From Streptomyces akebiae (GTDB lineage: Bacteria; Actinomycetota; Actinomycetes; Streptomycetales; Streptomycetaceae), in the NCBI RefSeq assembly GCF_019599145.1, contig NZ_CP080647.1, positions 7,750,001 to 7,814,000 on the forward strand: a stretch of DNA of 64,000 nucleotides, in the 5' to 3' direction. The position numbers and the translations under genes were made by a program. The notes beneath the pieces were generated by a model. That model saw only the letters and a program-made list of their open reading frames with translations, was not told where the DNA came from and did not search any database. Positions 1 to 64,000 of the stretch are shown one piece after another; position 1 is the first letter of the stretch, and each line of letters begins with the position of its first letter.

Positions 1-15
1 CGATGCGGGCGTCAT
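1..15 (-). CDS. First codons of a further gene, cut by the window edge
   Basis: On the minus strand an ATG at 15 overlaps the TGA of the preceding gene in an ATGA arrangement and reads M-T-P-A-S to the window end. The same ATGA coupling links the two preceding genes, so a third member of this operon is likely. Nothing can be said about its product from five codons. Confidence 0.35.
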
Positions 16-1703
16 GCCCGGCTAACGCCGTGCGGGGTGGGGAGTTCCGCTGTGCGGAGAAGTTCGGCGAGGTGGACGAGGTCGGTGCCGGTGAGGCGCG
101 GGAGGGCGCAGCCGGAGAGGGTGCGGCAGGCGTCCCGCCAGGTGTCGGGGACGGCGGCGCCGCCGCCGAGTGCTCCGGTCAGGGCGCCGGCGAGGGCCGG
201 GGCGGAGTCGGCGACCCGGGAGAGGCAGGCGGCGGCGGGGACGGCTTCGGCGATCCGGCCGCGGGCGGCGGTGGCCAGGGCGAGGGCCACGGGGACGGTC
301 TCGGCGGCGGCGATGCCGTAGCTGTAGACGTGGTCGACGATCTGATGCTCCAGGAGGGGGATCAGAGCGAATGTTCCTTCTTTTTTGTGGCGGTGGGCGA
401 GGTCGAGGGCGTGGCGGGCGTTGCGGCCGATCTCCGTCGAGGCGGGGAGTTCGGCCAGGGCCGCGGCCGCGCAGTCGTCGACGTCCGCGCCGACCAGCGC
501 CAGCGCGAGCGCCGCGGCCATCGCGCGGGCGCCGTGCACGCCGTCGCCGTCCTGGGTGTAGCGGGCGTCGAACTCGGCGAGGTCGGCGGCGCGGCGGGGG
601 TCGCCCGGGTGGGCCACCGCCAGGACGCAGGCGCGGACGCAGGCCGCGTCGTCGAAGTAGTGCGGGTTGTCGTGCCCGGTGGCGGGTGGGCGCAGGCCGG
701 TGGCGAGGTTGCCGAGACCGGCGCGTACGGAGATACGGGCGCGCAGGGGGAGTACGGCGGACTCGACCTCGGGGGCGCGTTCGGCGGCGGCGGCGATCTC
801 GCTGGCCACGGCGTTCCAGGAGAGGTCGATGGAGGCGCGGGTGCGGCGTTCCAGGCTGAGGTCGCCGAGGGCGGCGGCGTCGCCGGCACGGAGGAGGGCC
901 TCCGCGGCGAAGGCCGCCCATTCCGCGTCGTCGGAGGGGCCGAGGCGCAGGGGTTCGGGGGGTTGGTTGAGGGCGATGGGGACGGGGAGGGTGGTGGTGG
1001 CGTTCTGCTCGGCGAAGGTGTCCAGTTCGCGGGTGAGGCGGCGGGTCCACTCGGGCATGCGGGCGGCCCGGTGGCGGGCGGCGGGCCAGCCGGCGGCGTC
1101 GCCTGCGGCGAGGCCCAGGAGGAGGCCCTCGATACGGCGGGGGGTGTGGGGGGTGCGTGCCGTGGCCTCGGCTCCGCCTTCGGCTCTTGTTTTCCCGCCC
1201 GCACCACCTGCTCCGCCCGCACCGCCCGTGAGACTTTCGTCGTCGGGTGCGGGTGGCCCTTGTGGGGCGCCCTCACCGTCGGCGGCCGCGGCTCCGTGGG
1301 CGAGCGGCTTCGCCGGGACCGGGCGTGCGGGTTCGAAGAGCTGGGGGGCGAGCGGTTCGGTCGCGTTCGCGGTCGAAGGCGTGAGGGCCACCGGTTCGGT
1401 GACGGTCGAGGGTGTCGGGGTGAGCGGTTCGGCGACGGTCGGAGCCGCTGGGGCGGGGGTGAGCGGTTCGGTCACGGTCAGCGAGGTGGCTGTCGGTGGT
1501 TCGGTCACCGTCGGCTCCGCCGTGGGCTGCGGCTCGTTGATGTCCGCCGTATCCGCCGTATCCGCTGTATCCGCTGTATCCGCGGTGTTCGCACGGGCCG
1601 TCGACTCGTCGCGCTGTGCCGTCGGTGTTCCGCCGGGCGGCTTCTCGTACGGCATGGAGGGGGCTGTGGGGGTCGTGTCGTCCCACGGGGTGGGTGGGGT
1701 CAT
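12..1703 (-). CDS. ADP-ribosylglycohydrolase-like protein with degenerate metal motif
   Basis: A 563-residue protein. The first ~185 residues are low-complexity and rich in Thr, Pro and Ala, with a run of T-A-D triplets followed by repeats of the type TEPLTP; a DRAG/ARH-like (ADP-ribosylglycohydrolase) domain follows. The domain begins RIEGLLLGLAAGDAAG, like the GLAVGDALG of its neighbour. The usual TDDTE is SDDAE here, and the usual C-terminal GRDADT is SRVADS, so one of the two metal-binding aspartates is Val. Family members remove ADP-ribose from proteins using two Mg ions; this one may be weakly active or non-catalytic (inference). The ATG at 1703 overlaps the upstream stop by 4 bp, so the pair is translationally coupled. 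Confidence 0.75.
   Translation of the reverse strand: MTPPTPWDDTTPTAPSMPYEKPPGGTPTAQRDESTARANTADTADTADTADTADINEPQPTAEPTVTEPPTATSLTVTEPLTPAPAAPTVAEPLTPTPSTVTEPVALTPSTANATEPLAPQLFEPARPVPAKPLAHGAAAADGEGAPQGPPAPDDESLTGGAGGAGGAGGKTRAEGGAEATARTPHTPRRIEGLLLGLAAGDAAGWPAARHRAARMPEWTRRLTRELDTFAEQNATTTLPVPIALNQPPEPLRLGPSDDAEWAAFAAEALLRAGDAAALGDLSLERRTRASIDLSWNAVASEIAAAAERAPEVESAVLPLRARISVRAGLGNLATGLRPPATGHDNPHYFDDAACVRACVLAVAHPGDPRRAADLAEFDARYTQDGDGVHGARAMAAALALALVGADVDDCAAAALAELPASTEIGRNARHALDLAHRHKKEGTFALIPLLEHQIVDHVYSYGIAAAETVPVALALATAARGRIAEAVPAAACLSRVADSAPALAGALTGALGGGAAVPDTWRDACRTLSGCALPRLTGTDLVHLAELLRTAELPTPHGVSRA
1542..1584 (-). repeat. 9-bp tandem repeat encoding Thr-Ala-Asp triplets
   Basis: About five copies of a 9-bp unit of the form tccgc(c/t)gta on the plus strand lie in frame inside the N-terminal linker of the degenerate ADP-ribosylglycohydrolase gene. 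They encode repeated T-A-D. The unit length keeps the frame, so copy number could vary without inactivating the gene. Confidence 0.8.
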
Positions 1704-2806
1704 GCGGGGGTCTCCGTCGTGTCGGCCGGGGCGAGGGGGAAGGTGGTCGGGGTCGGCAGTGGCAGGTCGCCGTGGGGGAAGAGGGCCGTGCCCGTGGCCC
1801 ATTTGCCGCCCTCGGTCGGGACCAGGAGTTCGGCCACGTCCAGGACGTGGTGCCCCGCCATGGAGGGCAGGCAGCTGCCTCTGGCCGGGCCGATCGCGGC
1901 GGTCCACTCGGCCGGGATCGACGCCGCTCCCCGGGTCGCGCCGGCCAGCGCGCCGGCGACCGCGGCGGTCGTGTCGGCGTCGCGGCCCATGTTCACCGCC
2001 GTGAGCACCGACTCGGCGAAGTCGCCGTCCGCCGCCGCGTAGGCGCCGAAGGCGAGGGCGACGGCTTCGGGGGCGAGGTCGGTCCAGGGGTAGCCGCCGA
2101 TGACGACGGCGGAGCGGACCGCGCGTTCGCCCCGGTGGGCGACGGCGACCGCCCGGCGCAGGGAGCGCGCCGTCCAGGAGTCCTCGGGGATCACGGCGAG
2201 GGCGGAGGCCACGACCGCGATCGTCGGCGCTCCCGCCATCGCCGCCGCCACTCCCGCCGCGACCGCCTGGCCGCCGTAGATGCCCTCACCGTCATGGCTG
2301 ACCGAGCCGTCGATGGCTACCAGACGGGCGGCCTCCGCCGGGCGGCCCGCCGCGAAGACCCCGAAGGGGGCCGCGCGCATGGCCAGGCCGTCGCTCCAGG
2401 CGTGCCGGTGCTGGGCGGAGATGGGCGCGGCCAGACCGCGGCGGAGGTTCTCCAAAGTGCCGCGTTCGCTGAAGCCCGCGCCGCGGAACGGACCCTCGTC
2501 CCGGTCCGCGATCCACTGGTGCCAGGCCGTCTCCACATGGGTGACGGTGAGCGCCGAGCCGTGCCGGGCCAGCAGCAGCCCGGAGAAGATGGCGTACTCG
2601 GTGTCGTCCGTGCCCGAGGGGCGCTCGGCCACATACCCGGTGATGCGCCCCCAGCGCGCGCGGATCTCGGAGGGTTTCATGTTCTCGGCGGGCGCCCCCA
2701 GCGCGTCCCCGACGGCGAGCCCGAGCATGGCCCCCCGTGCCCGCTCGCGGAGGTCGGCGGCGTCGCCGGGCGCCGGGACCGAGGGAATGCAGGCGATGGA
2801 AGGCAT
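1700..2806 (-). CDS. ADP-ribosylglycohydrolase (DRAG/ARH family)
   Basis: A 368-residue protein expected to hydrolyse ADP-ribose from proteins or small molecules with two Mg ions. The family landmarks are present: MLGLAVGDALGAPAE near the N terminus, SGTDDTEYA about residue 63, and NMGRDADTTAAVAGALAGA near residue 285. Its metal ligands look intact, unlike the downstream paralogue. The ATG at 2806 is chosen because GAGAGGCG lies just upstream; an in-frame ATG at 2941 would add 45 residues with no family similarity. It overlaps the next gene by 4 bp (ATGA). The substrate cannot be told from sequence. Confidence 0.88.
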   Translation of the reverse strand: MPSIACIPSVPAPGDAADLRERARGAMLGLAVGDALGAPAENMKPSEIRARWGRITGYVAERPSGTDDTEYAIFSGLLLARHGSALTVTHVETAWHQWIADRDEGPFRGAGFSERGTLENLRRGLAAPISAQHRHAWSDGLAMRAAPFGVFAAGRPAEAARLVAIDGSVSHDGEGIYGGQAVAAGVAAAMAGAPTIAVVASALAVIPEDSWTARSLRRAVAVAHRGERAVRSAVVIGGYPWTDLAPEAVALAFGAYAAADGDFAESVLTAVNMGRDADTTAAVAGALAGATRGAASIPAEWTAAIGPARGSCLPSMAGHHVLDVAELLVPTEGGKWATGTALFPHGDLPLPTPTTFPLAPADTTETPA

Positions 2807-3083
2807 ACGGTCGCCTCTCTGGCCCGTGGGCAGGTCTGTCCCGATGGGCAGTTGATCCGCTCTGAGGATTTGCCAGCTTTCGCTGGGAAGATCTCTCCCA
2901 CATCCGGCGCCCCGGCGGCGCGCGGAACGCTCGCGTATCACCCGGTCGACATCTGTGCAGAGCCATGTACGAATGAGCGGCAGTCGTTTCTCGAACAGTC
3001 GTCAACCCGGGTAAGTACGGCCTTCCTTGCTGGCAGAAGTGATTTTCCGAGCGTACGTTCGACGTGAGGAAAGGGGCTTGATC

Positions 3084-3812
3084 GTGGCGATCATCGACAC
3101 CGAAGCCGCGTTGCACGAGGCGCACCGTGACAACCACACCCATCGGGACGTGAACGGCGGCTGGCTGCGGCCCGCCGTGTTCGGGGCGATGGACGGGCTC
3201 GTGTCCAACCTGGCGCTGATGACCGGTGTCGCCGGCGGGACGGCCGGGCGGGAGGCGGTCGTCGTCGCCGGGCTGGCGGGGCTCGCCGCCGGGGCCTTCT
3301 CCATGGCCGCCGGCGAGTACACCTCCGTGGCCTCGCAGCGCGAACTCGTCCAGGCCGAACTCGACGTCGAACGGCGGGAGTTGCACAAGCACCCCAAGGA
3401 CGAGGAACAGGAGCTGGCCGCGCTCTACGAGAGCCGCGGGGTCGAGCCGGGGCTCGCCCGGGAAGTCGCGCGGCAGCTCTCGCACGATCCCGAACAGGCC
3501 CTGGAGATCCACGCGCGCGAGGAGCTGGGCATCGACCCCGGCGACCTGCCCTCGCCCGTCGTCGCCGCCGTGTCGAGCTTCGGCTCGTTCGCGCTGGGCG
3601 CCCTGCTGCCCGTACTGCCGTATCTGCTCGGCGCGAGCGCGCTGTGGCCGGCCGTGCTGGTGGCGCTCGCCGGGCTCTTCGGGTGCGGAGCCGTGGTGGC
3701 CAGAGTGACGGCGAGAACCTGGTGGTTCAGCGGGCTGCGGCAGCTCGCCCTCGGTGGCGCCGCGGCGGGTGTGACGTACGCCCTGGGCAGCCTGTTCGGA
3801 GCGGCCGTATGA
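3084..3812 (+). CDS. VIT1/CCC1-family membrane transporter-like protein
   Basis: A 242-residue membrane protein of the VIT family, whose eukaryotic members move Fe2+ or Mn2+ into vacuoles. The first helix has the family signature GAMDGLVSNLALMTG (about residues 29-43), followed by MAAGEYTSVASQRE in the second helix. A charged cytosolic segment (about 85-155) corresponds to the metal-binding domain, and two or three hydrophobic helices end the protein. The GTG at 3084 is chosen because GAGGAAAGGGG lies 6-7 bases upstream; a TTG at 3078 is the alternative. It diverges from the ADP-ribosylglycohydrolase genes. Metal specificity is unknown. Confidence 0.85.
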   Translation: MAIIDTEAALHEAHRDNHTHRDVNGGWLRPAVFGAMDGLVSNLALMTGVAGGTAGREAVVVAGLAGLAAGAFSMAAGEYTSVASQRELVQAELDVERRELHKHPKDEEQELAALYESRGVEPGLAREVARQLSHDPEQALEIHAREELGIDPGDLPSPVVAAVSSFGSFALGALLPVLPYLLGASALWPAVLVALAGLFGCGAVVARVTARTWWFSGLRQLALGGAAAGVTYALGSLFGAAV

Positions 3813-4200
3813 TGGATCGGATGGCTACGTATGCGCGGGACCGCATAAATAGTCGTTACCAGGCGGTTTCGAATGCTTAACCGCTGGGCATGAGCCGTAA
3901 GCGCCGCGGGCAACGACGCCCGTCAAGCACCTGAAGCAACTGAAGTAGTGGGCGACGACGCCTCCTGCGCCCCGGTCGACCGACATCGATCTGTCCGGTC
4001 GGCTCCCCCTTGATCGCGTTTGATCACGCCACCGTGCGCGGCAACCCCTCCGCGGCGTGGCGTCCGCATGTTGGGACGAAGTATCCGCTTCCCGAGAATC
4101 GTTCCATCATGTAACCTGCACGAAATTTTGCACCTTACGCAGAGGGCCAGCGTCGTCCCTCGGCAATCGCATATGCCAGATGACGACGACGGGAGAGCCG
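3813..4200 (+). other. Gene-free leader and promoter region of gltBD
   Basis: This 388-bp gap contains no convincing coding sequence. It must hold the gltB promoter. The stretch 4100-4140 is much more AT-rich than its surroundings and contains the candidate GlnR site listed separately. A short inverted repeat (gggc...gccc) lies near 3908. No riboswitch was recognised. Confidence 0.5.
4111..4126 (+). promoter_or_regulatory. Candidate GlnR site upstream of gltB
   Basis: The sequence GTAAC, six bases, GAAAT matches the GlnR a/b half-site pattern gTnAC-n6-GaAAc except for the last base. It lies about 75-90 bp upstream of the gltB start in the only AT-rich part of the gap. A second imperfect element (CTTAC, 4134-4138) follows. 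GlnR is the OmpR-type nitrogen regulator of actinomycetes, which makes a link to glutamate synthase sensible. This is a pattern match only. Confidence 0.35.
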
Positions 4201-7200
4201 ATGCGTACGCCGCGCCAGCCGTCCCAGCACTCCACGAGTGGCCAGAAGTGGTCGTTCATGGATGCTCGCCCTGCTGCGCAGGGTATGTACGACCCCCGCA
4301 ACGAGCGCGACGCCTGTGGCGTCGGTTTCGTGGCCACCCTCACCGGCGAGGCGAGCCATGCGCTGGTCGAGCAGGCGCTCACGGTTCTGCGCAACCTGGA
4401 GCACCGTGGGGCGACCGGTTCGGAGCCCGACTCGGGCGACGGCGCCGGCATCCTCTCGCAGGTCCCCGACGCGTTCTTCCGTGAGGTGGCCGGATTCGAG
4501 CTGCCCGAGGCCGGCTCGTACGCCGTCGGCACCGGCTTCCTGCCCGAGGAGGGCACCGAGGACGCCGTCGCCCGCATCGAGGCCATCGCCGCCGAGGAGG
4601 GCCTGACCGTCCTCGGCTGGCGCGAGGTGCCCGTCGCCCCCGAGCTGCTCGGCGCCACGGCCCGCTCGACGATGCCCGCCTTCCGCCAGGTCTTCGTCTC
4701 CGACGGCACCTCGAAGGACATCGACCTCGACCGCAAGACGTTCGTGCTGCGCAAGCGCGCCGAGCGCGAGGTCGACGTCTACTTCCCCTCGCTGTCCGCG
4801 CGGACCATCGTCTACAAGGGCATGCTGACCACCGGCCAGCTGGAGCCCTTCTTCCCGGACCTGTCCGACCGCCGCTTCGCCTCCGCGATCGCGCTGGTGC
4901 ACTCCCGGTTCTCCACCAACACCTTCCCGTCGTGGCCGCTCGCCCACCCGTACCGCTTCGTCGCGCACAACGGTGAGATCAACACGGTCAAGGGCAACCG
5001 CAACTGGATGGTGGCCCGCGAGTCCCAGCTGGCCTCCGACCTGTTCGGACCGCAGGACAAGCTGGACCGGATCTTCCCCATCTGCACGCCGGAGGCCTCC
5101 GACTCGGCCTCCTTCGACGAGGTCCTGGAGCTGCTCCACCTCGGTGGCCGCACCCTGCCGCACTCCGTGCTGATGATGATCCCGGAGGCGTGGGAGAACC
5201 ACGACTCCATGGAGCCGGCCCGCCGCGCCTTCTACCAGTTCCACTCCACGATGATGGAGCCCTGGGACGGTCCGGCCTGTGTCACCTTCACCGACGGCAA
5301 GCAGGTCGGCGCGGTCCTCGACCGCAACGGCCTTCGCCCCGGCCGCTACTGGGTCACCGACGACGGTCTCGTCGTCCTCGGCTCCGAGGTCGGCGTCCTC
5401 GACATCGACCCCGCCAAGGTCGTCCGCAAGGGCCGCCTGCAGCCGGGCCGGATGTTCCTCGTCGACACCGTCGAGCACCGCATCGTCGAGGACGACGAGA
5501 TCAAGGCCGGCCTCGCCGCCGAGCAGCCGTACGCCGAGTGGCTGGAAGCCGGGGAGATCGAGCTCTCGGACCTGCCCGAGCGCGAGCACATCGTGCACAC
5601 CCACGCCTCGGTCACCCGCCGCCAGCAGACCTTCGGGTACACCGAGGAGGAGCTGCGCGTCATCCTCGCGCCGATGGCCAAGGCCGGCGCCGAGCCCATC
5701 GGCTCCATGGGCACGGACTCGCCGATCGCGGCGCTGTCCTCCCGCCCGCGCCTGCTCTTCGACTACTTCACCCAGCTGTTCGCGCAGGTCACCAACCCGC
5801 CGCTGGACGCGATCCGCGAAGAGCTGGTCACCTCGCTGCGCTCCTCGCTGGGCCCCGAGGGCAACATCCTGGAGCCGACCGCCGCGTCGTGCCGCAGCGT
5901 CACCCTGCCCTTCCCGGTGATCGACAACGACGAGCTGGCCAAGCTCATCCACATCAACGCCGACGGCGACATGCCCGGCATGAAGGCCGCGACCCTGTCC
6001 GGCCTGTACCGGGTCTCCGGCGGCGGTGACGCCCTCGCCGCGCGCATCGAGGAGATCTGCGCCGAGGCCGACGCGGCCATCGAGAACGGCGCCCGGCTGA
6101 TCGTCCTCTCGGACCGTCACTCGGACGCCGAGCACGCGCCGATCCCGTCGCTGCTGCTCACCGCGGCCGTCCACCACCACCTCATCCGCACCAAGCAGCG
6201 CACCCAGGTGGGCCTGCTGGTCGAGGCCGGTGACGTCCGCGAGGTCCACCACGTCGCCCTGCTCATCGGCTTCGGCGCCGCGGCCGTCAACCCGTACCTG
6301 GCGATGGAGTCCGTCGAGGACCTCGTCCGCGCCGGAACGTTCCTCTCCGGTATCGAGCCCGAGCAGGCCATCCGCAACCTGATCTACGCCCTCGGCAAGG
6401 GCGTCCTGAAGGTCATGTCCAAGATGGGCATCTCCACCGTCGCCTCCTACCGCGGCGCCCAGGTCTTCGAGGCCGTCGGCCTCGCGGACGAGTTCGTGGA
6501 GAAGTACTTCAACGGCACGGCCACCAAGATCGGCGGCGTCGGCATCGACGTCATCGCCAAGGAGGTCGCCGCCCGCCACGCCAAGGCGTACCCGGCCAGC
6601 GGCATCGCGCCCGCCCACCGCGCCCTGGAGATAGGCGGCGAGTACCAGTGGCGCCGCGAGGGCGAGCCGCACCTGTTCGACCCGGAGACGGTCTTCCGCC
6701 TCCAGCACTCGACCCGGACGCGCCGCTACGACATCTTCAAGCAGTACACGGACCGCGTGAACGAGCAGTCCGAGCGTCTGATGACGCTGCGCGGCCTGTT
6801 CGGTTTCAAGGCGGGCGAGGGCCGTGCGCCGATCTCGATCGACGAGGTCGAGCCGGTCTCCGAGATCGTCAAGCGCTTCTCGACCGGCGCCATGTCGTAC
6901 GGCTCGATCTCGCGCGAGGCGCACGAGACGCTCGCCATCGCCATGAACCAGCTGGGCGGCAAGTCCAACACCGGTGAGGGCGGCGAGGACCCGGACCGTC
7001 TCTACGACCCGGCGCGGCGTTCGTCGATCAAGCAGGTCGCCTCCGGCCGCTTCGGAGTGACGAGCGAGTACCTCGTCAACGCCGACGACATCCAGATCAA
7101 GATGGCCCAGGGCGCCAAGCCCGGCGAGGGCGGTCAGCTGCCCGGCCACAAGGTGTACCCGTGGGTCGCCAAGACGCGTCACTCGACGCCGGGCGTGGGT

Positions 7201-8802
7201 CTCATCTCCCCGCCGCCGCACCACGACATCTACTCCATCGAGGACCTGGCCCAGCTGATCCACGACCTGAAGAACGCGAACCCGCAGGCGCGGATCCACG
7301 TGAAGCTGGTCTCGGAGGTCGGCGTCGGCACGGTCGCCGCGGGTGTCTCCAAGGCGCACGCGGACGTGGTCCTCATCTCCGGCCACGACGGTGGTACGGG
7401 CGCCTCCCCGCTGACGTCGCTGAAGCACGCGGGTGGCCCCTGGGAGCTCGGCCTCGCCGAGACCCAGCAGACGCTGCTCCTCAACGGCCTGCGCGACCGC
7501 ATCGTCGTCCAGACCGACGGCCAGCTGAAGACCGGTCGTGACGTCGTCATCGCCGCGCTCCTCGGCGCCGAGGAGTTCGGCTTCGCGACCGCCCCGCTCG
7601 TCGTCTCCGGCTGCGTCATGATGCGCGTCTGCCACCTGGACACCTGCCCGGTCGGCATCGCCACGCAGAACCCGACGCTGCGGGACCGGTTCACCGGCAA
7701 GGCCGAGTACGTCGTGAACTTCTTCGAGTTCATCGCCGAGGAGGTCCGCGAGATCCTCGCAGAGCTGGGCTTCCGCTCCATCGAGGAGGCCGTCGGCCAC
7801 GCCGAGGCGCTCGACGTGACCCGCGCGGTCGACCACTGGAAGGCGCAGGGCCTGGACCTGGAGCCGCTGTTCCACGTGCCCGAGCTGCCCGAGGGCGCCG
7901 TCCGCCACCAGTTGATCGAGCAGGACCACGGCCTGGAGAAGGCGCTCGACAACGAGCTGATCAAGCTCGCCGCCGACGCGCTGGCCGCCTCGGACGCGAC
8001 CGACGCCCAGCCGGTGCGCGCCCAGGTCAAGGTCCGCAACATCAACCGCACGGTCGGCACGATGCTCGGCCACGAGGTGACGAAGAAGTTCGGCGGGGCG
8101 GGTCTGCCCGACGACACCATCGACATCACCTTCACCGGCTCCGCGGGCCAGTCCTTCGGCGCCTTCCTCCCGCGCGGTGTCACGCTGCGCCTGGAGGGCG
8201 ACGCCAACGACTACGTCGGCAAGGGCCTCTCCGGCGGCCGGGTGATCGTCCGTCCCGACCGGGGCGCCGACCACCTCGCCGAGTTCTCGACGATCGCGGG
8301 CAACACCATCGCCTACGGCGCGACCGGCGGCGAGCTGTTCCTCCGCGGTCGTACGGGTGAGCGGTTCTGTGTCCGCAACTCCGGCGCCCTGGTGGTGTCC
8401 GAGGGCGTGGGCGACCACGGCTGCGAGTACATGACCGGCGGCCACGCGGTCGTCCTCGGCGAGACGGGCCGCAACTTCGCGGCCGGTATGTCGGGCGGCA
8501 TCGCCTACGTCATCGACCTGAACCGCGACAACGTCAACGCCGGCAACGTGGGCGCCGTCGAGGCCCTGTCCGACGACGACAAGCAGTGGCTGCACGACGT
8601 GGTGCGCCGCCACGCCGAGGAGACCGGATCCACGGTCGCCGAGAAGCTGCTCGCCGACTGGACCGTCGCCGTGGAGCGCTTCAGCAAGATCATCCCCAGC
8701 ACGTACAAGGCAGTGCTCGCCGCCAAGGCCGCCGCCGAGCAGGCCGGTCTCTCCGAGACCGAGATCACCGAGAAGATGATGGAGGCGGCGATCAATGGCT
8801 GA
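4201..8802 (+). CDS. gltB: Glutamate synthase, large (alpha) subunit
   Basis: A 1533-residue protein that converts glutamine plus 2-oxoglutarate to two glutamates, with electrons from the small subunit. Domain order is class II glutamine amidotransferase, central domain, FMN-binding synthase domain, and C-terminal beta-helix. The amidotransferase nucleophile should be Cys39 in DACGVGF, which implies a removed propeptide of 38 residues. The 3Fe-4S ligands are seen as C-x5-C-x4-C at residues 1138, 1144 and 1149. The glycine-rich repeats near the C terminus ([21 protein letters not shown]) are typical. The ATG at 4201 follows GGGAGAG; in-frame codons upstream run into the promoter region. gltD overlaps its end by 8 bp, so the two subunits are coupled. 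Confidence 0.97.
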
Positions 8803-10255
8803 CCCGAAGGGCTTCCTCAACCACGGGCGCGAGGTCGCCAAGTCCCGCCCCGTCGACGTACGGCTGAAGGACTGGAACGAGGTCTACGTTCCGGGCTCGC
8901 TGCTCCCGATCATCTCGAAGCAGGCGTCCCGCTGCATGGACTGCGGCATCCCGTTCTGCCACAACGGCTGTCCGCTCGGGAACCTCATCCCCGAGTGGAA
9001 CGACTACGCCTACCGCGAGGACTGGGGCGCCGCCTCGGAGCGCCTGCACGCCACGAACAACTTCCCGGAGTTCACGGGCCGTCTCTGCCCCGCTCCCTGT
9101 GAGTCGGCGTGCGTCCTCGGCATCAACCAGCCGGCCGTCACCATCAAGAACGTCGAGGTCTCGATCATCGACAAGGCGTGGGACAGCGGCGACGTCGCGC
9201 CCCAGGCCCCGGAGCGCCTCTCCGGCAAGACGGTCGCGGTCATCGGCTCGGGCCCGGCGGGTCTCGCGGCCGCCCAGCAGCTGACGCGGGCCGGTCACAC
9301 GGTCGCGGTGTACGAGCGCGCGGACCGCGTCGGCGGTCTGCTCCGCTACGGCATCCCCGAGTTCAAGATGGAGAAGCGGCACATCAACCGCCGTATCGAG
9401 CAGATGCGCGCGGAGGGCACCCGCTTCCGTACGGGCGTTGAGATCGGCCGCGACCTCAAGGCGACGGACCTGAAGAAGCGGTACGACGCCGTCGTGATCG
9501 CCGCGGGTGCGACGACCGCCCGTGACCTCCCGGTCCCCGGCCGCGAGCTGAACGGCATCCACCAGGCGATGGAGTACCTGCCGCTCGCCAACAAGGTGCA
9601 GGAGGGCGACTTCGTGGCGCCCCCCATCACGGCCGAGGGCAAGCACGTCGTCGTCATCGGCGGTGGCGACACCGGCGCGGACTGCGTGGGCACCGCCCAC
9701 CGCCAGGGCGCGGCCTCCGTCACGCAGCTGGAGATCATGCCCAGGCCGGGCGAGGACCGTGCCCCGAACCAGCCGTGGCCGACCTTCCCGATGCTCTACA
9801 AGGTCACCTCCGCGCACGAGGAGGGCGGCGAGCGGGTCTACTCCGTCTCCACCACCCACTTCGAGGGCGACGAGGACGGCAACGTCCAGTGGCTGCACCT
9901 CGTCGAGGTCGAGTTCGTCGACGGCAAGCTGACGCAGAAGCCGGGCACGGAGCGGAAGATCCCCGCCCAGCTGGTGACGCTGGCGATGGGCTTCACCGGC
10001 ACGGACCGTGAGAACGGTCTCGTGGACCAGTTCGGCCTGGACCTCGACGAGCGCGGCAACATCGCGCGGGACGCCGACTTCCAGACGAACGTGCCGGGTG
10101 TGTTCGTGGCCGGTGACGCGGGCCGCGGTCAGTCGCTGATCGTCTGGGCGATCGCCGAGGGCCGCTCGGCCGCCCGCGGCTGCGACCGCTTCCTCACGGG
10201 CGCGAGCGATCTGCCGGCCCCGATCCGCCCCACGGACCGTTCGCTGATGGTCTGA
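8795..10255 (+). CDS. gltD: Glutamate synthase, small (beta) subunit
   Basis: A 486-residue NADPH-dependent oxidoreductase that passes electrons to GltB. The N-terminal cysteine cluster (Cys47, 50, 55, 59 in [13 protein letters not shown], then CPAPCESAC near residue 94) should bind 4Fe-4S clusters. Two dinucleotide folds follow: [13 protein letters not shown] (about 150) for FAD and [11 protein letters not shown] (about 289) for NADPH. The C-terminal FAD motif [22 protein letters not shown] is also present. Its length is normal. It starts 8 bp inside gltB and is followed by a strong terminator, so the pair is a complete bicistronic operon. Confidence 0.97.
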
Positions 10256-10300
10256 TCCACCGGATCGACAGACGTCCCGTACAACGGCGTACGGAACACT

Positions 10301-10350
10301 GACGGCGCCTGCCCACCAGTCCCCGACCGGACTACAGGGCGGGCGCCGTC
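10301..10350 (+). terminator. Terminator of the gltBD operon
   Basis: A 14-bp stem (10301-10314 with 10337-10350; arms gacggcgcctgccc and gggcgggcgccgtc, one G-T pair) encloses a 22-base loop 45 bp after the gltD stop. There is no U-tract, as is common for terminators in Streptomyces. Confidence 0.75.
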
Positions 10351-10380
10351 GCATGTTCCGACGTCCGTGCGCCCGTGCGC

Positions 10381-11000
10381 CTACTTGGCCGGGGCCGGCC
10401 ACGTGATGACGAGCGGGAAGATCAGGATCCAGGGCGCGGAGCTGCCGCAGCGGGGGCGGCGTCGTACGGCAGGAGCTTGTTGCGACCCACGCCGGCACCG
10501 GTCGATGCCGTTCCCGCAGATCGACCACGTACCCGAAGACGCAGGGAGCTCGGGAGATCGCCACCCCGTCGAACAGCGGTTGCCCGTTGCCCTGGACGAG
10601 CCACGCATCGGAGCCGTCCACAGGCGCAGCCGACTCCCCCACCCGGCACGGCCTGAAGCCTCCCCGGTGACCACGTCCTGCCCCGCACCTCCCGCCCCGG
10701 ATCGTCCCGCGCGTACGCCACCGTCCGCACCGTGTAGTCGCTCACCCACAGCACCGACTGCGACGCCTCCACCAGCGAAGGCGGCTGTTCGTCCTCGCCC
10801 AGGGCGAGGTACAGGCGGACCCGTGTACCTCCGTCGGAGGGCGCGACCTCGCCCGGTGTGTTGCGCGGCAGGCCGGAGCCCGACCGATGCCGAAGCAGGA
10901 TGTTGAGCGCCACGGGCGTGAGGCCCGCGCGTCGCCCCTCGCGGCGTTCCCGCATGAACTCGGGGTCCTGCTCGTACCGCTTGCCCGCCCGGGCGAACAT
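10381..11000 (-). pseudogene. Decayed, probably frameshifted minus-strand gene
   Basis: The stretch between gltD and the rhomboid gene has protein-like pieces in different minus-strand frames. From an ATG at 11000 one frame reads about 95 plausible residues (including LALGEDEQPPSLVEASQ and VLWVSDYTVRTVAYARDD), then turns into arginine-rich noise. A second frame continues with a plausible segment near 10640-10560 (DAWLVQGNGQPLFDG). A third gives a hydrophobic tail, WILIFPLVITWP, ending at a stop at 10381. At least two frame changes would be needed to join them. No good ribosome site precedes the ATG. I do not recognise the family. It could instead be noncoding sequence with chance frames. Confidence 0.35.
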
Positions 11001-11042
11001 CGTGGTGAGCCGGAGTGTGTTGGGGGTACGCGCGTGCTCCGC

Positions 11043-11972
11043 TCAGCCCGTCATCGCCGCCGCCTTCGCCAGCGCCAGCACCACCAGCAGCGCCAGCACC
11101 CCCACACACGCCCCCGCCTGCACCAGCACCCTGCGCCGGTCCCGAGGCGCGTACGCGAACCCCAGGGCGATCAGGCCGCCGGTGAGGAGGCCGCCGAGGT
11201 GGCCCTGCCAGGACGTCACGACCGCCGAGATGACCAGCCAGATCAGCAGGCCCGCCATGAAGCGGTTGATGCCCGCGGGGTCGGCGCCGAGGCGGCGGGC
11301 CAGCACGTAGTACGCCGTGCAGACGCCGAAGATCGCGCCGGAGGCGCCGACCGTGCTGCTGTCGGGGGCCAGGAGGAGGACCAGGACGGAGCCGCCGAGC
11401 GCGGAGAGGAGGTACAGGCTCAGATAGCGGGCGCGGCCCAGCTGTGCCTCCACCACACGGCCCACGTTCCACAGCGTGACCATGTTCATCACGATGTGGA
11501 GGATGCCGAACGTGCCCTCGGTGGGCGGGATGTGGAGGAAGGCGCCGGTGAGGAGGCGGTACCACTCGCCGTCGATCACGCCTTCGAGGTGGAAGTCGGC
11601 CGGGTAGGCGCTCTGCCAGACGTAGTGCAGACCGTCCGGGCCGGCCAGGCCCCGGCCGAGCATCGCGAAGGCGTCGACGATCGACGGGCGGAGCAGTTCC
11701 GCGACGTACGCCACGACGTTCAGGCCGATCAGGACGTACGTCACCAGCGGGACCGCCGAGATCCGGCCGCCGAAGGCCGTGCGGGCCTGGCGGACGGTTC
11801 TCGCGCCCTCCTTCACGCACTCCGGGCACTGGTGGCCCACGGCCGCGTCGCGCATGCAGTCCGGGCAGATGAACCGCTCGCAGCGGGTGCAGCGGACGTA
11901 CGACTCCACGTTCGGATGGCGGTAGCAGGTGGTGACGGCGGGCTCGGACGACGACGAGGACTCGGGTTCCAC
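11043..11972 (-). CDS. Rhomboid-family intramembrane serine protease with N-terminal zinc ribbon
   Basis: A 309-residue membrane protease that cuts transmembrane helices. The N-terminal cytosolic part carries Cys/His pairs (CYRHP, CTRCERFICPDCM, CPEC) resembling a B-box or zinc ribbon, a common arrangement in actinobacterial rhomboids. The six-helix core contains HIVMNM, GASGAIFG with nucleophile Ser211, and the catalytic His258 in WQGHLGG. The GTG at 11972 is chosen because AAGGAG lies six bases upstream; the much longer frame to 13082 runs through the neighbouring gene. Substrate unknown. Confidence 0.93.
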   Translation of the reverse strand: MEPESSSSSEPAVTTCYRHPNVESYVRCTRCERFICPDCMRDAAVGHQCPECVKEGARTVRQARTAFGGRISAVPLVTYVLIGLNVVAYVAELLRPSIVDAFAMLGRGLAGPDGLHYVWQSAYPADFHLEGVIDGEWYRLLTGAFLHIPPTEGTFGILHIVMNMVTLWNVGRVVEAQLGRARYLSLYLLSALGGSVLVLLLAPDSSTVGASGAIFGVCTAYYVLARRLGADPAGINRFMAGLLIWLVISAVVTSWQGHLGGLLTGGLIALGFAYAPRDRRRVLVQAGACVGVLALLVVLALAKAAAMTG

Positions 11973-12229
11973 GGCCGGCTCCTTGTGGGTGCGGGGCTGA
12001 TGACGAGCCGGTGAGGACGGCGGCGAACAAAATAGCGAACCAAGTCGGGTGCGCGGGGAGGGGGTGGGGGCCGGAGTGCCCCGGCCTCCGGTTCCCGCAG
12101 ACCCTCGGAGGGCTTCGTGGCGTACGGCGCCGGGTCCGACCCGTCGACCGGCTGCGCGGCCGGCCGGCCCGCGCCATGTTCGGGCCCGCGACGCGGATCC
12201 CGCAACCCGGGTCGAGGAGTACCGCGAGA

Positions 12230-13210
12230 TCACCGGCGGCGGCCACCACCACTGAGGACCACTTCCCGGCACTGCGCGGGACTGCCCCACGCGCTCCGCA
12301 GCGCACGCGCCTTGGTCAGCCAGAGCGACAGGTCGTACTCCGCCGTGTAACCGATCGCGCCGTGCAGCTGCAGCGCCGTGCGCGCTGTCGTGTACGCCGC
12401 CTCGCACGCCGTCACCTTGGCCGCCGCCGCGTCCGCCGGGTCCAGGGTGACCGCCGCCCCGAACACCAGCGGACGCGCGAACTCCAGGGCCACCTTGGCG
12501 TCCGCCAGCCGGTGCTTCACCGTCTGGAACGACCCGACGGGCACACCGAACTGCGTGCGCTGCTTCACGTACGCCACCGTCCTGTCCAGGAGGGCCAGAC
12601 CCACGCCGAGGGCCTGCGCGGCGACCGCGAGCCGCGCCGGGACGAGGGCGTGGGCGAGCAGGGACGGGTCGGCGGCGAGGAGGTCGCCGCCGGGGGAGAG
12701 CCGGGTCAGACGGCGGGCCGGGTCCAGGGACGGGCGCACGGGGCCGTGGCCGGGGGCGAGGCGGAGTTCGCCCGTCTCCGGGGCGAGGGTCAGGCGGGTC
12801 GCCGCCGCGTCCCCGTCCAGCGCGTACGAACTCGGCGAAGGCGCCACCGTCGCCATCGTCTCGCCCGACACCAGCGCCGGGAGCAGGCGCTCGGCCGGGC
12901 CCGGGTCGTCCAGGCCGGCCAGGAGGACCGTCGCCGTCACCGTCTCCACGAGCGGGCCCGGGACCGCGTGCCGACCCAACTCCACGAAGGAGAGCGCCAG
13001 TTCGACGGGGAGCGGACCGACCCCGTCGTACTTCTCCGGCGCCGCCAGCGCGAAGACGCCCGCTTCCGCGAGACGCGCCCACACCGCACGCCCTGCCTCG
13101 TGCTCCCCGCGCCCCCAGGCCCGTACGACGGCGGGTGTCCCGGCGGCCGTCAGCATGGCGTCCAGCGACTCGGCGAACGCCCGCTGCTCGGTGTCCAGGA
13201 GGAAACGCAT
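12230..13210 (-). CDS. Acyl-CoA dehydrogenase, short partner subunit
   Basis: A 326-residue acyl-CoA dehydrogenase-fold protein, shorter than the ~380 of canonical enzymes. The C-terminal FAD-domain motifs are recognisable (RTQFGVPVGSFQTVKHRLAD, LQLHGAIGYTAEYDLSLW). The middle beta-domain is diverged, and no YEGT-type catalytic loop follows. In actinobacterial steroid clusters such subunits pair with a second subunit to form alpha2beta2 FadE heterotetramers, and the gene just upstream on the same strand encodes the likely partner. Placement beside ipdF/kstR2/fadA6 homologues suggests work on a steroid-derived CoA thioester. Its start codon lies within the tandem array described separately. 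Confidence 0.85.
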   Translation of the reverse strand: MRFLLDTEQRAFAESLDAMLTAAGTPAVVRAWGRGEHEAGRAVWARLAEAGVFALAAPEKYDGVGPLPVELALSFVELGRHAVPGPLVETVTATVLLAGLDDPGPAERLLPALVSGETMATVAPSPSSYALDGDAAATRLTLAPETGELRLAPGHGPVRPSLDPARRLTRLSPGGDLLAADPSLLAHALVPARLAVAAQALGVGLALLDRTVAYVKQRTQFGVPVGSFQTVKHRLADAKVALEFARPLVFGAAVTLDPADAAAAKVTACEAAYTTARTALQLHGAIGYTAEYDLSLWLTKARALRSAWGSPAQCREVVLSGGGRRR

Positions 13211-13420
13211 CGGTGGCGGCCCTTCAGGCGAGGGCCACGCGTCGGCGGAGGCCCTTGAGGTCGAGGCCGCGCGTCGGGGCGGCCTTTCGGACGGAGGCCG
13301 CGCGTCGGTGGCGGCTCTTTCGAGTGCGGGTCGCGCATCAGCGGTACTCCTTCAGGAGGGCTCGCATCAGCGGTCTTCACAGGAGGGGCCGCGCATCAGC
13401 GGCGGCCCTTCGGCAGGCCG
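13206..13420 (-). repeat. Seven-unit degenerate tandem repeat between two acyl-CoA dehydrogenase genes
   Basis: Seven consecutive units of 29-33 bp begin at 13206, 13238, 13270, 13301, 13334, 13363 and 13392. Each starts cgc(a/g)tc(g/a)g on the plus strand and continues with a ggcggccctt-like segment. The first unit contains the start codon of the downstream gene and the last contains the stop codon of the upstream gene. The 185-bp spacer therefore seems to have grown by duplicating a junction of stop, ribosome-site-like GAAGGGCC and ATG. Confidence 0.8.
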
Positions 13421-14535
13421 AGGAGGCGCTCGGCGATGATGTCGCGCTGGATCTCGTTGGTGCCGGCGTAGATCGGGCCGGCGAGGGAGAAGACGTACCC
13501 CTCGGACCAGTCGGTGTCCGCCGACTCGCCCTCCTCGCCGAGCAGGTCCAGCGCCGTCTCGTGCAGGGCGATGTCGTACTCGGACCAGAAGACCTTGTTC
13601 AGGCTGGCCTCGGGTCCGATCGGCGTGCCCTCCAGGAAGCGGGAGGCGGCCGCGTGGGTGAACAGCTCGTAGGCGCGGGCGCCGATCAACGCGTCGGCCA
13701 CCGCGTCGCGGGCGGACGCCGGGCTTCCCCGGTCGTGCCAGAGGTCGAGCAGGCGGTGCGCGGAGGCCAGGAAGCGGCCCGGGGACCGGAGCGTCAGCCC
13801 CCGTTCGTTGCCGGCGGTGGACATCGCGATGCGCCAGCCCTGCCCGGGCTCGCCGATGACGTCCTCGTCCGGCACGAACACGTCGTCGAGGAAGAGCTCG
13901 GCGAACGCGGGCCTGCCGTCGAGGCGGCCGATCGGGCGGACCGTCACCCCGGGGGCGCGCAGGTCGAACATGAGGTACGTCAGCCCCTGGTGGGGCCGGG
14001 CGGTCCCGGGCTCACTGCGGAACAGGCCGAACGCCCGGTCCGCGAACGCCGCCCGCGACGACCAGGTCTTCTGCCCGCTGAGCAGCCAGCCCCCGTCCGT
14101 GCGCACGGCCCTGGAGGTGAGCGAGGCCAGGTCGGACCCGGCCCCGGGCTCCGACCAGGCCTGGGCCCACACCACCTCGCCGGAGGCCATCGGCGGCAGG
14201 ACGCGAGCCCGCTGCTCCTCCGTGCCGTGGTCGAAGAGGGTCGGGGCGAGGAGGTTGACGCCGTTCTGGCCGACCCGGCCCGGGGCGCCCGCCGCGTAGT
14301 ACTCCTCCTCGAAGAGCAGCCAGCGGAGCAGGCCCGCGTCGCGGCCGCCGTACGCGGCCGGCCAGTTCACCACCGACCAGCGGTCGGCGGCCAGTTCGGC
14401 CTCCCAGGCGCGGTGGGCGGCGAAGCCCTCCTCGGTCTCCAGGGAGGGGAGCGGCTCCGCGGGGACATGGGCGCGCAGCCAGGCGCGGGCCTCGGCGCGG
14501 AAGGCCTCGTCGGCGGGGGATCGGGCGAGGTCCAT
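13396..14535 (-). CDS. Acyl-CoA dehydrogenase, FadE30/FadE33-like
   Basis: A 379-residue flavoprotein with full acyl-CoA dehydrogenase architecture. Motifs are AQAWSEPGAGSDLASL (FAD/substrate contact), KTWSSRAAFAD, the ERG of the helical domain, and the end IYAGTNEIQRDIIAERLLGLP. The position of the medium-chain enzyme's catalytic Glu (YEGT) is Ala here (YAGT), as in subclasses that use another base or a partner subunit. It probably oxidises a steroid side-chain or ring CoA ester together with the 12230-13210 product (inference from context). The ATG at 14535 follows AAGGAG; the in-frame ATG at 14559 lies in the operator region. Divergent from the ipdF-like SDR. Confidence 0.88.
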   Translation of the reverse strand: MDLARSPADEAFRAEARAWLRAHVPAEPLPSLETEEGFAAHRAWEAELAADRWSVVNWPAAYGGRDAGLLRWLLFEEEYYAAGAPGRVGQNGVNLLAPTLFDHGTEEQRARVLPPMASGEVVWAQAWSEPGAGSDLASLTSRAVRTDGGWLLSGQKTWSSRAAFADRAFGLFRSEPGTARPHQGLTYLMFDLRAPGVTVRPIGRLDGRPAFAELFLDDVFVPDEDVIGEPGQGWRIAMSTAGNERGLTLRSPGRFLASAHRLLDLWHDRGSPASARDAVADALIGARAYELFTHAAASRFLEGTPIGPEASLNKVFWSEYDIALHETALDLLGEEGESADTDWSEGYVFSLAGPIYAGTNEIQRDIIAERLLGLPKGRR

Positions 14536-14552
14536 GGAGCGCTGCTCCTTCC

Positions 14553-14568
14553 CTAACAAGTGTTTGGT
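14553..14568. promoter_or_regulatory. Candidate KstR2-type operator, copy 1
   Basis: CTAACAAGTGTTTGGT lies between the divergent acyl-CoA dehydrogenase and SDR genes, 17 bp from each start. Its inner 14 bases match the mycobacterial KstR2 box AnCAAGnnCTTGnT except for one base. A second sequence with the same CTAACnnnTGTTTGGT frame occurs at the other divergent promoter of the block (21187-21202). A KstR2-like TetR gene lies 0.8 kb away. Confidence 0.6.
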
Positions 14569-14584
14569 AGGTTAGCGTGCCCGC

Positions 14585-15373
14585 ATGAGGAACGTCGACC
14601 CTCCGACGTACGTCCCCGGCCATGGCCTGCTCGCCGGACGCACCGCCGTGATCACCGCGGCGGCCGGCGCGGGCATCGGCGGGGCCACCGCGCGACGCTT
14701 CCTGGAGGAGGGCGCGCGCGTACTGATCAGCGACGCGCACGCACGCCGACTGGGGGAGCACGAGAGTCGGCTGGCCGACGAGTTCGGCGCCGACTCCGTC
14801 GCCGCGCTGCCGTGCGACGTGACCGACGAGGACCAGGTCCGGGCCCTGTTCGAGACGGGTGTCCGACTGCACGGACGACTCGACGTCGTCGTCAACAACG
14901 CGGGCCTCGGCGGCACCTGCGACCTCGTCGACATGACCGACGAGCAGTGGTCCAAGGTGCTCGACGTGACACTGAACGGCACGTTCCGCTGCACCCGGCA
15001 CGCACTGAGACTGATGCGGGACGCCGGTGGCGGCGTGATCGTCAACAACGCCTCCGTCGTCGGCTGGCGCGCCCAGGCAGGCCAGGCGCACTACGCCGCC
15101 GCGAAAGCGGGCGTCATGGCCCTGACCAGGTGCGCGGCGATCGAGGCGGCCGCGTACGGGGTCCGCGTCAACGCCGTGTCGCCGAGCCTCGCCATGCACC
15201 CGCACCTGGCGAAGGTCACCACCCCGGAACTGCTGGAGGAACTGACCGCGCGCGAGGCCCTCGGGCGGTACGCCGAACCCTGGGAGGTGGCCAACGTGAT
15301 CGTCTTCCTCGCGTCCGGCTACTCCTCCTACCTGACGGGTGAGATCGTCTCCGTCAGCAACCAGCATCCCTGA
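14585..15373 (+). CDS. ipdF: Short-chain dehydrogenase, IpdF-like
   Basis: A 262-residue classical SDR. The cofactor motif is TAAAGAGIGGATARRF (about residues 23-38), followed by NNAGLGG, catalytic NNASVV, and the YAAAK of the Tyr-Lys pair (about residue 170). In mycobacteria IpdF oxidises the 5-hydroxyl of a HIP-derived CoA ester during breakdown of steroid rings C and D; the assignment here rests on similarity plus the flanking kstR2, fadA6, ipdC, ipdAB and echA20 homologues. The ATG follows the operator by 17 bp, so the transcript leader is short. kstR2 begins 14 bp downstream. Confidence 0.8.
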   Translation: MRNVDPPTYVPGHGLLAGRTAVITAAAGAGIGGATARRFLEEGARVLISDAHARRLGEHESRLADEFGADSVAALPCDVTDEDQVRALFETGVRLHGRLDVVVNNAGLGGTCDLVDMTDEQWSKVLDVTLNGTFRCTRHALRLMRDAGGGVIVNNASVVGWRAQAGQAHYAAAKAGVMALTRCAAIEAAAYGVRVNAVSPSLAMHPHLAKVTTPELLEELTAREALGRYAEPWEVANVIVFLASGYSSYLTGEIVSVSNQHP

Positions 15374-15387
15374 GGACGAGGAACAGC

Positions 15388-16035
15388 GTGCCGACCAAGA
15401 AGAAGCCCCCGACGACCGCCGGCGACAAGCCCTCCGCCGCGCCCGCCCGCCGCCGGGAACTCCTCGACCGGGCCGCCACGGTCTTCGCCGACCTGGGCTA
15501 CAACGCCACCACCGTCCGCAGGATCGCGGACGACGTCGGCATGCTCGCGGGCAGCCTCTACTACTACTTCGAGTCCAAGGACGCGATGCTGGAGGAGATC
15601 CTGCGGACCTTCCTCGACGAACTCTGGGAGGGCTACGACGCCGTCCTGGACGCCGAGCTGCGCCCCCGGGAGACCTTCGAGGCGCTGGTCGTCGAGTCGT
15701 TCCGCGCCATCGACCGGCACCGCGCCGCCGTCGCGATCTACCAGAACGAGGCCAAGAAGCTGGTCGCGCAGGACCGGTTCCTGTTCCTCGAAGCGTCGCA
15801 GCGCAAGTTCGAGAAGGCATGGCTGGCCACGCTGGAACGTGGCGTGGCCGCCGAGGAGTTCCGGGCCGACCTCGACACCAGGCTCACCTACCGGTTCGTG
15901 CGCGACACGGTGTGGGTCGCCGCTTCCTGGTACCGGCCCGGCGGACAACTCGGCCCGGAGGAGATCGCGCGGCAGTACCTGTCGATGGTCCTCGACGGGA
16001 TCGCCGCCGCACCTGCGGAGCCCACGGAGCACTAG
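15388..16035 (+). CDS. kstR2: TetR-family repressor, KstR2-like
   Basis: A 215-residue regulator. The N-terminal helix-turn-helix is clear (LLDRAATVFADLGYNATTV then RRIADDVGMLAGSLYYYF, about residues 25-60). The ligand domain keeps KstR2-like features: SFRAIDRHRAAVAIYQNEAK, FRADLDTRLTYRFVRDT, and WYRPGG near the end. Mycobacterial KstR2 represses the ring C/D genes until HIP-CoA binds. The GTG at 15388 is preceded by ACGAGGAAC. It is co-transcribed with the ipdF-like SDR and the fadA6-like thiolase, so it would control its own operon. Targets are probably the two operator copies at 14553 and 21187. Confidence 0.82.
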   Translation: MPTKKKPPTTAGDKPSAAPARRRELLDRAATVFADLGYNATTVRRIADDVGMLAGSLYYYFESKDAMLEEILRTFLDELWEGYDAVLDAELRPRETFEALVVESFRAIDRHRAAVAIYQNEAKKLVAQDRFLFLEASQRKFEKAWLATLERGVAAEEFRADLDTRLTYRFVRDTVWVAASWYRPGGQLGPEEIARQYLSMVLDGIAAAPAEPTEH

Positions 16036-16076
16036 AGCTCATTCGGTGAACAACCTCTGACGTCAAGGGAGTCGCC

Positions 16077-17234
16077 ATGGCCGAGGCCTACATCGTCGAA
16101 GCGGTCCGGACGCCCGTGGGGAGGCGCGGGGGAGGGCTCGGCCAGGTCCATCCGGCCGACCTCGGCGCACACGCCCTCAAGGCGCTCGTCGCACGCGCCG
16201 GGGTGGACCCGGCCGCCGTGGAGGACGTCGTCTTCGGCTGTCTGGACACCGTCGGCCCGCAGGCCGGCGACATCGCCCGGACCAGCTGGCTGGCCGCCGG
16301 GCTGCCCGAGGAGGTACCGGGCACGACCGTCGACCGGCAGTGCGGCTCCTCGCAGCAGGCCGTGCACTTCGCCGCGCAGGCGGTGCTCTCCGGCACCCAG
16401 GACCTGGTGGTCGCGGGCGGCGTCCAGAACATGACGATGATCCCCATCGCCTTCGCCTCCCGCCAGGCCGCCGTCCCCCTCGGACTCACGGACGGTCCCT
16501 TCGCGGGCAGCGAGGGCTGGCGGGCCCGCTACGGCGACCGGCCGGTGAACCAGTTCGCCGGCGCCGAGATGATCGCCGCGAAGTGGGGCATCAGCCGGCG
16601 CGACCAGGAGGAGTACGCGCTGCGTTCCCATCGGCGGGCGGTACGGGCCGTCGACGAGGGCCGCTTCGCGCGGGAGACCGAGCCGTACGGTGACGTGACC
16701 GTCGACGAGGGGCCACGCCGCGACACCTCGCTGGAGAAGATGGCCGCGCTGAAGCCGGTCATCGACGGCGGCACCGTCACCGCCGCCTGCTCCTCCCAGG
16801 TCTCCGACGGCGCCGCGGCGCTGCTGCTCGCCTCCGAACGCGCCGTACGCGAGCACGGGCTGACCCCGCGCGCCCGCGTGCACCACCTCTCCGTACGCGG
16901 TGAGGACCCCATACGGATGCTCACCGCGCCGATACCGGCGACGGCGTACGCCCTGAAGAAGTCCGGCCTCACCCTCGACGCGATCGACCTCGTCGAGATC
17001 AACGAGGCCTTCGCGCCGGTCGTCCTGGCGTGGCTGAAGGAGACGGGCGCCGACCCGGAGAAGGTCAACGTCAACGGCGGCGCGATCGCCCTGGGCCACC
17101 CCCTGGGCGCGACCGGCGCCAAGCTGATGACGACCCTCCTGCACGAACTGGAGCGCACGGGCGGCCGCTACGGCCTCCAGACGATGTGCGAGGGCGGCGG
17201 ACAGGCGAACGTGACGATCATCGAGAGGCTCTGA
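16077..17234 (+). CDS. fadA6: Acetyl-CoA acetyltransferase (thiolase), FadA6-like
   Basis: A 385-residue degradative thiolase. The nucleophile is the Cys of DRQCGSSQQA (about residue 92), the His lies in NEAF/GGAIALGHPLGATGAK (about 340), and the second Cys in MCEGGGQANV near the C terminus. All three catalytic signatures are intact and length is typical. In mycobacteria FadA6 performs the thiolytic step after ring C opening. It lies 41 bp after kstR2 on the same strand and is the last gene of that operon; a hairpin region separates it from the convergent ipdC. Confidence 0.87.
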   Translation: MAEAYIVEAVRTPVGRRGGGLGQVHPADLGAHALKALVARAGVDPAAVEDVVFGCLDTVGPQAGDIARTSWLAAGLPEEVPGTTVDRQCGSSQQAVHFAAQAVLSGTQDLVVAGGVQNMTMIPIAFASRQAAVPLGLTDGPFAGSEGWRARYGDRPVNQFAGAEMIAAKWGISRRDQEEYALRSHRRAVRAVDEGRFARETEPYGDVTVDEGPRRDTSLEKMAALKPVIDGGTVTAACSSQVSDGAAALLLASERAVREHGLTPRARVHHLSVRGEDPIRMLTAPIPATAYALKKSGLTLDAIDLVEINEAFAPVVLAWLKETGADPEKVNVNGGAIALGHPLGATGAKLMTTLLHELERTGGRYGLQTMCEGGGQANVTIIERL

Positions 17235-17370
17235 CGGCACGGGTCGCCTTACGGCGGGTCTGTGACGGTCGCGCGGTGTGGGCGGTGTGGGTGGTGTGGG
17301 TGGTGTCTGGTGCGGTGGTCGGGCGTCCGGCGTCGTGTCCCATGAGGGTTGCCGCGCGTCGGGTCCATGA

Positions 17371-17390
17371 GGCCCGCCGTACGGCGGGCC
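17371..17390. terminator. Perfect 20-bp palindrome between convergent fadA6 and ipdC
   Basis: The sequence ggcccgccgtacggcgggcc is its own reverse complement. It lies in the 268-bp gap between the convergent thiolase and ipdC genes. With the second hairpin 26 bp further on, it probably ends transcription from both sides. Confidence 0.55.
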
Positions 17391-17415
17391 CGTGGTGGTG
17401 GCCGGGTGCCGGGCG

Positions 17416-17457
17416 GCGCGTCCGTGGCGGCTGTCGGGGCAGAGGCCACGGACGCGC
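17416..17457. terminator. 13-bp stem hairpin, bidirectional terminator
   Basis: Arms gcgcgtccgtggc (17416-17428) and gccacggacgcgc (17445-17457) pair perfectly around a 16-base loop, 46 bp past the ipdC stop and in the same convergent gap. It is symmetric enough to act for both operons. Confidence 0.7.
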
Positions 17458-17502
17458 TGTGGCGGCGGCGGGCCGCAGGTGCCGGGCGGTGGCCGTCGCG
17501 TG

Positions 17503-18549
17503 TCAGGCGCCGCCGAGACGCTGCCGAACCTCGTCCGCCTCCCGCATGATCCGCTCCACCAGCTCCGCACAGGACGGCAGGTCGTCGATCACCCCGGCGA
17601 CCTGTCCGGCCGCCATCACCCCCAGGTCCGTACGGCCGTCCACCATCGCGGACCTGAGCAGCATGGGCGTGTTGGCGGCGAGCAGGACCTGGCTCCACGC
17701 GAGGTCCTTGCCGTGCCGCAGCGCGAGGCCGTCGCGGACCATGCCGCGCCAGGTGAGCCCCGAGAGCCGCCGGAAGCCCGCCGCGTGCCGTACGGCACGC
17801 ACCAGGGCGCGCGCACGGCCGGACGCCTCCAACGCGCTCACGAACTCCGTGCGCAGCATGCGGTGCGGCAGCCCGTCCACGGCCCGCGTGACCGTGACGT
17901 CCTTGACGGTCGCCGCCAGATAGCGGGCCTTCACCGCGTCCGGAACCGTCGAGTCCGAAGTGAGCAGGAACCGGGTGCCCATCGCCACCCCGGCCGCCCC
18001 GAACGCCAGCGCGGCCACCAGACCACGCCCGTCGTGGAAGCCACCGGCGGCGACGACGGGAATGCCGACGGCGTCCACGACCTGCGGCAGCAGCACGGTC
18101 GTCGACACCTCCCCGGTGTGTCCGCCGCCCTCGCCGCCCTGCACGACCACCGCGTCCGCGCCCCACGCCGCCACCTTCTCGGCGTGCCGCCGGGCGCCCA
18201 CGGACGGGATCACGACCACGCCCGCGTCCTTGAGCTCGGCGATCAGCTCCCTGGACGGCGCGAGCGCGAACGACGCCACCCTGACGCCCTCCTCCACGAT
18301 GATCCGCACCCGCTCCCGCGCGTCGCCCGCGTCGGCCCGCAGATTCACCCCGAACGGCGCGTCCGTGCGGGACCGCACCTCCCGTACGGCGTCCCGGAGC
18401 CGCGCGGGCGTCATCGTCGCGGAGGCCAGGACGCCGAGCGCCCCGGCGTTCGCCGTGGCGGAGACCAGCCGGGGACCGGCCACCCAGCCCATACCGGTCT
18501 GCACGATCGGATGGCGGACGCCGACGAGCCGGGTGAGCGCCGTCTCCAT
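17503..18549 (-). CDS. ipdC: FMN-dependent nitronate monooxygenase/enoyl reductase family protein, IpdC-like
   Basis: A 348-residue TIM-barrel flavoprotein of the nitronate monooxygenase/2-nitropropane dioxygenase superfamily. Motifs are PIVQTGMGWVAGPRL at the N terminus, FGVNLR, QGGEGGGHTGE (about residue 138, phosphate loop), VVAAGGFHDGRGL, and GAAGVAMGTRFL. The mycobacterial orthologue IpdC acts with IpdF on HIP-derived CoA esters, apparently adding a double bond. Its ATG shares one base with the ipdB stop (TGATG), so it is the last gene of the echA20-ipdA-ipdB-ipdC operon. Biochemical role here is inferred from synteny. Confidence 0.82.
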   Translation of the reverse strand: METALTRLVGVRHPIVQTGMGWVAGPRLVSATANAGALGVLASATMTPARLRDAVREVRSRTDAPFGVNLRADAGDARERVRIIVEEGVRVASFALAPSRELIAELKDAGVVVIPSVGARRHAEKVAAWGADAVVVQGGEGGGHTGEVSTTVLLPQVVDAVGIPVVAAGGFHDGRGLVAALAFGAAGVAMGTRFLLTSDSTVPDAVKARYLAATVKDVTVTRAVDGLPHRMLRTEFVSALEASGRARALVRAVRHAAGFRRLSGLTWRGMVRDGLALRHGKDLAWSQVLLAANTPMLLRSAMVDGRTDLGVMAAGQVAGVIDDLPSCAELVERIMREADEVRQRLGGA

Positions 18550-19298
18550 CAGCCCCGGACCTCACGGTCGCGGGTGCCCGCCGGATCGATCACCTCACGG
18601 ATCAACCGCAGCTCCTCCGCCGTGGGGTCCCGGGTGTACGGCACCTCGTCCGGGGCGGCGAGCGCGAAATCGGTCGCCTCCGCCACCTGCTCGACCGTGA
18701 CCCCGGGATGCAGCGAGGCCAGCCGCATCGCGCGGTCGGGCGTCGCGAAGTCGAACACCCCGAGGTCGGACACGACACGCGGCAGGCGGTGGAAGCGGGC
18801 GGCGGCCGGATGCGCGGCCACGCGGTCGTGACCCACCCCGCACACCATGTCGACCTGCTCGACGAAGACCCGCCGGGAGTGCTTCGGAACCCAGTAACTG
18901 GTCGGATTGTTCAGGGTGTTGACCGGCGCTCCCCGCACCCCCAGCAGCTGTCGCCGGGGCCTCGCCCAGTCGCCGACGCAGGAGATGTTCTGGTTGCCGT
19001 ACCGGTCGATCTGGCTCGCGCCCATCATCACGTGCCGTCGGCCGCCGGTGACCAGGGCCAGGTGCCTGCGGTAGGGCAGCCATCCCTCCACCGTGCCGTC
19101 GAGGTCGACGAGCAGCGCCTCGCCGTCGGTCAGCAGCAGGTCCGGCGCGAAGGTCCGCCGGGCGAGGCGCGCGCCCAGCGACGGGATCAGCCCCATCGGA
19201 CTGGCGAGGATCTCCCCGGCCCCGCGCCAGGCCTCGGCGCAGGCGATCACGCAGTACTCGGCACGCGTCGCTCCGCTGGTCATCGGCCCCTCGTTCAC
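18549..19298 (-). CDS. ipdB: CoA-transferase-like subunit beta, ring-opening hydrolase IpdB-like
   Basis: A 249-residue family I CoA-transferase-like beta subunit. Seen are EYCVIACAEAWRGAGEI at the start, a GLIPSLGARLARRTFAPDLLLTDGE-type strand pattern, GASQIDRYGNQNIS (about residues 90-103), and LGVFDFA. In mycobacteria IpdA and IpdB form a hydrolase that opens the last steroid ring (COCHEA-CoA) and do not transfer CoA. The GTG at 19298 is chosen: GGAGG lies just upstream and it overlaps the ipdA stop by 4 bp (GTGA). Tight coupling fits an obligate heteromer. Confidence 0.85.
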   Translation of the reverse strand: MNEGPMTSGATRAEYCVIACAEAWRGAGEILASPMGLIPSLGARLARRTFAPDLLLTDGEALLVDLDGTVEGWLPYRRHLALVTGGRRHVMMGASQIDRYGNQNISCVGDWARPRRQLLGVRGAPVNTLNNPTSYWVPKHSRRVFVEQVDMVCGVGHDRVAAHPAAARFHRLPRVVSDLGVFDFATPDRAMRLASLHPGVTVEQVAEATDFALAAPDEVPYTRDPTAEELRLIREVIDPAGTRDREVRG

Positions 19299-20143
19299 GA
19301 GCCCTCCTTCTCCCAGGCCCGTACGGCCGACCGGTAGGCGGATTCGTCGCCGGAGAGGAACCGCTCGGCGAAGTCCTCCCAGGGCATGGCCGCGTACGTC
19401 TTCTGGAAGGCTTCGTCCCGGCCGTAGTCGGGGGCGCACGAGGTGAAGTGCGCGCCGTTCGGGGCCTCGATCACCCCTGTCACCACGTGGCGGCCGACCA
19501 GCAGCGTCTGCGGCGGGGCCTCCTTCGTCAGCTCGGCCGTGTCCACGATCCGTTCGCAGGAGACGTACGCCGTGTCGGCCGCCTCGCAGAACAGGTCGTC
19601 GAAGTAGGGGTCCGGGCCCAGATACTGGCCGTTGCCCCGCCGATCGGCCCGGTTGACGTGCACGAACGCGGCGTCGAGACGCAGGGCGGGCATGGCGACG
19701 AAGGTCTCCCCGTCGTCGTACGGCGAGGTGACCGTCCGCAGACCGGGGTTGACCCGCATCACGTCCGAGCCGATGCCCGCCCGCACCGGCAGGAAGGGCA
19801 GCCGGTGCGTGGCCGCCCGCAGGCCCCACATGAACATCGCCTCGTCGATCTCCGTCAGCTCGAACGCGCCCCGCTCACGCGCCGCGCGGAAATGGGGTTC
19901 GAGGGGGATGGAGTCCAGGGTGGCGAAGGGGGCGACCAATCTCCGGATGCGTCCGGCGGCGGCGAGCATGCCCACGTCCGGGCCGCCGTACGACACGACC
20001 GTGAGATCGGTGATCCCCGACCGGAGCAGCGCCCGCACCAGAGCCATCGGCTTGCGGCGCGAGCCCCAGCCGCCGATGCCGAGCGTCATCCCGCTCGCCA
20101 GCCGCGAGACGGCCTCGTCGGCGGTCATGGTCTTGTCACTCAC
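19295..20143 (-). CDS. ipdA: CoA-transferase-like subunit alpha, ring-opening hydrolase IpdA-like
   Basis: A 282-residue family I CoA-transferase-like alpha subunit. It has the N-terminal loop TLGIGGWGSRRKPMALV (about residues 20-36), SYGGPDVGML, and a central ELTEIDEAMFMWGLRAA segment, all resembling IpdA and not acetate or succinyl CoA-transferases. With IpdB it should hydrolyse the ring of a cyclohexene-carboxyl-CoA steroid remnant. It starts with GTG at 20143, 8 bp inside echA20, and ends overlapping ipdB. The first bases of the gene abut the 18-bp tandem array that forms the end of echA20. Confidence 0.85.
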   Translation of the reverse strand: MSDKTMTADEAVSRLASGMTLGIGGWGSRRKPMALVRALLRSGITDLTVVSYGGPDVGMLAAAGRIRRLVAPFATLDSIPLEPHFRAARERGAFELTEIDEAMFMWGLRAATHRLPFLPVRAGIGSDVMRVNPGLRTVTSPYDDGETFVAMPALRLDAAFVHVNRADRRGNGQYLGPDPYFDDLFCEAADTAYVSCERIVDTAELTKEAPPQTLLVGRHVVTGVIEAPNGAHFTSCAPDYGRDEAFQKTYAAMPWEDFAERFLSGDESAYRSAVRAWEKEGS

Positions 20144-21164
20144 CGAGGTCCCCCTCCACCGCGTCCCTGCCCTCCACCGCGTCCCTGCCCTCCACCGCGT
20201 CCCTGCCCTCCACCGCGTCCCTGCCCTCCACCGCGTCCCCGCTCCTCACCGCGTCGCTTTCCTCGGCCGCGCCCCTTTCCTCGGCCGCGCCCCTTTCCTC
20301 GGCGGCGCCCCTTGTCTCGGCGGCGCACCTTCTCCCGGACAGCGGACGTGCCCCGGCCGCGCCCTGGGTGGGCGGACGTTCCTTGGCCGCGCCGGCCGTC
20401 CCGGCCTTCCCCGCGGTCCCGGCTCTCCCCGCCGTCCCGAATCTGTCGCGGACCTCGTCGGCCAGCCCGCTGAGGTTCGCCTCGAAGGTGAAACCCTGCT
20501 CGAAGCGGTAGCTGCGGCGGACGTCGACGGGGTCGATGCCGTTGATGGCGGCCTTGGCCAACCGCAGCAGCCGGCCGTCCTTGGCGGCGATCTCCCGCGC
20601 CAACTCCAGTGCGGCGGAGTTCAGTTCGGCACGCGGTACGACCCGCCACACCGAGCCGTGGGCCCGTAGCTCGGCGGCGGTCGCCGTCCGCGAGGTGTAG
20701 TACAGGGCGCGCATCAGATGCGGGGGCACCAGCCGGGCCAGATGCGTCGCCGCGCCCAGCGCGCCCCGGTCCAGCTCCGGCAGCCCGAAGGTCGCGTCCT
20801 CGCTCGCCACGATCGCGTCCGCGTTCCCCACCAGTCCGATCCCGCCGCCCAGACAGAACCCCTGGACGGCGGCGACCACCGGCACCTCGCACTCGTACAC
20901 GGCGGCGAAGGCCTCCGCGCAGCCGTGGTTGGCGCCGATCAACGCGGTGTGCCCCGCCGCCTGGATCTCCTTGATGTCCACCCCGGCGTTGAACCCGCGC
21001 CCCTCCGCACCCAGCACGACACACCGCACCTCGGGATCGCGCCCCGCCCCGCGCACGGCCTCGGCCAGCTCGAACCACCCGCGCACCGGCAGTGCGTTCA
21101 CCGGCGGGAAGTCGACGCTGACGACGGAAATCCCCTTTTCCGGGGACGAGGTGGAGACAGTCAT
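20136..21164 (-). CDS. echA20: Enoyl-CoA hydratase/isomerase family, EchA20-like, with repetitive C-terminal tail
   Basis: A 342-residue crotonase. Residues 1 to ~255 form a normal domain with FNAGVDIKEIQAAGHTALI (first oxyanion strand), VQGFCLGGGIGLVGNADAIVA (second oxyanion loop) and FGLPELDRGALGAATHLARL. In mycobacteria EchA20 hydrolyses ring D of a HIP-derived CoA ester. The last ~85 residues are low complexity and unusual: AGTAGKAGTAG, then GAAEER units, then about five DAVEGR units, encoded by an 18-bp tandem array. Typical crotonases stop near 255-260. The ATG at 21164 is close to the shared operator at 21187-21202. First gene of the ipdABC operon. Confidence 0.85.
   Translation of the reverse strand: MTVSTSSPEKGISVVSVDFPPVNALPVRGWFELAEAVRGAGRDPEVRCVVLGAEGRGFNAGVDIKEIQAAGHTALIGANHGCAEAFAAVYECEVPVVAAVQGFCLGGGIGLVGNADAIVASEDATFGLPELDRGALGAATHLARLVPPHLMRALYYTSRTATAAELRAHGSVWRVVPRAELNSAALELAREIAAKDGRLLRLAKAAINGIDPVDVRRSYRFEQGFTFEANLSGLADEVRDRFGTAGRAGTAGKAGTAGAAKERPPTQGAAGARPLSGRRCAAETRGAAEERGAAEERGAAEESDAVRSGDAVEGRDAVEGRDAVEGRDAVEGRDAVEGDLGE
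20152..20340 (-). repeat. 18-bp tandem array forming the end of echA20
   Basis: About ten 18-bp units run in one phase. Four are identical, at 20161, 20179, 20197 and 20215 (plus-strand unit gcgtccctgccctccacc). Five diverged ones follow (20233, 20251, 20269, 20287, 20305) that drift toward gcgcccctttcctcggcc. In the gene they encode hexapeptides moving from GAAEER to DAVEGR. The identical copies lie at the 3' end, suggesting recent expansion there. Confidence 0.9.
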
Positions 21165-21186
21165 CGGAGCATCAGCTACCTTCCAC

Positions 21187-21202
21187 CTAACGTTTGTTTG
21201 GT
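21187..21202. promoter_or_regulatory. Candidate KstR2-type operator, copy 2
   Basis: CTAACGTTTGTTTGGT shares the frame CTAACnnnTGTTTGGT with copy 1 at 14553-14568. It lies between the divergent echA20 and SDR genes, 22 bp from the first and 28 bp from the second. The left half fits the KstR2 box less well than in copy 1. Finding the same 16-base frame at both divergent promoters of the block is the main support. Confidence 0.55.
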
Positions 21203-21230
21203 GCCTCTCTCCTGCGGAAGGTAGCAGCGG

Positions 21231-21983
21231 ATGCGGCTCAACGGGAAGGTCGCCGTCGTCACCGGCGGCACACGCGGCGTCGGCGCCGGCATCGCCCAGG
21301 CCTTCGCCGAAGCCGGCGCCGAGGTCGTGACCTGCGCCCGCAGACCACCCGAAGTGCCGCTCAAGGGAGCCGAGTTCATACCGCTGGACGTACGGGACCC
21401 CGACGCCGTGCAGCGCTTCTTCGCCGAACTGCCCCGCGTGGACGTCCTCGTGAACAACGCCGGCGGCACGCCCCACCGCCCGCTCACCGCGGCCGACGCC
21501 CGCCGCCACGCCCGCGTCGTCGAACTCAACCTCACCGCTCCACTGACCGTCTCCCTCGCCGCCCACGAGCACCTCCGGCGGGCGGGCGGCGCGATCGTGA
21601 TGATCGGCAGCGTCAGCGGCAGCCGCCCCTCACCTGGCTCGGCGGCCTACGGCGCCGCCAAGGCGGGCCTGGAACACCTCGCGCGCTCCATGGCCGTGGA
21701 GTGGGCCCCGGAGATACGCGTCAACACCCTCGTCCTCGGCATGGTCCGCACCGAGCTCTCCCACCTCCACTACGGCGACGAACACGGCATCGCCGCCGTC
21801 GCCCGCACCGTCCCGCTGGGCCGCCTCGCCGCCCCCTCCGACATAGGCGCCGCGGCGGTCTTCCTCGCCTCCGACGCGGCCGCCTACATCACCGGCGCCT
21901 CCCTCCTCGTCCACGGCGGCGGCGAACGCCCCGCCTTCCTGGACGCGGCGAACACCCACACCGACGAAGGAGAACCACGTTGA
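21231..21983 (+). CDS. Short-chain dehydrogenase (Rv3549c-like position)
   Basis: A 250-residue classical SDR: VVTGGTRGVGAGIAQAF cofactor loop at the N terminus, LVNNAGG, Ser of GSVSGSRPSPG, and YGAAK (about residue 140) as the Tyr-Lys pair. The C-terminal ITGASLLVHGGG is standard. The mycobacterial KstR2 regulon has two SDR genes in the same place next to echA20, which is the reason for the link to steroid catabolism; its exact substrate is unknown. RBS GGAAGG lies 10 bp upstream. It overlaps the next SDR gene by 4 bp. Confidence 0.82.
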   Translation: MRLNGKVAVVTGGTRGVGAGIAQAFAEAGAEVVTCARRPPEVPLKGAEFIPLDVRDPDAVQRFFAELPRVDVLVNNAGGTPHRPLTAADARRHARVVELNLTAPLTVSLAAHEHLRRAGGAIVMIGSVSGSRPSPGSAAYGAAKAGLEHLARSMAVEWAPEIRVNTLVLGMVRTELSHLHYGDEHGIAAVARTVPLGRLAAPSDIGAAAVFLASDAAAYITGASLLVHGGGERPAFLDAANTHTDEGEPR

Positions 21984-22909
21984 GCGGCACACTCCCGTAT
22001 CGCGAAGGGCGGCTCTGCGAAGGGCGCGTGGTCGTCGTGACCGGCGCGGGCCGCGGCCTCGGGCGCGCGCACGCGCTCGCGTACGCCGCCGAGGGCGCGC
22101 GCGTGGTCGTCAACGACCTCGGGGTGGGACCCGACGGCACACCGGACCCCGACAGCCCCGCCGCGCAGGTAGTCGAGGAGATCCGGGCCGGGGGAGGGGA
22201 CGCGGTCGCGCACGGCGGGGACATCGCCACGCCCGACGGCGCCTCCTCCCTCGTCCACACCGCCCTGGACACCTACGGCCGACTCGACACCCTCGTCAAC
22301 AACGCCGGCTTCCTGCGCGACCGCATGCTCGTCAACCTCGACGAGGACGACTGGGACGCCGTCCTCCGCGTCCACCTCAAGGGCCACTTCCTCCCCCTGA
22401 AACACGCGGCCGCCCACTGGCGCGCCGAGACCAAGGCCGGCCGGACCCCGACCGCGCGCATCATCAACACCAGCAGCGGCGCGGGCCTGCTGGGCTCACT
22501 CGGCCAGGGCAACTACAGCGCCGCCAAGGCCGGCATCGTCGGCCTCACCCTCGTCGCCGCCGCGGAACTCGCCCGCTACGGAGTGCAGGTCAACGCCATC
22601 GCCCCCGCGGCCCGCACCAGAATGACCGAGACGGTCTTCGCCGAGACCATGACCGCCCCCGGCACCGGCTTCGACACCATGGCCCCCGAGAACGTCTCCC
22701 CCCTGGTGGTCTGGCTGGGTTCCCCCGCGAGCGACGGCGTCACCGGCCGCGTCTTCGAGACGGAAGCGGGCCGCATCACCGTCATGGAGGGCTGGCACCC
22801 GGGCCCCACCGAGGACAAGGGGGCCCGCCGCACCCCGCGGGAGGCGGGAGAGACCGTACGAAAGCTCTTGGCGGAGGCGCGGGATCCGGGGCCGGTGTAC
22901 GGCGCCTGA
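21980..22909 (+). CDS. Short-chain dehydrogenase (Rv3548c-like position)
   Basis: A 309-residue SDR, longer than average because of an insertion after the first strand pair and a C-terminal extension (MEGWHPGPTEDKG...). Motifs are VVVTGAGRGLGRAHALAYA, VVNDLGVGPDG, LVNNAGFLRDRML, NTSSGAGLLGSLGQGNYSAAKAG. This resembles the dehydrogenase part of multifunctional beta-oxidation proteins. I choose a TTG start at 21980: AAGGAG lies 8 bp upstream, and TTG overlaps the previous stop in TTGA. There is no ATG or GTG near the fold start. It ends the outward-facing operon. Confidence 0.82.
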   Translation: MSGTLPYREGRLCEGRVVVVTGAGRGLGRAHALAYAAEGARVVVNDLGVGPDGTPDPDSPAAQVVEEIRAGGGDAVAHGGDIATPDGASSLVHTALDTYGRLDTLVNNAGFLRDRMLVNLDEDDWDAVLRVHLKGHFLPLKHAAAHWRAETKAGRTPTARIINTSSGAGLLGSLGQGNYSAAKAGIVGLTLVAAAELARYGVQVNAIAPAARTRMTETVFAETMTAPGTGFDTMAPENVSPLVVWLGSPASDGVTGRVFETEAGRITVMEGWHPGPTEDKGARRTPREAGETVRKLLAEARDPGPVYGA

Positions 22910-22924
22910 CGACCGGGGCGGCAG

Positions 22925-22950
22925 CCCTCAGGGGCGCGGGTAACCGCGTG
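22925..22950. repeat. Dispersed GC-rich palindrome fragment, copy 1
   Basis: cctcaggggcgcgggtaacc and following bases resemble the element at 27725 and 51459. It lies just past the 3' end of the SDR operon, where it may serve as a weak terminator. Confidence 0.45.
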
Positions 22951-23016
22951 AACAGCCACGACGGATCCGCAGTCGCGGAACCACCGCACCGTTCGAGCTC
23001 TCCGGCGCTCCACACG

Positions 23017-23967
23017 CTACGTGTCGCACTCCAGAACCGTCCGACACAACCCACACCGAGCCCGCACCCGCCCCCGCACCGGCACCCGAATCCGCTGCTG
23101 ACACGTCGGACAGGGAAACGACACCCGCAACTCCCCCCGCTCCTCCGGCGTGAACACATACGGCACGCCCACCCCGGCCACCCCCACCCCCGGCGAAGCC
23201 GCCCGCGGGTCGTCCCACGCATGGCGACGATCCCGCGCGTACCGCCGCCGCCCCGCCCACCCCGCCGCAACCAGCGGCGGCTGCCGCTCGTCACCGCGCG
23301 CCCGTACCCGGCCCGCCGTGTACGCCGCATACGCCTGCGCACTGGTGAACCACACCGACGGATCCTCGCCGAACAACTGCGCCCGCTTGGCCAGCACGTA
23401 CCCGAACTCCTCCGGCGTCAGATACCCCAGCTTCTGCGACGACGCGGCGTCCTCCCGGTACGCGTCCAGCAGCAGCCACCCCGCCCCCAGATACGTCGCC
23501 GCCGTGTCCGTCAGGATCTCGTTCTCACGGACACCGGGAAAGGACAGCCCGAGCCGGTGCAGATAGACGTGCATGACCTCGTGCGCGAGCGCCGCCCCGA
23601 TGTCCCGACGATGCGTCCGGAAGCGGTCGTTGAGCTCGACGAAGTACTCCGGCCCCGCCGCCAGCTCGACATGCGCCGCGTGCGTCATCTCCCGGAACCC
23701 GACGATCATCCGGGCGTCCGGCAGCCGAAAGTGCCGCACCAGCTCCCGCGCCACCCGCTGCGCCCCCAGATGCAGATCGTCGGTGTCGCAGAACGCCACG
23801 TCCACGGGGGCCACGCTGGTGGCGAAGGTCTGGATCGTGTCGGACGAGAGCCGCTTGTACAGCGCGGTGATCGACGCCCGCACGGTGTCCAGATGCGGGT
23901 AGCCGTGCTCGACAGGTCCGCCGTTCGCCACGTCCGCACCCCCGAAAGACGCCTCGATACGTTCCAC
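23017..23967 (-). CDS. Putative zinc metalloprotease with C-terminal zinc ribbon
   Basis: About 316 residues; family not recognised. The central sequence has a zincin motif, LAHEVMHVYLHRLG, with HEVMH as HExxH, and downstream NEILTDTAATYLGAGWLLLD offers a possible third ligand (E or D). No signal peptide or membrane helix is visible, so it is probably cytosolic. The C terminus has two Cys pairs (CPTCQQRIRV and CGLC) forming a likely zinc ribbon. GTG at 23967 is one start; GTG at 23994 and GTG at 23931 (behind GGGGG) are alternatives, and TAGAGT at 23967-23972 could be a -10 element favouring the last. It diverges from the chorismate mutase gene. Confidence 0.7.
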   Translation of the reverse strand: MERIEASFGGADVANGGPVEHGYPHLDTVRASITALYKRLSSDTIQTFATSVAPVDVAFCDTDDLHLGAQRVARELVRHFRLPDARMIVGFREMTHAAHVELAAGPEYFVELNDRFRTHRRDIGAALAHEVMHVYLHRLGLSFPGVRENEILTDTAATYLGAGWLLLDAYREDAASSQKLGYLTPEEFGYVLAKRAQLFGEDPSVWFTSAQAYAAYTAGRVRARGDERQPPLVAAGWAGRRRYARDRRHAWDDPRAASPGVGVAGVGVPYVFTPEERGELRVSFPCPTCQQRIRVPVRGRVRARCGLCRTVLECDT

Positions 23968-24045
23968 TCTAAGCCGGTGCGTACGCGTGTTCACCGAAAG
24001 CAGCCCCCCGAGGACGGCCCACCGCCGCGTCGTAGGGTGACGACC

Positions 24046-24477
24046 ATGACCACCAGCGACACCAACGAGTCGAACACCGCCGCCGCGCGGGCCGGCGAGG
24101 TCGACGCGGACGTACGGGCCGAACTCACCCGGCTGCGCGACAGCATCGACAACATCGACGCCGCCGTCGTCCACATGCTCGCCGAACGCTTCAAGTGCAC
24201 CCAGCGGGTCGGCCACCTCAAGGCCGCGCACCACCTGCCCGCCGCCGACCCGGGCCGCGAGGCCCAGCAGATCAACCGCCTGCGCGGACTGGCCGAAAGT
24301 GCCAAGCTCGACCCGGCGTTCGCGGAGAAGCTGCTGAACTTCATCATCGCCGAGGTCATCCGGCACCACGAACGCATCGCGGACGACGCCCTGAACGGCA
24401 CGACGAACACGAGCGGCACGACGAACACGACCGGCACGACCGGCCCCACCGGTACCGCGCCGGACGTGGGGGAGTGA
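24046..24477 (+). CDS. Chorismate mutase, AroQ type
   Basis: A 143-residue monofunctional chorismate mutase that makes prephenate for phenylalanine and tyrosine. The three-helix AroQ pattern is clear: ELTRLRDSIDNIDAAVVHMLAERFKCTQRVGHLKA, then DPGREAQQINRLRGLA, then FAEKLLNFIIAEVIRHHE, with the first-helix Arg and the central Lys as active-site residues. About 25 N-terminal residues and a Gly-Thr-Asn-rich tail (three 18-bp units) flank the domain. TAGGGT lies seven bases before the ATG with no clear ribosome site, suggesting a leaderless transcript. Confidence 0.9.
   Translation: MTTSDTNESNTAAARAGEVDADVRAELTRLRDSIDNIDAAVVHMLAERFKCTQRVGHLKAAHHLPAADPGREAQQINRLRGLAESAKLDPAFAEKLLNFIIAEVIRHHERIADDALNGTTNTSGTTNTTGTTGPTGTAPDVGE
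24397..24450 (+). repeat. 18-bp tandem repeat in the chorismate mutase tail
   Basis: Three 18-bp units start at 24397, 24415 and 24433 (ggcacgacgaacacgagc and close variants). They are in frame and encode GTTNTS, GTTNTT and GTTGPT after the catalytic domain. Confidence 0.8.
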
Positions 24478-24548
24478 CATCGAGTCCTCCAGCGGGCATC
24501 CTGCGTGGGCACTCCTTGTCAGGAATCGACCACACACCGTGAGTAGCC

Positions 24549-25073
24549 ATGCCGTCGGAAGCCAAGATCCTCATCGTCGACGACCATGAGGACACGCTGT
24601 ACGCCCTGGAGAGCGCCCTGGCCCCCCTGGGCTACCTGCTGACGCGCGCCACCAGCGGCGACGCGGCACTCAAGGAAGTCCTCCGCGGCCAGGTCGGCCT
24701 GCTCCTCCTCGACGTCCGCATGCCCGGCGTCAGCGGCCTCGACGTCGTCCGCTACATGCGAGGCGTCGAACAGACCCAGCACATCCCCGTCATCCTCCTC
24801 ACCGGCTTCGGCCCCGACGCCGAACTCACCGCCACCGCCTACCGCCTCGGCGTCGCCGACCTCGTCATGAAACCCATCGACCCCTGGGCCCTGCGCACCA
24901 AGGTCCGCTACCTCTACGACGCCCACGAACGCTCCCAGGCCCTGGAACGCGAGGTGCGCGACCTGCGCGCACGCCTCAAGGACCACGACGAGATCAAGCG
25001 CCACCACGACGACGGCCACCGCGGCAAGGGGCGCCTCCCCGCGCAGGCCGACGGCGCCAAGGACCGGGCATAG
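24549..25073 (+). CDS. Stand-alone receiver-domain response regulator
   Basis: A 174-residue protein. It has one CheY-like receiver: acidic pair in ILIVDDHED (about residues 8-16), phospho-acceptor Asp in LLLLDVRMPGVSG (about 57), Thr in ILLTGF, Lys in VMKPID (about 109). No DNA-binding or enzymatic output domain follows. Instead there is a charged helical tail (HERSQALEREVRDLRARLKD) that could form a coiled coil. No kinase gene is adjacent. It may act by protein contact. It is 71 bp after chorismate mutase on the same strand. Confidence 0.85.
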   Translation: MPSEAKILIVDDHEDTLYALESALAPLGYLLTRATSGDAALKEVLRGQVGLLLLDVRMPGVSGLDVVRYMRGVEQTQHIPVILLTGFGPDAELTATAYRLGVADLVMKPIDPWALRTKVRYLYDAHERSQALEREVRDLRARLKDHDEIKRHHDDGHRGKGRLPAQADGAKDRA

Positions 25074-25163
25074 GCCGCATACGGCCGGGCGCACGGCGCG
25101 TACGACCGGACAAAGGTCGCGTACCAGGCCCGCCCCTGTCCTGCGTCAAGGGCATCAGGCAGC

Positions 25164-27668
25164 ATGTCCCTCATGTCCGTACTGACGCGCGACGAAGCGC
25201 ATGCCCGTGCTCGGCTCCTCGACGTCCACCGCTACGAGATCGCACTCGACCTCACGCGCGGCGACGAGACCTTCGACTCCCGTACCGTCATCCACTTCAC
25301 CGTGCGGGGGAAGAAGAAGGCCGCGGACACCTTCGTCGAGCTCAAGCCCGCCGACCTGCGCTCCGTCACCCTCGACGGCGAACCCCTCGACCCGGCCACC
25401 CTCGACGGCAACCGCCTCCCCCTCAAGGGCCTCACCCCGGGCGAGCACGAACTGCGCGTCGACGCCGCCATGCGCTACTCCCGCACCGGCGAGGGCATGC
25501 ACCGCTTCACCGACCCCACCGACGGCGAGACCTACCTCTACACCCAGCTCTTCATGGACGACGTGCAGCGCGTCTTCGCCGCCTTCGACCAACCCGACCT
25601 CAAGGCCGCCTTCGACCTCACCGTCACCGCCCCCGAAGGCTGGACCGTCCTCGCCAACGGCATCACCGAGCGCCAGGACGACGGCACCTGGCGGGCCGCC
25701 ACCACCCCGCTGATCTCCACCTACCTCGTCGCCGTCGCCGCCGGCCCCTGGCACTCCGTGCGCACCGAACACCGCGGCCTGCCCTTCGGCATCCACTGCC
25801 GCCGCTCCCTCGCCCCCCACCTCGACACCGACGCCGACGAGATCCTCGACGTCACCCGCGCCCTCTTCGACCGCTACCACGAGAAGTTCGAGGAGCCGTA
25901 CCCCTTCGACTCCTACGACCAGGCGTTCGTCCCCGAGTTCAACGCCGGCGCCATGGAGAACCCCGGCCTCGTCACCTTCCGCGACGAGTTCGTCTACCGC
26001 TCCGCCGTCACCGACACCGAACGCCAGACCCGCGCCATGGTCATCGCCCACGAGATGGCCCACATGTGGTTCGGCGACCTCGTCACCCTCAAGTGGTGGG
26101 ACGACATCTGGCTCAACGAGTCCTTCGCCGAGTACATGGGCTACCAGACCCTCACCGAGGCCAGCCGCTTCACCGACACCTGGGTCGACTTCGGCGTCGC
26201 CCGCAAGGCCTGGGGCTACGACGCCGACCAGCGCCCCTCCACCCACCCCGTCGCCCCCGAGAACGTCGACGACACCGCCGCCGCCCTCCTCAACTTCGAC
26301 GGCATCTCCTACGCCAAGGGCGCCTCCGCCCTGCGGCAACTCGTCGCCTGGCTCGGCGAGAAGGACTTCCTCGCCGGCATCAACGCCCACTTCACCCGCC
26401 ACCGCTTCGGCAACGCCACCCTCGCCGACTTCATCGACAACCTCGCCGGCGCCACCGAACGCGACGTCCACGCCTGGGCCGACGCCTGGCTCCGCACCAC
26501 CGGCGTCGACACCCTCACCCCCGGGATCACCCGCGCCGCCGACGGCACCTACACCCTCACCGTCGACCACACCGGCAGCCGCCCCCACCGCATCGCCGTC
26601 GGCCTCTACGACCGGGACCACGGCGACGACCAGGGCCACCTCACCCTCCGCGACCGCGTCGAACTCGACCTCCCCCAGACCACCCCCCAGCCCATCGGCA
26701 AGCGCCCCGCACTCCTCCTCCTCAACGACGGCGACCTCACCTACGCCAAGGTCCGCTTCGACCCCGACTCCTTCACCGCCGTCACCGGCCACCTCTGCGG
26801 CCTGCCCGACCCGCTCACCCGCGCCGTCGTCTGGAACGCCCTGCGCGACGCCGTACGCGACGCCGAACTCCCGCCCACCGCCTACCTGGAGGCGGCCCGC
26901 ACCCACCTCCCCCGCGAGAGCGACCTCGCCATCGTCCAAGGCGTCCTCGCCTTCGCCGGCACCCAGGTCGCCGACCGCTTCCTCGCCCCCGAGCAGCGCG
27001 CCGCAGGCCTCGCCACCCTCGGCTCCCTGTGCCGCGACCTCATCCGCCGCACCGAGGACGGCGACAACCCCGGCCTGCGCCTCACCGCCGTACGCCACTT
27101 CATCGACGTCGCCGCCCACCCCGAGACCATCGCCGCCTGGCTCGCCGACGGCACGGTGCCCGGCGGGCCCGAACTCGACCCCGAACTGCGCTGGCGCGTC
27201 CTCGGCCGGCTCGCGGTCCTCGGCGCCGTCGACGCCGCCACGATCGACGCGGAACTGGAGCGGGACCCCAGCGCCAGCGGCCGGGAGGGCGCGGCCCGCT
27301 GCCGGGCCGCACTGCCCGAACCGGAGGCCAAGCGGGCCGCCTGGGAGGCGATGTTCACCGCCGACGACCTCTCCAACTACCTGTTCACCGCCACCGCCCA
27401 GGGCTTCTGGCAGCCGGAACAGGCGGAACTCCTCACGGAGTACGTCGAGCGCTACTGGGCCGACGCGGTCGCGCTGGCCGCCCGGCGCGGACCGGCCATC
27501 GCGGAAGCCGCGGGCCGGTGGGCCTTCCCGGTGTACGCGGTGGACCCCGAGACGCTGGGGCTGGGGGAGCGGTGCCTCCAGGACGGCGAGGTCATTCCGG
27601 CGCTGCGGCGGAAGTTGGTGGATCAGCTGGACGACCTGGCGCGTGCGCTGCGGGTGCGGGAGGCGTAG
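25164..27668 (+). CDS. pepN: Aminopeptidase N (M1 family)
   Basis: An 834-residue zinc aminopeptidase removing N-terminal residues from peptides in the cytosol. The exopeptidase motif GAMENPGLVTF (about 262) and the zinc site HEMAH (His296, Glu297, His300) with Glu319 in NESFAEY are intact. The C-terminal ERAP1-like domain is present, and length fits actinobacterial PepN. ATG at 25164 or nine bases later are both possible; neither has a strong ribosome site. Streptomyces genomes usually have more than one M1 enzyme, so this may not be the only PepN. Confidence 0.93.
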   Translation: MSLMSVLTRDEAHARARLLDVHRYEIALDLTRGDETFDSRTVIHFTVRGKKKAADTFVELKPADLRSVTLDGEPLDPATLDGNRLPLKGLTPGEHELRVDAAMRYSRTGEGMHRFTDPTDGETYLYTQLFMDDVQRVFAAFDQPDLKAAFDLTVTAPEGWTVLANGITERQDDGTWRAATTPLISTYLVAVAAGPWHSVRTEHRGLPFGIHCRRSLAPHLDTDADEILDVTRALFDRYHEKFEEPYPFDSYDQAFVPEFNAGAMENPGLVTFRDEFVYRSAVTDTERQTRAMVIAHEMAHMWFGDLVTLKWWDDIWLNESFAEYMGYQTLTEASRFTDTWVDFGVARKAWGYDADQRPSTHPVAPENVDDTAAALLNFDGISYAKGASALRQLVAWLGEKDFLAGINAHFTRHRFGNATLADFIDNLAGATERDVHAWADAWLRTTGVDTLTPGITRAADGTYTLTVDHTGSRPHRIAVGLYDRDHGDDQGHLTLRDRVELDLPQTTPQPIGKRPALLLLNDGDLTYAKVRFDPDSFTAVTGHLCGLPDPLTRAVVWNALRDAVRDAELPPTAYLEAARTHLPRESDLAIVQGVLAFAGTQVADRFLAPEQRAAGLATLGSLCRDLIRRTEDGDNPGLRLTAVRHFIDVAAHPETIAAWLADGTVPGGPELDPELRWRVLGRLAVLGAVDAATIDAELERDPSASGREGAARCRAALPEPEAKRAAWEAMFTADDLSNYLFTATAQGFWQPEQAELLTEYVERYWADAVALAARRGPAIAEAAGRWAFPVYAVDPETLGLGERCLQDGEVIPALRRKLVDQLDDLARALRVREA

Positions 27669-27724
27669 CCCCGGTCTCGCCGTGGGGGCTCGGGTGGGCT
27701 GCGGGCTCGCGGCTGTGTGTGGCC

Positions 27725-27757
27725 GGTCGCGCGGTTCCCCGCGCCCCTCCAGGGCGC
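27725..27757. repeat. Dispersed GC-rich palindrome, copy 2
   Basis: gtcgcgcggttccccgcgcc and the following cctccagggcgc lie between pepN and the decarboxylase gene. The core ccccgcgcccct also occurs at 51459-51474 and, inverted, at 51521-51536 and 22928. It is of the intergenic repeat type often seen behind Streptomyces genes. Confidence 0.5.
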
Positions 27758-27869
27758 GCTGGCGTTGAGGGCGTCCTCTCATACCCTCTTTCGGCTGTAA
27801 TCAACGGCCTTTTCGGGCTCGGCACCCGATTGGCGTACAAGATGGGATTCCCCGTGCTCGGAGGAATCC

Positions 27870-29243
27870 ATGACCGCTGCGCCCCTCGCCTCGGGACCCC
27901 AAGGTCCCGGCGCGCTCCGGCCGTTGCTCGACACCGTGCTCGACGCGTTGCGGGAAGGGGCCGAGACGCGGGGCGGCCCTCTCCCCTCCGGCGGCCCCGA
28001 GGCGGTCGCGGCCATGGTGCGGGACGCGCTCGGTGAGCCGCTGCCCGTCGACGGTGAGCCGGACGCCCTTCACCGCCTGGTCCGAGCCCTCGCCGCAGGC
28101 ACCGCCGACCCGGCCGACCCCCTGTGCGCGGCCCATCTGCACACCCCGCCGCTGGCCGTCGCCGCCGCCGCGGACCTCGCCGTCTCCGTCCTGAACCCTT
28201 CCCTCGACTCCTGGGACCAGGCCCCGGCCGCCTCCGCCCTCGAAGCACTGGTGACGCGGGCACTGGCCGCGGAGGCCGGCGCCGCCGACGCGCTGGTCAC
28301 CACCGGGGGCACCGAATCCAACCAACTCGCCCTGCTCCTGGCCCGGGAGACCCACCCCGGCGTACGACTCGTCTGCGGAGCCAACGCCCACCACTCCCTG
28401 GTCCGCGCCGCCTGGCTGCTCGGACTGCCCGAGCCCGTCGTCATCCCGACCCCGGCCGGCACCCTCGACCCCGCCGCCCTGGACGACGCCCTCACCCACC
28501 TCCCCGGCCCCCTCCTCGTCGCCGCCACCGCCGGCACCACCGACGCCGGACTCATCGACCCCCTGCCCGCCATCGCCGACCTGTGCCAGGCCCACGGAGC
28601 CCGCCTCCACCTCGACGCGGCATACGGCGGCGGCCTCCTCTTCAGCGACCGGCACCGCGCCCGCCTCGACGGCCTCGCCCGCGCCCACACCATCACCCTG
28701 GACCTGCACAAACTGGGCTGGCAGCCGGTCGCCGCCGGACTCCTCGCCGTACGGGACACGGCAGACCTCGCCGCACTGGACCACCGCGCCGACTACCTGA
28801 ACGCCGACGACGACACCGAGGCCGGCCTGCCCGACCTCCTCGGCCGGTCCCTGCGCACCACCCGGCGGCCCGACATCCTGAAGACCGCCGTCACCCTCAA
28901 GACCCTGGGACGCACCGGACTCGGCCGACTCGTCGACCAGGTCTGCGCCCTCGCCCAGGAGTTCGCCGCCACCGTCGAGGCGCACCCCGCCTTCGAGCTC
29001 TACGACCGGCCCACCCTCAGCACGGTCCTCTTCCGGCCCGCCGGAGCCTCCGACACCACCGTCGCCGGCATCCGCCGCCGGCTCCTCCACGACGGCCGGG
29101 CCGTCCTGGGCCGCGCCTTACTCGACGACCGGCTGTGGCTCAAGACCACCCTGCTCAACCCCCACACCCGGCCGGCCGACCTCACCGCCCTGCTGAAGCT
29201 CGTCGACCTCGCAGCACTCGCCGAAGGACACACCCCCACATGA
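27870..29243 (+). CDS. PLP-dependent decarboxylase, DesA-like, containing a TTA codon
   Basis: A 457-residue group II PLP decarboxylase. Motifs are SVLNPSLDSWDQAPA (like NSSLDTWDQ of DesA), TTGGTESNQLALLLARE, HLDAAYGGGLLF, and LDLHKLGWQPV with the cofactor Lys281. DesA makes cadaverine from lysine for desferrioxamine; substrate here may be lysine, ornithine or another amino acid. The start ATG follows CGGAGGAATCC. Codon 417 is TTA (29118-29120), very rare in these genomes and read only by the bldA tRNA, so translation may be developmentally controlled. It overlaps the N-hydroxylase gene by 4 bp. No iron box was found upstream. Confidence 0.87.
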   Translation: MTAAPLASGPQGPGALRPLLDTVLDALREGAETRGGPLPSGGPEAVAAMVRDALGEPLPVDGEPDALHRLVRALAAGTADPADPLCAAHLHTPPLAVAAAADLAVSVLNPSLDSWDQAPAASALEALVTRALAAEAGAADALVTTGGTESNQLALLLARETHPGVRLVCGANAHHSLVRAAWLLGLPEPVVIPTPAGTLDPAALDDALTHLPGPLLVAATAGTTDAGLIDPLPAIADLCQAHGARLHLDAAYGGGLLFSDRHRARLDGLARAHTITLDLHKLGWQPVAAGLLAVRDTADLAALDHRADYLNADDDTEAGLPDLLGRSLRTTRRPDILKTAVTLKTLGRTGLGRLVDQVCALAQEFAATVEAHPAFELYDRPTLSTVLFRPAGASDTTVAGIRRRLLHDGRAVLGRALLDDRLWLKTTLLNPHTRPADLTALLKLVDLAALAEGHTPT

Positions 29244-30676
29244 GCACGACCCCCGCGCACGACCGGCCCGACCCCGAAGCCCCCCGCGACCTCGTCGGCG
29301 TCGGCATCGGACCGGCCAACCTCTCCCTCGCCGCCCTCGCCCACCCGCTCGCCGAACTCGACGCCGTCTTCTACGAGCGGCGCCCCGGCTTCGACTGGCA
29401 CCCGGGGCTGCTCATCGACGGTGCCACGGTCCAAGTGCCGTTCCTGGCCGACCTGGTGACCCTGGCCGACCCGGTGAGCCCCTGGTCGTTCCTGAACTAC
29501 CTCAGGACCCGCGACCGGCTCTTCCCCTTCTACTTCGCCGAGCGGTTCCACATCCAGCGCGCCGAGTACGACGCCTACTGCCGCTGGGTCGCCGAGAACC
29601 TCCCCGGACTGCGCTTCGGCCACCAGGTCGACTCGGTGCGCTGGAACCCCGAACGGGACCTGTTCGAGGTCGACTTCAGCAGACTCGACGGCGACGGAGA
29701 GGTCGAGGCGCTCGGCCGCACCCACGCCCGGAACATCGTGCTCGGCGTCGGCACCGAACCGTACGTCCCCGAACCCCTCAAGCCGCTCGTCGAGGCGCCC
29801 GGCGTGCCCGTCATCCACGCCGCGGACTACCTCGGCGAGCGCGACCGCCTGCTCACCGCCGGACACGTCACCGTCATCGGCGCCGGACAGTCCGGCGCGG
29901 AGGTCTTCCTCGATCTGCTCCGGCACCGACCCGCCGGCCGTGAAGGGCTGCACTGGCTGGGCCGGACCGAGGCGTTCGCACCCATGGAGTACTCCAAGCT
30001 GGGCCTGGAACACTTCACCCCCGACTACACCCGCTACTTCCACGCCCTCGCCGAACCCACCCGGGACCGGCTCGTCGCCGCCCAGTGGCAGCTCCACAAG
30101 GGCATCGGCGCCGACACCATCGCCGCCATCCACGACGAGCTGTACCGCCGCACCCTCGACGGCGGCTGGCCCGACGCCGTCCTCACCCCCGGTGTGCACG
30201 TCCGCACCGCGGGCCGGCTCGCCACCACCAGGGTCGAACTCCACCTCGAACACAGCGAGCAGGGCACCCGCTCCCGCCTCACCACCGACGCCGTCGTCCT
30301 CGCCACCGGCTATCAGGAACGCCCCCTGGACCGTGTCCTCGCCGGCCTCGACCCGTACATGCGGCGCGACAGCCGCGAGCGGCCCCGCGTCGACGAGAGG
30401 TTCCGGATGATCCTCGACCCGTCCGTCACCGCCTCCGGCTGCCACGTCTACGTCCAGAACGCCGAACTGCACACCCACGGCGTCGGCGCCCCCGACCTGG
30501 GCCTCGCCGCCTGGCGCAGCGCCACCATCCTCAACACCCTCACCGGCAAGGAGCCCTATCCCCTGCCCGGCCGCACCGCCTTCACCACCTTCGGCCTCGA
30601 ACCCCGGCCGCAGATCCCGCCCGCGCGCAGGCCCGACTCCACCGTCACCCTCACGCCCCTCGTCGACGTAAGGTAA
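29240..30676 (+). CDS. Lysine/ornithine/diamine N-hydroxylase, DesB-like flavoprotein
   Basis: A 478-residue NADPH- and FAD-dependent N-hydroxylating monooxygenase. Motifs are GVGIGPANLSLAALA (FAD site, about residues 20-34), FDWHPGLLIDGATVQVPFL and DLVTLADPVSPWSFLNYL (family signature), VIGAGQSGAEVFLDLL (NADPH site, about 213), and LATGYQ near residue 355. With the preceding decarboxylase it probably converts an amino acid to an N-hydroxydiamine, as DesA/DesB do for cadaverine. The acyltransferase (DesC) and synthetase (DesD) are not here, so the final product is unknown. ATG at 29240 overlaps the upstream stop. Confidence 0.88.
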   Translation: MSTTPAHDRPDPEAPRDLVGVGIGPANLSLAALAHPLAELDAVFYERRPGFDWHPGLLIDGATVQVPFLADLVTLADPVSPWSFLNYLRTRDRLFPFYFAERFHIQRAEYDAYCRWVAENLPGLRFGHQVDSVRWNPERDLFEVDFSRLDGDGEVEALGRTHARNIVLGVGTEPYVPEPLKPLVEAPGVPVIHAADYLGERDRLLTAGHVTVIGAGQSGAEVFLDLLRHRPAGREGLHWLGRTEAFAPMEYSKLGLEHFTPDYTRYFHALAEPTRDRLVAAQWQLHKGIGADTIAAIHDELYRRTLDGGWPDAVLTPGVHVRTAGRLATTRVELHLEHSEQGTRSRLTTDAVVLATGYQERPLDRVLAGLDPYMRRDSRERPRVDERFRMILDPSVTASGCHVYVQNAELHTHGVGAPDLGLAAWRSATILNTLTGKEPYPLPGRTAFTTFGLEPRPQIPPARRPDSTVTLTPLVDVR

Positions 30677-30705
30677 TCGAAGAGTAAAGAAGTAGGGCAG
30701 GAGTG

Positions 30706-30734
30706 GTGACGGCTGCAGAGAAACTGCCTACCTT
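30706..30734 (+). promoter_or_regulatory. Candidate promoter giving a leaderless SGNH hydrolase mRNA
   Basis: GTGACG (30706-30711) and TACCTT (30729-30734) are separated by 17 bp. The -10 lies six bases before the ATG at 30741, so transcription would begin at the A of ATG. The ATG has no ribosome site, which fits. Confidence 0.4.
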
Positions 30735-30740
30735 TCGCTC

Positions 30741-31904
30741 ATGGCCAGCACCCGCGCAGGCAAGACCTGGATCGCCGCCCACCGCTCCGCCGTCATCGAC
30801 CCGCACGAAGCCTTCAAACTCTTCGAGGTCCGAGGCTTCACCGACCAGACCGTACGCCAGACCCTGCGCCCCACCGGCGGCGGCGAGGCCCTGCGCGTCC
30901 ACCTCAGCAACCGCTACGGCCGCACCCCCCTGGAGATCGGCGGCGCCCACCTCGCCCACCGCGTCGAGGACAGCACCATCGACCCCACCACCGACGTCAC
31001 CCTCCTCTTCGGCGGCGCCGAGGCCGTCACCGTCCCACCCGGCGAGGAGATCGTCAGCGACCCCGTGGAAACCCCCGTCACAGCCGGCCAGGAACTCGCC
31101 CTCAGTCTCTACCTCCCCGGCGACACCGGCCTCACCACCCACAGCGCCATCCCCCACGACGTCGGCCACGCCGTCCCCGGCGACCAGCTCACCGCCGAAT
31201 CCCTCGACGAGTCCGACGAACTCATCACCGGGCACTTCGTCACCGGCATCGACGTCCTCGCCCCCGACACCCCCCGCATCGCCGTCGCCTTCGGCGACTC
31301 CTGGATCGAGGGCATGGCCACCACCCCCGGCACCGGCCACAGCTTCCCCGCCCAGCTCGACCGCCGCCTCACCCACGGCTGGATCGTCACCACCGGCATC
31401 TCCGGCAACCGGCTCCTCACCGACGAGATAGGCGCCCACCTGCTCTCCAGGGTGCAGCACGACGTCCTCGACGTGCCCGGCGTCAGCCACGTCATCATCC
31501 ACACCGGACTCAACGACCTCGGCCTGCCCGGCGCCATCGCCTTCCCCGAACCCGCCAAACTCCCCACCGCCGCCGACCTGATCACCGGGCTCACCGCCCT
31601 CGCCGACCGCCTCCACAGCGCGGGCCTCACCGTCATCGGCACCACCCTCGGCCCCTACGCCGGCACCGTCTACCCCGGCTACGACAGCGAAGAGGGCCAG
31701 ACCGTACGCGCCGAGGTCAACACCTGGCTCCTCGGCGACAGCCACCCCTTCGACGCCGTCGTCGACATCGCCGCAGCCGTCGCGGACCCGGACCACCCCA
31801 CCCGCATCCGCGACGCCTACAACAGCGGCGACGGCCTCCACCTCAACGACGCCGGCGCGAAAGCCATCGCCGACGCCGTCGACCTGTCCCTCCTGGACCT
31901 CTAG
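30741..31904 (+). CDS. SGNH/GDSL-family hydrolase
   Basis: A 387-residue esterase-like protein. The N-terminal ~170 residues form a beta-rich accessory domain, and the C-terminal part is an SGNH hydrolase. Catalytic Ser187 lies in AFGDSWIEG, Gly in ISGNRLL, Asn in HTGLNDLG, and Asp364/His367 in DGLHLND. No signal peptide is present, so it is likely cytosolic, unlike most secreted GDSL lipases. Substrate unknown. It starts 64 bp after the DesB-like gene but seems to have its own promoter; it converges on the 5'-nucleotidase with only 13 bp between stops. Confidence 0.87.
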   Translation: MASTRAGKTWIAAHRSAVIDPHEAFKLFEVRGFTDQTVRQTLRPTGGGEALRVHLSNRYGRTPLEIGGAHLAHRVEDSTIDPTTDVTLLFGGAEAVTVPPGEEIVSDPVETPVTAGQELALSLYLPGDTGLTTHSAIPHDVGHAVPGDQLTAESLDESDELITGHFVTGIDVLAPDTPRIAVAFGDSWIEGMATTPGTGHSFPAQLDRRLTHGWIVTTGISGNRLLTDEIGAHLLSRVQHDVLDVPGVSHVIIHTGLNDLGLPGAIAFPEPAKLPTAADLITGLTALADRLHSAGLTVIGTTLGPYAGTVYPGYDSEEGQTVRAEVNTWLLGDSHPFDAVVDIAAAVADPDHPTRIRDAYNSGDGLHLNDAGAKAIADAVDLSLLDL

Positions 31905-31917
31905 AACCCCTGGACCT

Positions 31918-33726
31918 TTAGAAGACCGGCGAACCGTTCCGCGTCAGCTTCCAGTCCACCGAAGCGAACTCCGCCGGGTCGATCGCACCCTTCGCCTTCA
32001 CCCACGCGATCATCGTGTTACGGATCTCGTCCGAGTTCGACCACAGCAGCTGCGCCGCGGCCACATGCGGGAAGTTGCCACCGCCGTTGGCCCGGTAGTT
32101 GTTCACCGCGAACACGAACTTCTGCTCGTCCGCGAGCGGAGCACCCTCGAACCGCACGTTCGTGATGCGCGACCCCGCGGGCTTCGCGATGTCGATCTCG
32201 TACGACAGCCCGCTCACCGCGTCGTAGTTGTAGTCCGGCGTCCCGTTCGCGTTCGTCAGCTTCGCCGGATCGACCGCCGCGTCCGCCGCCGTCTGCACGA
32301 AGTAGTTCGCCGAGAACTCCAGATACGCCTTCATCTGCGCACCCGTCATCAGACGCGCCTCCAGCGTGTTCTCGAAGACGTACAGACCGGCGACATCCCG
32401 GATGGTGACGTTCCCCGCCGGAATCACCGCGCTCCGCGAGAACGCGGCCGCCTGCGACAGCACCGGCAGCGACCCGTACTCGGTCGCCGCGAGCGCCTGC
32501 TTCACCGTGTCGGCCTGGATGTGGTTGATCAGATCGATGATCGCCACATCCTTGTACGGCGCCTCCACCGACGTCATCTCGGCGGCATTCGTACCGATGA
32601 CCTGATTGACGTACGCCACGACCTTCTCGTGCTCGTCACCGAGCATCTTCACGATCGCCGGGTCCTCCTCCACCGTGTTGGAGTTGAGCACCTGCGCCGC
32701 GACCTTCTCGACCTTCCAGCAGCCCTTGCTCCACACCAGCTCGAAGTCGAACAGCGTCAGCCGCTGCCCCCACTTCAGCGGCTCCGACAGCACGACCCGC
32801 TTGCCCGTCTCCTTGTTCGTGACGAAGTACTCCGGGATCTCCGTGTGCGCGTGCCCGACGAGAATCGCGTCGATCCCGGGCACCTGCTCGGCGACGAGCC
32901 CGGCGGCGTTCTCGATGTACGGCAGCTGATCACCGTACGACGACGTCCCCGACGAACCGCTGTGCGCCGACACGATGACGACATCCGCCCCCATCGACCG
33001 CAGCTTCGGCACCCACTTCGCCGCCTGCTCCTCCAGCCCCGGGAACGTCATCTTCCCCTGCACGTTCGCCTTGTCCCAGATCGCGATACCCGGGTTGGTC
33101 AGCCCGAGGACCGCCACCTTCACATCCCGCCCGTGCGGCGTACGCAGCCGGTGCATGCTGTACGGCGGGAAGGCCGGACGCAGCGTCTTCGCGTCCAGCG
33201 CGTTCGCCCCGAGCAACGGGAAACGACACTGCTCCTGGAACTTCCGCAGCACCGGGATGCCGTAGTTGAACTCGTGGTTGCCCAGCGCCGCCGCGTCGTA
33301 GTCGATCGCGTTCATCGCCTGCGCCATCGGGTGCACCGGACCACCCTTCGCGGTGATCGGGTCGACCTTCGCGTAGTAGTACGACAGCTGCGTGCCCTGA
33401 ATGGTGTCACCGGCGTCGATGAGCAGCGTGTTCCGGCGCCCCTTCTCCTCGCGGATCCGGTTGACCAGCGTGGAGATCTTCGCCAGACCGACGTCGTTGT
33501 GCGCCTTGTCGTCGAACTCCTTGTCCGTGAAGTAGTCCCAGTTGAAGACGTTCCCGTGCAGGTCCGTCGTCCCCATCACGGTGAAGCTGTACCGCTTCGG
33601 AGCCCTCTTCCCGTCGGCCTTCACCTCGGCCGCCTGCGCACTAGGAGCGAGCGCCGTACCGGCGACGGCCACACCCGCACCGGTCACGGCCGACTTCTTC
33701 AGGAACTTCCGGCGGTTCAGGGGCAT
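31918..33726 (-). CDS. Tat-exported 5'-nucleotidase/2',3'-cyclic phosphodiesterase
   Basis: A 602-residue secreted metallophosphoesterase that scavenges phosphate and nucleosides. The N terminus is a Tat signal (NRRKFLKKSAVTGAGVAVAG, cleavage after SAQA about residue 33). The calcineurin-like domain has TTDLHGN, DAGDTIQGT, LGNHEFNYG, SAHSGSSG and VGHAHTEIP. The C-terminal 5'-nucleotidase domain contains the substrate-stacking region near NNYRANGGGNFPHV. ATG at 33726 follows CGAGGAG. Two metal ions are expected. No Pho box was evident in the short gap upstream. Confidence 0.93.
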   Translation of the reverse strand: MPLNRRKFLKKSAVTGAGVAVAGTALAPSAQAAEVKADGKRAPKRYSFTVMGTTDLHGNVFNWDYFTDKEFDDKAHNDVGLAKISTLVNRIREEKGRRNTLLIDAGDTIQGTQLSYYYAKVDPITAKGGPVHPMAQAMNAIDYDAAALGNHEFNYGIPVLRKFQEQCRFPLLGANALDAKTLRPAFPPYSMHRLRTPHGRDVKVAVLGLTNPGIAIWDKANVQGKMTFPGLEEQAAKWVPKLRSMGADVVIVSAHSGSSGTSSYGDQLPYIENAAGLVAEQVPGIDAILVGHAHTEIPEYFVTNKETGKRVVLSEPLKWGQRLTLFDFELVWSKGCWKVEKVAAQVLNSNTVEEDPAIVKMLGDEHEKVVAYVNQVIGTNAAEMTSVEAPYKDVAIIDLINHIQADTVKQALAATEYGSLPVLSQAAAFSRSAVIPAGNVTIRDVAGLYVFENTLEARLMTGAQMKAYLEFSANYFVQTAADAAVDPAKLTNANGTPDYNYDAVSGLSYEIDIAKPAGSRITNVRFEGAPLADEQKFVFAVNNYRANGGGNFPHVAAAQLLWSNSDEIRNTMIAWVKAKGAIDPAEFASVDWKLTRNGSPVF

Positions 33727-33903
33727 CTCGGGGCACTCCTCGGAGGAACGGACGATCGCAACGCGCGTAGACAGGGTCGACAGTGGACGCCACAACGCGC
33801 GTAGATTCTGACCCGACCCGCCCCCGCCGCAACAGACCCCCCAGGTTGCGATCTGATGACCAGCCGGGCCCGCCGCCAGGCCATCGGTGACAGAGTGGGG
33901 CGT

Positions 33904-34623
33904 ATGACCACCAGTCCAGAGGAAGCCCAGCCCGCCGCCGTCCCCTACGGCACCCCCGACGCGCCCCGCATCGCCGTACGCGGCGAAACCCGCCTCGAAG
34001 TCGACCCCGAGATAGCCCGCATCGGAGTCACCGTCTTCGCCCGGGGCAAGGACCGGCGCGCCGCCCTCGACGACCTCACCCGCCGCAACGCCACCGTCCT
34101 CGACCTGGTCAAGACCTACGGCGAAGCAGTGGAACGACTGGAGACCGGCGCCTTCTCCATCACCCCCGAACTGAAGGAGAAAGGCAGAGGCGAACGGATC
34201 CAGGCCTACCACGGCCGCGTCCACATCACCGCCGACCTCACCGACTTCACCGCACTCGGCGAACTCACCACCCGCCTCGCCGACCTGGACCTCACCCGAG
34301 TCGACGGCCCCTGGTGGTCCCTCCGCCCCGACTCGCCCGCCCACAAACAGGCCCGGCAGAAAGCGGTGAAGGAGGCGGTGCAACGCGCCCGGGAGTACGC
34401 CGAAGCCCTCGGCACCACCCTCGCCGCCCTGGTCGAACTCGCCGACATCGGCGCCGAAGCCCCCCAGCCCGTCCGCCCCGGGGCCCCCGGCGGCCTCATG
34501 CGCTCCGCCCGAGCCAAGGGCGCCGACGACACCGACGCCCCGCCCCTCGACCTCGAACCCCAACGCCAGCGCGTCTACGCACAGGTCAACGCCCGCTTCA
34601 CGATGCGGCCACCACGCCTGTGA
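33904..34623 (+). CDS. SIMPL-domain (DUF541) protein
   Basis: A 239-residue SIMPL/DUF541 protein. The domain spans about residues 20-225, from IAVRGETRLEVDPEIARIGVTVFARGKDR-type strands to the end, with QARQKAVKEAVQRAREYAEALG as the conserved helix. Members form oligomers and have been linked to stress tolerance, but no biochemical activity is established. No signal peptide is seen. The ATG at 33904 has only a weak GTGGGG upstream; ATG at 33856 would add 16 residues. A strong terminator follows. Confidence 0.85.
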   Translation: MTTSPEEAQPAAVPYGTPDAPRIAVRGETRLEVDPEIARIGVTVFARGKDRRAALDDLTRRNATVLDLVKTYGEAVERLETGAFSITPELKEKGRGERIQAYHGRVHITADLTDFTALGELTTRLADLDLTRVDGPWWSLRPDSPAHKQARQKAVKEAVQRAREYAEALGTTLAALVELADIGAEAPQPVRPGAPGGLMRSARAKGADDTDAPPLDLEPQRQRVYAQVNARFTMRPPRL

Positions 34624-34643
34624 CGCACCTCGTCGCACGGGGA

Positions 34644-34671
34644 GGGTGAAGGGGCCGGGGCCCCTTCACCC
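34644..34671 (+). terminator. Terminator after the SIMPL gene
   Basis: Arms gggtgaagggg (34644-34654) and ccccttcaccc (34661-34671) pair perfectly around ccgggg. It separates the SIMPL gene from pyk. Confidence 0.8.
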
Positions 34672-34777
34672 CACTTCATCATCTGATGACACCTTGTCAA
34701 TTACCCTTCACCCGAAGGCCGTTGAGTGGTCACGCTCCGCCAAGTCGCTACCGGCGGGTAAGCCATAGGCTCGAACC

Positions 34778-36214
34778 ATGCGCCGAGCAAAGATCGTCTG
34801 CACCCTCGGGCCCGCCACCGACTCGTACGACCAGATCAAGGCCCTGGTCGAGGCCGGCATGGACATCGCCCGCTTCAACCTCAGCCACGGCGGCCACGCC
34901 GAACACGATCAGCGGTACCAGTGCGTCCGCAAGGCCACCGACGAGACCGGCCGCAGCGTCGGCACCCTCGCCGACCTTCAAGGCCCGAAGATCCGCCTCG
35001 GCCGCTTCACCGAAGGCCCCGTACTCCTCGAACGCGACGACACCTTCACCATCAGCGTCGAGGAGGGCGCGGCGGGCGACAGCGAGGGCTGCGGCACGAC
35101 GTACCAGGGCCTGGCAACCGACGTCACCCCCGGCGAACTGATCCTCGTCGACGACGGCAAGGTCACCCTGGAGGTCACGGCGGTCGACGGCCCCCGCATC
35201 CACACCCGGGTCCTCGAAGGCGGCATGGTCTCCGACCACAAGGGTCTGAACCTGCCCGGCGTCGCCGTCTCGGTCCCCGCCCTCTCCCGGAAGGACGAAC
35301 AGGACCTCCGCTGGGCCCTGCGCACCGGCTTCGACATCATCGCCCTGTCCTTCGTCCGCTCCGGCCGGGACATCGAGCACGTCCACCGGATCATGGACGA
35401 GGAGGGCCGCCGGCTCCCCGTCATCGCCAAGATCGAGAAACCGCAGGCGGTCGACTCCATCGAGGAGATCGTCGCGGCCTTCGACGGGATCATGGTCGCG
35501 CGGGGCGACCTGGGCGTGGAAATGCCCCTCGAACAGGTCCCGATGGTCCAGAAACGGGCCATCACCCTCGCCAAGCGCAACGCCAAGCCCGTCATCGTCG
35601 CCACCCAGATGCTCGACTCGATGATCCACAACTCCCGGCCGACCCGCGCCGAGGCCAGCGACGTCGCCAACGCGGTGCTCGACGGGAGCGACGCGGTGAT
35701 GCTGTCCGGCGAGACGAGCGTCGGCAAGTACGCGGTGGAGACGGTCCGCACGATGGGGCGGATCGTGGCGGCGGCGGAGGAGGAGATGCTCGCCAAGGGC
35801 CTCCCGCCCCTCACCGAACACAACAAACCCCGCACGCAGGGCGGCGCGATGGCCCGCGCGGCAGCGGAGATCGGCGACTTCCTCGACGCGAAGTTCCTGG
35901 TCGCCTTCACCCAGTCCGGCGACACGGCCCGCCGCCTCTCCCGCTACCGCTCTCCGATCCCGCTCCTGGCCTTCACCCCGGACCCGGCGACGCGCTCACA
36001 GCTGAGCGTGACGTGGGGCGTGGAGACGTTCCTGGGCCCGCGCGTCGACTCGACGGACGCGATGGTCGCCCAGGTGGACGAGCTGCTGTCGCAGTACGGC
36101 CGCTGCGAGAAGGGCGACGTGGTGGTCATCACGGCGGGCTCACCGCCGGGGGTGGCGGGCTCGACGAACATGGTCCACGTCCACCACATCGGAGAGGCCG
36201 ACGGCCCGCGGTAG
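34778..36214 (+). CDS. pyk: Pyruvate kinase
   Basis: A 478-residue glycolytic enzyme converting phosphoenolpyruvate and ADP to pyruvate and ATP. It starts RRAKIVCTLGPA, has FNLSHGGHAEH, the B domain, the active-site stretch VIAKIEKPQAVDSIEEI with catalytic Lys, MVARGDLGVEMP, and SDAVMLSGETSVGKYAVE. Length is typical. No ribosome site precedes the ATG; TAGGCT lies six bases upstream, so the mRNA may be leaderless. It is monocistronic: a terminator precedes it and a convergent gene follows 5 bp after its stop. Confidence 0.96.
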   Translation: MRRAKIVCTLGPATDSYDQIKALVEAGMDIARFNLSHGGHAEHDQRYQCVRKATDETGRSVGTLADLQGPKIRLGRFTEGPVLLERDDTFTISVEEGAAGDSEGCGTTYQGLATDVTPGELILVDDGKVTLEVTAVDGPRIHTRVLEGGMVSDHKGLNLPGVAVSVPALSRKDEQDLRWALRTGFDIIALSFVRSGRDIEHVHRIMDEEGRRLPVIAKIEKPQAVDSIEEIVAAFDGIMVARGDLGVEMPLEQVPMVQKRAITLAKRNAKPVIVATQMLDSMIHNSRPTRAEASDVANAVLDGSDAVMLSGETSVGKYAVETVRTMGRIVAAAEEEMLAKGLPPLTEHNKPRTQGGAMARAAAEIGDFLDAKFLVAFTQSGDTARRLSRYRSPIPLLAFTPDPATRSQLSVTWGVETFLGPRVDSTDAMVAQVDELLSQYGRCEKGDVVVITAGSPPGVAGSTNMVHVHHIGEADGPR

Positions 36215-36218
36215 GGCG

Positions 36219-36974
36219 TCAGTACTTGGGGCCTACGTGGGCGTCCATGAGGGCGACGGAGGCTTTGCGGGCGATGGAGATGTTGAACGGGGTTCCCTTG
36301 CGTGCGCACTCCGTCCACTCGACGCCGAGCTTGCTGAGGGTGTCTGTGAAGAGCAGGCGGATGTCGGCGGACACGTTGGTGAAGAAGTACCGGGGGTATT
36401 CGTAGCGCTTGCGTTCGCCCGCGACCATGCGGGTCGTCCAGTTGGTGATGCGGCATCCGTCGGAGTGGATGAGCCCGCGGACGAACTCCCACGGGTGAGC
36501 GTCGACGATGGTCCGCTGCCAGGGTTCGAGGGCGATCCGCCGCTCGTGCTTCTTGCCGGGGCCGTGTTGGGGAAACAGGTTCGGCCAGTACCGGGAGTAG
36601 CTGGTGACCATCGTGTAGCCCTCCTTCTGGAGCAGGTACACACCGATACCTGGGCGCACGCTCGTGATTGCCTCGCGGCACTTCTCCATGAGGCCGGGCC
36701 AAGCGTCGGCGCACGCGATGCGCAAGTAGTAGCCGCTGCGCGGGTGCGCACTGATGCAGCCGTCGCCGAGGTAGAGGCCCAACAGATAGGAGTACGCCCG
36801 CTCTTCTGCGGGCGGGCCGGGGTCCGCCGGTGCCATGCGAGGCAACGGTTCGAGGCGTTGCTGCCAGGAACGGATCGCTGCTCGTGAAACGCCGGTCTCC
36901 CGGCTCACCGAGTTGAGGCTGCGCCCTTGGGCGACCAGCGCGAGTGCTCGCTTGCGCGTACTGATGTCGTACAT
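36219..36974 (-). CDS. Helix-turn-helix protein with LAGLIDADG-like motifs
   Basis: A 251-residue protein. The first ~45 residues form a resolvase/transposase-type helix-turn-helix (KRALALVAQGRSLNSVSRET then GVSRAAIRSWQQR). Then come two LAGLIDADG-like helices: YLLGLYLGDGCIS (about residues 62-74) and FVRGLIHSDGCRI (about 165-177), each with the acidic DG end. This looks like a free-standing homing-endonuclease fold or a regulator derived from one. No intron or intein surrounds it. It lies between pyk and a tRNA gene. No strong ribosome site precedes the ATG; CAGAGT is six bases upstream. Confidence 0.8.
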   Translation of the reverse strand: MYDISTRKRALALVAQGRSLNSVSRETGVSRAAIRSWQQRLEPLPRMAPADPGPPAEERAYSYLLGLYLGDGCISAHPRSGYYLRIACADAWPGLMEKCREAITSVRPGIGVYLLQKEGYTMVTSYSRYWPNLFPQHGPGKKHERRIALEPWQRTIVDAHPWEFVRGLIHSDGCRITNWTTRMVAGERKRYEYPRYFFTNVSADIRLLFTDTLSKLGVEWTECARKGTPFNISIARKASVALMDAHVGPKY

Positions 36975-37011
36975 GTAGCCACTCTGTGCAACTGATCGTC
37001 GCCGTCACAGC

Positions 37012-37048
37012 AAAAAGCGGATGTTCACGGGAACGTGGACATCCGCTT
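37012..37048 (-). terminator. Rho-independent terminator of the tRNA gene
   Basis: Arms aagcggatgttcac (37015-37028) and gtggacatccgctt (37035-37048) pair with one G-T. Read on the minus strand it is followed by a run of five T residues (37012-37016 on plus are A). It lies 32 bp after the tRNA 3' end. Confidence 0.85.
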
Positions 37049-37079
37049 GCGTGTCGTGACCTTGGAACCGAAGGAAAAG

Positions 37080-37152
37080 TACCCCGGGTCGGATTCGAAC
37101 CGACGCTGGATGGTGTTTGAGACCATTGCCTCTACCGCTGGGCTACCGGGGC
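37080..37152 (-). tRNA. tRNA with anticodon CAA (Leu by codon) and short variable loop
   Basis: A 73-nt cloverleaf on the minus strand. The acceptor arm GCCCCGG pairs with CCGGGGT (G1-U72 wobble), discriminator A at 37080. D arm GCC...GGC; anticodon stem ATGGT/ACCAT with loop CTCAAAC, so anticodon CAA at 34-36; T arm GTCGG-TTCGAAT-CCGAC. CCA is not encoded. CAA reads UUG (leucine), but the variable loop is only five bases (CCAGC), whereas leucine tRNAs normally have a long variable arm. The sequence is otherwise canonical. The gene has its own terminator. Confidence 0.9.
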
Positions 37153-37252
37153 CCCTTTGAAACAAAGGTTGGCGGTCACCCGCCGTGTCCCCACCTTACC
37201 GCAGCTAGGTACCCTCTTGTCAGCAGTACCCCGCCCCGAACGAGGAGCCCCC

Positions 37253-37906
37253 GTGACCGCCCCCGAGTCGCCCCAGCCCGTCGCCGACGACGATGACAAG
37301 TCGCACGTGCCTCCGCTGACGACCCGTGTCGTCATCGCCGAGGACGAGGCGTTGATCCGTCTCGATCTCAAGGAGATGCTCGAAGAGGAGGGCTACTCCG
37401 TCGTGGGCGAGGCCGGTGACGGGGAGCAGGCCATCGAGCTGGCCCGGGAGCACCAGCCGGATCTGGTGATCCTGGATGTGAAGATGCCGAAGATGGACGG
37501 GATCTCCGCGGCCGAGAAGATCGCCGAGGAGCGCATCGCGCCCGTGCTGATGCTGACCGCGTTCTCGCAGCGGGACCTCGTCGAGCGGGCCCGGGACGCG
37601 GGTGCGATGGCGTATCTGGTGAAGCCGTTCAGCAAGAGTGACGTGGTGCCGGCCATCGAGATGGCGGTGTCGCGGTTCACGGAGCTGAAGGAGTTGGAGA
37701 AGGAGGTCGCCGACCTCACGCTCCGGCTGGAGACGCGGAAGCTGGTGGACCGGGCGAAGTCGATTCTGCAGACGGAGTACGGCTTGACGGAGCCGGCCGC
37801 GTTCCGGTGGATCCAGAAGACGTCGATGGACCGTCGGATGTCGATGCAGCAGGTGGCGGAGGCGGTCATCCAGGACGCCGACGAGAAGAAGGCGGCCAAG
37901 GGCTGA
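37253..37906 (+). CDS. pdtaR: ANTAR-domain response regulator, PdtaR-like
   Basis: A 217-residue transcription antitermination regulator. Receiver domain about residues 25-145: VVIAEDEALIRLDLKEML, phospho-acceptor Asp in DLVILDVKMPKMDG, LMLTAFSQ, LVKPFSK. A helical linker follows, then a C-terminal ANTAR RNA-binding domain (about 158-210: LETRKLVDRAKSILQTEYG, MSMQQVAEAVIQ). It resembles mycobacterial PdtaR, which acts on nascent RNA after phosphorylation by PdtaS; no kinase gene lies next to it. GTG at 37253 follows GAGGAG. A long perfect terminator hairpin follows. Confidence 0.92.
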   Translation: MTAPESPQPVADDDDKSHVPPLTTRVVIAEDEALIRLDLKEMLEEEGYSVVGEAGDGEQAIELAREHQPDLVILDVKMPKMDGISAAEKIAEERIAPVLMLTAFSQRDLVERARDAGAMAYLVKPFSKSDVVPAIEMAVSRFTELKELEKEVADLTLRLETRKLVDRAKSILQTEYGLTEPAAFRWIQKTSMDRRMSMQQVAEAVIQDADEKKAAKG

Positions 37907-37936
37907 CCCCGCCGCTCCGGGACACACACGACGAAC

Positions 37937-37988
37937 ACGACGAGGCCCGCACCCCCCACCTGAAAGGGGGTGCGGGCCTCGTCGTCTT
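37937..37988. terminator. Perfect 20-bp-stem terminator between pdtaR and livF
   Basis: Arms 37937-37956 (acgacgaggcccgcaccccc) and 37966-37985 pair perfectly around a nine-base loop and are followed by TTT. The genes on both sides converge, so it can stop both transcripts. Confidence 0.92.
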
Positions 37989-38005
37989 TGGGCCGGAGGC
38001 CAGTC

Positions 38006-38722
38006 CTAGTCCTCGCCGAGGTAGGCCTTGCGGACCGACTCGTCGTGCAGGAGGTCGGAGCCGGAGCCCGAGAGGACGATCTTGCCGATCTCCATGACGT
38101 GGCCCTGGTCGGCGAGGGAGAGCGCCGCCTGGGCGTTCTGTTCGACGAGCAGGATGGTGGTGCCCTGGGACTTCAGTTCGGCGATCGTGGCCATGATCTT
38201 CTGCATCATGATGGGGGAGAGGCCCATGGAGGGCTCGTCCAGCATGAGCAGTTTCGGCTGGGACATCAGGGCCCGGCCCATCGCCAGCATCTGCTGTTCA
38301 CCACCCGAGAGGGTTCCGGCGGCCTGCTTGCGACGCTCTCCCAGGATGGGGAAGAGGTCGTAGGCGCGCTGGATGTCCTTCTCGATGCCGGGCTTGTCGT
38401 TGCGCAGGAAGGCGCCGAGGCGGAGGTTGTCCTCGATGGTCATGCGCGGGAAGATGTGCCGCCCCTCGGGGGAGTGGGCGAGTCCGAGCGAGACGATGTC
38501 GTGCGCGGGGATCTTCTTGAGCGACTTGCCGTTGAACTTGACCTGGCCGCCGACGGGCTTGAGGAGGCCCGAGAGGGTGCGCAGGGTGGTGGTCTTGCCG
38601 GCGCCGTTGGTGCCGATGAGGGTGACGACCTCGCCGGCGTCGACCTTGAAGGAGATGCCCTTGACGGCTTCGATCTTGCCGTAGGCGACCCGGAGGTCCT
38701 CTACTTCGAGCAGTGCGGTCAT
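38006..38722 (-). CDS. livF: Branched-chain amino-acid ABC transporter ATPase LivF
   Basis: A 238-residue ABC ATPase. Walker A GTNGAGKTTTLR (about residues 37-48), signature LSGGEQQMLAMGRALM, Walker B LLMLDEPSMGLSP, and the switch His region TTILLVEQNA. This is the short LivF type. Its ATG overlaps the livG stop by 4 bp. With LivG it powers uptake of leucine, isoleucine and valine, or a related amide or urea substrate. It is the last gene of the operon, followed by the bidirectional terminator. Confidence 0.94.
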   Translation of the reverse strand: MTALLEVEDLRVAYGKIEAVKGISFKVDAGEVVTLIGTNGAGKTTTLRTLSGLLKPVGGQVKFNGKSLKKIPAHDIVSLGLAHSPEGRHIFPRMTIEDNLRLGAFLRNDKPGIEKDIQRAYDLFPILGERRKQAAGTLSGGEQQMLAMGRALMSQPKLLMLDEPSMGLSPIMMQKIMATIAELKSQGTTILLVEQNAQAALSLADQGHVMEIGKIVLSGSGSDLLHDESVRKAYLGED

Positions 38723-39630
38723 CGGTCGTTCTCCTTGCCGGGCGCGTCGTCGGTCGTGGCCTCGGCGTGTGCTTCGGCGGCTTCGACCTCGGCGATCTCT
38801 TCCTGGCCGGGTGCGTCCTCGAAGGGTTCGCCGAGGTAGGCGGCGACGACGCGCTCGTCGCCCTGCACGGTGGCGCTGTCGCCCTCGACGAGTTTTTCGC
38901 CCTGGACGAGGACGGCGACGCGGTCGCAGAGGTTGAAGATGAACCGCATGTCGTGCTCGATGACGAGGACGGCGATGCCCTTGTCGCGGATGGCGAAGAC
39001 CAGTTCCTCGGTGGTTCGCGTCTCCTGGGGGTTCATGCCGGCGGTGGGCTCGTCGAGGAGGAGCAGGCCGGGCTCGCTCGCCAGCGCGCGTGCGATCTCC
39101 AGCTTGCGCTGTTCGCCGTAGGGGAGGTTGCGGGCGAGGTGTTCGGCCTTGGCGTCGAGTCCGACGAACGCGAGCAGTTCCATGGCGCGTTCGCGGGAGG
39201 CGGCTTCGGCCTTGTGGAAGCCGGGGCCGCGCAGGAGGGCGGACCAGAGGCCTTCCTTGGTGCGGGTGTGGCGTCCGACGAGGACGTTCTCCAGGACCGT
39301 CATGTTGGCGAAGAGACGGATGTTCTGGAAGGTGCGGGCGATGCCGGCCGCGGTGACCTTGAAGGACTTGGGCGGCAGGATCTGCCCTTTGTAGCGGACC
39401 TCTCCCTCGGTGGGGATGTAGAGGCCGGTGAGGCAGTTGAAGAAGGTCGTCTTGCCGGCGCCGTTGGGGCCGATGAGTCCGACGATCTCGCCGCTGTTGA
39501 CGGTGAGGTTGACGTTGCGTACGGCGGTGAGGCCGCCGAAGCGCATGGTCACGCCGCGTGCGTCGAGGACCGTCTCCCCGGGGGCGTTGGCGCCGGGTGC
39601 GACGTCCTTGGTGGTGGTGTCGGTGGTCAT
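38719..39630 (-). CDS. livG: Branched-chain amino-acid ABC transporter ATPase LivG
   Basis: A 303-residue ABC ATPase. Walker A GPNGAGKTTFFNCLTG (about residues 52-67), Q-loop region RTFQNIRLF, signature LPYGEQRKLEIARALA (the LPYG form is typical of LivG), Walker B LLLLDEPTAGMNP and switch His in VLVIEHDM. About 20 extra N-terminal residues and a 35-residue acidic C-terminal tail (EEIAEVEAAEAHAEAT) extend it. It starts 3 bp after the livM stop and overlaps livF. Confidence 0.94.
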   Translation of the reverse strand: MTTDTTTKDVAPGANAPGETVLDARGVTMRFGGLTAVRNVNLTVNSGEIVGLIGPNGAGKTTFFNCLTGLYIPTEGEVRYKGQILPPKSFKVTAAGIARTFQNIRLFANMTVLENVLVGRHTRTKEGLWSALLRGPGFHKAEAASRERAMELLAFVGLDAKAEHLARNLPYGEQRKLEIARALASEPGLLLLDEPTAGMNPQETRTTEELVFAIRDKGIAVLVIEHDMRFIFNLCDRVAVLVQGEKLVEGDSATVQGDERVVAAYLGEPFEDAPGQEEIAEVEAAEAHAEATTDDAPGKENDR

Positions 39631-39633
39631 GGG

Positions 39634-41469
39634 TCAGGCCCCTGCCTTGCTGAGGACTGTGGGTGCTTCGGCCTCTTCGTGGAATTCGAGCTGGCGGCGC
39701 CGGTTGGGGATGAGGCCTTCCGGGCGGAACCGCATGAGCAGGACGAGTGCGAGTCCGAAGGCGAAGAGCTGGTAGTCGCCGAGGAACTGGAGCTTGGCCG
39801 GGATGAGGTAGAGCAGTGCGGCGCCGACGAGGGGGCCGCTGATGGTGCCCATGCCGCCGAGGACGACGGCCGCGAGGAGGAACGCCGAGTTGGGCGGGAC
39901 GACGTGGGCGAACTGGTACTGCTCGGGGGTCACGGTGTAGGTGACGTGTGCCTGGACGGTGCCGGCGAGGCCGGCGAGTGCGGCGCCGAGGGCGAAGGCG
40001 ATGAGCTTGACCCGGAAGCCGTTGATGCCCATGGCGAGTGCCGCGGTCTCGTCCTCGCGGATGGCGATCCAGGCGCGGCCGATGCGGGAGTCGCTGCTGC
40101 GTCGGAAGACCACCACGACGACGAGCGTGATGAGCAGCATGAGGAAGAAGTAGTTGGCGAACCGGGCGATGGTGAACCCGGCGATGGTGTGCTCCTGGCC
40201 GAAGTCGAAGCCGAGGATGTTGAGGTTCGGGATCGAGGAGATGCCGTTGGAGCCGTTGGTGATGTCGGGGCCCGAGGTGCCGTCCATGTTGAGGACGGCG
40301 AGGCGGAAGATCTCACCGAAGCCGAGGGTGACGATGGCGAGGTAGTCGCCGCGCAGCCGCAGGGTCGGGGCGCCGATGATGACGCCGAAGATCATGGCGA
40401 CGACGGCGCCGAGGATGGCGCTGGCCCAGAAGGGCAGGTGGATGTCGAAGGGGGAGGAGGGGGAGCCGGAGACCATGGCCGCGGTGTAGGCGCCGACGCC
40501 GAGGAAGGCGACGTATCCGAGGTCGAGGAGGCCGGCGAGGCCGACGACGATGTTGAGGCCGAGGGCGACGGTGGCGAAGATCAGGATGTAGACGCCGATG
40601 GTCGCGTACTGGTCGTCGGACTGGGTGAAGGGGAACGCGGCGGCCGCGGTGAACGCGCCGATCATGGTGACCGTGCGGTGCTTGGCGGTGACGGCGGAGA
40701 CCCGGGCGACGAGGCCGGCCTTGGAGAGGGCGCCGATGGCGAAGCCGGCGGTGATCAGGAAGCCGACGAAGAGTTCGTCGTACTCGGTGCCGATGCCGTA
40801 GGTGAAGACGAGCAGGCCCACCGCCATGGCCGCGACGATGATCAGGATCTCGACGTAGGCGGGGATCTTGCGGGCCGGGGTGGCGGTGCCGGTGGCGAAG
40901 CAGGCCTTCATGACGGCGCGGGCGTTGCGTGCGCCGAGCAGGAACTCTTCCCAGGCGGTGTCCTCGGGGTCGGCGGTCTCGGGTGCCGGTCGTTCGAACG
41001 GCAGGGCGAGTGCGCCGAGGAGGGCGGCGAGGGTGGCGACGGCCGCGACGTAGGCGCCGGGTTCGAGGTTGACGAGGCCGCCGAGCTGGATGCTGATCGC
41101 GAGGATCGTGTACCAGGCGGTGGTGAAGGTGCCGAGTGCGGCGAGCTTGATGGAGCTGTCGGCGCCGGCGGGGACGAGCCAGCCGAGGCCCTTGATGCCG
41201 TAGGAGGCGAGGCCGAAGAGGGCCGTGAGGGCGCCGCCGATGAGGACGAGGACCTGGAGGCCGCCGGGGTAGCCGTAGACGGTGAGGTCGCCGGGGAAGG
41301 CGGAGGTCCACGTCCAGGCGAGGAAGGTGGAGACCACGGCGAGGACGCCGCCGCCGGTGGCGAGGGCGCGGGCTGTGTTCTCGGGGAGGGCGACGAGGCC
41401 ACGGGGGGTGGTGTCGTGCTTGGCGGCGGGTGCGGGAGTCGCGGTGGTGTGTGTGGTCATCGGTGTCAC
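39634..41469 (-). CDS. livM: Branched-chain amino-acid ABC transporter permease LivM with long N-terminal membrane extension
   Basis: A 611-residue inner-membrane permease. The conserved LivM domain starts near residue 290 (IGVYILIFATVALGLNIVVG) and includes GAPTLRLRGDYLAIVTLGFGE and the EAA-like loop GRAWIAIREDETAALAMGIN. The preceding ~290 residues hold about seven more hydrophobic segments, absent from the ~320-400-residue enteric LivM. GTG at 41469 overlaps the livH stop (GTGA); ATG at 41460 is the alternative. The role of the extra membrane domain is unknown. Confidence 0.92.
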   Translation of the reverse strand: MTPMTTHTTATPAPAAKHDTTPRGLVALPENTARALATGGGVLAVVSTFLAWTWTSAFPGDLTVYGYPGGLQVLVLIGGALTALFGLASYGIKGLGWLVPAGADSSIKLAALGTFTTAWYTILAISIQLGGLVNLEPGAYVAAVATLAALLGALALPFERPAPETADPEDTAWEEFLLGARNARAVMKACFATGTATPARKIPAYVEILIIVAAMAVGLLVFTYGIGTEYDELFVGFLITAGFAIGALSKAGLVARVSAVTAKHRTVTMIGAFTAAAAFPFTQSDDQYATIGVYILIFATVALGLNIVVGLAGLLDLGYVAFLGVGAYTAAMVSGSPSSPFDIHLPFWASAILGAVVAMIFGVIIGAPTLRLRGDYLAIVTLGFGEIFRLAVLNMDGTSGPDITNGSNGISSIPNLNILGFDFGQEHTIAGFTIARFANYFFLMLLITLVVVVVFRRSSDSRIGRAWIAIREDETAALAMGINGFRVKLIAFALGAALAGLAGTVQAHVTYTVTPEQYQFAHVVPPNSAFLLAAVVLGGMGTISGPLVGAALLYLIPAKLQFLGDYQLFAFGLALVLLMRFRPEGLIPNRRRQLEFHEEAEAPTVLSKAGA

Positions 41470-42398
41470 GCCCTGTCCGCCACGCGCTCTCCGAGCAGGC
41501 CCTGGGGCCTGAACAGGAGGACGAGGATGAGGAGTACGAACGCCCAGACGTTGGCCCAGGACTGGCTGCCGAACTGCTCCATGCCGGGGATGTCGGCGAT
41601 GTAGGCGGTGGAGAGGGCTTCGGCGAGGCCGAGGACGACACCGCCGAGCATGGCGCCGTAGATGTTGCCGATGCCGCCGAGGACGGCCGCGGTGAAGGCC
41701 TTGAGGCCGAGGATGAAGCCCATGCGGAACTGGACCTGGCCGTACTTGAGGCCGTAGGCGACGGCTCCGACGGCGGCGAACGCGGCGCCGAGGGCGAAGG
41801 CGACCACGATGATGCGGTCGGTGTTGATGCCCATGAGCTTGGCGGTGTCGGGGTCCTGCGCGGTGGCCTGCATGCCGCGGCCGGTGCGGGTCTTCATGAC
41901 GAAGTAGGCGAGGATCGCCATGCTGATCGGGGCGGCGACGAGGAGGAAGATGTCACCGGTCTGGATGGTGACGTTCCCGATCTCGAAGGGGCCGCCCTCG
42001 ATGTGCGGGAAGTTGATGGACTCCTTGGCGTCCGGGTACCAGGCCCACACCGCCTGCTGGAGGGCCAGGGAGAGGCCGATGGCGGTGATGAGGGGGGCGA
42101 GGCGGGGTGCGGTACGCAGGGGCCGGTAGGCCAGGCGTTCCGCTCCCACGGCGGCGAGTACGGCGACGATGATGCCTCCGACGAGCATCAGCGGGAGCGC
42201 CACCCACATGCTCGTGCCGTCGGGCAGCACGTACAGGTAGACCGTGATGGCGCCGAAGCCGCCCAGCATGAATATCTCACCGTGGGCGAAGTTGATGAGC
42301 TGGACGATGCCATAGACCATCGTGTAGCCGATGGCGACCAGCCCGTACATGGATCCTAGTAGCAGGCCGTTGACCAGCTGCTGCGGCAGTTCGTTCAC
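41466..42398 (-). CDS. livH: Branched-chain amino-acid ABC transporter permease LivH
   Basis: A 310-residue membrane permease with eight or so hydrophobic segments. It starts with the family sequence QQLVNGLLLGSMYGLVAIGYT and has LINFAHGEIFMLGGF, GRGMQATAQDPDTAKLMGIN (ATPase contact loop) and GLKAFTAAVLGGIGNIYGAMLGG. GTG at 42398 follows CGGAGGACAT. A 14-bp hairpin lies between it and livK, so its expression is probably lower than that of the binding protein. Confidence 0.94.
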   Translation of the reverse strand: MNELPQQLVNGLLLGSMYGLVAIGYTMVYGIVQLINFAHGEIFMLGGFGAITVYLYVLPDGTSMWVALPLMLVGGIIVAVLAAVGAERLAYRPLRTAPRLAPLITAIGLSLALQQAVWAWYPDAKESINFPHIEGGPFEIGNVTIQTGDIFLLVAAPISMAILAYFVMKTRTGRGMQATAQDPDTAKLMGINTDRIIVVAFALGAAFAAVGAVAYGLKYGQVQFRMGFILGLKAFTAAVLGGIGNIYGAMLGGVVLGLAEALSTAYIADIPGMEQFGSQSWANVWAFVLLILVLLFRPQGLLGERVADRA

Positions 42399-42445
42399 CG
42401 CATGTCCTCCGAGACTTTCGGATGTTCGACGAATGTGACCGGATG

Positions 42446-42489
42446 TGAGTCCGCGCGGGGCGCCATGGTGCGGCGCCCCGCGCGGCTCA
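42446..42489 (-). terminator. Intercistronic hairpin between livK and livH
   Basis: Arms ccgcgcggggcgcc (42451-42464) and ggcgccccgcgcgg (42472-42485) pair perfectly around seven bases, with partial extension tgag/ctca. It sits 18 bp after the livK stop. A partial terminator here, or an mRNA 3'-end protector, would keep binding-protein mRNA above permease mRNA. Confidence 0.7.
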
Positions 42490-42506
42490 GATGTGTGCGG
42501 GTGGGA

Positions 42507-43736
42507 TCAACCGGCGTAGGTGCCGGACTTGACCGCCTTCCACTCGCCGCCCTCGACCTTGTAGACGGTGAGCTGCTTGTTGGTCGTGTCGCCGTACTCG
42601 TCGAAGGAGACCTTGCCGGTGACGCCGTCGAACGAGACGTTCTGCATGGCCTCGGTGATCTTGGCGCGGGCGTCGTCGGGAAGCTTGCCGTCGTTGTCCT
42701 CGACGACCTTCTTCACGGCTTCGATGATCGCCCAGGCGGAGTCGTAGGAGTAGCCGCCGTAGGCCGCGTAGGGCTCCTTGTAGCCGCCGGCCTTGTAGTC
42801 CTCGATGAACGTCTTGGCGGAGGGGAGCTCCTCGACCGGGGCGCCGACGGAGGTGGCGAAGTCGCCGGTGCTGGCGCTGCCGCCGAGCTCGATGTAGGTC
42901 GGGTCGTACATGCCGTCGCCGCCGGCGACCGGGATCTTGGCGCCGGCGGCCTTGATCTGCTTGGTCAGCGGGCCGGACTGCGGGTACTCGCCGCCGTAGT
43001 AGACGACGTCGGCGCCGGAGTTCTTGACCTTGGTGGCGACCGTGGAGAAGTCCTTGGTCTCGGGGTCGATGTGCTCGGTGCCGACGACCTCGCCGCCGAG
43101 CTTCTTGAACTCGTCGGTGAAGGTGGCGGCCAGACCGGCGCCGTAGGTCTTCTTGTCGTCGATGACGAAGACCTTCTTCTTCTTGGCGTCGTTGTACAGG
43201 TACTGCGCGGCGAACGGGCCCTGGATGGCGTCCGTGGTCGCGGTACGGAAGTACGACTTGTACGGGCGGACCTTCTTGGTCTGCCAGTCGGCGCCCTGGG
43301 TGAGGGTCGGGCCGGTGTTGGCCGGGGAGACCTCGACGAGCTTGGCGTCGTCGAAGACCTTCTGCATGGACTCGGCGACGGAGGAGTTCAGCGGGCCGAC
43401 CACGCCGAGGACGTCCTTGTTGGCGACGAACGTGGTGGCGTTCTGCTGGCCGGAGGAGGGCTGCGCCTGGTCGTCGAGGGCCTCGATCTCGAAGGTTATG
43501 CCCTCGACGTACTTGTCCTTGTTGGCGGTCTTGGCGGCGAGGTCGGCGGAGTTCTTGATGCCGAGGCCCAGCGCCGAGAGGTCACCGGTCAGCGGGGCGT
43601 CGACGCCGATGACGACAGTGGTCCCACTGCCGGTGTCCGAGCCGCCCTTGTCGTCGTCGCGCGAACCACAGGCGGTGAGAGTGAGTGCTCCCGCCGCCAG
43701 CGCGGCGGTGATGGCGATGAGCGAACGTTGACGCAC
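42507..43736 (-). CDS. livK: Branched-chain amino-acid binding lipoprotein LivK
   Basis: A 409-residue periplasmic-binding-type lipoprotein. A short positively charged start and hydrophobic stretch (RQRSLIAITAALAAGALTL) end in the lipobox LTAC with Cys23. The mature part is a type I binding fold: VVIGVDAPLTGDLSALGLGI, GVVGPLNSSVAESM, SPANTGPTLTQG and YFRTATTDAIQG. GTG at 43736 follows AAAGGACTGATC, and the longer frame has no lipobox-compatible start. First gene of the transporter operon; its 279-bp upstream gap holds the promoter. Confidence 0.94.
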   Translation of the reverse strand: MRQRSLIAITAALAAGALTLTACGSRDDDKGGSDTGSGTTVVIGVDAPLTGDLSALGLGIKNSADLAAKTANKDKYVEGITFEIEALDDQAQPSSGQQNATTFVANKDVLGVVGPLNSSVAESMQKVFDDAKLVEVSPANTGPTLTQGADWQTKKVRPYKSYFRTATTDAIQGPFAAQYLYNDAKKKKVFVIDDKKTYGAGLAATFTDEFKKLGGEVVGTEHIDPETKDFSTVATKVKNSGADVVYYGGEYPQSGPLTKQIKAAGAKIPVAGGDGMYDPTYIELGGSASTGDFATSVGAPVEELPSAKTFIEDYKAGGYKEPYAAYGGYSYDSAWAIIEAVKKVVEDNDGKLPDDARAKITEAMQNVSFDGVTGKVSFDEYGDTTNKQLTVYKVEGGEWKAVKSGTYAG

Positions 43737-44015
43737 GATCAGTCCTTTCCCTGGCACGGCCCTTCCTGTTGGAAGTGGCCGAGTCGAGCGCTGGGCCGAA
43801 GACGTGACTTCGATTCCGTTGGCGCGGTGACTGGCCGTGACTCTAAGCGTGTGTGGGGAACGTGGAGGAGAGTCTGACCAAGGCTGTGACGCTCTTGTTA
43901 TGACACGAGGTAATGCAGAGCGGTACTCAGTGGGTGGATGCGCGGAATTCAGGCCGATTCGCCCTGTCCGCATAGTGAGAACGTGCAGGGTCGACGCGGG
44001 TAGGTTCAGGAGTGT

Positions 44016-44663
44016 TCAGCCGTTTGGTGATGACATTGAATCGTTGCTACAGGCGACTTGGAGGGCGTCGGAGAGGTCCTTCGCGTAGCGCTCGCCCAGG
44101 ATGAAACTATGCGCTTCTATTGCGCGCGTATTACGTAGAGTTACATCCAGGAAGGGAAGTCCGGCACGCTCCGGTGCTTTCCCGCATTCGATGACGCGCA
44201 TGGTGACGACGATCTTTTGGGGCGTTTTCGTCCCGATCCGGAACGGAGTCCTCGGGTCCGTGCGCAGGGACAGTCCCTCGTAGGGCTGGGTCAGCTGTTC
44301 GACGGTGATCGGGGGGCCGTACCGCACGCTCAGCTCCACCTCGAAGCCGAAGCGTCCGCGCGGCGTCCGGCCGGACCGCGCCACCGGGCCGAGGTAGCCC
44401 ACGACGACGGCCTGGGAGGGGTACGGCGTCTCCCGCGGTGTCGGCTCCGGAGCCGGTGCCGATGCGGGCCGCGTCGCGTAGAGGTAGCCGCCGCCCGCGA
44501 GCACGACGACCGCCGCGGCCCCGGCGAGCACGGCCCGGCGGTGGGCTGCGTACACCTGGGCGCACCGTCCGCGCGGCCGTTTCGCCGGGGGCGTGGTGTC
44601 CGTGTCCGCCGTGTCCCACGCGCGCGTGCCCTCGCCCGGCTCCACGGGGCCGATCCCGCTCAA
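44016..44663 (-). CDS. Hypothetical single-pass membrane protein
   Basis: About 215 residues; family not recognised. A cytosolic, charged N terminus (KRPRGRCAQVYAAHRR) precedes one transmembrane helix, AVLAGAAAVVVLAGGGYLYA (about residues 49-68). An extracellular region follows: a Pro-rich linker and a beta-rich domain (FGFEVELSVRYGPPITVEQL, TPQKIVVTMRVIECG). TTG at 44663 overlaps the preceding lipoprotein stop (TTGA), supporting co-expression; GTG at 44645 is the alternative. It may work with the lipoprotein at the cell surface (inference). Confidence 0.7.
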   Translation of the reverse strand: MSGIGPVEPGEGTRAWDTADTDTTPPAKRPRGRCAQVYAAHRRAVLAGAAAVVVLAGGGYLYATRPASAPAPEPTPRETPYPSQAVVVGYLGPVARSGRTPRGRFGFEVELSVRYGPPITVEQLTQPYEGLSLRTDPRTPFRIGTKTPQKIVVTMRVIECGKAPERAGLPFLDVTLRNTRAIEAHSFILGERYAKDLSDALQVACSNDSMSSPNG

Positions 44664-45076
44664 CTCCAGGGCCCCTCGCCCGGACCGCCCGAGCGGTACC
44701 ACTCCTGGCAGCCCGCCCGGGCCCGACGTTCGATCAGTCGTCGCGCCGCGGTGGAACCCGCGCGCTTCTTCTCGGCCCTGGCCTCGTCGACGACCTCCCG
44801 CAGGATGTCGTACTGCCCGTTCGACAGTCCCATGGACTGATAATCCCCGTAGGTGTCGCCGTCCAGCACCTCCAGCGACCAGTGCGAGACGAGCTTCGCG
44901 CACAGTTCCTCGGGCGGGGTCACCGACGGCGAGAGCGGGCCGCCGCCGTCCGCGGCCGTCGAGGGGCCCGCTGACCCGCCCGACTCTCCCGCCCCCGCGC
45001 ACCCGGTGACCAGGACGCCGATCAGCAGCGCCGGCCCGAGCACCGCCCCCCGCCAGAGGGCTCCTCCCGTTGCCAT
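44660..45076 (-). CDS. Hypothetical small lipoprotein
   Basis: A 138-residue predicted lipoprotein with hydrophobic leader WRGAVLGPALLIGVLVTGC and lipobox VTGC (Cys26). A Gly/Ser/Thr-rich linker and a helical domain follow, with conserved-looking ELCAKLVSHWSLEVLDGDTYG and ARAEKKRAGSTAARRLIERRA. One Cys in the domain (ELCAK) and one near the end (AGCQEW) could form a disulfide. Function unknown. It is translationally coupled to the membrane protein gene downstream. Confidence 0.75.
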   Translation of the reverse strand: MATGGALWRGAVLGPALLIGVLVTGCAGAGESGGSAGPSTAADGGGPLSPSVTPPEELCAKLVSHWSLEVLDGDTYGDYQSMGLSNGQYDILREVVDEARAEKKRAGSTAARRLIERRARAGCQEWYRSGGPGEGPWS

Positions 45077-45157
45077 GCCCCGACGCTAGGCCCTGCGCGC
45101 CCCGGGGGACCAGAGGCGAACAGGTCCCCGCCCCGGCCCGCCCCGCGTCCGCACGTC

Positions 45158-45655
45158 TCACTCCGCGTTCCGGGCCCTCGCGCTCGGGGCGGTCGGGGTG
45201 GTCGGGGCGTCCCGCAGCAGACAGGTCAACCGGGCCGTGCAGACCCGCTTGCCGTCCTCGTCGCTGATGACGATCTCGTACGTCGCGGTGGAGCGTCCCT
45301 GGTGCAGTGGCGTGGCGACACCGGTGACCAGTCCGGACCGTGCGCCCCGGTGGTGGGTGCAGTTCAGGTCCACCCCCACGGCGATCTTGGAGCTGCCGGC
45401 GTGCAGCATGGAGCCGACCGACCCCAGGGTCTCCGCCAGCACCGCGGACGCGCCGCCGTGCAGCAGCCCGTACGGCTGGGTGTTGCCCTCCACCGGCATC
45501 GTGCCGACGACCCGGTCCGCCGAGGCCTCCACGATCTGCACGCCCATCCGGGTGCCCAGATGTCCGGCGGAGAACATCGCGACCAGGTCGATGCCGAGGG
45601 TCGCGTACTCGTCGATGACCTCTTGCGGGAACTTCACGTGGTGCTGCTCGCCCAT
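45158..45655 (-). CDS. Hotdog-fold thioesterase, PaaI/YdiI type
   Basis: A 165-residue single hotdog domain. The signature NTQPYGLLHGGASAVLAETLGS (about residues 57-78) carries the HGG loop and the Glu/Asp of the catalytic site; VGVDLNCTHHRGARSG follows. It should hydrolyse acyl- or aroyl-CoA thioesters; substrate unknown. The ATG at 45655 and length are typical. It lies 66 bp after the molybdopterin oxidoreductase gene on the same strand, though no functional link is evident. Confidence 0.88.
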   Translation of the reverse strand: MGEQHHVKFPQEVIDEYATLGIDLVAMFSAGHLGTRMGVQIVEASADRVVGTMPVEGNTQPYGLLHGGASAVLAETLGSVGSMLHAGSSKIAVGVDLNCTHHRGARSGLVTGVATPLHQGRSTATYEIVISDEDGKRVCTARLTCLLRDAPTTPTAPSARARNAE

Positions 45656-45721
45656 GGGGCTCCGTTCGTCGTCGATCGCGTGCGCCGCCGGCGGAGGGGC
45701 GCCGGTGTGCTGAGCAAACGC

Positions 45722-48001
<2,280 letters not shown>

Positions 48002-48661
48002 GACTGCTCCCCATTCGCATACACGTGCTGTTCGGGCGGGTGGCTATGTCTCCGATCCTCGCACGTGTCATCAGACGGGAACGAGGGCGATCGGAGACGG
48101 GATGGTGGGGGAGCGGTGGCGCGGTCGGGGTGGGGTGTGGGCAGGGAACGAGGAGGGGGCTGCGGGCGGGGATCGGGACCGAGGCGGGCGGGGCGGGGGC
48201 TTGTGCCGGGTCGGGCTGAGGCGGATCGGTGGCTCGGACTGTGGAGGGGTTGCGCCGAGTCGGGGCGGACTGATGGGACTGGGCAGGGCGGATGGTGGCC
48301 GGGGCGTGGGCGGGCGGGGCTGACGCGGCCAGGCGGCGGGGCGGGGTGTGCCGGGCCGGGACCGAGGCAGACCGGTCGCCGAGGCTGCGGCTCGGCGGGG
48401 GCCGGGGCGGCGGTGGGGCGTGGCCGGTCGGCGGTCCTCGGGGCGTGGCCCGTCGGTAGTCGGTAGTCGGTAGTCGGTTGTCGGTGGTCGAGCTCGGCGT
48501 GTCCGTGGCGGGCTCTCTCGCCGCCCCCCACCGTCCGCCGTGACGGTGATCGGTCGCGGTGTCGGTGCCCGGCGGCTGCGAACCAGCCGGGGCCCGGTCC
48601 CACCCGGTCCTCCACACCTCCCTGGGCCCGGCTGTCAGTGGTACGTGGCAGGATCGGGGTC
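48002..48661. other. 660-bp gene-free, G-rich intergenic region
   Basis: The gap between the divergent molybdopterin oxidoreductase and polA genes shows only low-complexity frames. The plus strand is strikingly G-rich, with a four-run guanine motif at 48127-48146 and others nearby. A heptamer array lies at 48453-48490. Both promoters should be here. No RNA gene was recognised. Confidence 0.6.
48453..48490. repeat. Heptamer tandem repeat (tcggtag)
   Basis: About five copies of tcggtag, the last two diverged to tcggttg and tcggtgg. It lies in the gene-free region, about 170-210 bp upstream of polA. Confidence 0.8.
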
Positions 48662-51388
48662 GTGGCAGAGACAGGATCGAAGAAGACCGACAGCTCCCCC
48701 GGCGGCAGCCGTCCCCGGCTCATGCTCATGGACGGGCACTCGCTGGCCTACCGCGCGTTCTTCGCGCTGCCCGCGGAGAACTTCACGACGGCGACGGGCC
48801 AGCCGACCAACGCGATCTACGGCTTCGCGTCGATGCTGGCGAACACGCTGCGCGACGAGGCGCCCACCCACTTCGCGGTCGCGTTCGACGTCTCCCGCAA
48901 GACCTGGCGCTCGGAGGAGTTCACCGAGTACAAGGCGAACCGCTCGAAGACCCCGGACGAGTTCAAGGGCCAGGTCGAGCTGATCGGCGAGCTGCTCGAC
49001 GCGATGCACGCCGTCCGCTTCGCCGTCGACGGCTTCGAGGCCGACGACGTCATCGCCACCCTCGCCACCGAGGCCGAGGCCGAGGGCTTCGAGGTCCTCA
49101 TCGTCACCGGCGACCGCGACTCCTTCCAGCTCGTCAGCGAGCACACCACCGTGCTCTACCCGACGAAGGGCGTCTCGGAGCTGACCCGGTTCACCCCGGA
49201 GAAGGTGTTCGAGAAGTACGGCCTCACGCCTGCCCAGTACCCGGACTTCGCGGCCCTGCGCGGCGACCCGTCCGACAACCTCCCCGGCATCCCCGGCGTC
49301 GGTGAGAAGACCGCGGCGAAGTGGATCAACCAGTTCGGTTCGTTCGCGGACCTCGTCGAGCGGGTCGAGGAGGTCAAGGGCAAGGCCGGGCAGAACCTCC
49401 GCGACCACCTGGAGGCCGTCAAGCTCAACCGCCGCCTCACCGAGATGGTCCGCACGGTCGAACTGCCCAAGGGCGTGGGCGACCTGGAGCGCGCCGCGTA
49501 CGACCGCAAGGCCGTCGCGATGGTCCTGGACACCCTGGAGATCCGCAACCCCTCGCTGCGCGAGCGTCTGCTCGCCGTCGACCCGGGCGCGGAGGAGGCC
49601 GACGCCGGTCAGCCGGCCGCCCCGGGCGTCGAGGTGGACGGCACGGTCCTCACCTCCGGCGAACTGGCCCCCTGGCTCACCGAGCACGGCACGGACGTCC
49701 TCGGTGTCGCCACCGTCGACACCTGGGCGCTGGGCACCGGCTCGGTCGCCGAGGTCGCGCTGGCCGCCGCCGGGGGAGCGGCCGCCTGGTTCGACCCGAC
49801 GCAGTTGGACGAGACCGACGAGACGGCGTGGGCGGCCTGGCTCGCCGACACCGCTCGGCCGAAGGTGTTCCACAACGCCAAGGCCGCCATGCGGGTCTTC
49901 GCCGAGCACGGCTGGACCGTGGACGGCGTCTTCATGGACACCGCGCTCGCCGCCTACCTGGTCAAGCCGGGCCGCCGCTCCTTCGACCTGGACGCGCTCT
50001 CCCTGGAGTACCTGGGCCGCGAGCTGGCGCCCGCCGCTACGGCCGACGGCCAGCTGGCCTTCGGCGCGGACGAGGGCGCCGAGGCCGACGCGCTGATGGT
50101 GCAGGCCCGCGCGATCCTCGACCTCGGCGGTGCCTTCGGGGAGCGGCTGGAGGAGGTCGGCGCGGCGGAGCTGCTGCGCGACGTGGAGCTGCCCACCTCC
50201 GCGCTGCTGGCCCGGATGGAGCGCCACGGCATCGCGGCGGACCGGGCGCATCTGGAGGCCATGGAGCAGATGTTCGCGGGCGCCGTGCAGCAGGCGGTGA
50301 AGGAGGCGCACGCGGCGGCGGGGCACGAGTTCAACCTGGGCTCGCCCAAGCAGCTCCAGGAGGTCCTCTTCGGCGAGCTGGGCCTGCCCAAGACCAAGCG
50401 CACGAAGACGGGCTACACCACGGACGCCGACGCCCTCGCCTGGCTCGCCGGACAGACGGACAACGAACTGCCGGTCATCATGCTCCGCCACCGCGAGCAG
50501 GCGAGGCTCCGGGTCACCGTCGAGGGCCTGATCAAGATGATCGCCGCGGACGGCCGGATCCACACCACCTTCAACCAGACGGTCGCCGCCACGGGCCGTC
50601 TCTCCTCCGTCGACCCGAACCTCCAGAACATCCCGGTCCGCACCGACGAGGGCCGGGCCATCCGTCGCGGCTTCGTCGTCGGCGAGGGCTTCGAGTCGCT
50701 GATGACGGCGGACTACAGCCAGATCGAACTGCGCGTCATGGCCCACCTCTCCGAGGACGCGGGGCTGATCGAGGCGTTCACCTCCGGCGAGGACCTGCAC
50801 ACCACGGCCGCCGCCCAGGTGTTCGGGGTCGAGCAGTCGGCGGTCGACGCGGAGATGCGCCGCAAGATCAAGGCGATGTCGTACGGCCTGGCCTACGGGC
50901 TGTCCGCGTTCGGCCTCTCCCAGCAGCTGAACATCGAAGCGGGTGAGGCGCGGGCCCTGATGGACGCGTACTTCGAGCGGTTCGGCGGCGTGCGGGACTA
51001 TCTGCGCCGAGTCGTGGAGGAGGCGCGGGCGACGGGGTACACGGCGACGCTCTTCGGGCGCCGGCGCTACCTGCCCGACCTCAACAGCGACAACCGGCAG
51101 CGCCGCGAGGCAGCGGAGCGGATGGCTCTGAACGCGCCGATCCAGGGCACCGCCGCCGACATCGTCAAGATCGCCATGCTCAACGTCGGCCGCGCCCTGG
51201 ACGAGGCGGGCCTCGCCTCCCGCATGCTCCTCCAGGTCCACGACGAAATCGTCCTGGAGATCGCCCCCGGCGAACGCGAGCGCACCGAACAACTCCTGCG
51301 CCACGAAATGTCCAACGCGGTCCACCTGCTGGCCCCGCTGGACGTCTCGGTGGGCCACGGCCCGGACTGGGAGTCGGCGGCGCACTAG
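48662..51388 (+). CDS. polA: DNA polymerase I
   Basis: A 908-residue repair and Okazaki-fragment polymerase. N-terminal 5'-nuclease domain: LMLMDGHSLAYRAFFALP, AVAFDVSRKTWRSEEFTEYK, GVGEKTAAKWI. The middle exonuclease-like domain lacks the DxE motif of active 3'-5' proofreading (VDTWALGTGSVAEV), as in other actinobacterial Pol I. Polymerase motifs: A DYSQIELRVMAHLS, B RRKIKAMSYGLAYGLSAFGL, C QVHDEIVLE. GTG at 48662 gives the expected length; CAGGAT lies seven bases upstream and no good ribosome site is seen. Confidence 0.95.
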   Translation: MAETGSKKTDSSPGGSRPRLMLMDGHSLAYRAFFALPAENFTTATGQPTNAIYGFASMLANTLRDEAPTHFAVAFDVSRKTWRSEEFTEYKANRSKTPDEFKGQVELIGELLDAMHAVRFAVDGFEADDVIATLATEAEAEGFEVLIVTGDRDSFQLVSEHTTVLYPTKGVSELTRFTPEKVFEKYGLTPAQYPDFAALRGDPSDNLPGIPGVGEKTAAKWINQFGSFADLVERVEEVKGKAGQNLRDHLEAVKLNRRLTEMVRTVELPKGVGDLERAAYDRKAVAMVLDTLEIRNPSLRERLLAVDPGAEEADAGQPAAPGVEVDGTVLTSGELAPWLTEHGTDVLGVATVDTWALGTGSVAEVALAAAGGAAAWFDPTQLDETDETAWAAWLADTARPKVFHNAKAAMRVFAEHGWTVDGVFMDTALAAYLVKPGRRSFDLDALSLEYLGRELAPAATADGQLAFGADEGAEADALMVQARAILDLGGAFGERLEEVGAAELLRDVELPTSALLARMERHGIAADRAHLEAMEQMFAGAVQQAVKEAHAAAGHEFNLGSPKQLQEVLFGELGLPKTKRTKTGYTTDADALAWLAGQTDNELPVIMLRHREQARLRVTVEGLIKMIAADGRIHTTFNQTVAATGRLSSVDPNLQNIPVRTDEGRAIRRGFVVGEGFESLMTADYSQIELRVMAHLSEDAGLIEAFTSGEDLHTTAAAQVFGVEQSAVDAEMRRKIKAMSYGLAYGLSAFGLSQQLNIEAGEARALMDAYFERFGGVRDYLRRVVEEARATGYTATLFGRRRYLPDLNSDNRQRREAAERMALNAPIQGTAADIVKIAMLNVGRALDEAGLASRMLLQVHDEIVLEIAPGERERTEQLLRHEMSNAVHLLAPLDVSVGHGPDWESAAH

Positions 51389-51458
51389 CCGACGGAGGTG
51401 GGGTGGGGTGCGGGGTGCGTTGTCGGATGCGGCTCCGGTGGGGCTTCTCGGCGCAGAT

Positions 51459-51536
51459 CCCCGCGCCCCTGAAAGGCCTACGGCCTTTCGGGCCGGAAAG
51501 CACGGGTCGCAGCCCCTGCTTTTCAGGGGCGCGGGG
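51459..51536. terminator. Long nested hairpin after polA (dispersed palindrome, copy 3)
   Basis: Outer arms ccccgcgcccctgaaa (51459-51474) and tttcaggggcgcgggg (51521-51536) pair perfectly over 16 bp. Inside, gaaaggcc and ggcctttc (51471-51489) form a second hairpin. The outer sequence belongs to the same dispersed family as 22925 and 27725. It can act as the polA terminator. Confidence 0.75.
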
Positions 51537-51655
51537 AACTGCGCGACCAGCCCCCACGCACCCTCACCCGACAACGCACCCCGCACCCCCGCGTGCTCAC
51601 CCGACCGGCCCACATCAGGGCGCCCCCGGCGGAGCACAGCCGTAAGGATGCCCGC

Positions 51656-51967
51656 ATGGGCATACGCACGCTCCGCCGTCGTACAGCGACAGCTGCCACC
51701 CGCCTGTCAGGGGTGCGAACCCGCCTCACCCGCGGCCCCAGGAACCGCATCCGCGTCCGGCGGCCGCACAGCCTCTACCCCTGGCCGCTGACCCACCCCC
51801 TGGCGGCCCTCCTCGGCCGCGTCCCGCCGTACGCCGCACGCGCCGCCAGACCCCGCATCCCCAGCGGGGCCCCGGCCCGGCGCCCGGTGCTCAGCGGCGG
51901 ACCGAACTGTCCGCCTCCGCGTCGACGGCGGGCGCCGCAACGGCGGGAGCCGGGCGCCGCGCCCTGA
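51656..51967 (+). CDS. Small basic hypothetical protein
   Basis: A possible 103-residue, very Arg- and Pro-rich protein. Support is limited: ATG at 51656 with AAGGA about eight bases upstream, and position in the gap after polA. It overlaps the 3' end of the convergent DUF4184 gene by 77 bp, where its frame looks like antisense noise. If real, it may be conserved only in its first ~75 residues. No domain is recognised. Confidence 0.35.
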   Translation: MGIRTLRRRTATAATRLSGVRTRLTRGPRNRIRVRRPHSLYPWPLTHPLAALLGRVPPYAARAARPRIPSGAPARRPVLSGGPNCPPPRRRRAPQRREPGAAP

Positions 51968-52742
51968 CCCCGACCCCGTAGAGGACCAGGCCGACCACCA
52001 GCCCGGCGCCCGCCCCGAAGCACACGGTCGGGATGACCTCGTACGGCTTGGCGACCGACCCCCAGTGCGCCCACCACCGGGCCACCCGCTGCGCCGCGGC
52101 GACCAGCGCGCACCCACCGATGACGACGCCCGCCACCCACCGGTCGGCCGAGGAGAGCACCGGCACGCCCACGGGCTCGCCCACCGGCTGCCGACGCAAC
52201 GCCCGCACGACGAAGACGGCGAGCACGACCGCCGCGACCGCGGAGCCCCCGTACTGGAGGTACCAGTAGAGCGGCGAGCCCGCGATCTCCTCGCCGAGGA
52301 CGGGGAAGAGCCGCATCCCCCACCGGTCGAGATGCGTGAAGGCGTCCCACACCACATGGGTCAGCGAACCGAGGGCGGCCGACACGTACCACCACAGCGC
52401 CACCGACGGGCTGAACCGCCGCGCCCCCGTCCCGCACCGCACGAGCGCGGCCACCCTGCCCTGACGCCTCCTCGGCAGCAGCGCCACCAACGGCTCCCGG
52501 AGCATCAGCCACAGCCCGACCAGCGCCCAGGTGACGAGCACGTCGACGGTGAAGACCCCGGCGAAGGAGTGCGTGACATCGCCGAACTCCATGGCCTCGG
52601 GCAGCACACTCGCCCCGTAGTAGGTCATGTCGGGCGCGAACGAACCGGCCACGAGTACCGAGGGCACCAGGGACCCGCGTCCGGTCCCGTTTCCTCGCAG
52701 GGCGGGCAGTACGGCGGCCGCGTGGCTGAGCGTGAAGGGCAA
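51891..52742 (-). CDS. DUF4184-family membrane protein
   Basis: A 283-residue integral membrane protein. The start PFTLSHAAAVLPALR is the family hallmark and supports the TTG at 52742, which follows GGGGGACGAC. FAPDMTYYG, HSFAGVFTVDVLVTWALVG and LGSLTHVVWDAFTHLDRWG carry conserved His and Asp residues reminiscent of membrane metal-dependent hydrolases. At least five hydrophobic segments are present, with a short Ala/Pro tail. Biochemical role unknown. Divergent from the transglycosylase gene. Confidence 0.87.
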   Translation of the reverse strand: MPFTLSHAAAVLPALRGNGTGRGSLVPSVLVAGSFAPDMTYYGASVLPEAMEFGDVTHSFAGVFTVDVLVTWALVGLWLMLREPLVALLPRRRQGRVAALVRCGTGARRFSPSVALWWYVSAALGSLTHVVWDAFTHLDRWGMRLFPVLGEEIAGSPLYWYLQYGGSAVAAVVLAVFVVRALRRQPVGEPVGVPVLSSADRWVAGVVIGGCALVAAAQRVARWWAHWGSVAKPYEVIPTVCFGAGAGLVVGLVLYGVGVRARRPAPAVAAPAVDAEADSSVRR

Positions 52743-53118
52743 GTCGTCCCCCTGTGACGGACTTTGGCCGGACGGATCGACCGGCGATGACCGGTCGCCA
52801 GTATGCGCGACCGGGGTTCGGCCCTCGGAAAGACGCCCGCAGACAGCAAACCGATAAGGCCAATCGGTGAATATCGGGCACCAACGGGTGTCCGGGCGAC
52901 GGAAGTTGTCGTAGGGTCGCCTGGGCCGTCGCGCCGGTCGGTGCGGTGGTCGCCGGAGTTCTGGAAATGGAATGCCGGAACAGCGCAACCAAGACCGGAC
53001 TTCCGGAGTCGGTGTACCTGGGCGGGGAAGCCGGTCCGGCGAAACCGGAAGAAATGCCCGAGACATCACGAGACGGGAAGAACGCCAAGGCGTTCGGTCA
53101 CCGGGAGGGGTTCACTCA
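52743..53118. other. 376-bp divergent promoter and leader region
   Basis: No coding sequence is supported between the DUF4184 gene and the lytic transglycosylase. It is less GC-rich near 52850-52900 (accgataaggccaatcggtg). Several GGAA/CCGG short repeats occur near 52950-53060, giving potential hairpins such as ccggtccggcgaaaccgg. I could not match a known riboswitch with confidence. Confidence 0.5.
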
Positions 53119-54885
53119 ATGGCGGCGCAGTTCGGTCTGAGGCTCCGCAAGGGGGCGGCCACCACCGTCCTGGCCGCGGCCACGGTGGCGGCGATGGCCG
53201 CCTCCCAGGCCCCGGGAGTGACCACCGACGGCGCGGGCAGACAGACCACGGGCTCGCCCTCCCCGGAGATGAGCACCCAGGCCGACGAGACCGCCTCCGG
53301 CAACTCCCGGTACTACACGGACCTTCCGCCCCTCGACAGCCCCAACCCGACGACGGGGACGGGCGACGGCTCGGGCACGACCGGCGGCTCCGAGCGCGGC
53401 ATACCGGCGACCGTCCTCGACGCCTACAAGCAGGCCGAGGCGTCCCTGCGCGAGTCCAAGCCCGGCTGCAACCTGCCCTGGCAACTCCTCGCCGCCATCG
53501 GCAAGGTCGAGTCCGGCCAGGCGCGCGGCGGCCGTGTCGACGCCGAGGGCACGACGATCGGCAAGATCCTCGGTCCCCAGCTCAACGGCAACGGCTTCGC
53601 GAACATCAGCGACACCGACGACGGCGCCTACGACGACGACCGCACGCACGACCGTGCGGTCGGCCCCATGCAGTTCATCCCCTCCACCTGGGAGTGGGCG
53701 GGCCGCGACGGCAACGACGACGGAGCCGAGGACCCCAACAACATCTACGACGCCGCCCTCGCCGCCGGCCACTACCTGTGCCGCTTCGACTGGGACCTGT
53801 CGAACGACGCCAACCTGCGCAGCGCGATCCTCAGCTACAACAACTCGACGGAGTACTACAACACCGTCATGAGGTGGCTGGAGCACTACCGCGACGGCAC
53901 CCACGAGATCCCGGACGGCACCGGCTCCCTTCCCCAGACGCCGAGCGGTGGCAACAGCAACAACACCGGCGGCGGCAACAGCGGCGGCCGCAACGGCGGT
54001 GGCTCCACGACGAGCCCCAGCCCCAGCCCCAAGCCGTCGAATCCGTCGAAGCCGTCGAAGCCGGGTACCGGCGAGCCGGGCGGTGGCGGCAGCACCCCGA
54101 AGCCGCCCACCACCACACCGCCCACCCCGACGGACACCGTGCACCACCTGGAGAACGCGGGCGCGTCGAACCTCACGGCCATGGCCGGGGACACCTTCAC
54201 CGGCAAGCTCGCCACCCGCACGGAGACCAAGGCCGGCAAGGCCGTCGCGAAGGTCCGGGTCCGCTTCACCGTCGTCGGCGACACCGACACCACGTTCATC
54301 GGCGGCGAGAAGGTGGCGACCGTGATCACCGACAGCGCGGGCAAGGCCACCGCCCCCGCGCTCGTGGCCGGCGAGAAGACCGGCACCGTCACGGTCCGGA
54401 CCACCGTCGTGGGCCGCTCGGTGACCGCCCTGGACCACAAGGTCACCGTCACCGCCCGCGGGGCCGACGCCCTCGCCCGCACCGGCACCACCGCGCTGAC
54501 CTGCGTGCCGAACGGCGAGTTCGCCGAGCAGATCGAGGTCAAGGCCACCTACAAGGGAGAGGTCGCCGACAAGGTCGCCGTCAGGGCGACCCTGATCAAG
54601 TCCCTCCTCGACACCACCGCGAACGACAAGGGCCCCTACTTCAAGGACGCGGCGGGCAACCCCGTACGCACCCTGACCGCCCTGGAGACCGACGCCGACG
54701 GTCTCCTCAAGCTCCCGAAGCTCTACTCCGACGACGCCACCGGCACGTTCCTGCTCCGCGTCGAGACCGAGGGCGGCGCGACCCTCACGCTCGAACTGAA
54801 GGTGGAGGACCAGGCCGAGACGACCGAGCCCACGCAGCCCACCGAGACGACCGAGCCGACGACGCCGAGCCCCAGCGAGTCGTAG
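53119..54885 (+). CDS. Secreted lytic transglycosylase with C-terminal Ig-like repeats
   Basis: A 588-residue exported cell-wall enzyme. Signal-like start RLRKGAATTVLAAATVAAMAA. The SLT domain (about residues 105-260) has LLAAIGKVESGQARGG with catalytic Glu131, RAVGPMQFIPSTWEWAG, and NNIYDAALAAGHYLC. A Gly/Ser/Pro linker (about 275-340) follows, then two beta-rich Ig-like modules, ending in a Thr/Pro/Glu tail. It should cleave peptidoglycan glycan strands with 1,6-anhydro products. ATG follows GGGAGGGG by eight bases. A perfect terminator follows. Confidence 0.92.
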   Translation: MAAQFGLRLRKGAATTVLAAATVAAMAASQAPGVTTDGAGRQTTGSPSPEMSTQADETASGNSRYYTDLPPLDSPNPTTGTGDGSGTTGGSERGIPATVLDAYKQAEASLRESKPGCNLPWQLLAAIGKVESGQARGGRVDAEGTTIGKILGPQLNGNGFANISDTDDGAYDDDRTHDRAVGPMQFIPSTWEWAGRDGNDDGAEDPNNIYDAALAAGHYLCRFDWDLSNDANLRSAILSYNNSTEYYNTVMRWLEHYRDGTHEIPDGTGSLPQTPSGGNSNNTGGGNSGGRNGGGSTTSPSPSPKPSNPSKPSKPGTGEPGGGGSTPKPPTTTPPTPTDTVHHLENAGASNLTAMAGDTFTGKLATRTETKAGKAVAKVRVRFTVVGDTDTTFIGGEKVATVITDSAGKATAPALVAGEKTGTVTVRTTVVGRSVTALDHKVTVTARGADALARTGTTALTCVPNGEFAEQIEVKATYKGEVADKVAVRATLIKSLLDTTANDKGPYFKDAAGNPVRTLTALETDADGLLKLPKLYSDDATGTFLLRVETEGGATLTLELKVEDQAETTEPTQPTETTEPTTPSPSES

Positions 54886-54909
54886 ACCTCTCGGTCGTCC
54901 GTACGGCCG

Positions 54910-54943
54910 CGGCGGCGCCCCTCCCGGAGGAGGGGCGCCGCCG
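54910..54943 (+). terminator. Terminator after the lytic transglycosylase
   Basis: Arms cggcggcgcccctcc (54910-54924) and ggaggggcgccgccg (54929-54943) pair perfectly around a four-base loop, 24 bp after the stop. Confidence 0.92.
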
Positions 54944-55043
54944 TATGTGCGCGACGTGTTCTCATCTCGCCCGCACGTTGCTACGGTGCCGCACCTGACG
55001 AAGTATCAGTTCCCGTCATGAGGCCCGTAGCCGGGAGGTCCGT

Positions 55044-55178
55044 ATGCGTGCCCTGATCGCCGCCGCGACCGGTCTCGCCCTCGCCTTCGCCCTGGTGTTC
55101 ACGCTCACCGCGCTGGGCTCACCGACGGGGAAGACGTCACCGAAACCACTGTTGACGACGGTCCCCGCACATCCGTGA
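55044..55178 (+). CDS. SPW_0924-type small membrane protein
   Basis: A 44-residue protein. It has one hydrophobic helix (LIAAATGLALAFALVFTLTA) and the tail GSPTGKTSPKPLLTTVPAHP, which I recognise as the SPW_0924 family, a small streptomycete protein found beside DUF3068 genes. GGGAGG lies six bases before the ATG. The helix is either a signal or a single membrane span; the short tail would face outward. The DUF3068 gene starts 23 bp downstream, so the two are probably co-translated. Confidence 0.8.
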   Translation: MRALIAAATGLALAFALVFTLTALGSPTGKTSPKPLLTTVPAHP

Positions 55179-55201
55179 CCCGCCAGGGAGGGAGGCCCGA
55201 G

Positions 55202-56194
55202 ATGCGCCGTAGGTCCGGTCTGATCCTGCTCGCGCTCGCCGTGTTCTTCACCGCGCTGTCCCCACTGCTGCGCTGGTACGCCTTTCCGAACCTGGCCAAG
55301 ATCCCGGCGAACCAGTACCAGGACATGGTCCTGGAGGCCAAGGACGCCACCCTCCTCGACTACGGCACGATGACCGCCCGTACGGTGCCGAAGGTCACCA
55401 TCGTGCAGACCCTCAAGGGCAACGTGGAGGCCTCCGAGGAGATCGAGAAGACGACCGACCGGGACGTCGTCGTCTGGGACGGCCTGTCGTACGTCCAGGG
55501 CCCCGACGGCGAGATGGTCTCCCGCATCCCCGAGCGCTACATCTTCGACGCACACACCCAGGAGCCCGTCCACGCCAAGGGCGAGATGGTGGACGGCGAC
55601 CCCGTGGAACGTCGGGGCCTGGAGTTCAAGTGGCCCTTCCTCACGGAGAAGAGGGACTACGAGTACTTCGACGCCCAGGCCCGGATCACCGCCCCCATCC
55701 ACTACAAGGGCACCCAGGACTTCCGCGGCGTCGAGGTCTACTACTTCGAACAGACCATCCCCTGGACCGAGGTGCCCTTCCCCCGGACCATGCCCGTGGA
55801 GGGCATCACCCGGGAGACGGTCGCGCAGACGGGCACGACCCGCTGGTACACCACGGTCCGCAGGTTCTGGGTGGAACCCGTCACCGGCGCCCCCGTCTAC
55901 GGCGAGGAGATCCACAAGGAGGAACTGCGCGGCGGCACGCTCCTGGGCGACCGCGAGAAGGTGACCGCCTTCGCCGGTCACGTGAAGATGCGCGAGGACT
56001 ACATCGACCACACCGTCGACCTGGTCACGTCCCAGCGCACCCTCGTCCTCCTCATGACCTCCTACCTCCCCTGGGGATTCCTGGGCCTAGGCCTGCTGCT
56101 GCTCGCCCTCTCCCTCTACGTCGAGGCCCGCGGCCGCAGGCCCGGCGAACCGGAGTCCGCGAGGCCCCCGGCGTCCGAGCCGGTCAACGCCTGA
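55202..56194 (+). CDS. DUF3068 (PorA-like) membrane protein
   Basis: A 330-residue protein with one N-terminal helix (RSGLILLALAVFFTALSPLL) and one C-terminal helix (LLMTSYLPWGFLGLGLLLLALSLY), leaving ~260 residues outside the membrane. The outer domain is beta-rich. Conserved stretches include PRTMPVEGITRETV and RRFWVEPVTGAPVYGEE. This family is often labelled porin PorA, but no pore activity can be inferred here. ATG at 55202 is chosen since GGGAGGGAGG lies upstream; GTG at 55175 would overlap the small gene. Ends 11 bp inside the convergent hrpB. Confidence 0.87.
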   Translation: MRRRSGLILLALAVFFTALSPLLRWYAFPNLAKIPANQYQDMVLEAKDATLLDYGTMTARTVPKVTIVQTLKGNVEASEEIEKTTDRDVVVWDGLSYVQGPDGEMVSRIPERYIFDAHTQEPVHAKGEMVDGDPVERRGLEFKWPFLTEKRDYEYFDAQARITAPIHYKGTQDFRGVEVYYFEQTIPWTEVPFPRTMPVEGITRETVAQTGTTRWYTTVRRFWVEPVTGAPVYGEEIHKEELRGGTLLGDREKVTAFAGHVKMREDYIDHTVDLVTSQRTLVLLMTSYLPWGFLGLGLLLLALSLYVEARGRRPGEPESARPPASEPVNA

Positions 56195-58772
56195 GCCGCG
56201 CGTTGGTGTACCGGGTGGGCTCGGCCGTCGCCGGGTCCTCCGGCCACGGATGCCTGGGATACCGGCCCCGCAACTCCGCCCGTACGGCCCGGTACCCGTC
56301 CCGCCAGAACGAGGCGAGATCGGCGGTGACGGCGGCGGGCCGCCCGGCGGGGGACAGCAGATGCACCAGCACGGGCACCCCGGCCAGTACCGGCGACTCC
56401 CGCAGCCCGAACATCTCCTGCAGCTTCACCGCCAGCACCGGCTGTTCGGGCCGGGAGTAGTCGACCCGGATCCGCGACCCGCTCGGTACCTCGATCCGCT
56501 CGGGCGCCAGCTCGTCCAGCCGTGCGGCGTCCCCCGTGGCCCACGGCAGCAGCCGCTTCAGCCCCTCCCCGGCATCGATCCGCCCGAGGTCGGCCCGCCG
56601 TCGGGCCCGGCTCACCTCGGGCTCCAACCACTCCTCCACGCGCGCGTGCAGGGCGCCGTCGGACACATCGGGCCACGGTTCACCCAGCCGCTCCCGCAAG
56701 AACGCCAGCCGCTCCCGCAACCGCGCCGCGTCCTGGGACCACCGCAACAGCCCGAACCCCTCGTCCCGCAGCCCTTCCAGCAACGCCTGCCGAACAAGTG
56801 CGGGCGCCGCCTCCCGCAACGGCCGCACCGCCAACTCCACGGCCCCCAGCCGCTCCACCCGCCGTGCCACGACGTCCCCGTCCCGCCACGCGACCTCCTC
56901 GTCCCGGCGGTACAGCTCCCCGGCCGCCTCCCGGGCGACCCCCTCGTCGACCGCGACCCCGAGCCGCACGCGCGCGTGCCCGCTCCCCACCGCCCGGTCG
57001 GCCACAGCCACGGAGATCCAGGGCACCCCTCGCAATCCGGACCCCTCCGCCACCTCGGCCCGGGTCCCGGACACCATCAGAAACGCCCCGCCCTCCCCCC
57101 GGGCCACCCTCTCCGGGAACGCCAGAGCCGCCACCACCCCGACCCCGCGATCGCCCCCGGCAGCCGCCCACCCACCCGCCTGCGCCTCACCCGTTCGGGA
57201 GTCCTGGGCCGGGGCGGGATGGGAAGGAGTCCCGGTCTGAGGCCCGGTCTGAGTCCCGGTCTGAGACGCGGACGGGGACGCGGTCCGCAGCCGCCGGACC
57301 TCGGTGCGCCAGCGAGCCGCGTAGGCGTCACCCCCGTGCCGGGCGCGGCGCAGCGCGGCGGCCAGGTCGTCGCCGTACTCCCGCGGCGGCTCCTCGCTCA
57401 GCAGCGCGACCACCTCGGCCGCGCACTCGGCTCCCACCAGCGGCGTCGCGTCGAGGAGGGCGCGGGCCAGCCGTGGGTGGAGCCCGAGCCGGGACATACG
57501 GACACCGCGTTCCGTGGCGTGCCCCGTGGGGGAGACGGCACCGATCGCGGAGAGGACGTTCCGGGCTGCCGCCATCGCCCCACCGGGCGGCGGATCCAGC
57601 AACGCCAGCCCGGTGGCCTCCGGGTCGCCCCAGCACGCCGCCTGCAACGCGAACGCCGTCAGGTCGGCCACCTTGATCTCCGGCGAGGGGAAGCGTGGCA
57701 GGCGGGCGTCCTCGGCCTCCGCCCAGCACCGGTAGACGGTGCCCGGGGCCTCGCGCCCCGCCCGCCCGGCCCGTTGCCGTCCGGCCGCCCGCGAGGCCCG
57801 GACCGTCGTCAGCGAGCCGATGCCCCGCGCGTGGTCGACCCGCGGCTCGCGCGCGAGCCCGGAGTCGACGACCACCCGCACCCCGGGCACCGTCAGCGAG
57901 GACTCGGCCACCGACGTCGCCAGCACCACCCGCCGCCGCTCCCCGCCCGCCAGCACCGCGTCCTGCACCGCCGCCGGCGCCCGCCCGTGCACCTGGAGCA
58001 CGTCCACGTCACCGAGCCCGCCCAGTTGTCCCGCCACGCGCGCGATCTCGCCCACCCCCGGCAGGAAGCACAGGACGTCGCCCTCCCGTTCGGTCAGCGC
58101 CCGCCGCACCACCGACGCGACATGCGTCAGCGCCGCCGGGTCCACCCGCATCCCGTGCGGCGGCCGTACCGGACGGGCCGGCGGCGCCCACACCACCTCG
58201 ACCGGATACGACACCCCCTCGGCCGCCACCACCGGCGCCCCGCCCAACAGCCGCGCCCAGCCCTCGGCGTCGGTCGTCGCCGACGCCGCCACCAGCCGCA
58301 GCTCGGGCCGCAGCGCCGCCCTGACGTCGAGCAGGAACGCCGCGACCGTGTCCGCGTCCAGATGCCGTTCATGGCACTCGTCGAGCACGACGACGTCGAC
58401 CCCGGGCAGCTCCTGGTCCCGCTGCAACCGTTGCAGCAGCACGCCGGTGGTGACGACCTCCACGCGCGTGCGCGGCCCCACCACCCGCTCGCCGCGCACG
58501 GTGTGGCCGACGCTCTCGCCCACCTTCTCGCCCAGCAGCCACGCCATCCGGCGGGCCGCCGCCCGCGCCGCGATCCGCCGAGGCTCGGCGACGACCACCC
58601 GACGCGCCGGCCCGCCGTCCGACAGCCCCGCGAGGGCCAGGGGCACCAGCGTCGTCTTGCCGGTGCCGGGCGGCGCCACGAGGACCGCGGTGCCGTGCCC
58701 TTCCAGGGCCTCGGCCAACGAAGGCAGGGCAGCGCGCACGGGCAGCGCGTCCAGGGCGTCGTAACGGATCAC
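56184..58772 (-). CDS. hrpB: ATP-dependent helicase HrpB
   Basis: An 862-residue DEAH-type RNA helicase. Walker A APPGTGKTT (residues 33-41), TTGVLLQRLQRD, the DECH box in VVVLDECHERH (about 130), SAT in VAASATTD, and C-terminal helicase VLATSVAESSLTVPGV with QRAGRAGREAPGTVYRCW. The HrpB-specific C-terminal domain ends SFWRDGYRAVRAELRGRYPRHPWPEDP, which is diagnostic. HrpB function in bacteria is poorly defined. A short Thr/Gln/Gly-rich repeat (TGTQTGPQTGTP) interrupts the middle. Confidence 0.93.
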   Translation of the reverse strand: MIRYDALDALPVRAALPSLAEALEGHGTAVLVAPPGTGKTTLVPLALAGLSDGGPARRVVVAEPRRIAARAAARRMAWLLGEKVGESVGHTVRGERVVGPRTRVEVVTTGVLLQRLQRDQELPGVDVVVLDECHERHLDADTVAAFLLDVRAALRPELRLVAASATTDAEGWARLLGGAPVVAAEGVSYPVEVVWAPPARPVRPPHGMRVDPAALTHVASVVRRALTEREGDVLCFLPGVGEIARVAGQLGGLGDVDVLQVHGRAPAAVQDAVLAGGERRRVVLATSVAESSLTVPGVRVVVDSGLAREPRVDHARGIGSLTTVRASRAAGRQRAGRAGREAPGTVYRCWAEAEDARLPRFPSPEIKVADLTAFALQAACWGDPEATGLALLDPPPGGAMAAARNVLSAIGAVSPTGHATERGVRMSRLGLHPRLARALLDATPLVGAECAAEVVALLSEEPPREYGDDLAAALRRARHGGDAYAARWRTEVRRLRTASPSASQTGTQTGPQTGTPSHPAPAQDSRTGEAQAGGWAAAGGDRGVGVVAALAFPERVARGEGGAFLMVSGTRAEVAEGSGLRGVPWISVAVADRAVGSGHARVRLGVAVDEGVAREAAGELYRRDEEVAWRDGDVVARRVERLGAVELAVRPLREAAPALVRQALLEGLRDEGFGLLRWSQDAARLRERLAFLRERLGEPWPDVSDGALHARVEEWLEPEVSRARRRADLGRIDAGEGLKRLLPWATGDAARLDELAPERIEVPSGSRIRVDYSRPEQPVLAVKLQEMFGLRESPVLAGVPVLVHLLSPAGRPAAVTADLASFWRDGYRAVRAELRGRYPRHPWPEDPATAEPTRYTNARLRR

Positions 58773-58797
58773 GCCCCCAGTGTGTCGCGTGCCCGTC

Positions 58798-59715
58798 TCA
58801 GTCCCGCTCGCACACGAAGATCGCCGTCCCCGGGATCAGATGGCCGCGCAGTGGGGACCAGCCGCCCCACTCGGAGGTGTTCCAGGCGGGCCACTCCGGC
58901 TCGACGAGGTCGACCAGACGGAAGCCGGCGGCCACGACGTCACGGACGCGGTCGCCGATCGTGCGGTGGTGCTCCACGTACACCGCCCGCCCCCGCTCGT
59001 CCTGCTCGACGTACGGAGTGCGGTCGAAGTAGGAGGCGGAGACGGACAGCCCCTCCGGGCCTGGCTCGTCGGGGAAGGCCCAGCGGATCGGATGGGTCAC
59101 CGAGAAGACGAAACGGCCCCCGGGGCGCAGGACGCGGCGGACCTCCCGCAGCACCCGCACCGGGTCGGCGACGAAGGGCAGCGCCCCGTACGCCGAGCAC
59201 GCCAGGTCGAAGGAGGCGTCCGCGAAGGGCAGGTCGCCGGCGTCGGCGCACACCAGGGGGAACGATCCCCCGATGCGCAGCGCGTGCTGCAGCTGGCGGT
59301 GGGACAGGTCCAGGGCCACCGGGCGGGCCCCCTGGGCGGCCAGCCAGCGCGCGCACTGCGCGGCACCGGCGCCGATCTCCAGGACGTCCTTGCCCTTCAG
59401 CTCCTCGGGCGGGCCCAGCAGCTCCGCCTCGATCTCGTCGAGCCCTTCCGGGCCCCACACGAAACGGTCGTCGCCGAGGAACGTGCCGTGCTCGACCTGG
59501 TAGTCGTCGGCGTTCCGGTCCCACCAGCCCCGGTTGGCCCGGGAACTCTCCGCCACCCCGGCATCGCGTCGGGTGGCCTCCGCTTCGTCGGTCCCGGCGG
59601 CACCGGAGGCCCCGTGGGCCTCGACGGCTTCGTGGTCATCGGGCTCTTGGATGATCGGCTCCCTCGTCGTACTCTTCCGTAACCTGCGTGCCGCGACCCG
59701 CTCCGGTGGTGTCAC
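58798..59715 (-). CDS. Class I SAM-dependent methyltransferase
   Basis: About 305 residues. SAM motif I is VLEIGAGAAQCARWLAAQGA, then VALDLSHRQLQHA (motif II), CADAGDLPFADASFDLACSAYGALPFV (motif III/IV), and LREVRRVLRPGGRFVFSVTHPIRW. The conserved lead RGWWDRNADDYQVEHG sits before the fold. I choose GTG at 59715 because GGGAGACC lies upstream, giving a ~55-residue acidic leader; a GTG just before AESSRANRGWW is another choice. Substrate unknown. Divergent from rpsA. Confidence 0.85.
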   Translation of the reverse strand: MTPPERVAARRLRKSTTREPIIQEPDDHEAVEAHGASGAAGTDEAEATRRDAGVAESSRANRGWWDRNADDYQVEHGTFLGDDRFVWGPEGLDEIEAELLGPPEELKGKDVLEIGAGAAQCARWLAAQGARPVALDLSHRQLQHALRIGGSFPLVCADAGDLPFADASFDLACSAYGALPFVADPVRVLREVRRVLRPGGRFVFSVTHPIRWAFPDEPGPEGLSVSASYFDRTPYVEQDERGRAVYVEHHRTIGDRVRDVVAAGFRLVDLVEPEWPAWNTSEWGGWSPLRGHLIPGTAIFVCERD

Positions 59716-59804
59716 GAAAGGGGTCTCCCGGGCCTGCGTGGCCTCAAGGGACAGGTTTTGTGCCGGGTATGCGGCGTTCCGCCCCGGGTGTGCGCCTTCG
59801 CGCA

Positions 59805-59833
59805 TTGACCCTGCCTGGCTGCCCCCGTATGCT
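59805..59833 (+). promoter_or_regulatory. HrdB-type promoter for rpsA
   Basis: TTGACC (59805-59810) and TATGCT (59828-59833) are separated by exactly 17 bp, close to the housekeeping sigma-factor consensus. It predicts a start near 59840 and a leader of about 190 nt before rpsA, long enough for S1 autogenous control. The rest of the 317-bp gap (59716-60032) shows no gene. Confidence 0.75.
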
Positions 59834-60032
59834 ACAAGTTGCGCTGCGGGCCTGCGCACCTCAGACGTAGCAGGCTGCGCTCGCATCTGTCGTATGTCCC
59901 CTCGGTTTTCGAGGCGCCACCGGCTTCATGTCATGTGGTGCTTCCTTGGCTGTCCGGCTTCTTCAGAGCGATACGGGCTCCCGGCGTAGCAGTACCTACG
60001 ACTTCAATGTCCGTACCGGAGCCCTTTCCCAC

Positions 60033-61532
60033 ATGACGAGCAGCACCGAGACCACCGCAACGACCCCGCAGGTTGCGGTCAACGACATCGGTAACGAGGA
60101 AGCCTTCCTCGCCGCGATCGACGAGACGATCAAGTACTTCAACGACGGCGACATCGTCGACGGCGTCATCGTGAAGGTCGACCGGGACGAGGTCCTGCTC
60201 GACATCGGTTACAAGACCGAAGGTGTCATCCCGAGCCGCGAGCTCTCGATCAAGCACGACGTCGACCCCAACGAGGTCGTCGCCGTCGGTGACGAGATCG
60301 AGGCCCTCGTCCTCCAGAAGGAGGACAAGGAAGGCCGCCTGATCCTCTCGAAGAAGCGCGCCCAGTACGAGCGTGCCTGGGGCACCATCGAGAAGATCAA
60401 GGAAGAGGACGGCATCGTCACCGGTACCGTCATCGAGGTCGTCAAGGGTGGTCTCATCCTCGACATCGGCCTCCGTGGCTTCCTGCCGGCCTCCCTCGTC
60501 GAGATGCGCCGTGTCCGCGACCTCCAGCCCTACGTGGGCAAGGAGCTCGAGGCGAAGATCATCGAGCTGGACAAGAACCGCAACAACGTGGTCCTGTCCC
60601 GCCGTGCCTGGCTGGAGCAGACCCAGTCCGAGGTCCGCCAGACGTTCCTCACGACCCTCCAGAAGGGTCAGGTCCGCTCCGGCGTGGTCTCCTCGATCGT
60701 CAACTTCGGTGCCTTCGTGGACCTGGGTGGCGTCGACGGTCTGGTCCACGTCTCCGAGCTGTCCTGGAAGCACATCGACCACCCCTCCGAGGTCGTCGAG
60801 GTCGGCCAGGAGGTCACGGTCGAGGTCCTCGACGTCGACATGGACCGCGAGCGCGTCTCCCTGTCGCTGAAGGCGACCCAGGAAGACCCGTGGCAGCAGT
60901 TCGCCCGGACCCACCAGATCGGCCAGGTCGTGCCCGGCAAGGTCACGAAGCTGGTTCCGTTCGGTGCGTTCGTCCGCGTGGACGAGGGCATCGAGGGTCT
61001 GGTCCACATCTCCGAGCTGGCCGAGCGCCACGTGGAGATCCCGGAGCAGGTCGTCCAGGTCAACGACGAGATCTTCGTCAAGGTCATCGACATCGACCTC
61101 GAGCGTCGTCGCATCAGCCTCTCGCTGAAGCAGGCCAACGAGTCCTTCGGTTCGGACCCGGCCTCGGTCGAGTTCGACCCGACGCTGTACGGCATGGCCG
61201 CGTCGTACGACGACCAGGGCAACTACATCTACCCCGAGGGCTTCGACCCCGAGACCAACGACTGGCTCGAGGGCTACGAGACCCAGCGCGAGGCTTGGGA
61301 GGGCCAGTACGCCGAGGCGCAGCAGCGCTTCGAGCAGCACCAGGCCCAGGTCATCAAGTCCCGCGAGGCCGACGCCGCTGCCGCGGCCGAGGGCGGCGAC
61401 GCCGCGGGTGCGGCTCCGGCCGCGGGTGGCGGCGGCTCGTACTCCTCCGAGGGTGCGGACACCTCCGGTGCCCTCGCTTCGGACGAGGCCCTGGCTGCCC
61501 TGCGCGAGAAGCTGGCCGGCGGCCAGAGCTGA
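60033..61532 (+). CDS. rpsA: 30S ribosomal protein S1
   Basis: A 499-residue RNA-binding protein that helps recruit mRNA to the 30S subunit. Four S1 domains start near residues 38 (GDIVDGVIVKVDRDEVLLDIG), 124 (DGIVTGTVIEVVKGGLILDIG), 210 (KGQVRSGVVSSIVNFGAFVD) and 296 (IGQVVPGKVTKLVPFGAFVR). The first two are the more diverged pair, as usual. A Gln/Ala/Glu-rich coil and an Ala/Gly tail end the protein; actinobacteria have four domains where Escherichia coli has six. ATG at 60033 follows GGAG by 11 bases. Confidence 0.96.
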   Translation: MTSSTETTATTPQVAVNDIGNEEAFLAAIDETIKYFNDGDIVDGVIVKVDRDEVLLDIGYKTEGVIPSRELSIKHDVDPNEVVAVGDEIEALVLQKEDKEGRLILSKKRAQYERAWGTIEKIKEEDGIVTGTVIEVVKGGLILDIGLRGFLPASLVEMRRVRDLQPYVGKELEAKIIELDKNRNNVVLSRRAWLEQTQSEVRQTFLTTLQKGQVRSGVVSSIVNFGAFVDLGGVDGLVHVSELSWKHIDHPSEVVEVGQEVTVEVLDVDMDRERVSLSLKATQEDPWQQFARTHQIGQVVPGKVTKLVPFGAFVRVDEGIEGLVHISELAERHVEIPEQVVQVNDEIFVKVIDIDLERRRISLSLKQANESFGSDPASVEFDPTLYGMAASYDDQGNYIYPEGFDPETNDWLEGYETQREAWEGQYAEAQQRFEQHQAQVIKSREADAAAAAEGGDAAGAAPAAGGGGSYSSEGADTSGALASDEALAALREKLAGGQS

Positions 61533-61564
61533 ACGCTCACGGCTGATCGTTAGCCGATAACACC

Positions 61565-61597
61565 TCGGGCCCGCATCCACCTCGGATGCGGGCCCGA
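61565..61597 (+). terminator. Terminator of rpsA
   Basis: Arms tcgggcccgcatcc (61565-61578) and ggatgcgggcccga (61584-61597) pair perfectly around five bases, 32 bp after the rpsA stop. Confidence 0.9.
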
Positions 61598-61800
61598 AGT
61601 GCGTCCCGGGGCGGGGTGTTGGAACCCCCTCCCGAGCAACGCGCCACCGGACGCGCCCACTTCGCCGGTGACCCGAGCAGCCCCACCCCCGACCGCCGGC
61701 ACGGGGCGTTCGTGCCGGGCCGTGTTCGGGGAGGCGTTCCGGGGAATGCCCGGGCCCGCTCCCGCGTTGTCGAGTACGAACACGAGGAGGAGCGTTCACA

Positions 61801-62739
61801 GTGCTTGATCCGCAAGGTTTGTACGCATGGGAGCCGAAGGGCCTGGCAGTCGTCGACATGGCGCTCGCCCAGGAGTCGGCTGGACTTGTCATGCTCTACC
61901 ACTTCGACGGATACATCGACGCGGGTGAGACGGGCGACCAGATCGTCGAACGGCTCCTCGGCTCGCTGCCCCACCAGGTGGTGGCCCGCTTCGACCACGA
62001 CCGGCTCGTGGACTACCGGGCACGCCGCCCGCTGCTGACGTTCAAGCGCGACCGCTGGAGCGACTACGAGGTTCCCGCCCTGGAGGTGCGGCTCGTCCAG
62101 GACGCCACCGGAGCACCGTTCCTGCTGCTGTCCGGTCCCGAGCCGGACGTGGAGTGGGAGCGTTTCGCGGCCGCCGTCCAGCAGATCGTGGAGCGGCTCG
62201 GCGTGCGCCTGTCGGTGAACTTCCACGGCATCCCCATGGGCGTCCCGCACACCCGCCCGGTCGGCCTCACCCCGCACGGCAACCGGGCCGGGCTCGTCCC
62301 CGGCCACCGCAGCCCCTTCGAGGAAGCCCAGGTGCCCGGCAGCGCCGAGTCCCTCGTGGAGTACCGCCTCATGGAGGCCGGACACGACGTGCTCGGCGTC
62401 GCCGCGCACGTGCCGCACTACATCGCCCGCTCGCCCTACCCGGACGCCGCCCTGACCGTCCTGGAGGCCGTCACGGCCGCCACCGGCCTGGTCCTGCCCT
62501 CCGTCGCCCACGCCCTGCGCACGGAGGCGCACCGCACGCAGACGGAGATCGACCGGCAGATCCGGGAGGGCGACGAGGAACTGGTCGCCCTCGTGCAGGG
62601 CCTGGAGCACCAGTACGACGCCGCCGCGGGCGCCGAGACGCGGGGCAACATGCTCGCCGAGCCCGTCGAGATCCCCTCAGCCGACGAGATCGGTCGGGAG
62701 TTCGAGAAGTTCCTGGCAGAGCGGGAGGGCGAGGGCTGA
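61801..62739 (+). CDS. PAC2-family protein
   Basis: A 312-residue PAC2 (proteasome assembly chaperone-like) protein. Seen are [68 protein letters not shown] and [24 protein letters not shown], matching actinobacterial PAC2 proteins. The eukaryotic relatives assist 20S proteasome assembly; actinobacteria have proteasomes, but a chaperone role is not shown. GTG at 61801 lies behind GAGGAGGAG. Length is typical. Confidence 0.9.
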
Positions 62740-62797
62740 GCCCCGAGAATCAGGGTCTCCCGCAGTCGTGTCAGCGGCAGGGCCTATGCTGCCGGGC

Positions 62798-63427
62798 ATG
62801 CTGAAAGTGGGTCTGACCGGCGGCATCGGCGCCGGCAAGAGCGAGGTGTCGCGGCTGCTGGTGGAGTGCGGCGCCGTGCTGATCGACGCCGACCGCATCG
62901 CGCGTGAGGTCGTCGCTCCGGGCACCCCCGGGCTCGCGGCGGTCGTCGAGACCTTCGGCGAGGGCGTCCTCGCGCCGGACGGCGGCCTGGACCGCCCGAA
63001 ACTGGGCTCCGTCGTGTTCGCGGACCCGCAGAAGCTCGCCGCGCTGAACGCGATCGTGCACCCGCTGGTGGGCGCCCGCTCCAGAGAGCTGGAGGCCGCC
63101 GCGGCCGAGGACTCCGTCGTCGTCCACGACGTCCCCCTGCTCGCCGAGAACGGCCTCGCGCCGCTGTACGACCTGGTGGTCGTCGTGGACGCGGCCCCCG
63201 AGACTCAGCTCGACCGCCTGGTGCGTCTGCGCGGCATGACGCCGGAGGACGCCCGCGCGCGCATGGCCGCACAGGCGACCCGCGAGAAGCGGCTGGAGAT
63301 CGCGGACATCGTCGTCGACAACGACGTACCCCTCGACGACCTGCGGCGACGGGTGCGGGAGGTGTGGGCGGACCTCACCCGTCGGGCCCACGCGCCCCGG
63401 GCAGGATCCGAACACCCACAGGAATAG
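62798..63427 (+). CDS. coaE: Dephospho-CoA kinase
   Basis: A 209-residue enzyme for the last step of coenzyme A synthesis. P-loop [18 protein letters not shown] (GGIGAGKS at residues 8-15), [15 protein letters not shown] (substrate-binding Asp), [12 protein letters not shown] and [20 protein letters not shown] (lid). ATG at 62798 is chosen because the protein starts directly at the P-loop; an in-frame ATG at 62768 adds residues with no family match. TATGCT ends seven bases upstream without a ribosome site, suggesting a leaderless mRNA. Confidence 0.95.
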
Positions 63428-63476
63428 CGGGGTCGCAGGGGGCGTTGAACCGTCCCAGCAAGGGAAGGACTCAGCC

Positions 63477-63857
63477 GTGCCCGAGACCAGCGGTTCCACC
63501 GGACGTACTCCGGAGACGCATGTCATCGACTTCCGTGCCGCCGAGCATCTGCTCGCCGCGAAGGACCCACGGGGCGCGGTGAAGCTGCTCGACCGAGTCA
63601 TAGCCGAGCACCCCGAGAACACGGCCGCCCGGCTGCTGCGCGCCCGTGCCTTCTTCGCCGCGGCCCAACTGCGGCCAGCCGAGCTTGAGTTCACCATCGT
63701 CCTGGAGCGCGAACCGGACAACGCGTTCGCGCACTTCGCCCTGGCCCGCACCTATCAGCGCCAGGCCCGCGACGACCAGGCCAAACGCCACTTCCGGCTC
63801 GCCGCGGCCCTCGACCCGAACCCGCAGTACCTGGAAGCGGCCCGGTTCGACTCCTGA
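63477..63857 (+). CDS. Tetratricopeptide-repeat protein
   Basis: A 126-residue cytosolic protein with about three TPR units: AAEHLLAAKDPRGAVKLLDR, LLRARAFFAAAQLRPAELEF and AHFALARTYQRQARDDQAKR, each with the small-residue spacing of TPR helices. Length and composition match the short TPR proteins found after coaE in streptomycetes. It likely mediates a protein contact; partner unknown. GTG at 63477 follows GGAAGGA. Confidence 0.87.
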   Translation: MPETSGSTGRTPETHVIDFRAAEHLLAAKDPRGAVKLLDRVIAEHPENTAARLLRARAFFAAAQLRPAELEFTIVLEREPDNAFAHFALARTYQRQARDDQAKRHFRLAAALDPNPQYLEAARFDS

Positions 63858-63871
63858 CGGCCGGGCCGCCG

Positions 63872-64000
63872 CTACGGCTGGTGATGTCTCGGCGGCTGGT
63901 ACGGCGGGATGTCGCGGCCCGGCTGGTAGTGCGGGCCCTGACGGATGTGGCGCAGGACCATGACCAGGTCGACGGTGACGATCAGCCACAGCACCCCGCA
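63872..64000 (-). CDS. DUF6343-like membrane protein, 3' end only
   Basis: A partial reading frame enters from the right edge and ends at a TAG (63872-63874). The 42 visible residues are a hydrophobic segment, CGVLWLIVTVDLVMVL, then RHIRQGPHYQPGRDIPPYQP and a His/Pro end, which I recognise as the C terminus of small DUF6343 membrane proteins of streptomycetes. It converges on the TPR gene with 14 bp between stops. The start is outside the window. Function unknown. Confidence 0.75.
   Translation of the reverse strand, partial: CGVLWLIVTVDLVMVLRHIRQGPHYQPGRDIPPYQPPRHHQP

Follow-up and report, generated by a model that had tools for sequence, protein, structure and literature searches.

A block of eleven genes in Streptomyces akebiae probably represents a KstR2-type regulon and, joined with an unlinked catabolic locus, a lower pathway for HIP or a related acid that works without HsaA and HsaC. 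The block lies in a stretch of 64,000 nt analyzed as a whole (the window). Most Streptomyces genomes carry either both the block and the marker genes of the remote locus or neither. This co-inheritance with a distant cluster suggests a use on leftover or different ring compounds.

Gene content of the block

We confirmed eleven open reading frames at 12230-22909, all with codon-position G+C of the coding type. The original prediction, a KstR2-regulon-like block for steroid rings C and D in near-mycobacterial gene order, was borne out by family scores, PDB matches and operators (Table 1). In the family and PDB searches, the best matches did not fall to other CoA-transferase, crotonase or TetR families. 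The coupled starts were recovered in coordinates and letters, namely TGATG at ipdB/ipdC, GTGA at ipdA/ipdB, an 8 bp overlap at echA20/ipdA and TTGA between the SDR genes.

Table 1 Predicted features of the block, in window coordinates, with the evidence for each assignment.
Feature	Position	Strand	Evidence
ipdE2-type acyl-CoA dehydrogenase, small partner	12230..13210	-	IpdE2 model (below cut-off); place in mycobacterial-looking blocks
ipdE1-type acyl-CoA dehydrogenase, FadE31-like	13396..14535	-	tree grouping
KstR2-like operator CCTAACAAGTGTTTGGTAG, ipdE1/ipdF divergent promoter	14552..14570	.	0 mismatches
ipdF, SDR	14585..15373	+	PRK07831, 448 bits (cut-off 336)
kstR2, TetR repressor	15388..16035	+	PDB 2ibd/4w97/4w1u
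fadA6, thiolase	16077..17234	+	PRK07801, 701 bits (cut-off 591)
ipdC, FabK-like reductase	17503..18549	-	TIGR03151 (below cut-off); identity and order
ipdB	18549..19298	-	PDB 6co6_B, 308 bits
ipdA	19295..20143	-	PDB 6co6_A, 331 bits
echA20, predicted ring D hydrolase	20136..21164	-	PRK07938, 407 bits (cut-off 260)
Second KstR2-like operator, echA20/SDR divergent promoter	21183..21201	.	2 mismatches
SDR, Rv3549c type	21231..21983	+	PRK07856, 379 bits (cut-off 255)
SDR, Rv3548c type, TTG start overlapping preceding stop	21980..22909	+	identity and order only

We take PRK07831, PRK07801 and PRK07938 to stand for IpdF, FadA6 and EchA20, respectively. KstR2 matched the PDB entry 2ibd with 214 bits and the KstR2 entries 4w97 and 4w1u with 192 and 191 bits, and the next TetR entry followed at 78 bits. 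No PDB match was obtained for the ipdE1 protein at 1e-40 or for a fragment of EchA20 at 1e-30. The C-terminal tail of EchA20 is unusual and repetitive.

At the residue number that we assumed for the catalytic glutamate of IpdA, the chain numbering shows a different amino acid. In IpdB, a glycine occupies the alignment column of RHA1 Gly57beta, where transferases have glutamate. This replacement in the beta subunit distinguishes IpdAB of the hydrolase type according to PMC5380842, and by the same residue the IpdAB of the window is predicted to be of that type.

IpdC had the FabK model TIGR03151 as its sole match, with 249 bits under a cut-off of 453, and is 64-68% identical to ipdC in six mycobacterial-looking blocks. 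The gene at 12230 scored 154 bits with the NCBIfam IpdE2 model (cut-off 450) and shares 46-52% identity with its positional counterpart in five mycobacterial-looking blocks. With the curated models below cut-off, IpdC and IpdE2 are putative assignments made through gene order and identity. Between the Rv3548c-type SDR and its positional counterpart in Nocardia farcinica, identity is 66%. In genomes G214 and G299 the genes were located by tblastn.

The two fadE genes originally proposed are present as an acyl-CoA dehydrogenase pair, which we refine to the IpdE1/IpdE2 type as judged from the IpdE2 model and from a tree in which the 13396 gene clusters with E1 of mycobacterial-looking and Streptomyces blocks, apart from FadE30. 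An identification of the 13396 gene as FadE30 was rejected because the tree places it with the E1 group.

KstR2-like operators

Both divergent promoters of the block carry KstR2-like palindromic operators. The search motif was AnCAAGnnCTTGnT, which we take to be the KstR2 site and checked on six mycobacterial-looking blocks; as a positive control, perfect sites stood between fadD3 and fadE30 in all six. Over the whole genome of 10.55 Mb only two sites matched with at most 3 mismatches, both of them in the block. The operator at the ipdE1/ipdF promoter is the counterpart of the fadD3/fadE30 operator, and the block has neither fadD3 nor fadE30 there, the genes that flank the homologous operator in 6/6 mycobacterial-looking blocks. 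Operators and gene order recur throughout Streptomyces (judged with a shuffle control that preserved single-base composition alone).

The absence of FadD3 and FadE30 precisely at the operator where mycobacterial-looking genomes hold them, together with the 2 mismatches in one operator and the repeat-built tail of echA20, might be taken as signs of a once complete steroid pathway in decay. However, all eleven reading frames are open and operators and order recur across the genus, and we consider decay very improbable.

An unlinked locus with FadD3- and FadE30-like genes

That fadD3 is missing, as originally noted, holds for the block, but the genome encodes a FadD3-family ligase 2.0 Mb away (785 bits, cut-off 657). 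At the same locus, a catabolic region of ~65 kb, lies a FadE30-like dehydrogenase that groups with FadE30 in the tree. Its clade is 59% identical to the FadE30 on a plasmid of Streptomyces sp. NBC_00841, to which FadE30 of mycobacterial-looking blocks is 66-69% identical; from these values we regard the remote clade as a sister or paralogue group of FadE30.

The locus also contains two-subunit-type acyl-CoA dehydrogenases, LLM oxidoreductases, amidohydrolases, lipid-transfer-type thiolases with DUF35-like partners, and an HsaB-like reductase under its cut-off (187 bits, cut-off 230). Much of it (amidohydrolase, LLM oxidoreductases, lipid-transfer-type thiolases and acyl-CoA dehydrogenases) is conserved together with the ligase. 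In one distant actinobacterium (G417), relatives of the block and of the remote locus are clustered together, several of the latter near the IpdABC genes. The 100 kb holding the locus in S. akebiae contain no operator match, the best site having 5 mismatches, so that KstR2 control of the remote locus is not obvious; its membership in the KstR2 regulon was rejected on this evidence.

Ring A/B genes

As originally proposed, no A/B-ring genes are found near the block. The suggested genome-wide look-up of fadD3, kstD and hsaC returned the FadD3-family ligase and a KstD, but HsaC was not found in the genome at E 1e-40 with a query that matched homologues in six genomes of other families at 1e-86 to 1e-94. 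The best HsaA match in the genome reached 163 bits against a cut-off of 450, which none of 14 control genomes passes either and which the protein of the NBC_00841 plasmid passes with 595 bits. Since KstD is present (PRK07843, 935 bits, cut-off 788; G000:C1:7154173-7155804, G000 being the genome of the window), ring A chemistry is at least partly represented. Within its 4.6 kb locus we recognized no steroid-type neighbor, and its N-terminus appears leader-like by reading.

This KstD and the HsaB-like reductase of the remote locus would fit a degradation of whole steroids by A/B-ring enzymes distant in sequence from HsaA and HsaC. Against this stand the KstD surroundings and N-terminus, the lack of an HsaC match at 1e-40 and the low HsaA score, which leave whole-steroid degradation improbable.

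Distribution and co-inheritance in Streptomyces

The idea of one unusual strain did not hold up, as IpdB was found in 137 of 199 Streptomyces genomes and a homologue of the neighboring gene 23017-23931 of the window is also present at 26 of 40 Streptomyces block loci. Close HsaC (at least 73% identity) occurs in 13/199 genomes, and 124 of the 137 block-carrying genomes have no close HsaC.

According to uncorrected lists, the FadD3-type ligase is present in 129/137 block-positive versus 3/62 block-negative genomes, and a FadE30-type dehydrogenase (block or remote copy) in 126/137 versus 3/62. For the weaker FadD3 matches among the matches listed the location was assumed; in S. akebiae it was verified. 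Eleven of the 137 block-positive genomes lack a FadE30-type gene, 8 a FadD3-type gene and 3 both. Four IpdB-negative genomes carry a marker: G105 and G144 belong to the tree set described below, G001 and G079 lie outside it, have both markers and are 78-79% complete.

To this we added an rpoB tree of 100 of the 199 genomes, hand-picked among the rpoB matches listed (51/62 IpdB-negative and 49/137 IpdB-positive, the latter deliberately including 7 of the 11 that lack a FadE30-type match). With 15 independent pairs, the remote ligase varied in the same way as the block in 11.4 pairs and in the opposite way in 0 (median sign p 0.001), and the remote FadE30-like gene in 10.5 and 0 pairs. The ligase positives exclude G152, G012, G105, G183 and G195 because only block-type or distant paralogues were among their matches listed, and for the FadE30-like state 20 genomes carrying only the close block-type copy were taken out.

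Block-carrying genomes are larger in the tree set (mean 8.95 vs 7.76 Mb), as would be expected if the association were non-functional and accessory regions of large genomes were lost together. On the tree, however, genome size shows no significant contrast (5.1 vs 1.7 pairs, median p 0.375). The one accessory catabolic gene used as a control, pcaG, has a similar frequency (119/199) and is not associated with the block, either in counts (84/137 block-positive vs 35/62 block-negative) or on the tree (2.2 same vs 3.6 opposite pairs, not significant). Joint loss is an unlikely explanation.

Proposed pathway

The sequences themselves show which genes are present, where the operator sites lie, which genes are missing by the searches described above, and the co-inheritance. 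From this we infer enzyme activities, repression, a joint pathway and its substrate, the activities by analogy with the mycobacterial and rhodococcal work in PMC5380842. The target of the block would be the two final rings of a steroid-like skeleton (methylhydrindane-dione), and the ligase and dehydrogenase that process the propionate side chain are not among its genes. Its enzymes would include IpdF, IpdC and EchA20, the last of them hydrolyzing ring D; ring C would be hydrolyzed by IpdAB, and IpdE1/E2 with FadA6 would carry out the beta-oxidation of the opened product. KstR2 is predicted to repress the block at the two operators. In most block-carrying Streptomyces, the remote locus would supply the FadD3-family CoA ligase and the FadE30-like dehydrogenase. 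Rings A and B would not be opened through the HsaA/HsaC route; instead, the cell may import a bicyclic acid, either HIP or a related one, or make such an acid from another polycyclic terpenoid via the remote locus. We identified no transporter for an import.

For the second of these sources we tentatively propose an HsaC-independent upper pathway, in which the remote locus would produce a hydrindane acid from a polycyclic terpenoid that is not a steroid, and the KstR2 block would finish this acid, in most block-carrying Streptomyces and some distant actinobacteria. A comparably possible special case of the preferred reading is cross-feeding. The substrate would then be HIP itself, or another bicyclic remnant, released by other organisms that degrade steroids; of the remote locus, just the ligase and the beta-oxidation enzymes would take part, and its remaining function would lie elsewhere. 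The presence of the FadD3-family ligase agrees with this, as do the lack of HsaC or HsaA at the thresholds used and an early report of MOODA build-up in a streptomycete growing on HIP (Hashimoto and Hayakawa 1977, as cited in PMC5380842). Yet the rest of the remote locus is largely conserved with the ligase, and in G417 several relatives of this locus are found near IpdABC; a bare ligase supply leaves both unexplained, which counts against cross-feeding. Of the two uses originally suggested, on bicyclic steroid remnants or on a different polycyclic substrate, either may apply. The co-inherited remote locus and the joint cluster in G417 favor a dedicated feeder route.

Either feeding on steroid remnants left by other organisms is widespread in Streptomyces, or the machinery for rings C and D acts on an unrecognized compound class. 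The occurrence of IpdB in 137/199 genomes compares with steroid pathways in 2/57 Streptomyces genomes in a published survey (PMC4810484). Block and remote locus may supply the genes for the conversion of HIP to MOODA reported in 1977. In the titles, opening parts of abstracts and passages among the papers listed by our literature search, mostly from outside subscription journals, we found no description of a Streptomyces that has a KstR2 block but no genes for rings A and B.

Comparison with known systems

In Streptomyces sp. NBC_00841, a plasmid (NZ_CP108854.1) bears a steroid cluster with the same eleven genes, at 61-87% protein identity. This cluster additionally contains FadE30 and an EchA13-like gene. 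Its FadD3-family ligase scored 703 bits (cut-off 657), HsaA and HsaD also passed their cut-offs, and an HsaC-like protein (376 bits against 450) and a KstD-like one stayed below theirs; its HsaB, HsaE-G, KshA and KshB are labels by reading only.

The HIP pathway is regarded as the last part of steroid degradation in PMC5380842. The same source describes a fadD3 homologue outside the HIP cluster in Steroidobacter denitrificans, a likeness taken from the literature; unlike our reading for the strain of the window, that organism degrades whole steroids. In contrast to the HIP cluster of mycolic-acid actinobacteria, as far as PMC5380842 presents it, the block of the window has no fadD3, no fadE30 and no third (fadE33-like) fadE. 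It shares with this KstR2 regulon the same gene families in nearly the same order, a KstR2-type repressor, and operators at homologous divergent promoters.

The block across Streptomyces

In the genome of S. akebiae (G000; 10,549,378 bases in two contigs, completeness listed as 100%), the eleven genes that the original prediction had assigned to a KstR2-type steroid ring C/D block were confirmed at 12230-22909 of the window (G000:C1:7750001-7814000), with gene calls by codon-position G+C. The closest named relative of its IpdB among the matches listed is from Streptomyces (S. europaeiscabiei, 89%), with two matches of 97% and 91% ranking above it. The solved structures nearest to IpdB and IpdA are 6co6/6con, which we take to be the IpdAB structures; glutaconate CoA-transferases are only distant. 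IpdB of the window has a glycine at the alignment column of Gly57beta of RHA1, the column that holds the catalytic glutamate in CoA-transferases according to PMC5380842.

Within the block, the echA20 frame is lengthened by an 18-bp unit repeated in tandem about nine times (20152-20313), which yields a repetitive tail of about 90 residues; EchA20 comprises 342 amino acids, compared with 198-272 in the 44 other called relatives. Read by eye, the gap between ipdE1 and ipdE2 (13211-13395) seems to consist of a short GATGCG...GAAGG-like unit repeated in degenerate form.

IpdB, used as marker of the block (E-value 1e-40), was detected in 137 of 199 Streptomyces genomes, S. akebiae included. The block is a common trait of the genus, which was not visible from the window alone. 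From these 137 genomes, 40 loci were picked and fetched. Automatic labels found all eleven genes in 20 of them; the other 20 were short of at least one gene, owing to contig ends, thresholds, genes overlooked by the caller or genuine differences. For example, the segment from fadA6 to ipdE2 was absent from the fetched stretch in L072, L073, L076 and L077. The gene next to the block in the window (23017-23931) had a homologue in 26 of the 40 loci, and FadE30 lay inside the fetched stretch in two. In whole-genome searches, a close FadE30 (at least 74% identity) was found in 30 of 199 genomes.

Locus L081 (genome G091) has a rearranged block with a different gene order, an IpdB of only 61% identity and no kstR2 label. 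Between ipdC and fadA6, L054, L058, L067, L075 and L078 carry a gene that reads as DEAD-box-helicase-like, joined in L054, L075 and L078 by one that reads as tyrosine-phosphatase-like.

KstR2-like operators

The window was scanned with the mycobacterial KstR2 motif. A single-mismatch site was detected in the ipdE1/ipdF promoter (14555-14568); the sole other one is intragenic and outside the block (34835). When two mismatches were allowed, the scan gave 20 matches vs 5.9 expected. From promoters of Streptomyces loci we read off the consensus CCTAACAARYGTTTGGTRG. At up to three mismatches it matched 73 sites in the 40 loci, 71 of them outside called genes, a count that is circular because the motif was derived from those loci; their base-shuffled sequence gave none. 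As an independent test, the whole S. akebiae genome was searched at the same threshold, yielding two matches, both within the block, and none for a reversed control pattern.

A co-inherited second locus

A FadD3-family ligase is encoded elsewhere in this genome, within a catabolic locus that is co-inherited with the block, a result beyond the reach of the original prediction. No operator match was found in this locus. Most of its catabolic genes were present in at least four of six other genomes, selected for having both marker genes; one amidohydrolase occurred in only two of the six.

Features of the second catabolic locus of S. akebiae
Feature	Location	Score
Second catabolic locus	G000:C1:about 5728-5793 kb	
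FadD3-family ligase	second locus	785 bits (cut-off 657)
FadE30-like dehydrogenase	second locus	
Two-subunit-type dehydrogenases	second locus	
SDR	second locus	
LLM oxidoreductases	second locus	
Amidohydrolases	second locus	
HsaB-like reductase	second locus	187 bits (under cut-off 230)
Lipid-transfer-type thiolases	second locus	one 588 bits (cut-off 469); another 397 bits (under 421)

The FadD3-type ligase was found in 129 of 137 IpdB-positive vs 3 of 62 IpdB-negative Streptomyces, and a FadE30-type gene (block or remote copy) in 126 of 137 vs 3 of 62. The IpdB-negative genomes with a match are G001 and G079, which have both markers in assemblies 78-79% complete, G105 with a ligase match of 51% identity, and G144 with a FadE30-type match.

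On an rpoB tree of 100 hand-picked genomes, the distribution of the block label requires 19 changes. We compared 15 independent pairs differing in IpdB, with hand-corrected states for the remote genes. The remote ligase differed in the same way in a mean of 11.4 pairs, in the opposite way in 0 and not at all in 3.6, with a median sign p of 0.001. For the remote FadE30-like gene, the values were 10.5, 0 and 4.5. The control gene pcaG (2.2, 3.6 and 9.1) and a genome size above the median (5.1, 1.7 and 8.2) were not significant. Block and remote ligase mismatched in 7 of the 100 genomes, all IpdB-positive without the remote ligase.

Outside Streptomyces and f3, a second family of the same class, nine of ten IpdB carriers were fetched (G249 was left out; the G261 stretch is only 4.3 kb long). 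In G417, the genes found no farther than about 12 kb from ipdABC-echA20 include relatives of the S. akebiae FadD3-family ligase (55%), of both members of the dehydrogenase pair (64% and 45%) and of an LLM protein (52%); a relative of another ligase (49%) is no more than about 20 kb away. One or two nearby relatives in G360 (amidohydrolase and dehydrogenase, 62% each), G329 (amidohydrolase, 65%) and G237 (LLM, 54%) are weak evidence of joint clustering because the families are large. No remote-locus relative of at least 50% was found in the stretches of G222, G233, G261, G299 and G214, nor, save FadD3 (about 48-51%) and FadE30, in the six f3 stretches.

Ring A/B enzymes

As HsaC query we used a plasmid protein of Streptomyces sp. 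NBC_00841. It reaches 376 bits with the HsaC model of NCBIfam (under the cut-off of 450) and 331 bits with the model for biphenyl-diol dioxygenase (cut-off 366). HsaD is encoded next to it and HsaA nearby, both above cut-offs. HsaC of at least 73% identity was found in 13 of 199 Streptomyces, all 13 with IpdB and a close FadE30. Nine further genomes, eight of them IpdB-positive, have relatives of 43-47%, the weakest matches included in these tallies.

In a phylum-wide control, 23 of 246 genomes carried IpdB. HsaC matched at 1e-86 or better in all six IpdB-carrying f3 genomes and comparably in none of seven Streptomyces, one of which has a 36% match (9e-47). None of the other ten carriers (G214, G222, G233, G237, G249, G261, G299, G329, G360, G417) had HsaC at 1e-40.

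S. akebiae has no HsaC at 1e-40, and its best HsaA match reaches 163 bits vs a cut-off of 450. This genome is not entirely devoid of ring A chemistry, since it encodes a KstD above cut-off (935 bits, cut-off 788; G000:C1:7154173-7155804, L217). This KstD has a leader-like N-terminus, and no steroid-type neighbour was recognised in the 4.6 kb around it.

A linear plasmid of NBC_00841 (NZ_CP108854.1), typed as mobilizable, carries at about 690-790 kb (L041, L010, L042) an apparently whole steroid pathway, with HsaA, HsaD and a FadD3-family ligase above cut-offs and HsaC-like and KstD-like proteins below.

Comparison with mycobacterial-looking blocks

The blocks of the six f3 genomes look mycobacterial from their neighbour genes. 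In all six, an operator lies between fadD3 and fadE30. Beyond fadD3, five have ipdE1, ipdE2 and a fadE33-like gene, with an echA13-like gene interposed in G426; on the other side follow fadE30, ipdF, kstR2 and fadA6, in some with extra genes between. The sixth block (G247) is truncated by the edge of the fetched stretch. The window has ipdE1 and ipdF immediately on either side of the operator, precisely the spot from which fadD3 and fadE30 are absent; the list of genes predicted to be missing from the window, fadD3 among them, held. In a tree, the gene at 13396 clusters with other E1 genes, apart from FadE30. HIP is a possible natural substrate of the block; PMC5380842 agrees with a HIP-accepting lower pathway in a streptomycete.
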